Virus record (IMG/VR): IMGVR_UViG_3300025086_000288
Location: 1 to 22,048 of that record
DNA from: a virus
Strand: one strand, 5' to 3'
Length of the DNA: 22,048 bases
Each line of letters begins with the position of its first letter. The stretch's first letter is position 1. The position numbers and the translations under genes are program-made. The notes under the pieces were generated by a model that did no database searches, was not told the origin of the DNA, and saw only the letters and a list, made by a program, of their open reading frames with translations. This document shows, in pieces, positions 1-22,048 of this stretch.

Positions 1-51
1 AGATGATGCACTACTTGTAGCTTTACGATATGCAACTAATCTTACATTCAT
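1..51 (-). CDS. Tail-associated protein, N-terminus only (cut by left edge)
   Basis: Only the first 17 codons are in the window, beginning MNVRLVAYRKATSSASS. The ATG shares one base with the TAA of the upstream tail gene (a TAATG junction), as at several other gene borders here, so translational coupling is likely. The start resembles large tail proteins of flavobacterial phages that open with a 'YRKATSSA' segment; that is recall, not a search. By position it continues the tail block. Function cannot be judged from 17 residues. Confidence 0.6.
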   Translation of the reverse strand, partial: MNVRLVAYRKATSSASS

Positions 52-1496
52 TACGAGTTTGTATTTATAGGATTTGCGTATTCTATATTAATAGTGTATT
101 GTATTAAGTTGTCATTAGCTACAGTCTTTTTTACAAAACTAGAGTCTGTAATCATTACAGGTACAGTATAAACTGTGTCTGCATTTTCTACTATATTAAC
201 ATTTGTAGACATTATAAGGTTCTCTAATAATACTGCATCTGCTTCTGTGATCCAATCTGTATTTAATGTTTCTTTTAATATAGCTGTTGTTTGCCTAGTT
301 GTTTTACCTCTTTTAAAATTATCATAACTATAAAGATCATTGCTAAAGTTACCAAGCATTGAACTGTAATTATCTCTTTTTACTTCTAAGGTTTGAGTTG
401 ACTTCTTTTTAAAATTAAAGTAGTCATAACAACCTAAACTATTACGCCATGCTAAACGCCTTACTTTAAACCCTTTACAGCTACCATCTTGATTAATAAA
501 ATAATAAAGATCTGATTTAGTTGTTGTTGCATTTGAATCATAAGCCTGTATTGTGTAAAACGCCCAATTAGAAAAACCTGATGGTCTTGCTTCTGTATTC
601 CTAGATTGTGCTTCTAAATTAGCTGGACCACAACCAAAATATATTAATCTTTCAGGATTAGTATTTACTTCTGTATCAGGGTTTGCACCTCCATTTGCAT
701 TAGTATTAGATATGTATTCAATAGCAGTGCCACCAGGAGAATTAATTACGTTACCTGAAGAATCATAAAATTTAATGCCTATAAAGTACGCATCACTGTC
801 TAAGTCTGTTACACCATTTAAAAAGCCTATTGTGTGATAGTCTGTAGATTGTATATAGTTCAACCTACCTGTTGAACCACTAACGGCTAAATCAAAACCT
901 TGCTCTTGTACATCACTTAAAAACAATTTTGCAGAACCACTTAATGAATAAGAAGAAAACGCTGTATCTTGAAAGTCTGCAGTACCTCTAGCTGTGTTTA
1001 AATCTAAAGATGCTGAGATATAAAACTTAGTATCGTTTACTGTAGGAGTTGTAAACTCTGCAGGTGATGATGTTACACTTGTACTATATTGTTGATATGC
1101 TTTTACAAATATAGTTTTAAGCTGATTATTGTTTTGACTAAAAGGTAGCGTTGCTGTGTTTGATCCTATAGTATGTATTGACTTAGTAGAAGTTCCAACA
1201 TCTGCAATAGTATCTTCTAATTGAGAATTAACAATATCTCTAAGATCAAAAAAAGCTCTAGCATCATTATTAGTAATGTCATCAGCAAAGCCATTTCTAC
1301 GCTGTTTAATCTTAGCAATTAGTGTTCCTGAAGCATCATCTAACCTAACCTCTAAAATGAGCTTAAAATAGAATAAACCACTTATGTCATCTTGATAAAC
1401 CATGTAACCAATCATGGGTGTCCAATTAGTTATTACAGGTGATTTAGTAGAATCTCCTATTGGTTCTTGTACAAACGATATACTTCCTATTGCCAT
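51..1496 (-). CDS. Large tail structural protein of a Bacteroidetes phage type
   Basis: This 481-residue protein has no signal peptide or membrane segment and is rich in Ser, Thr, Asn and aromatic residues, as expected of a beta-rich virion protein. The C-terminal third carries a recognisable block, 'RRLAWRNSLGCYDYFNF' near residues 348-364, followed by 'TDWITEADAVLLENL' near residues 415-429. I associate this combination with conserved tail proteins of flavobacterial phages, of distal-tail or baseplate type. It lies one base downstream of the neck gene and directly before another tail gene, so it belongs to the tail operon. The exact role (distal tail protein, baseplate hub or tail tube) cannot be decided from sequence alone. 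Confidence 0.6.
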   Translation of the reverse strand: MAIGSISFVQEPIGDSTKSPVITNWTPMIGYMVYQDDISGLFYFKLILEVRLDDASGTLIAKIKQRRNGFADDITNNDARAFFDLRDIVNSQLEDTIADVGTSTKSIHTIGSNTATLPFSQNNNQLKTIFVKAYQQYSTSVTSSPAEFTTPTVNDTKFYISASLDLNTARGTADFQDTAFSSYSLSGSAKLFLSDVQEQGFDLAVSGSTGRLNYIQSTDYHTIGFLNGVTDLDSDAYFIGIKFYDSSGNVINSPGGTAIEYISNTNANGGANPDTEVNTNPERLIYFGCGPANLEAQSRNTEARPSGFSNWAFYTIQAYDSNATTTKSDLYYFINQDGSCKGFKVRRLAWRNSLGCYDYFNFKKKSTQTLEVKRDNYSSMLGNFSNDLYSYDNFKRGKTTRQTTAILKETLNTDWITEADAVLLENLIMSTNVNIVENADTVYTVPVMITDSSFVKKTVANDNLIQYTINIEYANPINTNS

Positions 1497-1497
1497 G

Positions 1498-2076
1498 TTA
1501 TTTTTCTTTTACTATTATTTCTATATTTATATCTTTTAACATTATGTCTAATTCACTTTCTAAGTCTTTACTAAATGCTGTAGCAATTACATTTTCGTCT
1601 ACTTCTTCTTTAAAAGGTTTGCTAAAAAACTGAGTTCTTTCTAAACCCCTTTGTGCTATTGCCCTACCTATTACAAATGAAGCACTTTCTATATTTGCTT
1701 TTGTCTTAGCTAAAAACCTACCATCAGAACCTCTTAACTTTAAAGGTTTGTTTTTAATCCATTTAGCTACAACACCTTTTTTAATGTTATTCTTTTTAAA
1801 TCTAAACGGACTTCCTTTACCTCTTGCACGTCCACTACCTTTAAAACCTCCTGATCCCTTTACACCTTCATCAACAAATTGCCAATACTTTTTAGCTTTA
1901 CCAAAAACAAACTCTAACTCAACCCCTGTTTTACTTTTATTAACATTATAGTTAAATCCTTTTTCTAATCCTGCACTTTTAGTCCTTTTCTTTTTTTTCT
2001 TTAGAATACGTTTTCCTTTACGTACTACGTCAAAACCCATGCTTTGCATTGCTTGTATTGTGTTAGTAAAGTCCAT
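1498..2076 (-). CDS. Neck / head-tail joining protein, HK97 gp10-like
   Basis: A 192-residue, very basic protein. A Lys/Arg cluster at residues 20-33 is followed by a 'KYWQFVDEGVKGSGG' segment near residues 63-77 and a Gly/Lys/Arg-rich 'SGRARGKGSPF' stretch. The 'FVDEGVxG' core followed by 'AKWI' and a later 'FVIGRAIAQRG' is the pattern of small neck or tail-completion proteins (HK97 gp10 type). It shares one base with the stop of the preceding gene and is followed by the large tail protein, the usual place for a joining protein. The family call is by pattern; a basic DNA-contacting role in the neck is inference. Confidence 0.55.
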   Translation of the reverse strand: MDFTNTIQAMQSMGFDVVRKGKRILKKKKKRTKSAGLEKGFNYNVNKSKTGVELEFVFGKAKKYWQFVDEGVKGSGGFKGSGRARGKGSPFRFKKNNIKKGVVAKWIKNKPLKLRGSDGRFLAKTKANIESASFVIGRAIAQRGLERTQFFSKPFKEEVDENVIATAFSKDLESELDIMLKDINIEIIVKEK

Positions 2077-2567
2077 TAGCTATTTGGTGTTATTGGTGCT
2101 ATACATAGATTGTTAGGGTTATTAACATCAACATTAATAGTTGCAGACCATCCTGTTAGTATGTTATCAAAACGTGCTGTAAACGGCTCTGCTGAAATAG
2201 GAAGCTCTAAAACAACTTCATCATCAACCCAAGATGTAGAATATAAAGCGTGTTTAAATTCATTGATTACATCATGCAGTATTTGTAGATTCTCAGAATA
2301 AGTATCAATACGCCCTAGTCTTTGCTTATTAGGTGCATCACCTACTTCATCATTAATCATGTCTAAGACATATACTGTAAAAGAATAAGTCATAACGCCT
2401 GAATCAATAGTTACATTTCCAGGTTCTGCATACAGTATAACATAATCAGTAGCACCAAGTTTATTAATGTCTACTTCATCAAGTTCACCACTGTGAAAGC
2501 TGTTTATCATTAGATGCTTGTCTGCAATGGTTTCTAAAAATCCGACTACGTTTCTAAAAGTTATCAT
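2076..2567 (-). CDS. Tail terminator-like protein
   Basis: A 163-residue acidic protein with no membrane segment. The pattern 'SFHSGELDEVD' (residues 23-33), 'TDYVILYAEPG' (40-50), then 'SFTVYVLDMIND' and a late 'SENLQILHDVINEF' is one I associate with a small conserved protein between neck and tail chaperone genes in Bacteroidetes phages, analogous to the tail terminator that caps the tube and joins it to the head. It overlaps the upstream chaperone extension by 14 bases and the downstream neck gene by one, so it is tightly coupled within the tail operon. A head-tail adaptor role would fit equally well. Confidence 0.5.
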   Translation of the reverse strand: MITFRNVVGFLETIADKHLMINSFHSGELDEVDINKLGATDYVILYAEPGNVTIDSGVMTYSFTVYVLDMINDEVGDAPNKQRLGRIDTYSENLQILHDVINEFKHALYSTSWVDDEVVLELPISAEPFTARFDNILTGWSATINVDVNNPNNLCIAPITPNS

Positions 2568-2805
2568 AATTGTTACGTTGTTTATTGCTGTAATCCTGTT
2601 TAAAAGATAAAAATGTTAATACCTCCATTACAGGGAGTTCTGTTATTTTATTTATGTTAAGTATGTTGTCTCCACATAAAACATATAGAGTATTATACCA
2701 ACCCCACTTACTGTTCATTGTTACGCTTTTTGTGGTTTCTTTTCCTGTGCTTTCAAATAGCTGTGCGAACTGTGTGCTAATTGTTCGCCTAAAGTCAAAA
2801 AAAAA
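2554..2805 (-). CDS. -1 frame extension of the tail assembly chaperone (gpGT-like)
   Basis: This reading frame is -1 relative to the chaperone gene and stays open for 80-odd codons past the T9 run at 2797-2805. It has an ATG only far upstream inside the chaperone gene (2838) and another at 2718, two bases after the chaperone stop. Its last 54 residues, starting MNSKWGWYNTLYVL, contain 'KWGWYNTLY', 'ITELPVMEVLTFLSF' and a charged tail, and look like real protein. A -1 slip on the T run would fuse residues 1-168 of the chaperone to 81 residues of this frame, giving a 249-residue product, the counterpart of lambda gpGT. Independent translation from 2718 as a 54-residue protein is the alternative. 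Confidence 0.65.
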   Translation of the reverse strand, partial: FFFDFRRTISTQFAQLFESTGKETTKSVTMNSKWGWYNTLYVLCGDNILNINKITELPVMEVLTFLSFKQDYSNKQRNNYDNF

Positions 2806-3302
2806 CCTAAGCAACATAACGCTATATCCATTGGACAACCCTTAAATAAATCTTCTTTAAATTCATCAGGATCATAATTTTCAATAGCATATTTATTACC
2901 ACTCTTAAACGTTATTTTTCTATATAGTATTGACATAATAATATGCAAGTTCTTTATTGGTTCTTTACAGTATTCTTCTAAGTCTATATATTCTCCTGTT
3001 GTAAGTTTACTTAAATTAGGAATAAACCCATACTGTTCGCCGTTAAACTCAAACCTTTTTCTAAACTTAGTCTTATCAGGTTCAGCATCAATCATCTTTT
3101 TTATTACGCCAATAATATCAATCATATCTTTATATTCCATCTGCTTCACTATATTAGGTTTTACTTCACATAACAAAGACAGTATTTTAATTGCTTTGTT
3201 TTTATCACTCCCTTTTGCTTCTTGTATCTCAACGTATCTCTGATATTTTTGTATTGTTATATCACACCATTCTGAAGGAATACTAAGCTTAATCTCTTTC
3301 AT
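2721..3302 (-). CDS. Tail assembly chaperone (gpG-like)
   Basis: A 193-residue cytoplasmic protein. It opens 'KLSIPSEWCDITIQKYQRY' (residues 5-23) and carries 'YGFIPNLSKLTTGEYIDLEEY' between about residues 92 and 112, followed by 'LYRKITFKSGNKYAI'. This is the pattern I associate with Bacteroidetes-phage tail chaperones, which hold tape measure and tube subunits during tail assembly. Its last 26 codons overlap a -1 frame ORF, and codons 167-169 lie in a T9 run followed by a stem-loop, so the gene probably makes a normal and a frameshifted product. It starts 4 nt downstream of a candidate promoter element (3307-3334) and leads the tail block. The T run could also be an assembly error. Confidence 0.65.
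   Translation of the reverse strand: MKEIKLSIPSEWCDITIQKYQRYVEIQEAKGSDKNKAIKILSLLCEVKPNIVKQMEYKDMIDIIGVIKKMIDAEPDKTKFRKRFEFNGEQYGFIPNLSKLTTGEYIDLEEYCKEPIKNLHIIMSILYRKITFKSGNKYAIENYDPDEFKEDLFKGCPMDIALCCLGFFLTLGEQLAHSSHSYLKAQEKKPQKA
2765..2805 (-). other. Predicted programmed -1 ribosomal frameshift signal
   Basis: On the minus strand, nine T residues (2805-2797) are read as TTT TTT TTG in the chaperone frame and as TTT TTT TTT in the -1 frame, so a T-TTT-TTT heptamer satisfies the slippery rule. After an 8-nt spacer (2796-2789) there is a perfect 6-bp inverted repeat, GCGAAC (2788-2783) and GTTCGC (2770-2765), with a 12-nt loop. Slippery heptamer, short spacer and stem-loop together form the standard -1 signal, and tail chaperone genes are the best-known phage users of it. 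Frameshifting itself is inferred. Confidence 0.65.
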
Positions 3303-3306
3303 TACA

Positions 3307-3334
3307 TATAAATATAAAAGTTTATAATTCGTTT
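3307..3334 (-). promoter_or_regulatory. Candidate phage promoter, bipartite motif copy 1
   Basis: Read on the minus strand, the sequence is AAAC, 13 nt, then TTATATTTATA, ending 4 nt before the ATG of the tail chaperone. The same two boxes with the same 13-nt spacing occur at 19064-19091 and 21488-21515. The upstream box lies inside the 3' end of the methyltransferase gene. If it is a promoter, the transcript would be leaderless or nearly so, which Bacteroidetes tolerate. Confidence 0.45.
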
Positions 3335-4098
3335 TTTATTCTTTGTTCTGCTATTTCACAATACTCTTTACTAATCTCACTACCTATAAAATTTCTATTG
3401 TTTTTTAAACACATTTTAGCGGTTGTACCACTTCCCATAAAGCAATCATAAACTAAATCTCTTTCATTCGTCCAACTAACGATATGATCATTTACTAATT
3501 GTTCTGGAAAAATTGCGGGGTGTCCTTTTATTTTGTCAAATCCAACCTTATATGTCCATATGTTATTTCGTGGGCTGTATTTTGGGGTTATTTTATTTTT
3601 ATTTTCTTGTTGTATTTTTTCACCTTCTTTATTGTAGTAACTGTATTTTCCATACCTAGATAGTTCTCCTGCGGTTTTATTCTTTTTGTCACAAATTAAG
3701 TTTGCTGTTTTAATTTTGTCTTTACAAAAAACAAACATATATTCAAAAATTTGTGTATATCTGTTTCCATTTCTTCTAGCAGGGAATGATGAAGTATGCT
3801 TTTGATATATTATTGTGTCGTGCAATTTAAATCCGCACTCTTTAAAATATAGTGCTTGTTTAAAACTTGTTCCTGTTTCACTACCTTTAATTGTAGCATC
3901 ACCAACAACCCATACAACAACACCACCCTGTTTTGTTACCCTATATAATTCTTTTGCTATATTTTCAAATTCAAAACTATAACCCTTGTATGTTCTTAAA
4001 TTGTCATAAGGGGGTGAGGTTACAGTTAAGTCTATAAAATTATCTTGCATTTTTGACATTGTGTCTAAGCAATTTTCGTTGTGTATTTTATTTATCAT
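3322..4098 (-). CDS. DNA methyltransferase, N6-adenine/N4-cytosine type (beta order)
   Basis: A 258-residue S-adenosylmethionine-dependent DNA methyltransferase. The catalytic motif TSPPYD is at residues 27-32 and the cofactor motif DCFMGSGTT at 218-226, preceded by 'HPAIFPEQL' (193-201). Catalytic motif before cofactor motif is the beta arrangement, with the target-recognition region between them (about 100-190). SPPY is commonest in N4-cytosine enzymes but also occurs in N6-adenine enzymes, so the modified base is not settled. It overlaps the terminase large subunit gene by 4 bp (ATGA), and no restriction endonuclease is adjacent, so it probably protects phage DNA from host restriction or marks it for another purpose. 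Confidence 0.88.
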   Translation of the reverse strand: MINKIHNENCLDTMSKMQDNFIDLTVTSPPYDNLRTYKGYSFEFENIAKELYRVTKQGGVVVWVVGDATIKGSETGTSFKQALYFKECGFKLHDTIIYQKHTSSFPARRNGNRYTQIFEYMFVFCKDKIKTANLICDKKNKTAGELSRYGKYSYYNKEGEKIQQENKNKITPKYSPRNNIWTYKVGFDKIKGHPAIFPEQLVNDHIVSWTNERDLVYDCFMGSGTTAKMCLKNNRNFIGSEISKEYCEIAEQRIKNEL

Positions 4099-5252
4099 AA
4101 TATATAGTATTTGCCACTGTGATTTATTGATAGTTTATTTAAACATAGATACCGCGTTGCGTCAATTAGATGGTCATTAACTTTAACAGGAGTATTTAAA
4201 ACATCACCATTCTTGTCTGTTGCCCATTTATAACCTCTAAATTCTTTTATTGCATTTAAGCTATCTTTTGTTATATGCAGTTTATATCTACGCATTATAT
4301 CAATACCTAGATGTATTCCTGCACCTTTCTTAGCAGGTTTTATATTGAACCCCTGCCTGTATACTTCTTCTATTGATTTAGGTTCTGCAGAATCAGCGAC
4401 AATTTCTGATTGTCTATCTATCCTAAACTCTTTTAGTTTATTTGCCAAATCTCTATTAGTTAATCTCTTTTCATATAGCATCTCTTTAATGTATAAGTTA
4501 TCATCAGATTGATATACAGCAACTAAAGCAGAAGGTGAATTAGTAAATCCAAAGTCTAAGCCATAACCTATTAACCTACCTTGAACATCATCTACTAATT
4601 CAAACTTTCTAAATATCATTGTTTGAACAGAACCAATTTCTCCAAGTCCATACACCTGCCAATAATCAGGATCAAGTTCTCTTAGTCTTTCAATCTCTGC
4701 AATAGTATCTTTATCCAAAAAAGGGTTTGCTTTATATGTTGATTTAATAAAAGTACAATCATCTCTAACTACTACTTTATCATATATCCAGGAATAAGGA
4801 TCAGAAGGATTATAGTCTAAATAGATTTTGTCTGTAGTTCTAAGTATAAGCTGTTGCCAATCTTCATAAGTAAACTCATTAGCTTCATTAAGCCATAAAT
4901 AATCACGTTTACGCCCTCTAATCTTTTGTGGTTGATCAACACTTATAAACTCTATTAGGTTGCCATTTAAGGCATAAGACAGTTCTGATTTATTATGATT
5001 TTCTTCTTTATATAATTCTAGTTCTTTGAGTATATTAAGGACATCACGATATGCTGTTCCTTTAAGTGCAGGGAGTGTTTTTCTGCATATAGTAAATACT
5101 TTGCCTGTTTCTTCTAAGCATTTAACAATAAACAACTGACACAGCGAATAAGTCTTGCTAGAACGAGTACCCCCCTGTAAGCACGTTATTCTAGTTTCTG
5201 ACCTATACGCTTTGTGAAAGACATTTGTTGTATTAATCTTTGCCTGTGTCAA
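4095..5252 (-). CDS. terL: Terminase large subunit (packaging ATPase/nuclease)
   Basis: The 385-residue motor protein pumps DNA into the prohead and cuts concatemers. The N-terminal ATPase has Walker A 'GGTRSSKT' (27-34), Walker B 'YLWLNEAN' (118-125, with E123 as likely catalytic Glu) and a coupling-type segment 'STYKANPFL' (171-179). The C-terminal RNase H-like nuclease has 'GLDFG' (D233), 'ADSAEP' (D287) and 'NDHLIDATRY' (D364), the expected acidic triad. Length is slightly short but complete. It overlaps the small subunit gene by 20 bp and the downstream methyltransferase by 4 bp. The terminase sits far from the portal and capsid genes, on the other side of the lysis and replication modules. 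Confidence 0.93.
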   Translation of the reverse strand: MTQAKINTTNVFHKAYRSETRITCLQGGTRSSKTYSLCQLFIVKCLEETGKVFTICRKTLPALKGTAYRDVLNILKELELYKEENHNKSELSYALNGNLIEFISVDQPQKIRGRKRDYLWLNEANEFTYEDWQQLILRTTDKIYLDYNPSDPYSWIYDKVVVRDDCTFIKSTYKANPFLDKDTIAEIERLRELDPDYWQVYGLGEIGSVQTMIFRKFELVDDVQGRLIGYGLDFGFTNSPSALVAVYQSDDNLYIKEMLYEKRLTNRDLANKLKEFRIDRQSEIVADSAEPKSIEEVYRQGFNIKPAKKGAGIHLGIDIMRRYKLHITKDSLNAIKEFRGYKWATDKNGDVLNTPVKVNDHLIDATRYLCLNKLSINHSGKYYIL

Positions 5253-5580
5253 TTACATTAATTTTTAGTTCAGTTAGTGGTTTACCACCTGTAGTTATAT
5301 CTAGCTTTTCTGCATATCCTCTTTCTTTAGCTTTAGATTTTAGATAAAAGATTATACTTGTTTCTTTACCGCTAGATATATTCTTTATTAGCTGTCCTTC
5401 TACATAGTCAATCTGTGCTTCCTTAATGTCTTCTACTGCCTGTGCAAAATCTTTATCTTCACGCATATACCTATAGTATGTAGAACGGCTTATATTACCT
5501 GCCTTTTTACAAGCATGATAAATAAGTCCTTGCGTTTCTTGTAACGCCTTTAATAGTTTCTCTTTTTTATTCTGTGCCAT
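5233..5580 (-). CDS. terS: Terminase small subunit
   Basis: A 115-residue protein whose N-terminal part contains a helix-turn-helix-like segment, 'ACKKAGNISRSTYYRYMRED' (residues 23-42), that would recognise the packaging site. It is followed by helical 'QIDYVEGQLIKNISSGKETSIIFYLK', typical of the oligomerisation region of phage small terminases, where 'G...TSIIFYLKSKAKERGY' is a hallmark. The gene overlaps the 5' end of the large subunit gene by 20 bp, the classic TerS-TerL pairing. The leader is A/T-rich with no Shine-Dalgarno sequence. Confidence 0.88.
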   Translation of the reverse strand: MAQNKKEKLLKALQETQGLIYHACKKAGNISRSTYYRYMREDKDFAQAVEDIKEAQIDYVEGQLIKNISSGKETSIIFYLKSKAKERGYAEKLDITTGGKPLTELKINVIDTGKD

Positions 5581-5595
5581 TTGTATTATTTAAAG

Positions 5596-5644
5596 TGGTG
5601 ATATATAGATTTAACTATTACTTTTAGTACACTTATATTCACCA
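5596..5644 (-). other. Hairpin-forming inverted repeat upstream of terS
   Basis: TGGTGATATA (5596-5605) is complementary, with one bulged base, to TATATTCACCA (5634-5644); the loop is about 28 nt. It spans the end of the small 45-residue ORF and part of the leader of the terminase small subunit gene. It lacks a U-tract, so it does not look like a terminator. It could affect terminase translation or be chance in A/T-rich DNA. Confidence 0.3.
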
Positions 5645-5748
5645 TTATTATTGTCCTTATTTTTAAATAAATCTCTTTCATTTAAATCTTTAATTTTCTT
5701 TCTAAATTCTTTTATCTTCTTTTTAGTGTCTATTTTTATACACCACAT
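5611..5748 (-). CDS. Small Lys-rich hypothetical protein
   Basis: A 45-residue ORF starting MWCIKIDTKKKIKEFRK, with its ATG 13 bases inside the end of the ParB-methyltransferase gene. It fills most of the otherwise empty 155-bp stretch before terS. The composition (Lys/Asn-rich, with a charged helix in the first half) resembles other small phage proteins, but A/T-rich DNA also produces such ORFs by chance. The neat overlap with the preceding gene is the main support. I recognise no family. Confidence 0.4.
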   Translation of the reverse strand: MWCIKIDTKKKIKEFRKKIKDLNERDLFKNKDNNNGEYKCTKSNS

Positions 5749-6800
5749 TTAATTGCTTTTTGTCCTGTAAACTGTTCCCATCTTTCTATAATTACATCAC
5801 AGTATTTAGTATCTAATTCCATACCATAACAAGTTCTGTTTGTTTTTTCACACGCTATTAATGTTGTTCCACTTCCTAAAAAAACATCTAATATAGTTTT
5901 AGCGTCTTTTTCTAATTCTATACACCACTTAATAACTTCTAATGGTTTCTGTGTAGGGTGTTTCTTTTTCTCTCCCCCCCAATGGTGTGATAGTATTCTA
6001 CAGTTCTTTTTTATATTAGACCAAGCTAATTCAAATTCTGAAAAAGAAAGTCCGTCATTTTTTTTGTGCCAACATAACCAATCATTAGTTACAGGCAAAA
6101 CATCTGCAAAATAATTACCACCCCAAATTATCTGTTTATCACAATACTTTAAAAATAATGTTATATCAGGCTTGTCATTATCCCAATCTCCTCTATGAAA
6201 TTCTTTTTTTCCTGTCCCTAAAGTCATTTTAGTTGCACTTATACCATAAGGTGGATCTGTTAATAACAAATCTGCTTTCTGTCCATTCATTAGTTTATTA
6301 ACATCACTTTCTTTTGTGCTATCTCCACACATTAATCTGTGTTTTCCAAGTTGCCAAACATCACCAAGTTTAACTCTGCTTTCTTTTACTTCAGGTATAT
6401 AGTCATCTTCTGTGTTGCCTTCTGTAATTTTATCAATGTTAATATCTAAGTCAATATGCTTAAAACCCCAATCAGTAAGTTCATCAATATCAAATTCATT
6501 AGCCAGAATATCCATGTCAAAGTCACCTGTATTTTTATTTAGCCTTATATTTAATTCTCTTTCTTCTTCTTTTGATAAGTCTAATACTACACAATCAATC
6601 TCAATGTATTTAAGCTCTTTACATATCTTTAATCGTTGGTGTCCACCTATTACAGTATTATCTTTATTTACTATTACAGGATCAACTAAACCAAACTTTT
6701 TAATTGATTCTTTTAAATCGTTGTACTGCTTTGTACTAATCTGTCTAGGATTGTATGTGGCAGGTTTTAATTGTGTTGTTAATTTACTTTCTATTTTCAT
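5736..6800 (-). CDS. ParB-like nuclease domain fused to DNA methyltransferase
   Basis: A 354-residue two-domain protein. Residues 1-90 form a ParB/sulfiredoxin-type domain, with 'YNPRQIS' (16-22) and the diagnostic 'GGHQRL' (52-57). Residues 145-354 form a beta-class methyltransferase: catalytic DPPY (182-185), 'HPTQKP' (281-286) and cofactor motif 'DVFLGSGTT' (305-313), followed by 'RTCYGMELD'. DPPY points to N6-adenine methylation. ParB-methyltransferase fusions are common in phages; the ParB-like part may help DNA loading or have CTPase or nuclease activity, but this is not established here. The start overlaps the upstream HNH gene by 17 bp. No partner endonuclease for a restriction system is seen. 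Confidence 0.9.
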   Translation of the reverse strand: MKIESKLTTQLKPATYNPRQISTKQYNDLKESIKKFGLVDPVIVNKDNTVIGGHQRLKICKELKYIEIDCVVLDLSKEEERELNIRLNKNTGDFDMDILANEFDIDELTDWGFKHIDLDINIDKITEGNTEDDYIPEVKESRVKLGDVWQLGKHRLMCGDSTKESDVNKLMNGQKADLLLTDPPYGISATKMTLGTGKKEFHRGDWDNDKPDITLFLKYCDKQIIWGGNYFADVLPVTNDWLCWHKKNDGLSFSEFELAWSNIKKNCRILSHHWGGEKKKHPTQKPLEVIKWCIELEKDAKTILDVFLGSGTTLIACEKTNRTCYGMELDTKYCDVIIERWEQFTGQKAIKCGV

Positions 6801-7080
6801 ATCTTCTTTTATATTCTATTAGTGCATATACCTGGTTAGTTACATTCTCTAAATGTTGTATTCTGCAAAACATATTAAACATACTGTCTGATTCTGCTTT
6901 AATATGACAATCACGACACAATCCAACGAGGTTTTCTACAAAGTCATTAGTTACTTTATTTCTAGTTCTGCGTTCTATATGATGTATGTCCGTTGCTTTT
7001 GATCCGCACATCTCACAAGGAATAAAGTCTTGTTCACCATAATCAAAAAACTGCATATATACTTTAGTATGTTTCTGCAT
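6784..7080 (-). CDS. HNH-type zinc-binding protein, probable endonuclease
   Basis: A 98-residue protein with a compact HNH layout: CxxC at residues 22-25, 'DIHHIERRTR' (31-40) supplying the catalytic His pair, Asn50, and CxxCH at 55-59. The four cysteines would hold a structural zinc. Phage HNH proteins nick DNA during packaging or replication, or act as homing enzymes. The central loop is short, and the gene lies between a Cys-rich unknown and the methyltransferase fusion, so a role in DNA processing is inferred. It is joined to the upstream gene by a one-base TAATG overlap. Confidence 0.75.
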   Translation of the reverse strand: MQKHTKVYMQFFDYGEQDFIPCEMCGSKATDIHHIERRTRNKVTNDFVENLVGLCRDCHIKAESDSMFNMFCRIQHLENVTNQVYALIEYKRRYENRK

Positions 7081-7442
7081 TAGTCTAATTTACAACTGTT
7101 TTCATATACCTTTTTAAGTTTAGATAAAGTCTGTTGTACACAACTACCGCAACTAGAAGGTTTTTTATTTTCATTAAATACTTTATTATATAGCTTTACT
7201 AATACCGCCTGTTGTTCACCTTTTATTGTACTTCCTTGAATCTTAGATATAGTATCTTCATATATCTTTATTTCATCTTCTGTAAACTGTCTTATAGTTT
7301 TATAAGGAAACATAGCATTAAGTTTCTTTTTACGTTCTTCACATCCACAATCATCACCTAAGACAGCTTTAGCAACCTTATCTATACCTGTTGCTTTTAA
7401 CGCCTTTTCTATTGAATCACCAAGTCCTTTTGATTTTTTCAT
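7080..7442 (-). CDS. Conserved phage protein with two cysteine pairs, unknown function
   Basis: A 120-residue soluble protein. The N-terminus reads 'KGLGDSIEKALKATGIDKVAK' at residues 5-25, then a CxC pair in 'DDCGCEERKKKLNAMFPY' (C32, C34), and near the C-terminus a CxxC pair in 'SSCGSCVQQTL' (C98, C101), plus C117. The 'CGCxxRxxxLNxxFPY' block is one I associate with a family widespread in Bacteroidetes phages whose job is not known. Two cysteine pairs suggest a metal site or disulfide. It overlaps the sigma-like gene by 4 bp. No function is assigned. Confidence 0.6.
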   Translation of the reverse strand: MKKSKGLGDSIEKALKATGIDKVAKAVLGDDCGCEERKKKLNAMFPYKTIRQFTEDEIKIYEDTISKIQGSTIKGEQQAVLVKLYNKVFNENKKPSSCGSCVQQTLSKLKKVYENSCKLD

Positions 7443-7942
7443 AGTTCGTTTATTAAATAGTTCTTAACATTCTTAACCGCTTTATATATTGTTGCTCTTG
7501 ATATTTTAGTTTCTTTAGCCATTTGATTAAGACTAAAACCCTCACGATAATATATTCTAAAAATCTCAGCATCAAACCAATATAAATCTTTTAGCTTTTC
7601 TTCAATCCATTCTAGTTTTTCTTCTACTTCTTTTTTGTCTTTTATAGTGTATTCTGTGTTATCGGCTGTGATATTTTCTATTGTAGTACAAGTGTGATAC
7701 TCATAGTATTTATCATACTTATAATAGTATCTGCTAGTTTTACTGTGATATTGATTAAGCATTATTCTCACTACATAAAAAGTCATTTGATCTTTTTCTA
7801 TAATTTCTCTTAATCTAATCTGGTCACATTTATATATTTCTTCAATAACAAAACTTAACAAATCTTCACCTTTGCCATTAGTTATATTATAAGATATATC
7901 TTTTAGCTTATCGTAATTATTTATTAAGTATTGATTTAACAT
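7439..7942 (-). CDS. Sigma-factor-like transcription regulator (region 4 HTH)
   Basis: A 167-residue protein with 'GEDLLSFVIEEIYK' near residues 25-38, resembling the start of a sigma region 2, a tyrosine-rich central stretch 'RYYYKYDKYYEYH' (71-83), and a C-terminal helix-turn-helix, 'YREGFSLNQMAKETKISRA' (133-151), resembling sigma region 4. Related phage proteins of this shape are common next to replication genes in flavobacterial phages. It could redirect host RNA polymerase to phage promoters; the repeated bipartite motif at 3307, 19064 and 21488 is a possible target, which is speculative. It overlaps its upstream neighbour by 7 bp and its downstream one by 4 bp. Confidence 0.6.
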   Translation of the reverse strand: MLNQYLINNYDKLKDISYNITNGKGEDLLSFVIEEIYKCDQIRLREIIEKDQMTFYVVRIMLNQYHSKTSRYYYKYDKYYEYHTCTTIENITADNTEYTIKDKKEVEEKLEWIEEKLKDLYWFDAEIFRIYYREGFSLNQMAKETKISRATIYKAVKNVKNYLINEL

Positions 7943-8217
7943 ACTTTTATTATAGATGGTACTTTATATTGTTTACAAAGGTTATATTCTGTGTGACTTA
8001 ATTTGTCTGTATGTATTTCAGCTATATTGCTGAATCTCTTATGCAGTTTTTTATAAATATAATTTAATATATTTTCGTTTTTTTTCAAATCTCGCAAAAC
8101 AAAACTTAGTTCTGCACCACTTTCAAACAAAATTATAAACAAGTAATTGTTAACATCTGTGTAATTCCAATACAATCTTTCGTTTCTACTATTGAAAAAT
8201 GTTCTTTTAACTATCAT
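7936..8217 (-). CDS. Hypothetical protein
   Basis: A 93-residue basic protein with no recognised family. The mid section 'DVNNYLFIILFESGAELSFVLR' (21-42) is hydrophobic but carries charges and is probably a beta-rich core rather than a membrane helix; the C-terminal half is Lys/His-rich. The ATG lies 11 bases inside the nuclease gene and the stop 7 bases inside the sigma-like gene, so it is embedded in the operon and probably translated. An 11-base copy of the promoter-like motif occurs inside it at 8052-8062, without the upstream box checked at the other sites. Confidence 0.6.
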   Translation of the reverse strand: MIVKRTFFNSRNERLYWNYTDVNNYLFIILFESGAELSFVLRDLKKNENILNYIYKKLHKRFSNIAEIHTDKLSHTEYNLCKQYKVPSIIKVC

Positions 8218-8545
8218 GTAAAAAATTATTAATTACTTCTAGTGCTTCATCTATGCCTGTACATATCTCTGCTTTATATCCTCTTTTAATAAGTTCCTTT
8301 TGCCAATACAACTGTTCTTTAGTTGCTTTATTATATCCAATCTTTAATTCTATTGCTAAGCCATGATATTTACCTTTTGGTTCATATATAAAGAGATCAG
8401 GAAAACCACGCTTATATCCGCTATTTTTAGCTCTAATTCTAACAGACATATGTACTTGATAGTTACCACCCATTGATCCACAGTATAAAACATTTTGTAA
8501 GTCTAAGTATTTACATATTGCTTTTTGTAATTGATATTCTTTCAT
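8207..8545 (-). CDS. VRR-NUC domain nuclease
   Basis: A 112-residue nuclease of the PD-(D/E)xK superfamily. The pattern is complete: an N-terminal 'MKEYQLQKAICKYL', then 'GFPDLFIYEP' (47-56, with D50), 'GLAIELKIG' (62-70, giving the ExK pair E66 and K68) and 'TKEQLYWQKELIKRGY' (75-90). Stand-alone VRR-NUC proteins in phages are usually annotated as structure-specific nucleases acting on replication or recombination intermediates. The length is typical for single-domain members. It overlaps the replication gene by 4 bp (ATGA), supporting a replication-linked role. Confidence 0.85.
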   Translation of the reverse strand: MKEYQLQKAICKYLDLQNVLYCGSMGGNYQVHMSVRIRAKNSGYKRGFPDLFIYEPKGKYHGLAIELKIGYNKATKEQLYWQKELIKRGYKAEICTGIDEALEVINNFLHDS

Positions 8546-9300
8546 ACCTTATGTTTTTTTCTCCAGGTTGTTCCTGCTGTTGGTGAATATACACTTTCAA
8601 ACCCTAGTTGTTTTAAATGTTCTAAGTATTCCTGCCTACCTGTATTGTCTAATTTACTGTAAGCAAACTTGTCATAGTAGTCAAGGTATTTAGCTTTCTT
8701 ATTTTTATTAAAGCCATTAGATGACCACCTTTTAAGTCTTAGGTTTATATCAAAGGTCTTTTGCATCTCAGCTCTAAACTTAGTACCACTTTTATTTTTT
8801 TCTGTCCAATATGCAAAGAAGTCGTTTTTATCTTCATTACTAATATCTTCTATTGCGTGGATGGATTTTTTAAAATCCTCTATTCTTTTATTAATACTTT
8901 TACTTTTACTACTACTAATACTAATACTAGCATTGCGGTCGCATTGCTTTGGCATAGCATTTGCATTATTCCATCTTTTAGAAGCACTTTCTTTTGCTTT
9001 ATTAGACTTATTATTTATTTCTTCTATATGGTTATTTAAACGCTTAGAATAAAAGCATCCATCTTGTACTACAAATAAATCAAAATCTTCTATAACAGCT
9101 TTAAGTTTATCTGCATCACATTGTAAGCTATAAGCTAAGGGTTCATAGTCATCAATACATAATTTATTTTCTTCAGTAAATAGTAATTCTAATACCGCCC
9201 AGAAGATTCCATACCCAGACATACCGAGTTTACTACGCATCTTAATTATCTTGTAATCATAAAAGCTATTTGATTGGTGTAAAAAGTAAGTTTTTTTCAT
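8542..9300 (-). CDS. Replication initiation / DnaD-like protein (DUF4373, Lin1244-type N-terminus)
   Basis: A 252-residue protein from the chosen ATG at 9300. It opens 'KKTYFLHQSNSFYDYKI', then 'MRSKLGMSGYGIFWAVLELL', the typical DUF4373 start of phage replisome-organiser proteins, which load helicase or mark the origin. A frame-compatible ATG at 9327 would add nine residues (MGVVFKFTN), but family members begin close to the Lys-Lys-Thr-Tyr segment, so 9300 is preferred. The middle contains a Ser/Lys low-complexity linker, 'SISISSSKSKS', and the C-terminal part is basic and helical. It follows the single-strand-binding gene and precedes the nuclease gene. Confidence 0.75.
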   Translation of the reverse strand: MKKTYFLHQSNSFYDYKIIKMRSKLGMSGYGIFWAVLELLFTEENKLCIDDYEPLAYSLQCDADKLKAVIEDFDLFVVQDGCFYSKRLNNHIEEINNKSNKAKESASKRWNNANAMPKQCDRNASISISSSKSKSINKRIEDFKKSIHAIEDISNEDKNDFFAYWTEKNKSGTKFRAEMQKTFDINLRLKRWSSNGFNKNKKAKYLDYYDKFAYSKLDNTGRQEYLEHLKQLGFESVYSPTAGTTWRKKHKV

Positions 9301-9363
9301 ATTAGTAAATTTAAAGACAACGCCCATATTACAAAAAATACAGGCATTATCAAAAACATAAAA

Positions 9364-9789
9364 TTAAAAGGGTGCTTTAGTATCTGAATAAGAAGGCGTT
9401 TCTTTTACTTGACTTTTACCATGTACCCAATCAACAAAGCTATTAGCCATCTTTTCCCATTCATGAGGTTCAATCTTTTCTGCTACTACTAAATCAATAG
9501 CACATTTTAAAGATGATTGTTTTATAATATACTCCTGTACATTAGAATCTTTTTTAAATGATTGCTTAGGTGCAAAACCTCCGCCATCTCTTTGTATCTT
9601 TATAGATCCTCTGTCATTTATCTCATAAGTAATATCTTGACCTACTTCTACATATGGATTATCTTTTTGTTTAAAGATAGCACCCTTATCTCCGTTGTCA
9701 AGTTCTAACTCAAAGACATATAATGTTTTACCATCATTGGTTACAAAGTCTTTTTTCTTTTCAATGTTTGTAATTTTTGCTGTTTTCAT
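9364..9789 (-). CDS. Single-stranded DNA-binding-like protein (OB fold)
   Basis: A 141-residue protein. The first 75 residues alternate charged and hydrophobic positions as in an OB-fold barrel ('KTLYVFELELDNGDKGAIF', 21-39; 'VGQDITYEINDRGSIKI', 49-65), followed by a Gly/Phe-rich linker, a helical segment and an acidic Ser-rich tail ending 'SDTKAPF'. A terminal Pro-Phe after acidic residues is the hallmark of single-strand-binding proteins that recruit replication partners. It lies between the HTH gene and the replication protein. No catalytic motifs are present. Family assignment rests on layout and tail rather than a diagnostic motif. Confidence 0.65.
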   Translation of the reverse strand: MKTAKITNIEKKKDFVTNDGKTLYVFELELDNGDKGAIFKQKDNPYVEVGQDITYEINDRGSIKIQRDGGGFAPKQSFKKDSNVQEYIIKQSSLKCAIDLVVAEKIEPHEWEKMANSFVDWVHGKSQVKETPSYSDTKAPF

Positions 9790-9791
9790 AT

Positions 9792-9992
9792 TTATTTATT
9801 TATTAATTCTGTTAAACTTAGATTAAGTATATTACATAATCTTTTAGCATCTCTTATCTTTAACGATCCAGGATCATTAAGATACTTTAGCATTGTTGGA
9901 TATGAACAGTCCATAATATCAGATAAGTCTTTTTTACTTAACTGATTCTTGAACATAGCATACTGAATAGCTGTTTTAAATTCTTGTATCAT
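9792..9992 (-). CDS. Cro/CI-like helix-turn-helix regulator
   Basis: A 66-residue protein from the ATG at 9992, an XRE/Cro-type DNA-binding domain: 'NQLSKKDLSDIMDCSYPTML' (16-35) is the helix-turn-helix and 'LKIRDAKRLCNILNLSLTEL' supplies the last helices. An upstream in-frame ATG at 10016 would add eight residues (MYYFKLKI) that do not fit the family, so 9992 is preferred. There is no dimerisation or peptidase domain, so it is Cro-sized. It heads the minus-strand replication block, faces a divergent plus-strand promoter and is preceded by direct and inverted repeats (10009-10046, 10063-10087) that are plausible operators. It probably controls both directions. Confidence 0.8.
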   Translation of the reverse strand: MIQEFKTAIQYAMFKNQLSKKDLSDIMDCSYPTMLKYLNDPGSLKIRDAKRLCNILNLSLTELINK

Positions 9993-10008
9993 AATTTTTA
10001 ATTTAAAA

Positions 10009-10046
10009 TAATACACAATAATAATAAATCTTTTTTAATACACAAT
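10009..10046. promoter_or_regulatory. Direct repeat, candidate operator
   Basis: TAATACACAAT occurs twice, at 10009-10019 and 10036-10046, 27 bp centre to centre, about two and a half helical turns. The repeats lie immediately upstream of the HTH regulator gene. The C and G positions shared by both copies make pure A/T chance less likely. Autorepression of the HTH gene is the natural guess. Confidence 0.45.
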
Positions 10047-10062
10047 TAAATTAATTTAATAG

Positions 10063-10087
10063 TTATTAACATTTAATTTGTTAATAA
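10063..10087. promoter_or_regulatory. Inverted repeat, candidate operator
   Basis: TTATTAAC (10063-10070) and GTTAATAA (10080-10087) form a perfect 8-bp dyad with a 9-bp spacer in the divergent intergenic region, about 40 bp upstream of the plus-strand -7 box. Dyads of this size are typical binding sites for small HTH dimers. Being mostly A/T, it could arise by chance. Confidence 0.4.
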
Positions 10088-10127
10088 GTAAAAACAAAAC
10101 TTTATTTCGTGTTAAATTTATTTTATA

Positions 10128-10135
10128 TATATTTG
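10128..10135 (+). promoter_or_regulatory. Plus-strand promoter, Bacteroidetes TAnnTTTG box
   Basis: TATATTTG at 10128-10135 is an exact match to the Bacteroidetes -7 consensus TAnnTTTG, 21 bp before the ATG of the first plus-strand gene. A clear -33 TTTG is not present at the expected distance; the nearest candidate is TTTCGT around 10105-10110. Recognition by host RNA polymerase would make this the early promoter of the four plus-strand genes. Confidence 0.6.
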
Positions 10136-10156
10136 TTCTATTAAACAATTACAATT

Positions 10157-10369
10157 ATGACAAAATTATATTTAGAACCAGTTGAAAAAGTTACATTAGA
10201 ATACTCCCTTATGGAGAGTAAAGTAAATGTAGAATATAGGATTGAGTATTATACAGAGAAACTTAATTCATCCACAACTACTGAGGATGTTAATTTACAT
10301 ACTTATTCTTTAAGAATACAGAAATCAAAATTAGAATTAATTAATAAACTATTAGATAAATTATTATGA
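10157..10369 (+). CDS. Small hypothetical protein, first plus-strand gene
   Basis: A 70-residue protein, strongly charged and probably all-helical: two amphipathic stretches, about residues 8-36 and 45-70, with leucine spacing in 'SKLELINKLLDKLL'. It has no cysteines, signal peptide or known motif. It is the first of four small genes that run opposite to the rest of the window, directly behind a Bacteroidetes-type promoter, and its stop overlaps the next ATG by 4 bp. By position it is an early gene, possibly acting on the host, but no function can be assigned. Confidence 0.65.
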   Translation: MTKLYLEPVEKVTLEYSLMESKVNVEYRIEYYTEKLNSSTTTEDVNLHTYSLRIQKSKLELINKLLDKLL

Positions 10370-10512
10370 GAACAGTACAATTAGATACAGCAGACCTATC
10401 TACTAAAGAAGGTCGTATTAAATACCTTAACTATAAGAATAGTAAAGAGTGGACATTATTAACAGATTGCATGGGTACTGAAGCAGTCTTTGAAAAGATT
10501 ATAAATGAATAA
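10366..10512 (+). CDS. Small hypothetical protein (48 residues)
   Basis: This ORF begins MRTVQLDTADLSTKEG and ends 'EAVFEKIINE'. It overlaps the preceding gene by 4 bp (ATGA) and the following gene by 8 bp, which makes it a real member of the plus-strand operon despite its length. The protein is soluble, acidic at both ends, with one Trp and one Cys in the middle ('EWTLLTDCMGTEA'). I recognise no family. Co-expression with its three neighbours is clear from the overlaps. Confidence 0.6.
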   Translation: MRTVQLDTADLSTKEGRIKYLNYKNSKEWTLLTDCMGTEAVFEKIINE

Positions 10513-10762
10513 GACATATATTATAGCAGGTAAAGGTTATTTTCCTGTGAGACATCAATTAGATTATAGTGTTGTTGGAGTAGAAACATCAGATATATAT
10601 TGGACACATGATCAAATCACCTTTAAAGGAACAGAAGAACAATTACAACAGTTTCTTAAAAAGCTTATGAAAGATGAAAAATACTTTAAAGTTATAGGAA
10701 TACATGAACACAATGAAGAAGAAGAACAGTATTATAAACAACTATTAACTAAAAAATTATGA
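10505..10762 (+). CDS. Hypothetical protein, plus-strand operon
   Basis: An 85-residue protein with an alpha/beta look: 'KTYIIAGKGYFPV' (3-15), 'YSVVGVETSDIYWTHDQITF' (21-40), then a helix 'TEEQLQQFLKKLMKDEKYF' and a very acidic 'EHNEEEEQYYKQ' tail. No catalytic or metal-binding motif is evident. It overlaps its neighbours by 8 and 4 bp. Strong acidity near the end is seen in some phage proteins that mimic DNA, but only one short stretch is acidic here, so that idea is weak. Confidence 0.6.
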   Translation: MNKTYIIAGKGYFPVRHQLDYSVVGVETSDIYWTHDQITFKGTEEQLQQFLKKLMKDEKYFKVIGIHEHNEEEEQYYKQLLTKKL

Positions 10763-11019
10763 AACACTATAAAATTAAAAAGCTAGTAAATGGTTACAGG
10801 GTTTCTCCATTGCTAAAGACTAGAATCCTAGTAGCACTACCATATATAAACACATCAGAAAGCATCAGCGTTGTATGTGGCAACGAAACAATGATTGTAA
10901 ATAGAGAAACACCACTACTGCACCAGGAATCTTTTAAAGACAAGTTTGGCAGAAATAGGAATTATACGTTGTATTATTATGAATGGTGTCCGAATGAAGA
11001 TCAACAAAGGTTATTTTAG
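10759..11019 (+). CDS. Hypothetical protein, last plus-strand gene
   Basis: An 86-residue basic protein, beta-rich by pattern ('KTRILVALPYINTSESISVV', 20-39; 'RNYTLYYYEW', 67-76), with two cysteines, C40 and C77. No family was recognised. It overlaps the previous gene by 4 bp (ATGA) and is followed after 11 bases by the structured element at 11031-11085, where plus- and minus-strand transcription converge. It is probably an early gene by position. Confidence 0.6.
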   Translation: MKHYKIKKLVNGYRVSPLLKTRILVALPYINTSESISVVCGNETMIVNRETPLLHQESFKDKFGRNRNYTLYYYEWCPNEDQQRLF

Positions 11020-11030
11020 AGAATAGAATA

Positions 11031-11085
11031 GCACCTGTATTGAACACAATATACAGGTCTAAGGAGATTCGCCTGTTACAGGTGC
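11031..11085. other. Structured element with two mutually exclusive foldings
   Basis: Four related arms lie in 55 nt: A GCACCTGTA (11031-11039), B TACAGGT (11052-11058), C CCTGT (11072-11076) and D TACAGGTGC (11077-11085). A can pair with B (7 bp) while C pairs with D (4 bp), or A can pair with D (9 bp) while B pairs with C (5 bp). The element sits between the convergent ends of the plus-strand operon and a minus-strand gene. There is no U-tract on either side. It may be a terminator, an RNA switch or a small RNA. Confidence 0.45.
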
Positions 11086-11089
11086 AATC

Positions 11090-11227
11090 CTATTTCAAAG
11101 TTTCAAGAATGAAATTTAAATGTTTTTTTACTTTTTTAGTATTATAAACTTTATTATAATCTTTATCATAAGTATACTCAACTTCTAAATTTATATTCTT
11201 GCTATATGTATTTTTTAATTTACTCAT
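11090..11227 (-). CDS. Small hypothetical protein (45 residues)
   Basis: This ORF begins MSKLKNTYSKNINLEVEY and ends 'KKHLNFILETLK'. The ATG overlaps the stop of the phosphoesterase gene by 4 bp (ATGA), the commonest junction in this genome, and the stop lies five bases beyond the structured element. It is Lys/Asn/Tyr-rich and soluble, with a probable C-terminal helix. I recognise no family. It is probably the last gene of the lysis-side minus-strand transcript. Confidence 0.6.
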   Translation of the reverse strand: MSKLKNTYSKNINLEVEYTYDKDYNKVYNTKKVKKHLNFILETLK

Positions 11228-11874
11228 AGTTTCATTAACAAATTTATAGGTAATTTTCCGTTATTCAAAACGACAGCACAACCTATTGCTGGTTTTTTTC
11301 CTGCCTTAGCGTATGCAAAGCTATATTCTGAAAAGTTTATACCGCAACCAACTTGAACGCCAAACACTCTAAAGTTTTGACCAACGTAATGTTCACAGTA
11401 TGCTTGTGTATGTAGATGTCCTTGTACTGTATTCATCATATCAGCTCTACATTTTGTTCTTGCAGTACCGCCTTCACCATGTAAATACTGTACACCATCT
11501 TTAACATACCTTTCTACAAAAGACCAATTAGGCACTTCTAAGACTTCTTTATAAGACTTAATCCATTTACTAGGTATTGAAGATGTTTGTGCTTTACGCA
11601 TCACCATACGATCATGGTTGCCAACCAATACAGTTGCTATAGGAAAAGCTTTATACCATCTAGCAATACGTTCTATTGATAGCTCTAATTCATCAGCACC
11701 ACCCATACCATCAGCAGAGGTTTCATGATATGAGCTATAATGATTGTCTATAACGTCACCAATAAAGACAACTTCATTACAATCAAATTCATCATATTTA
11801 GATATGCAAAATTCTAGGTATTTATCAAGACAAAAAGGTTCATGTAGATCACCAATTACTAACACGTTATTCAT
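11224..11874 (-). CDS. Metallophosphoesterase (calcineurin-like)
   Basis: A 216-residue protein with all metal-binding motifs in order: 'GDLH' (8-11), 'GDVIDNH' (39-45), 'GNHD' (85-88), 'LHGEGG' (131-136) and 'GHLH' (152-155). The family hydrolyses phosphate esters using two metal ions; phage members are proposed to act on nucleotides, RNA ends or phosphoproteins, and the substrate is unknown here. The reading frame is open 29 codons further upstream with protein-like sequence (EYRLRLTKSEHDLVQELR) but no ATG, up to an ATA at 11961-11959 that overlaps the holin stop. The true start may therefore be non-ATG, or an ancestral ATG may have been lost. It overlaps a 45-residue gene downstream. Confidence 0.85.
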   Translation of the reverse strand: MNNVLVIGDLHEPFCLDKYLEFCISKYDEFDCNEVVFIGDVIDNHYSSYHETSADGMGGADELELSIERIARWYKAFPIATVLVGNHDRMVMRKAQTSSIPSKWIKSYKEVLEVPNWSFVERYVKDGVQYLHGEGGTARTKCRADMMNTVQGHLHTQAYCEHYVGQNFRVFGVQVGCGINFSEYSFAYAKAGKKPAIGCAVVLNNGKLPINLLMKL

Positions 11875-11957
11875 GCCGTTGCCTTCAGATTGGCGTAATT
11901 CTTGTACTAAGTCATGTTCTGACTTTGTTAGTCTAAGTCTATATTCTTTTAGTTGTT

Positions 11958-12338
11958 TTATTTCTTTTTAAATTTTTCAAACGAACGCCCACCAAAGTAA
12001 GCTCCTATCACCGTTATTAAAACCAACTGCAATAAATCTATCCAATTATCTTTGACTTCAAAATCAATCATACCCGCTTCAATAAAGATTAATATAATTG
12101 TTGATATGACTAAAAACGCAAGAGTTAAAGGTCTTATATTTGCAGGTAACCATCCTGCTTTTGCGTCTGATTCCCACCTTCTAGTAATCTGTTCTTCAGC
12201 GTTTGCCTTAGCATCTAAAATCATTTGCTTAAACTTAATCTTTAATTCTTTTCGTTCAGCATCAGTTGTTACAACATTATCAACAAGTTTATTAACATCA
12301 AGATTAAGGTTTCCGAATAAGTTTTTTAAAAAGTTCAT
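11958..12338 (-). CDS. Holin-like membrane protein
   Basis: A 126-residue protein. The N-terminal half is charged and helical ('DAERKELKIKFKQMILDAKA'), followed by 'RRWESDAKAGWLPANIRPL' (53-71), a membrane helix (about 72-90), a short loop and a second helix (about 98-116) ending 'GAYFGGRSFEKFKKK'. The RW...D...WL...IRP segment and the terminal YFGGRSxEK are the pattern of a small holin-like family in Bacteroidetes and other phages. It would form membrane lesions that release or activate the endolysin encoded just upstream, whose gene it overlaps by 4 bp. Confidence 0.7.
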   Translation of the reverse strand: MNFLKNLFGNLNLDVNKLVDNVVTTDAERKELKIKFKQMILDAKANAEEQITRRWESDAKAGWLPANIRPLTLAFLVISTIILIFIEAGMIDFEVKDNWIDLLQLVLITVIGAYFGGRSFEKFKKK

Positions 12339-12862
12339 ACGCTATTATAGTTAGTTACAGTTCTATATTTTGTTTTATTATTTATGTCTTTATAAGCTAC
12401 AAGCTCTTGACATCTATTGTCATTTATAGTATAGCTTAAATGAACCCAAGCAGGGTTTTCAGGATCAACATATTCTGTTGCGTCTCCAAACTCTAATATC
12501 ACCTGGTCAAATGGCAACCCTAGTTCTTTTAGTGCCTGGTATATTTTTATATTATCCATTTTACCACGCTTAAAGTATTGTAAATCTACTGCTTCATATT
12601 TACAATGTTGTGATACAGGAACATAGTTTCCGTTTTCATCTGTTCTAAAACTTCCGCCTATAGCTTTGTTTAGTTCAGGTGACCTGTAGCCACTCGTAAC
12701 CCTCAAAGCCCCAAGACTATCACGCAGGGACTGGAGAATTTGAGTAGCTAATAAGGTCAGTTTATATATACCTTCCTTAGAAGGTTCGTTATTAATGCCT
12801 AAACGTAAAGCCGTATTACTTCTTGTAAGTTCTTTTAATGTAAAGTTCTTAGATAAACGCAT
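12335..12862 (-). CDS. Endolysin: M15-family peptidase
   Basis: A 175-residue zinc peptidase that cleaves peptidoglycan cross-bridges or stem peptides. The family signature is clear: 'VTSGYRSPELNKAIGGS' (55-71), 'SQHCKYEAVDL' (84-94) with zinc ligands H86 and D93, and 'WVHLSY' (139-144) with the third ligand H141; 'FDQVILEFG' supplies a further core strand. It has no signal peptide, so export depends on a holin or on the membrane proteins nearby. It lies between a secreted thioredoxin-like protein and the holin, overlapping each by 1-4 bp. Confidence 0.9.
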   Translation of the reverse strand: MRLSKNFTLKELTRSNTALRLGINNEPSKEGIYKLTLLATQILQSLRDSLGALRVTSGYRSPELNKAIGGSFRTDENGNYVPVSQHCKYEAVDLQYFKRGKMDNIKIYQALKELGLPFDQVILEFGDATEYVDPENPAWVHLSYTINDNRCQELVAYKDINNKTKYRTVTNYNSV

Positions 12863-13203
12863 TATTCAAATTTTGCTAAGTATATTTTGTCTATTTCTTT
12901 TTGTATCTCTTTTCTAGTAGCTTCTAATTGCATCATTATATTAGCTTCAAATCTTATAACTTCTTTGCCTTCATCAAATATAATAACTGTAGGTACAGAT
13001 ATAATCTTATGTTCTTTTTTTATTTCAGGGTTATGACAAATGATAACACTATCTAATTTGCATTCTTTAAGCTCTGATATATTAAAACTATTATCTGTAT
13101 TCCAACTACTATTATATTGCACTACTGATACTTGACTAAAAGCAACACCATAGCAAAAAAATAAAAAACCCATTAACACTAATAATATATTGCTCATGTT
13201 CAT
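12862..13203 (-). CDS. Secreted thioredoxin-like protein lacking the CxxC site
   Basis: A 113-residue protein. The first 24 residues are a signal peptide (hydrophobic 'ILLVLMGFLFFCYGVAFS', followed by Gln), so it should enter the periplasm. The rest looks like a thioredoxin fold: 'VVQYNSSWNTDN' (27-38) at the place of the active-site loop and 'HKIISVPTVIIFDEGKEVIRF' (65-85), containing the cis-Pro loop 'SVPT'. The CxxC pair is absent, so a redox role is unlikely and a binding or lysis-related role is more plausible. A second ATG two codons in (MSN) is an equally possible start. It overlaps both neighbours by one base. Confidence 0.65.
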   Translation of the reverse strand: MNMSNILLVLMGFLFFCYGVAFSQVSVVQYNSSWNTDNSFNISELKECKLDSVIICHNPEIKKEHKIISVPTVIIFDEGKEVIRFEANIMMQLEATRKEIQKEIDKIYLAKFE

Positions 13204-13481
13204 TATTTTAATTTATAAAGGCGTTCATCCATTATGTCTAGCTTATTTTCAATAGCATCAAGTTTTTTACTGTTACCCATAATTGTAGTACGTACTAATT
13301 CATCTTTTAATTCATATTCAGTAGCACTTACCCAGTTGCCCTTTTCTAGTGCTTTTTTATTAGCGTCAATATCAGCTTTTAAAGTAAAGTAAGTTCCTGA
13401 AACAGAACCAACTAAAGTAATTATTATTCCTAAAGTTTTAAGGTCTAAAGAAAATTGTGACTTTTCGTTTACTACATTCAT
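13203..13481 (-). CDS. Single-pass membrane protein with coiled coil, lysis region
   Basis: A 92-residue protein. One membrane helix (about residues 14-36, 'TLGIIITLVGSVSGTYFTL') is preceded by a short polar N-terminus and followed by a long charged helix with coiled-coil spacing, 'MGNSKKLDAIENKLDIMDERLYKL'. This shape, an anchored coiled coil, occurs in small holin-like or spanin-like lysis proteins. It overlaps the small two-helix membrane protein upstream by 4 bp and the thioredoxin-like gene downstream by one base. A lysis role rests on topology and location only. Confidence 0.55.
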   Translation of the reverse strand: MNVVNEKSQFSLDLKTLGIIITLVGSVSGTYFTLKADIDANKKALEKGNWVSATEYELKDELVRTTIMGNSKKLDAIENKLDIMDERLYKLK

Positions 13482-13669
13482 TTGTTACATCCTTTAAAAT
13501 CTGCAACTCCTTGACTAACTATTAATGCTATTAGTACCCATATAAGATTACCCATTTCGCCCTCACTAATTCCTATTGAAGATCCACAAGTAATGATTAA
13601 AACTGTTACTAAAGCGTAATAAAATTTCTTTGATTTTAAAATTGATTTGATTGTATTTAAGTATTCCAT
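13478..13669 (-). CDS. Small two-helix membrane protein, possible holin
   Basis: A 63-residue protein with two predicted membrane helices, about residues 16-32 ('FYYALVTVLIITCGSSI') and 41-55 ('NLIWVLIALIVSQGV'), joined by an acidic turn 'SEGEMG', and a basic N-terminus. Size and topology match class II holins, but a better holin candidate lies downstream at 11958-12338, so this may be an antiholin or accessory lysis protein. It begins one base after the beta-barrel-like gene. Confidence 0.55.
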   Translation of the reverse strand: MEYLNTIKSILKSKKFYYALVTVLIITCGSSIGISEGEMGNLIWVLIALIVSQGVADFKGCNK

Positions 13670-13670
13670 A

Positions 13671-14693
13671 TTATATAATTATTAAATTAATTCCTAAATT
13701 GATTGTGTAATTTTCTCTATTAAAATACCTAAGATATTCTAATTGAGTATATAACGATAATGTCTTAGTTAATTTGTAATTAGTTGTTAAACCAAAATCA
13801 TAATCGTTTGTTTCTGATCCATATTCAGTTAGTTTATGATTAACAAAGAAATAGTTACCATAAGCTAATATAAAAAAATTGTCCTGATATATGTAATAAG
13901 ATAAACCAACAACACCAGAAAGCGTGTATTGGTTTCCTAGTTCTGCTAGTTTGTTTCTGTTATAATTTGCAGGTATTGTAGAATAGTATTGTTGAAATTG
14001 TGCTGTATTGTCTGCAACTATATTTCCGTTTAAAGTCCATCTATAAAACGATTGCTCTAACCTATCTAAATAACCATTGTTGTTAACATCCATATACCAA
14101 AATTCTTTTTGATAACCTAGACTTTGAGCAACAGCTTCAAAATCATTATAATTAGGATAGTCTATTTTAAAAGGATTTAAGCCATAGATGGGGTGATAAC
14201 GCATGATTCCCCCTATTGTTGCACGAAAGTTGCTTAGATCACGTTTAAAGCGTAAATCTAAGGACTTATATTGTAGGTCTATATAACCATTGTTAGAAGA
14301 TTCTATTTTTGTGCTTGTGTGTTCTCCAATATATCTAAACCAAACTTTGTGATTGTCATACTCCCTGCCAAATTGTTTTATTCTTTCATATTGTAATAAG
14401 TATTCAAACCTATCAACAGGCGACCTTTTTAGACTAGCATTCTTTTCTGTACCATCATAATAGAACTTAGGTTTTTTCTCATACTTAAAGCGACTTAGTT
14501 TTTTTATTCCTATAAAGTATCTGTAATTAGATTCATCAGTATTAGTTGTTTCTATTAGCTGTCCATTATTATATGAATAAGTTTCTATTGGTTGTATTGT
14601 GGAATTAACAGAACCCCCCAAATAAATAGTTGAGTATTTATAGAACTGACCAAAAGACAGTAAAGGCAACAATAATAATAATAATCTAATCAT
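13671..14693 (-). CDS. Secreted outer-membrane beta-barrel-like protein with EF-hand loop
   Basis: A 340-residue protein with a clear signal peptide (MIRLLLLLLPLLSFGQ), cleaved before or at Gln16. The rest alternates aromatic and polar residues in short strands, and the last residues 'YTINLGINLIII' look like a C-terminal barrel strand, so an outer-membrane location is likely. Residues 202-213 (DVNNNGYLDRLE) match the EF-hand calcium loop at every ligand position. It lies between a virion-type protein and the lysis cassette. Possible roles are receptor masking, superinfection exclusion or outer-membrane disruption at lysis; none is shown by the sequence. No known family was named with confidence. 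Confidence 0.65.
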   Translation of the reverse strand: MIRLLLLLLPLLSFGQFYKYSTIYLGGSVNSTIQPIETYSYNNGQLIETTNTDESNYRYFIGIKKLSRFKYEKKPKFYYDGTEKNASLKRSPVDRFEYLLQYERIKQFGREYDNHKVWFRYIGEHTSTKIESSNNGYIDLQYKSLDLRFKRDLSNFRATIGGIMRYHPIYGLNPFKIDYPNYNDFEAVAQSLGYQKEFWYMDVNNNGYLDRLEQSFYRWTLNGNIVADNTAQFQQYYSTIPANYNRNKLAELGNQYTLSGVVGLSYYIYQDNFFILAYGNYFFVNHKLTEYGSETNDYDFGLTTNYKLTKTLSLYTQLEYLRYFNRENYTINLGINLIII

Positions 14694-15229
14694 TAGCCAA
14701 GTTTTATAACGTGGTATGTAATATATACATCTGCTGTAAAACTACCTGTAAAATTAGCACTTGCATACATTCTTAAAGGTACATTATCAATAGTAGTACC
14801 TCCAGGGTTATTAGAAGCAACTAAATAATAAGTAACATTAGTTCCTATATTACGCATATATCTATCTTCTTTATTCCAATAGTATGTTGTTTGTGAAGTA
14901 TCATAACCAATCAATAAATTAATTACACTTGATTCTGTTGAGCTGTGAGTATTAACAATGGTACAGCTTAAAGGCACTATTGCAAAACCTGAACCCTGTG
15001 CTGATACTAAATCTTTAAAAGTACCTGCACCACCCGTCGCATCCATAGCTTGGAACTCTGCTGTTGATACAGAAATTTTATCTGTTTGAATTAAGAATTT
15101 AGAATCTAGTTTTTTAGATGTTCCTGCACTACTACCTGTAGTGTCGCTTACATCTACAACCATATATAAATCACCTGAACCTGTATGGTTATTTAGTGCT
15201 GATTTGTCCGTTAGTCTTTGTCCTGCCAT
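14693..15229 (-). CDS. Virion structural protein, conserved in flavobacterial phages
   Basis: A 178-residue protein opening 'MAGQRLTDKSALNNHTGSGD', then 'LYMVVDVSDTTGSSAGTSKK' (21-40) and 'QTDKISVSTAEFQAMD'. This N-terminus is one I associate with a conserved structural protein of Bacteroidetes phages, often near tail or decoration genes. The rest is Ser/Thr/Gly-rich with beta pattern and no membrane segment. A decoration or tail-fibre-tip role is a guess. It shares one base with the beta-barrel-like gene downstream, linking the two in expression. Confidence 0.55.
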   Translation of the reverse strand: MAGQRLTDKSALNNHTGSGDLYMVVDVSDTTGSSAGTSKKLDSKFLIQTDKISVSTAEFQAMDATGGAGTFKDLVSAQGSGFAIVPLSCTIVNTHSSTESSVINLLIGYDTSQTTYYWNKEDRYMRNIGTNVTYYLVASNNPGGTTIDNVPLRMYASANFTGSFTADVYITYHVIKLG

Positions 15230-15311
15230 TTTTATTTATTTTTTTAATATAATTTTTTAGCTTTTTAAAGTTTTCCAAACTACTAGGATAAATTCTTTTT
15301 TTAACATCCAT
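15189..15311 (-). CDS. Possible small overlapping ORF (40 residues)
   Basis: An ORF beginning MDVKKRIYPSSLENFKK and ending 'TNGQISTK', with its ATG inside the last codons of the connector gene. It bridges the 71-bp gap and overlaps the first 41 bases of the next gene. It is Lys/Asn-rich as expected of chance ORFs in A/T-rich DNA, and the long overlap with the following gene is unlike other junctions here. Without it, the gap contains only an A/T-rich leader. Confidence 0.2.
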   Translation of the reverse strand: MDVKKRIYPSSLENFKKLKNYIKKINKNGRTKTNGQISTK

Positions 15312-15882
15312 ATATAGTAATGTCTGCACCCTGTAAAAAACTTTTTAATCTATTGCTTCTAGGTACGTTAATATCTAAGTTCATTCCTGCATAGTAGTTT
15401 CTAGTTGTCGGATCAAGGTCTGCACCTGTATTTGTACTATACTCAGGGAATGAGCTTGTATTGTTTCTAATATAGTCAATTAAACGCTGTCTGTAAAATT
15501 CACCTGCATCTTTTGACCTGTCAATCAAAGGTTTTATATCTTCATAAGAAGCACTGTCTGATTGATCTGTAGCACCCATTATAACTATTGCATTATTTAC
15601 AAATCTAAGTCTTAGGAATGGTGCTAATTCTTGAAAAGCAAATTGTACTAAAGCAGGTTGTATATAAGTTTCAACTAAGGTTTTATAAGCACCTGTTAAA
15701 GAACCACCTTGTATATCTGCTTTTAGTTTATTATCTAAATCAGTACCTAAGACAGGAAGTATAAACATATCTTGTGCCAATAGTATATAAGGCATAATGA
15801 TATTGTCATCTACAGAACCGCCAAGAGCTGTATCTTTTTTTATTCTTGTTGCTGATATATATAATGTATGTTGTATTGCCAT
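15301..15882 (-). CDS. Head-tail connector / completion protein
   Basis: A 193-residue protein with the opening 'MAIQHTLYISATRIKKDTAL', then 'DDNIIMPYILLAQDMFILPVLGTDL' within residues 25-49, and a helical 'YIQPALVQFAFQELAPFLRLRF' near residues 73-94. An early pair of helices followed by an 'ILP.LGTDL' turn, next to the portal gene, is the pattern I associate with head-tail connectors of Bacteroidetes phages. It starts eight bases after the portal stop. The connector call is by position and pattern; no diagnostic motif is present. Confidence 0.6.
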   Translation of the reverse strand: MAIQHTLYISATRIKKDTALGGSVDDNIIMPYILLAQDMFILPVLGTDLDNKLKADIQGGSLTGAYKTLVETYIQPALVQFAFQELAPFLRLRFVNNAIVIMGATDQSDSASYEDIKPLIDRSKDAGEFYRQRLIDYIRNNTSSFPEYSTNTGADLDPTTRNYYAGMNLDINVPRSNRLKSFLQGADITIYGC

Positions 15883-15890
15883 AGTTTATT

Positions 15891-18326
15891 TTATTTTACT
15901 CCTGGATAGTGTCCCTCATTAGGCATATTTACAGGTGCTATTACTGCGTCTTTTATTCCTCTTGGTGTTGGTGTATACGTTTTAGGTATACTATTTACTT
16001 TATTATAATCATCTAAGCCTTGACCATCTTTTAATTCTGTTCCTTCTTTTAATCTATATAAGATTACTTTCCAGGCGTGTCTACAATATACACCGCCTTT
16101 AAATTTAAATAGATCATAAGCACGTCCTTTATGTCCTAGTTGTTTATTAACTCCTTCACGACTAGCTTTGTCAATATCTTCAATCCTATATACAAAACCT
16201 GCTCTTGCTAAAGACATCATATTTTTACAAAATGTTCTAGTTGACTTACTTGGTTTTCTACTCTTTTTAATATATTTAAATCTCACTCTGTAGTATGATT
16301 TATCTAAGTAACTAAAAGAATCTTCTTTGCTTACTATTTCATCTGCAAACTTTTCTTTATCTAGTTTTTCAATTAAAGCATCCGCCCATTCTTCATAATC
16401 TTCAATATGTCCTTCGTCCTGTTCATCTACAATTTCCCACTTGTCTAAGTCTATTTGCTCACCTTTTAAAGCGTTAAATACACCATCAAATTCTTCATCA
16501 GATAAATCAGCTCTGACGCCTTCTATTTCTTTAACTTTCTTTTTTGCCCAAGATTGACCTGCATCACCACCCCATAATGCCCAAGCTATACGCCCTGCAC
16601 TAGGGAATCCATCTTCACCTGGTTTAAAACCCTCTGCTTTTTTATCTACTTCATGCCTAGCAAAAAAACTGTTCATTCTACTAATAGTATCTAGTGATAA
16701 ATCACCATTAATTATAGACCTTGCTCTAGCAACTGCAACCTGTGTGCCACCACGTCCATACTCTTTACGCCATTCTAAACCCTTTTTAGCTTCTTCAATC
16801 ATACCCTCTGTAGGTGAAGTGTCAATATCTTTTAAATCTTTAAACTTCTTTTGGTTTCTATTTTTTTTTTTACTTATCTCTTCAGATAATTTTTCTACTG
16901 CATCACCTGTATCAGCAAAGAACCCTTTAGCTACAGCAGGGGGCAACTGTAAAAACTGTATTAAAAATACTGTTGCCTGTTCTTTTGTTAATATACCTTC
17001 CTGTACTTTTGCAATAATATCAATAGCACTACTAATCTGAGCACCATTATAAGATGCTTCACTTTCTAAAGGTTCTTCCATAGCTGAATCAGTTTCTTCT
17101 GTTTCTTCTTGTACCGCTTCAGGTGTATCTGCATCAACATCTTCTTTTGAAACATCTTCTTTTGAAACACCTTCTTTTTCTTGATCTTCTTCTGATTGTG
17201 TTTTTGTAACTTCAAGATCAATGAAATCAGCAGGTTTAAGCGATTCAAAGTACAAGTCTAGATTTATATTGTTAACTGCAAATATCTTTTCTAAGCCTTT
17301 TAAAAGTATATTCTGAAAAGGAATAATAACAGTATTGTTAAATAAGCTATACGCATCTCTTAATTCATCTGCGTTATTACCTAGACCACCACCTTCTGCA
17401 CGTATTCCAAAGAGTATCGGTGATGTTACTCTATGACCTGCTAGTATTTGTGATACAGCTTGTTTAGACATACCCTCCCATGCACTCTGTGCATCATTCA
17501 TTTGTATTGGTTCTATGATAGGTTGTGTATCTTTACCATCATTAAATGTGATAAGTATTTTACCTGCGTTACCACTACCTGAAAACTTTTGGTTTAATTG
17601 TCTTTCTATAGTACGTCTTTCTTCTTCTGTAGGTACGCCGTTACTAAAACCAACGTGCATTGAAGGTGTCATACCTGAAGTTATATTAGATAAATGAAAT
17701 TGAGCTATCTCTAACTCCATTTGAATCCAATCCGTTGCAGCTACGTAATCAGGTGCAAAGCCATAAAATAAAGCAGGGTTTTTATCTCTAATCATTAAGA
17801 TTTGACTTGCTTGTGTTCTGTCTTTAGTATTAAACGCTTTATATGGTCTTGGTTTATATTCTCCTTTTTTAGCTTTAGACCAATCAGCAGAGTAATAATA
17901 GTTCTCAACTTCACCATCTACCATTTTACCTGAACGTATATATTGTGCAGGTATATGTATCATCTTAGCTATTTTAGTTCTATCTCTTGACCATATTACG
18001 TTTACATAACACCCACCGAATAGCTTTAAATCCATTGCTAAGTCTTTTAAGACATCTTCACCTGAATTGTGTAATAATTCATTTAAACGTAAATATGATT
18101 CTTTAGTGTCTGTATTATCATCAACATTAGTTGCACTTAAACCTTCACCATAAATCATTGCACCTATTGACTTAATTAAAGCACCATTGATAGCACTTCC
18201 TAAGAATAAGTCTAGCAAATAATTAGGGTATAGATTATCTTCACCAAAACTAACCCAGTCATGTCTTGGATCTTCTACTAAGTGAGGTATGTTATAATGT
18301 GATAATTTAATTAAATCTAAATTCAT
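15891..18326 (-). CDS. Portal protein with long C-terminal multi-domain extension
   Basis: An 811-residue protein. Residues 1-370 are a portal: 'WVSFGEDNLYPNYLLDLF' (24-41), 'LAMDLKLFGGCYVNV' (96-110), and 'SQILAGHRVTSPILFGIRAEGG' across 292-313. After an acidic linker (375-425) with a duplicated VSKED, three further segments follow: 'NGAQISSAIDIIAKVQEGIL' (427-446), a domain with 'YGRGGTQVAVARARSI' (523-538), 'FFARHEVDKK' and 'SAGRIAWALWGGDAGQSWA' (576-594), and a C-terminal region with 'TFCKNMMSLARAGFVYRIED' (698-717) and 'FKGGVYCRHAW' (742-752). These extra domains are usually met on phage head proteases or morphogenesis proteins. A typical portal is about half this length. Fusion or proteolytic processing is possible. 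Confidence 0.8.
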   Translation of the reverse strand: MNLDLIKLSHYNIPHLVEDPRHDWVSFGEDNLYPNYLLDLFLGSAINGALIKSIGAMIYGEGLSATNVDDNTDTKESYLRLNELLHNSGEDVLKDLAMDLKLFGGCYVNVIWSRDRTKIAKMIHIPAQYIRSGKMVDGEVENYYYSADWSKAKKGEYKPRPYKAFNTKDRTQASQILMIRDKNPALFYGFAPDYVAATDWIQMELEIAQFHLSNITSGMTPSMHVGFSNGVPTEEERRTIERQLNQKFSGSGNAGKILITFNDGKDTQPIIEPIQMNDAQSAWEGMSKQAVSQILAGHRVTSPILFGIRAEGGGLGNNADELRDAYSLFNNTVIIPFQNILLKGLEKIFAVNNINLDLYFESLKPADFIDLEVTKTQSEEDQEKEGVSKEDVSKEDVDADTPEAVQEETEETDSAMEEPLESEASYNGAQISSAIDIIAKVQEGILTKEQATVFLIQFLQLPPAVAKGFFADTGDAVEKLSEEISKKKNRNQKKFKDLKDIDTSPTEGMIEEAKKGLEWRKEYGRGGTQVAVARARSIINGDLSLDTISRMNSFFARHEVDKKAEGFKPGEDGFPSAGRIAWALWGGDAGQSWAKKKVKEIEGVRADLSDEEFDGVFNALKGEQIDLDKWEIVDEQDEGHIEDYEEWADALIEKLDKEKFADEIVSKEDSFSYLDKSYYRVRFKYIKKSRKPSKSTRTFCKNMMSLARAGFVYRIEDIDKASREGVNKQLGHKGRAYDLFKFKGGVYCRHAWKVILYRLKEGTELKDGQGLDDYNKVNSIPKTYTPTPRGIKDAVIAPVNMPNEGHYPGVK
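17139..17168 (-). repeat. 15-bp perfect tandem duplication in the portal linker
   Basis: Two identical 15-bp units, 17139-17153 and 17154-17168, encode VSKED twice in the acidic linker after the portal domain. In-frame duplication in a disordered linker is expected to be tolerated and may vary in copy number between related phages. Confidence 0.85.
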
Positions 18327-18328
18327 AA

Positions 18329-18775
18329 TTAATTTGTTATATATATGCTATCTGTATCAGCATCATTAGTAGTGTATTCTGTATAAACAGGTGATTCATA
18401 ACCTGAACCTGAAGCTGTCATTTGCATTAAGCCTGTGAAAATAACTGTTAGTCCATCAGGATCAAGATTTGTGTTAGATGTGTTTTGATATATTGTAACA
18501 TTATAAAAATCAAAAGGATAATCTGTAGTTCCTAAATGTATCAAACCACCTGCAGGAACTTCTGTATTTAAATGGTTTTGAATCCATGTTAATTTAATAT
18601 ATCTATTTACATTTGTTAAGTCCATTGTATTAGCTACTAAATACTTTGTTTTCCCTGTTTGATTACTTGTAAAAGCTAACAAAGGTTTATATGTAGTATT
18701 TGACATTTTATCTGATAAATTCAAATATATATTATTAGTAAATTGTGCAAAATTTATTGCTGTCCCTTGTATCAT
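18329..18775 (-). CDS. Conserved virion-associated protein
   Basis: A 148-residue protein with a beta-rich pattern: 'NNIYLNLSDKMSNTTYKPLL' (14-33), 'TKYLVANTMDLTNVNRYIKL' (43-62), 'GLIHLGTTDYPFDFYNVTIY' (77-96) and an Asp/Thr-rich end 'TTNDADTDSIYITN'. I associate this sequence type with a conserved small structural protein of flavobacterial phages encoded next to the portal. It starts two bases before the portal gene and abuts the 40-residue gene upstream, which ends at the base before its ATG. No enzymatic motif is present. Confidence 0.55.
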   Translation of the reverse strand: MIQGTAINFAQFTNNIYLNLSDKMSNTTYKPLLAFTSNQTGKTKYLVANTMDLTNVNRYIKLTWIQNHLNTEVPAGGLIHLGTTDYPFDFYNVTIYQNTSNTNLDPDGLTVIFTGLMQMTASGSGYESPVYTEYTTNDADTDSIYITN

Positions 18776-18898
18776 TTATTTAAAGTATTTTTCTAAAACA
18801 TCTGTTATATATGGTGTTAATGTTTCTAATTCTTTATCAGTAATATCATTAAAGCCATGCACTATTTTGTTTTTATATTCCTCCTTCAGCTCTAACAT
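18776..18898 (-). CDS. Small head-region protein (40 residues)
   Basis: The protein opens MLELKEEYKNKIVHGFND and ends 'ITDVLEKYFK'. It starts 26 bases inside the 3' end of the 59-residue gene and ends exactly one base before the next ATG, so the position argues for a genuine gene. It is helical and charged with no known domain. Small proteins with a 'LKEEYKxKIxGFN' start occur in flavobacterial phages as I recall them. Function unknown; a head-completion accessory is possible. Confidence 0.55.
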   Translation of the reverse strand: MLELKEEYKNKIVHGFNDITDKELETLTPYITDVLEKYFK

Positions 18899-19052
18899 CT
18901 TTATTTTTCTTTTTAGTTTCTTCTTTTATAAACAAAGCATTTCTAACTGATTCGTTAAGTCCTGCTATTTGTTTCTGTGATAGGTCATCTAAAGGTATAT
19001 TTAAGCTGTCTATACTTTTACCTTGCCATTCTTTTTTTAGTTTCCAAGCCAT
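18873..19052 (-). CDS. Small conserved head-region protein (59 residues)
   Basis: The protein opens MAWKLKKEWQGKSIDSLNIP, followed by 'LDDLSQKQIAGLNESVRNAL' (21-40) and a Lys-rich end. The 'KKEWQGKS...LS..QI..L.ESVR..LF' layout is one I associate with short conserved proteins of Bacteroidetes phages. It is the first gene after a hairpin terminator and a candidate promoter (19064-19091), so it probably begins the transcript that reaches the portal and lysis genes. Function unknown. Confidence 0.6.
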   Translation of the reverse strand: MAWKLKKEWQGKSIDSLNIPLDDLSQKQIAGLNESVRNALFIKEETKKKNKDVRAEGGI

Positions 19053-19063
19053 AGTTCTTTTAT

Positions 19064-19091
19064 TATAAATATAAATATAAGATTATTGTTT
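19064..19091 (-). promoter_or_regulatory. Candidate phage promoter, bipartite motif copy 2
   Basis: On the minus strand: AAAC, 13 nt, TTATATTTATA, ending 11 nt before the ATG at 19052. The A/T box is doubled here, with a second overlapping copy at 19070-19080. It lies between a terminator (19104-19130) and a gene start, exactly where a new promoter would be needed. Confidence 0.55.
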
Positions 19092-19103
19092 TTAAGTGTA
19101 CAA

Positions 19104-19130
19104 AAAAAGGGGGCAAAAACCCCCTCTTTT
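19104..19130 (-). terminator. Intrinsic terminator after the putative tail-tube gene
   Basis: On the minus strand GGGGG (19124-19120), a six-base loop TTTTTG, and CCCCC (19113-19109), followed by a run of seven T residues (19108-19102). Flanking A and T runs extend the stem. The mirror side also has a TCTTTT tract, so it may work weakly in the other direction. Confidence 0.85.
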
Positions 19131-19149
19131 ATCTGTTATTGAGTAACGA

Positions 19150-19743
19150 TTAAGAACCTGCTGTAATAGTTAGATTCGCTTCATCAGCTAAACCATCAAA
19201 TGGATATTTCGCTGTTGCTGCTCCTGCACTAGCAGGAAGCTGTATTAAAGCGTTCTTTTCTTCAGCACTCCATTCTATAGTGTAACCTGTCATGTCGCCC
19301 TTAGCTGTTCCTGTTACTACAGTACCACCTGATACGTGACAACCATTGTCAATACCTAATAAGAAAACATTGTCGTTAGTATCTTGTACAAAGATTTGAC
19401 TTCTTGAATAAGCCATAAGTCTAAGCTCATTAGTCATATCATGGTCAATCTTTTGTAGTGTTACAGATAACGCCTGAGTAAAAAATGTTGTGCCATTAGC
19501 ATTGTCTGAATTGATAGTAACTGTCATACTTGATAAATTAGGTACTAAGTCATATTTGAAAACTGTAACAGTACCACCACAACAAGACCAATTCGCAAAC
19601 CCTGCTGTAGTCATTTCAGTAGCATTTATCGTAGCTGTAGCACTAACATTATTACTATAAGACTTAGCTATAAAAATTGCTTTCAAGCCACCAATCTGGT
19701 CTTTACAATCTATTAATCGTCCTCTTGTTATATCACAAGCCAT
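19150..19743 (-). CDS. Structural protein, putative major tail (tube) protein
   Basis: A 197-residue protein starting 'MACDITRGRLIDCKDQIGGL', with 'KAIFIAKSY' next and a beta-rich remainder: 'TVTVFKYDLVPNLSSMTVTI' (58-77), 'TQALSVTLQKIDHD' and 'MTGYTIEWSAEEKNALIQLP'. The opening, with two cysteines and 'C.D.IGGLK', is one I associate with abundant virion proteins of Bacteroidetes phages. Its own terminator downstream and another terminator upstream isolate it from neighbours, as expected for a highly made protein such as a tail tube subunit. A second head protein is the alternative. Confidence 0.55.
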   Translation of the reverse strand: MACDITRGRLIDCKDQIGGLKAIFIAKSYSNNVSATATINATEMTTAGFANWSCCGGTVTVFKYDLVPNLSSMTVTINSDNANGTTFFTQALSVTLQKIDHDMTNELRLMAYSRSQIFVQDTNDNVFLLGIDNGCHVSGGTVVTGTAKGDMTGYTIEWSAEEKNALIQLPASAGAATAKYPFDGLADEANLTITAGS

Positions 19744-19763
19744 AATTATTATTTATTAAAAGT

Positions 19764-19800
19764 TAATAAAAGGGAGGTATATTACAACCTCCCGTTTTAA
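19764..19800 (-). terminator. Intrinsic terminator after the major capsid gene
   Basis: GGGAGGT (19772-19778) pairs with ACCTCCC (19787-19793) around an 8-nt loop. Read on the minus strand, the stem is followed by TTTTATT. A/T pairs extend it on both sides. It lies 15 bases after the capsid stop and could let only part of the transcription continue. Confidence 0.8.
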
Positions 19801-19808
19801 AGTATTAT

Positions 19809-20813
19809 TTAAAATATGCAACCAACAACCCCGTCAGTTCCAATACCTGATTGTACACCTAAGCCAAAGTTCATTACAACTCTTATGTTATCTGAACCAT
19901 CATATTGATATGTCGGTATTAAAATTGCTTCAGTCATATCTGTGCCTAAATTAGAACCTACTACTAAGTTGTCTTTGTAAGTCGCAACAATAGCATCATC
20001 TGGCATACCTGGACATCTGTATATTGGATGACCTAAATAACTAAGATTTTCAGGATTAAGAGTTAAACCCAACATATTAATACCTTGACCTGTAGCAGAA
20101 CCTGCTAAGAATTGTGCATAAAAGCTATACATTTTGTTGTTCATATAGAATCCAAACCCTTCTTTAAACTCAAGTCCTGGATGAGTGCCTGTTACACTTG
20201 CGTAAACAGTTGCTAGAGCATCATCTATATTAGCCGATGTAGTCGCTGCCCCTGAGTTCATAGTAACCTGTGTAAAGTCTGCAGTAGCTGAAGCATTTAA
20301 ACCATTTTGGTCAAACACACCATCATTAGAAAGGAATCCTGCACCAAATATGTTATTTGCATCTGCAACCCAAATACCATTTTCAATTTGTGCTGAAGCT
20401 TGACCTGCGACAACTTGTAATAAAAAGTCCTCAAATGATTGTGGCAAATTACCATTTTGTGTCATATTTTTTCCAACCCATGTTGGATAAAGTGTTTTAC
20501 GACATACCTCACGATTTACTTTTAAATCAGTTACAGTAAGGACTCTTTCACCTAAAGTAGTAGTACCTGCATCATTAAAAGCACATGCCGCTGCTACTAT
20601 AGGATCAGTAGTAACCAAACTACTAATTACCGCTTTACTTGTTAAACCATCCATTTGTCTCACATAACCTTTAGCAATCGTATCATTAGATTTGACCGCA
20701 GCCGTAACGTAAGGCAAAGCTTGTTCACCTGCGTATGTAGTAGCAGGATTTACTGTGATATCAAAATCACGTCTTTTACTAATGTTCGTTGGAACATATT
20801 TATTTTTCGCCAT
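19809..20813 (-). CDS. Major capsid protein, HK97 fold
   Basis: A 334-residue protein. It follows a scaffold-like gene and a maturation protease, is free of cysteine-rich or membrane segments, and shows features of the HK97-fold shell of Bacteroidetes phages: 'LTVTDLKVNREVCRKTLYPTW' (92-112), 'FEDFLLQVVAGQASAQIENGIW' (127-148) for the spine-helix region, and a C-terminal 'YQYDGSDNIRVVMNFGLGVQ' (299-318). The Ala/Gly/Thr-rich composition is usual for abundant shell proteins. No obvious protease cleavage site was identified. It is followed by a hairpin terminator, and its promoter is probably the motif before the scaffold gene. Confidence 0.85.
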   Translation of the reverse strand: MAKNKYVPTNISKRRDFDITVNPATTYAGEQALPYVTAAVKSNDTIAKGYVRQMDGLTSKAVISSLVTTDPIVAAACAFNDAGTTTLGERVLTVTDLKVNREVCRKTLYPTWVGKNMTQNGNLPQSFEDFLLQVVAGQASAQIENGIWVADANNIFGAGFLSNDGVFDQNGLNASATADFTQVTMNSGAATTSANIDDALATVYASVTGTHPGLEFKEGFGFYMNNKMYSFYAQFLAGSATGQGINMLGLTLNPENLSYLGHPIYRCPGMPDDAIVATYKDNLVVGSNLGTDMTEAILIPTYQYDGSDNIRVVMNFGLGVQSGIGTDGVVGCIF

Positions 20814-20821
20814 TTTTAAAA

Positions 20822-21481
20822 TTATTTATTGTTAATATAATACGCTGCCCTTTCACTAATTGAAAGTTTAGCCAAATCCATAGTTGAATCAAAACTAGAA
20901 CCTTCAGGATTGTAATTAATACCTTCCGTTGCAGGTTCGCCACTTAATTCTACTATTTTACTTTTAAGTTCTTCTATTTGTGTCATAAGATCACCTATAA
21001 CTTCAGATGACATTTCAGTTTTTTCTTCTTCTTTAACTTCTTCAGTTTCTTCAACTACTTCAGATGATGCTTCTACTTTATCAGCTTTAAGATCAGCTAC
21101 AGCATCCTCTAAGTTTTTTATTCTTATCTCCATGCCTTTCCAATCTGCAACATCCGCTTCTTCTGCTAGTTCTTCTTCTTTAGATTCTTCAGATGCTTCT
21201 ACATCTTCAGCTTCTTTTTCTTCGCCTAAGTCTAAGATTTCAGATGAATCACCTATTGTCATCTCGTTACCATTTTCCATTTTATAGTTGCCTGGTTCAA
21301 GTTCTTCAGCTTCACCATCATCACCAACAGCAAATACTTTAGAACCAATCATAAATTGCTCATCTTCTGTAGCAATAGTACGACCATCATCTAATTTCAT
21401 TTCAGCGTATAATTTAACGCTATTTGATTTTGATTCGTTTTTCATTTTTATAAGATTTAAGATTTTTTCTAGTGTACCCAT
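20822..21481 (-). CDS. Head scaffold-like acidic coiled-coil protein
   Basis: A 219-residue, extremely acidic protein with long Glu-rich stretches (about residues 82-112, 'EKEAEDVEASEESKEEEL' within it) and coiled-coil segments ('MEIRIKNLEDAVADLKADKV', 116-135; 'IGDLMTQIEELKSKIVEL', 161-178). Position between the protease and capsid genes, composition and helicity fit a scaffolding protein degraded during head maturation. The beta-rich N-terminal part ('VKLYAEMKLDDGRTIATEDE') may be a separate domain. A second ATG at 21445 (MKNESKSNSV) has a better A-rich leader, so the first 12 residues may not be made. Confidence 0.7.
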   Translation of the reverse strand: MGTLEKILNLIKMKNESKSNSVKLYAEMKLDDGRTIATEDEQFMIGSKVFAVGDDGEAEELEPGNYKMENGNEMTIGDSSEILDLGEEKEAEDVEASEESKEEELAEEADVADWKGMEIRIKNLEDAVADLKADKVEASSEVVEETEEVKEEEKTEMSSEVIGDLMTQIEELKSKIVELSGEPATEGINYNPEGSSFDSTMDLAKLSISERAAYYINNK

Positions 21482-21487
21482 AACATG

Positions 21488-21515
21488 TATAAATATAAAT
21501 TGATTATTATTGTTT
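21488..21515 (-). promoter_or_regulatory. Candidate phage promoter, bipartite motif copy 3
   Basis: On the minus strand: AAAC, 13 nt, TTATATTTATA, filling the 40-bp gap between the protease and scaffold genes. The A/T box ends 6 nt before the first ATG (21481), or 42 nt before the alternative ATG at 21445. Like copy 2 it has CAATAAT directly after AAA. It would drive scaffold and capsid expression. Confidence 0.5.
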
Positions 21516-21521
21516 ACTTCT

Positions 21522-22048
21522 TTAACGTTTTACTGTTCTATTTTTGATAGCAGAACATACCTTAGCCGCCGTTTCTTTGTTGCCGTATTGTTTAATCTGA
21601 TCACGCATACAATCATCCCAAGAGTACTTTAACATTGCTTTTCTTTTAGCATAAGCAACATACTCTAACATCTTGTATTTCTTTTTGTATTTACGTTTTT
21701 TCTTTTTATTATATAGTTCTTCTTTCATTGTAGCTGTAGAATGATCTGCACAAGGCATATATAGTTTTTCACCATCTACTGTATGAGGGTGTGAACCTAT
21801 ACAACCTTTAAACATTTCAGCATATATTTCAGCTTCTTCTTTAGTTCTAAATAAAGGTTCACCATCTAAAGATGCTACAGGGTTTAATTCATTTTCTAAA
21901 ATGATGTTTTTAATTTTACCTAGCATAATATCATCAGGACAATCTTCACATACTTCATCTAGTATATCTTTATTCTTAGATGCTTCTATTAGTTTATCAG
22001 TGAAATATCCTTCTATACTAAAACCGCGAACAGATTTATCAAGAACTT
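21522..22048 (-). CDS. Head maturation protease, XkdF-like, C-terminal part (5' end beyond window)
   Basis: The frame is open to the right edge; 174 residues are visible and the true start lies outside. The visible part begins 'VLDKSVRGFSIEGYF', and 'GFSIEGYF' is the motif of XkdF-type phage serine proteases, so the lost part should hold most of the catalytic domain. It continues with 'FRTKEEAEIYAEMFKGCIGS' and ends with 'SWDDCMRDQIKQYGNKETAA' and 'KVCSAIKNR', a cysteine-paired tail common in phage head proteins. Placement before scaffold and capsid genes fits: the enzyme cleaves scaffold and capsid proteins during maturation. Confidence 0.75.
   Translation of the reverse strand, partial: VLDKSVRGFSIEGYFTDKLIEASKNKDILDEVCEDCPDDIMLGKIKNIILENELNPVASLDGEPLFRTKEEAEIYAEMFKGCIGSHPHTVDGEKLYMPCADHSTATMKEELYNKKKKRKYKKKYKMLEYVAYAKRKAMLKYSWDDCMRDQIKQYGNKETAAKVCSAIKNRTVKR

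Follow-up and report, generated by a model that had tools for sequence, protein, structure and literature searches.

The stretch of DNA analysed here (the window; 22,048 nt, positions 1 to 22,048 of the IMG/VR virus record IMGVR_UViG_3300025086_000288) carries on its minus strand a marine phage gene with an uninterrupted run of nine T's close to the end of its short open reading frame (Table 1). In the zero frame this region reads GGT TTT TTT TTG ACT TTA GGC. Starting at the run, the −1 frame contains no stop until 2556-2554, and its translation looks protein-like immediately downstream of the T's; a −1 shift on T TTT TTT gives, by computed translation, a fusion of 249 residues. An 8-nt spacer, GACTTTAG, separates the run from a GCGAAC arm that pairs perfectly with a GTTCGC arm over 6 bp, enclosing a 12-nt loop. 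An earlier note, made from the letters of this DNA, had described a complete −1 frameshift cassette in a tail assembly chaperone gene, and its individual elements, namely the run permitting a T-TTT-TTT slip, the spacer and stem, the open −1 frame, and the 193- and 249-residue readings, are all present in the window. The N and C parts match phrog_32199 (4.4e-12) and phrog_38404 (0.0037), respectively, two PHROGs with no assigned function that were also matched by 26/26 and 13/20 of the family members. With respect to gene order, a terminase gene is followed by a methyltransferase gene, the T9 gene, and then a candidate HK97-gp10-like gene.

Table 1. Positions of features in the window and, in the last four lines, in relatives named by locus
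Feature	Coordinates	Strand	Basis or remark
Zero-frame ORF, 193 aa (short form)	3302-2721	minus	sequence and ORF reading
phrog_32199 N-terminal domain up to FF at the run, then 25-residue zero-frame tail	within 2721..3302	minus	profile match
T9 slip run, in frame GGT TTT TTT TTG	2797..2805	minus	sequence
In-register T TTT TTT heptamer inside the T9 run	2805-2799	minus	sequence
−1 frame extension (FDFRRTIS...KWGWYNTLY...), C-terminal domain of the 249-aa fusion, phrog_38404	2554..2799	minus	
Dual-coded overlap, run to zero-frame stop	2724..2796	minus	both frames against synonymous-shuffle nulls
Stem 5′ arm GCGAAC	2783..2788	minus	not conserved
Stem 3′ arm GTTCGC	2765..2770	minus	not conserved
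−1 frame ATG, 5 nt past the first nt of the zero-frame stop, TAACAATG	2716..2718	minus	possible re-initiation start
Terminase large subunit, upstream, same direction	4095..5252	minus	phrog_2, 1.2e-45
HK97-gp10-like neck/tail protein candidate, downstream	1498..2076	minus	PF04883 E 0.011, below cut-off; phrog_29822
750-1174-aa protein, copy in L589	2823-6347		
750-1174-aa protein, copy in L590	13982-17482		
750-1174-aa protein, copy in L591	3766-6096		
750-1174-aa protein, copy in L341	27612-29864		

Relatives of the gene were collected by protein similarity alone from IMG/VR and named phages, with the N-terminal and C-terminal parts queried separately. These searches yielded more than 300 loci, and in all of those checked the C part was offset by −1 from the frame of the N part. 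Among the loci obtained in this manner, the run is exactly T9 in 230 of 231 distinct 240-nt contexts and T10 in one (L203), such that the possibility raised beforehand of a run that is really 8 or 10 T's does not hold in relatives. Two DNA scans, in which the flanks were fixed and the middle was left free in both length and bases, gave exactly T9 at 53 of 53 distinct close-type sites and 93 of 93 distinct second-type sites among the matches listed; the remaining matches of the first (close-type) scan looked like unrelated sequence. At the run, group 1, which includes the window, reads GGT TTT TTT TTG, and group 2, which includes the Nonlabens phages P12024L and P12024S, reads NTT TTT TTT T(AT/AC/GG). 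The codon position at which the run starts thus differs between groups 1 and 2, and its length is nine in both. In the set of sequences selected for T9, the codon preceding FF always has T at its free third position, being GGT in 117/117 members of group 1 (GGT makes up 30% of Gly codons) and GTT in 146/146 members of group 2 (GTT makes up 39% of Val codons), and both Phe codons at the run are TTT, with TTC representing 12-27% of Phe codons upstream. Because this set was chosen for T9, these codon counts describe only what the conserved run overrides, and the run count (230/231) is taken from the protein-similarity loci instead.

The isolated relatives infect Nonlabens/Persicivirga, in agreement with the earlier assignment of the window to a long-tailed Bacteroidota phage. 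In P12024L and P12024S (Inhavirus; L036 and L037), genes 40 and 41 at 3001-3704 are annotated as two separate hypothetical proteins and correspond to the two halves of a T9-frameshifted gene, a direct homologue with the T9 run and −1 extension of the window gene, the run being moved by one codon position. Scans of genome contigs returned only three MAG contigs, two of which are true relatives and phage-like, and no further clear relative emerged when 395 genomes from the order and 395 from the phylum were searched with HMMs.

The region beyond the run carries signs of coding in both frames. Between the run and the zero-frame stop, −1 stops are absent in 117/117 sequences of group 1 and 160/160 of group 2, as compared to a −1 stop in about 98 of the 117 and nearly all of the 160 after synonymous shuffling of frame 0. 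Pairwise identity in the −1 frame is 0.50 in group 1 and 0.44 in group 2 (nulls of 0.22 and 0.20), the conservation sets in with the first codons behind the run, and the +1 frame contains stops in all sequences. In a reverse test, the −1 protein was held fixed while its codons were shuffled, and frame 0 after the run was scored. Over the first eight codons past the run, frame 0 reached 0.76 in group 1 and 0.75 in group 2, versus 0.40 and 0.27 by chance, and it also avoids stops, over as many as 54 codons in group 2. As both frames are conserved above their nulls, sequence comparison identifies the segment from the run to the zero-frame stop as a dual-coding overlap, with the zero-frame tail also under selection. 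In most group 2 members the zero frame continues for about 58-91 codons, and in 156/160 it ends only after passing the WGWY motif of the −1 domain, which predicts two products with different tails of similar length. Such a zero-frame tail (for example in L224 and L251) overlaps almost the whole −1 domain, far above the average slip site-to-stop distance of 26 nt in SEA-PHAGES data (PMC10885494).

A further line of evidence comes from homologues that encode both parts in one frame. An AlphaFold2 model of the N part (pLDDT 85.7) led by structure search to Flavobacterium phage 6H, and its relatives 2A, FPSV-F7, laban6-1, Cellulophaga Ingeline_1, Polaribacter Leef_1, and Bacteroides phage BT-TP2 were found to encode a 259-301-aa protein as a single ORF in which no run of nine is present. 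A profile of the window-type fusion aligned with this one-ORF family over residues 6-247 (hhalign probability 97.2, E 3.2e-11), whereas the alignment with a profile of the zero-frame form stops at the run; the C domain alone gave a weak match (E 0.0027). This end-to-end alignment indicates that the −1 reading restores a protein that other phages make directly. One-frame homologues lacking the run had been named in the earlier note as grounds for refuting the frameshift. They do exist, in Duneviridae and others, and they instead support the fusion as a real protein. The homologues in Duneviridae, Helgolandviridae, and BT-TP2 (among them 2A, laban6-1, Ingeline, and Leef) share the domain order over the full fusion length and differ in having one continuous frame with no run of nine and hence no obvious short form. 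Duneviridae and Helgolandviridae encode the fused form only, so that not every phage of this kind would require both forms. Electron microscopy has shown Ingeline and Leef to be siphoviruses (PMC8776804). In the record of phage 6H itself (L592, KC959568; 10040-10927), the homologue is frame-broken relative to the intact single ORF in 2A and FPSV-F7, and the N part alone is annotated.

The conserved T9 run, the −1 coding in relatives, and the one-ORF homologues together lend strong support to −1 recoding at the T9 run, whether at the ribosomal or the transcriptional level, and we regard it as very probable. The shift at the T run giving a short and a fused product, as first proposed from the window, is thereby upheld by its relatives. 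The gene would give rise to two proteins with about 168 N-terminal residues in common and different C-termini. The majority of products would end in frame 0 to give the 193-aa form, and a fraction that switches into the −1 frame at the T9 (U9) run would yield the 249-aa fusion with its KWGWY-containing domain. The run itself would serve as the signal, with the hairpin being unnecessary. The making of both proteins, and their ratio, are inferred.

Other explanations of the locus fare considerably less well. Sequencing error or gene decay might be suspected given that homopolymers are error-prone and that a broken homologue occurs in the phage 6H record, but the same run is found in more than 200 distinct contigs from many samples as well as in isolated phages, and this conservation already refutes such a reading, to which we assign a negligible probability. 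The complete cassette of the earlier note, ribosomal −1 frameshifting stimulated by the GCGAAC/GTTCGC hairpin, draws on the presence of heptamer, spacer, and stem in the window, and a 57-nt piece with the stem does fold at −9 kcal/mol (z −1.65; −0.11 for a 97-nt piece). Against it, the exact stem occurs in only 3/117 group 1 and 0/160 group 2 sequences, and windows following the run are on average little more stable than shuffles (mean z −0.3 to −0.6). RNAalifold predicted no pair in a 19-sequence alignment. In the helix, 67.6% of cells were paired, compared with 68.1% after shuffling, and covariation scored lower than the mean of the shuffles. Among the hairpins tested upstream and downstream of the run, no conserved RNA structure was found, nor was there an Rfam match or a terminator-like hairpin ahead of the run. 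Of the features for which an alignment of homologues had been suggested as a check, the T-run thus proved to be conserved and the stem did not. From these comparisons the stem is evidently a local coincidence rather than a conserved part of the site, and a hairpin-stimulated cassette is very unlikely. Equally improbable is production of the C-terminal domain as a separate protein through termination and re-initiation at the ATG near the zero-frame stop. TAAnnATG-type spacing is found in 98/117 close relatives, and in the Nonlabens records the C part has a CDS annotation of its own. However, conservation of the −1 coding already begins ahead of any such start, in the codons that directly follow the run, both parts are fused in the one-ORF relatives, and in group 2 re-initiation cannot make the domain because the zero-frame stop lies past WGWY in 156/160. 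The −1 ATG spacing at 2716-2723 of the minus strand, TAACAATG, which is kept in the close relatives, is mostly absent in group 2. Re-initiation at this ATG could add a third product, the C domain alone, in group 1.

With respect to the level at which recoding at the T9 run would take place, our default is ribosomal slippage, with tandem tRNA-Phe on T TTT TTT, since every T9 holds this heptamer in register and since the frameshift of the same kind in phage lambda is ribosomal (PMC5009743). We give it about an even chance. Alternatively, RNA polymerase would add a U at the U9 run, such that part of the mRNA carries U10 and ordinary decoding leads to the fusion. Uninterrupted, conserved A or T runs of about nine or more are typical of transcriptional slippage sites, and the T9 has this form. 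Only seven T's would be required for a ribosomal heptamer, yet nine are kept in both codon phases. Stimulatory RNA structure was not found, and Citrobacter tssM demonstrates that a run alone can suffice, slippage at its A11 having been proven without stimulators (PMC4256274). In many bacterial genomes, moreover, A/T runs come under visible counter-selection once they reach nine (PMC1088944). Across 1919 other distinct ORFs of these phages, runs of at least nine are rarer than expected from within-gene codon shuffles, with 2 seen versus about 20 expected for T and 56 versus about 201 for A. Set beside this scarcity, a T9 at one and the same site in 230/231 relatives exceeds chance. By phase, the values for this avoidance are 0.43/0.43/0.34 for A9, and for T7 they are 0.38 in a phase without the heptamer and 0.61 in the phase with it. 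Avoidance of this kind, independent of ribosomal register, is as expected if the hazard is slippage of the polymerase, and it therefore makes polymerase slippage a serious rival, to which we assign a substantial probability that falls somewhat short of even; slippage of the DNA replication machinery could, however, also explain it. As the two protein frames partly force the flanking T's, the comparison, including that of synonymous freedom around the run, does not separate the two levels. That ribosomal and polymerase slippage both operate is improbable.

Homopolymeric A/T signals of about nine or more likewise give two products in Shigella mxiE/spa13, Thermus dnaX, Citrobacter tssM, and IS elements, from which the T9 phage gene differs in being known here from DNA and protein comparison, not from RNA. 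No case of transcriptional slippage in a phage tail gene was found in the literature searched. We suggest only tentatively, as a possibility well short of even, that a large family of phages of aquatic Bacteroidota makes two tail-chaperone forms by RNA polymerase slippage on an invariant T9, with two C-termini encoded in the same DNA. Elsewhere in the window, a T11 on the plus strand at 16861-16871 corresponds to an A11 within the 811-aa portal ORF (15891-18326, minus strand), where it precedes a C-terminal part matching phrog_2859. The remaining genes of these phages strongly avoid runs as long as this (2 seen, about 53 expected), which makes the A11 a candidate for a further site of slippage or for the boundary of a fusion.

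In terms of function, Pfam and solved-structure sequence searches returned nothing for either domain, hhalign against known tail chaperones gave no significant match and no sequence link to HK97 gp13, and a Foldseek search of the PDB likewise gave no significant match. In a ranking of solved structures, the HK97 chaperone 2ob9 came first, with a low Z of 3.5 (rmsd 3.8 over 69 residues), and in BFVD a viral model annotated as a tail assembly chaperone was matched at E 0.016. The C-domain model (pLDDT 66) was too uncertain for a structure search. The window ends ahead of the tape measure gene, and the position of this gene was therefore read from relatives, where a probable tape measure gene lies in the same direction about five genes downstream of the T9 gene (gene 50 of P12024L, phrog_9483 at 5.6e-12; in the nearest long relative, a 529-aa ORF judged by composition and start). 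An ORF of about 1170 aa was also considered for this role, and its composition argues against it; ORFs of 529-686 aa fit. No gene was recognised as that of the major tail protein. In the interval that separates the neck-type genes from the probable tape measure gene lies a 750-1174-aa protein with an SQTFKLP/KSFKVP-type motif near its start, for which the sole family match is phrog_38559 (function not assigned), in the group 2 and P12024L copies. By analogy with lambda gpG/gpGT, the two forms encoded by the T9 gene are probably a tail assembly chaperone pair.

As in lambda gpG/gpGT and HK97 gp13, whose fusion is annotated as a −1 frameshift product, the N-terminal domain is common to the short form and the predicted −1 fusion, and the tape measure gene belongs to the same module. 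The gene also combines, in the manner of lambda G/GT, a short ORF with a conserved −1 fusion reached through an in-register X XXY YYZ slip site near the end of the first ORF. The pure-T slip site had already been contrasted with the GGGAAAG-type site of lambda, and its retention in 230/231 relatives confirms the T9 as an invariant feature. Several genes separate the T9 gene from the probable tape measure gene downstream of it, in contrast to lambda G/GT, it has no detectable sequence relationship to the lambda and HK97 chaperones, and its dual-coded overlap, 25 codons in the window and about 58-91 in most group 2 relatives, is unlike that of either. On the basis of these comparisons, the T9 arrangement is evidently a real, deeply conserved, and new variant of the lambda G/GT arrangement.

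Frameshifted tail chaperones are textbook examples of ribosomal recoding. Here, exactly nine T's are kept across very divergent phages without a conserved stimulator, and the one-frame relatives, along with the avoidance of such runs elsewhere, would offer a clean natural test of ribosomal versus polymerase slippage in Bacteroidota. The T9 gene also suggests a role for two PHROG families with no assigned function, the C-terminal half of whose proteins is split off or missed in current annotations.
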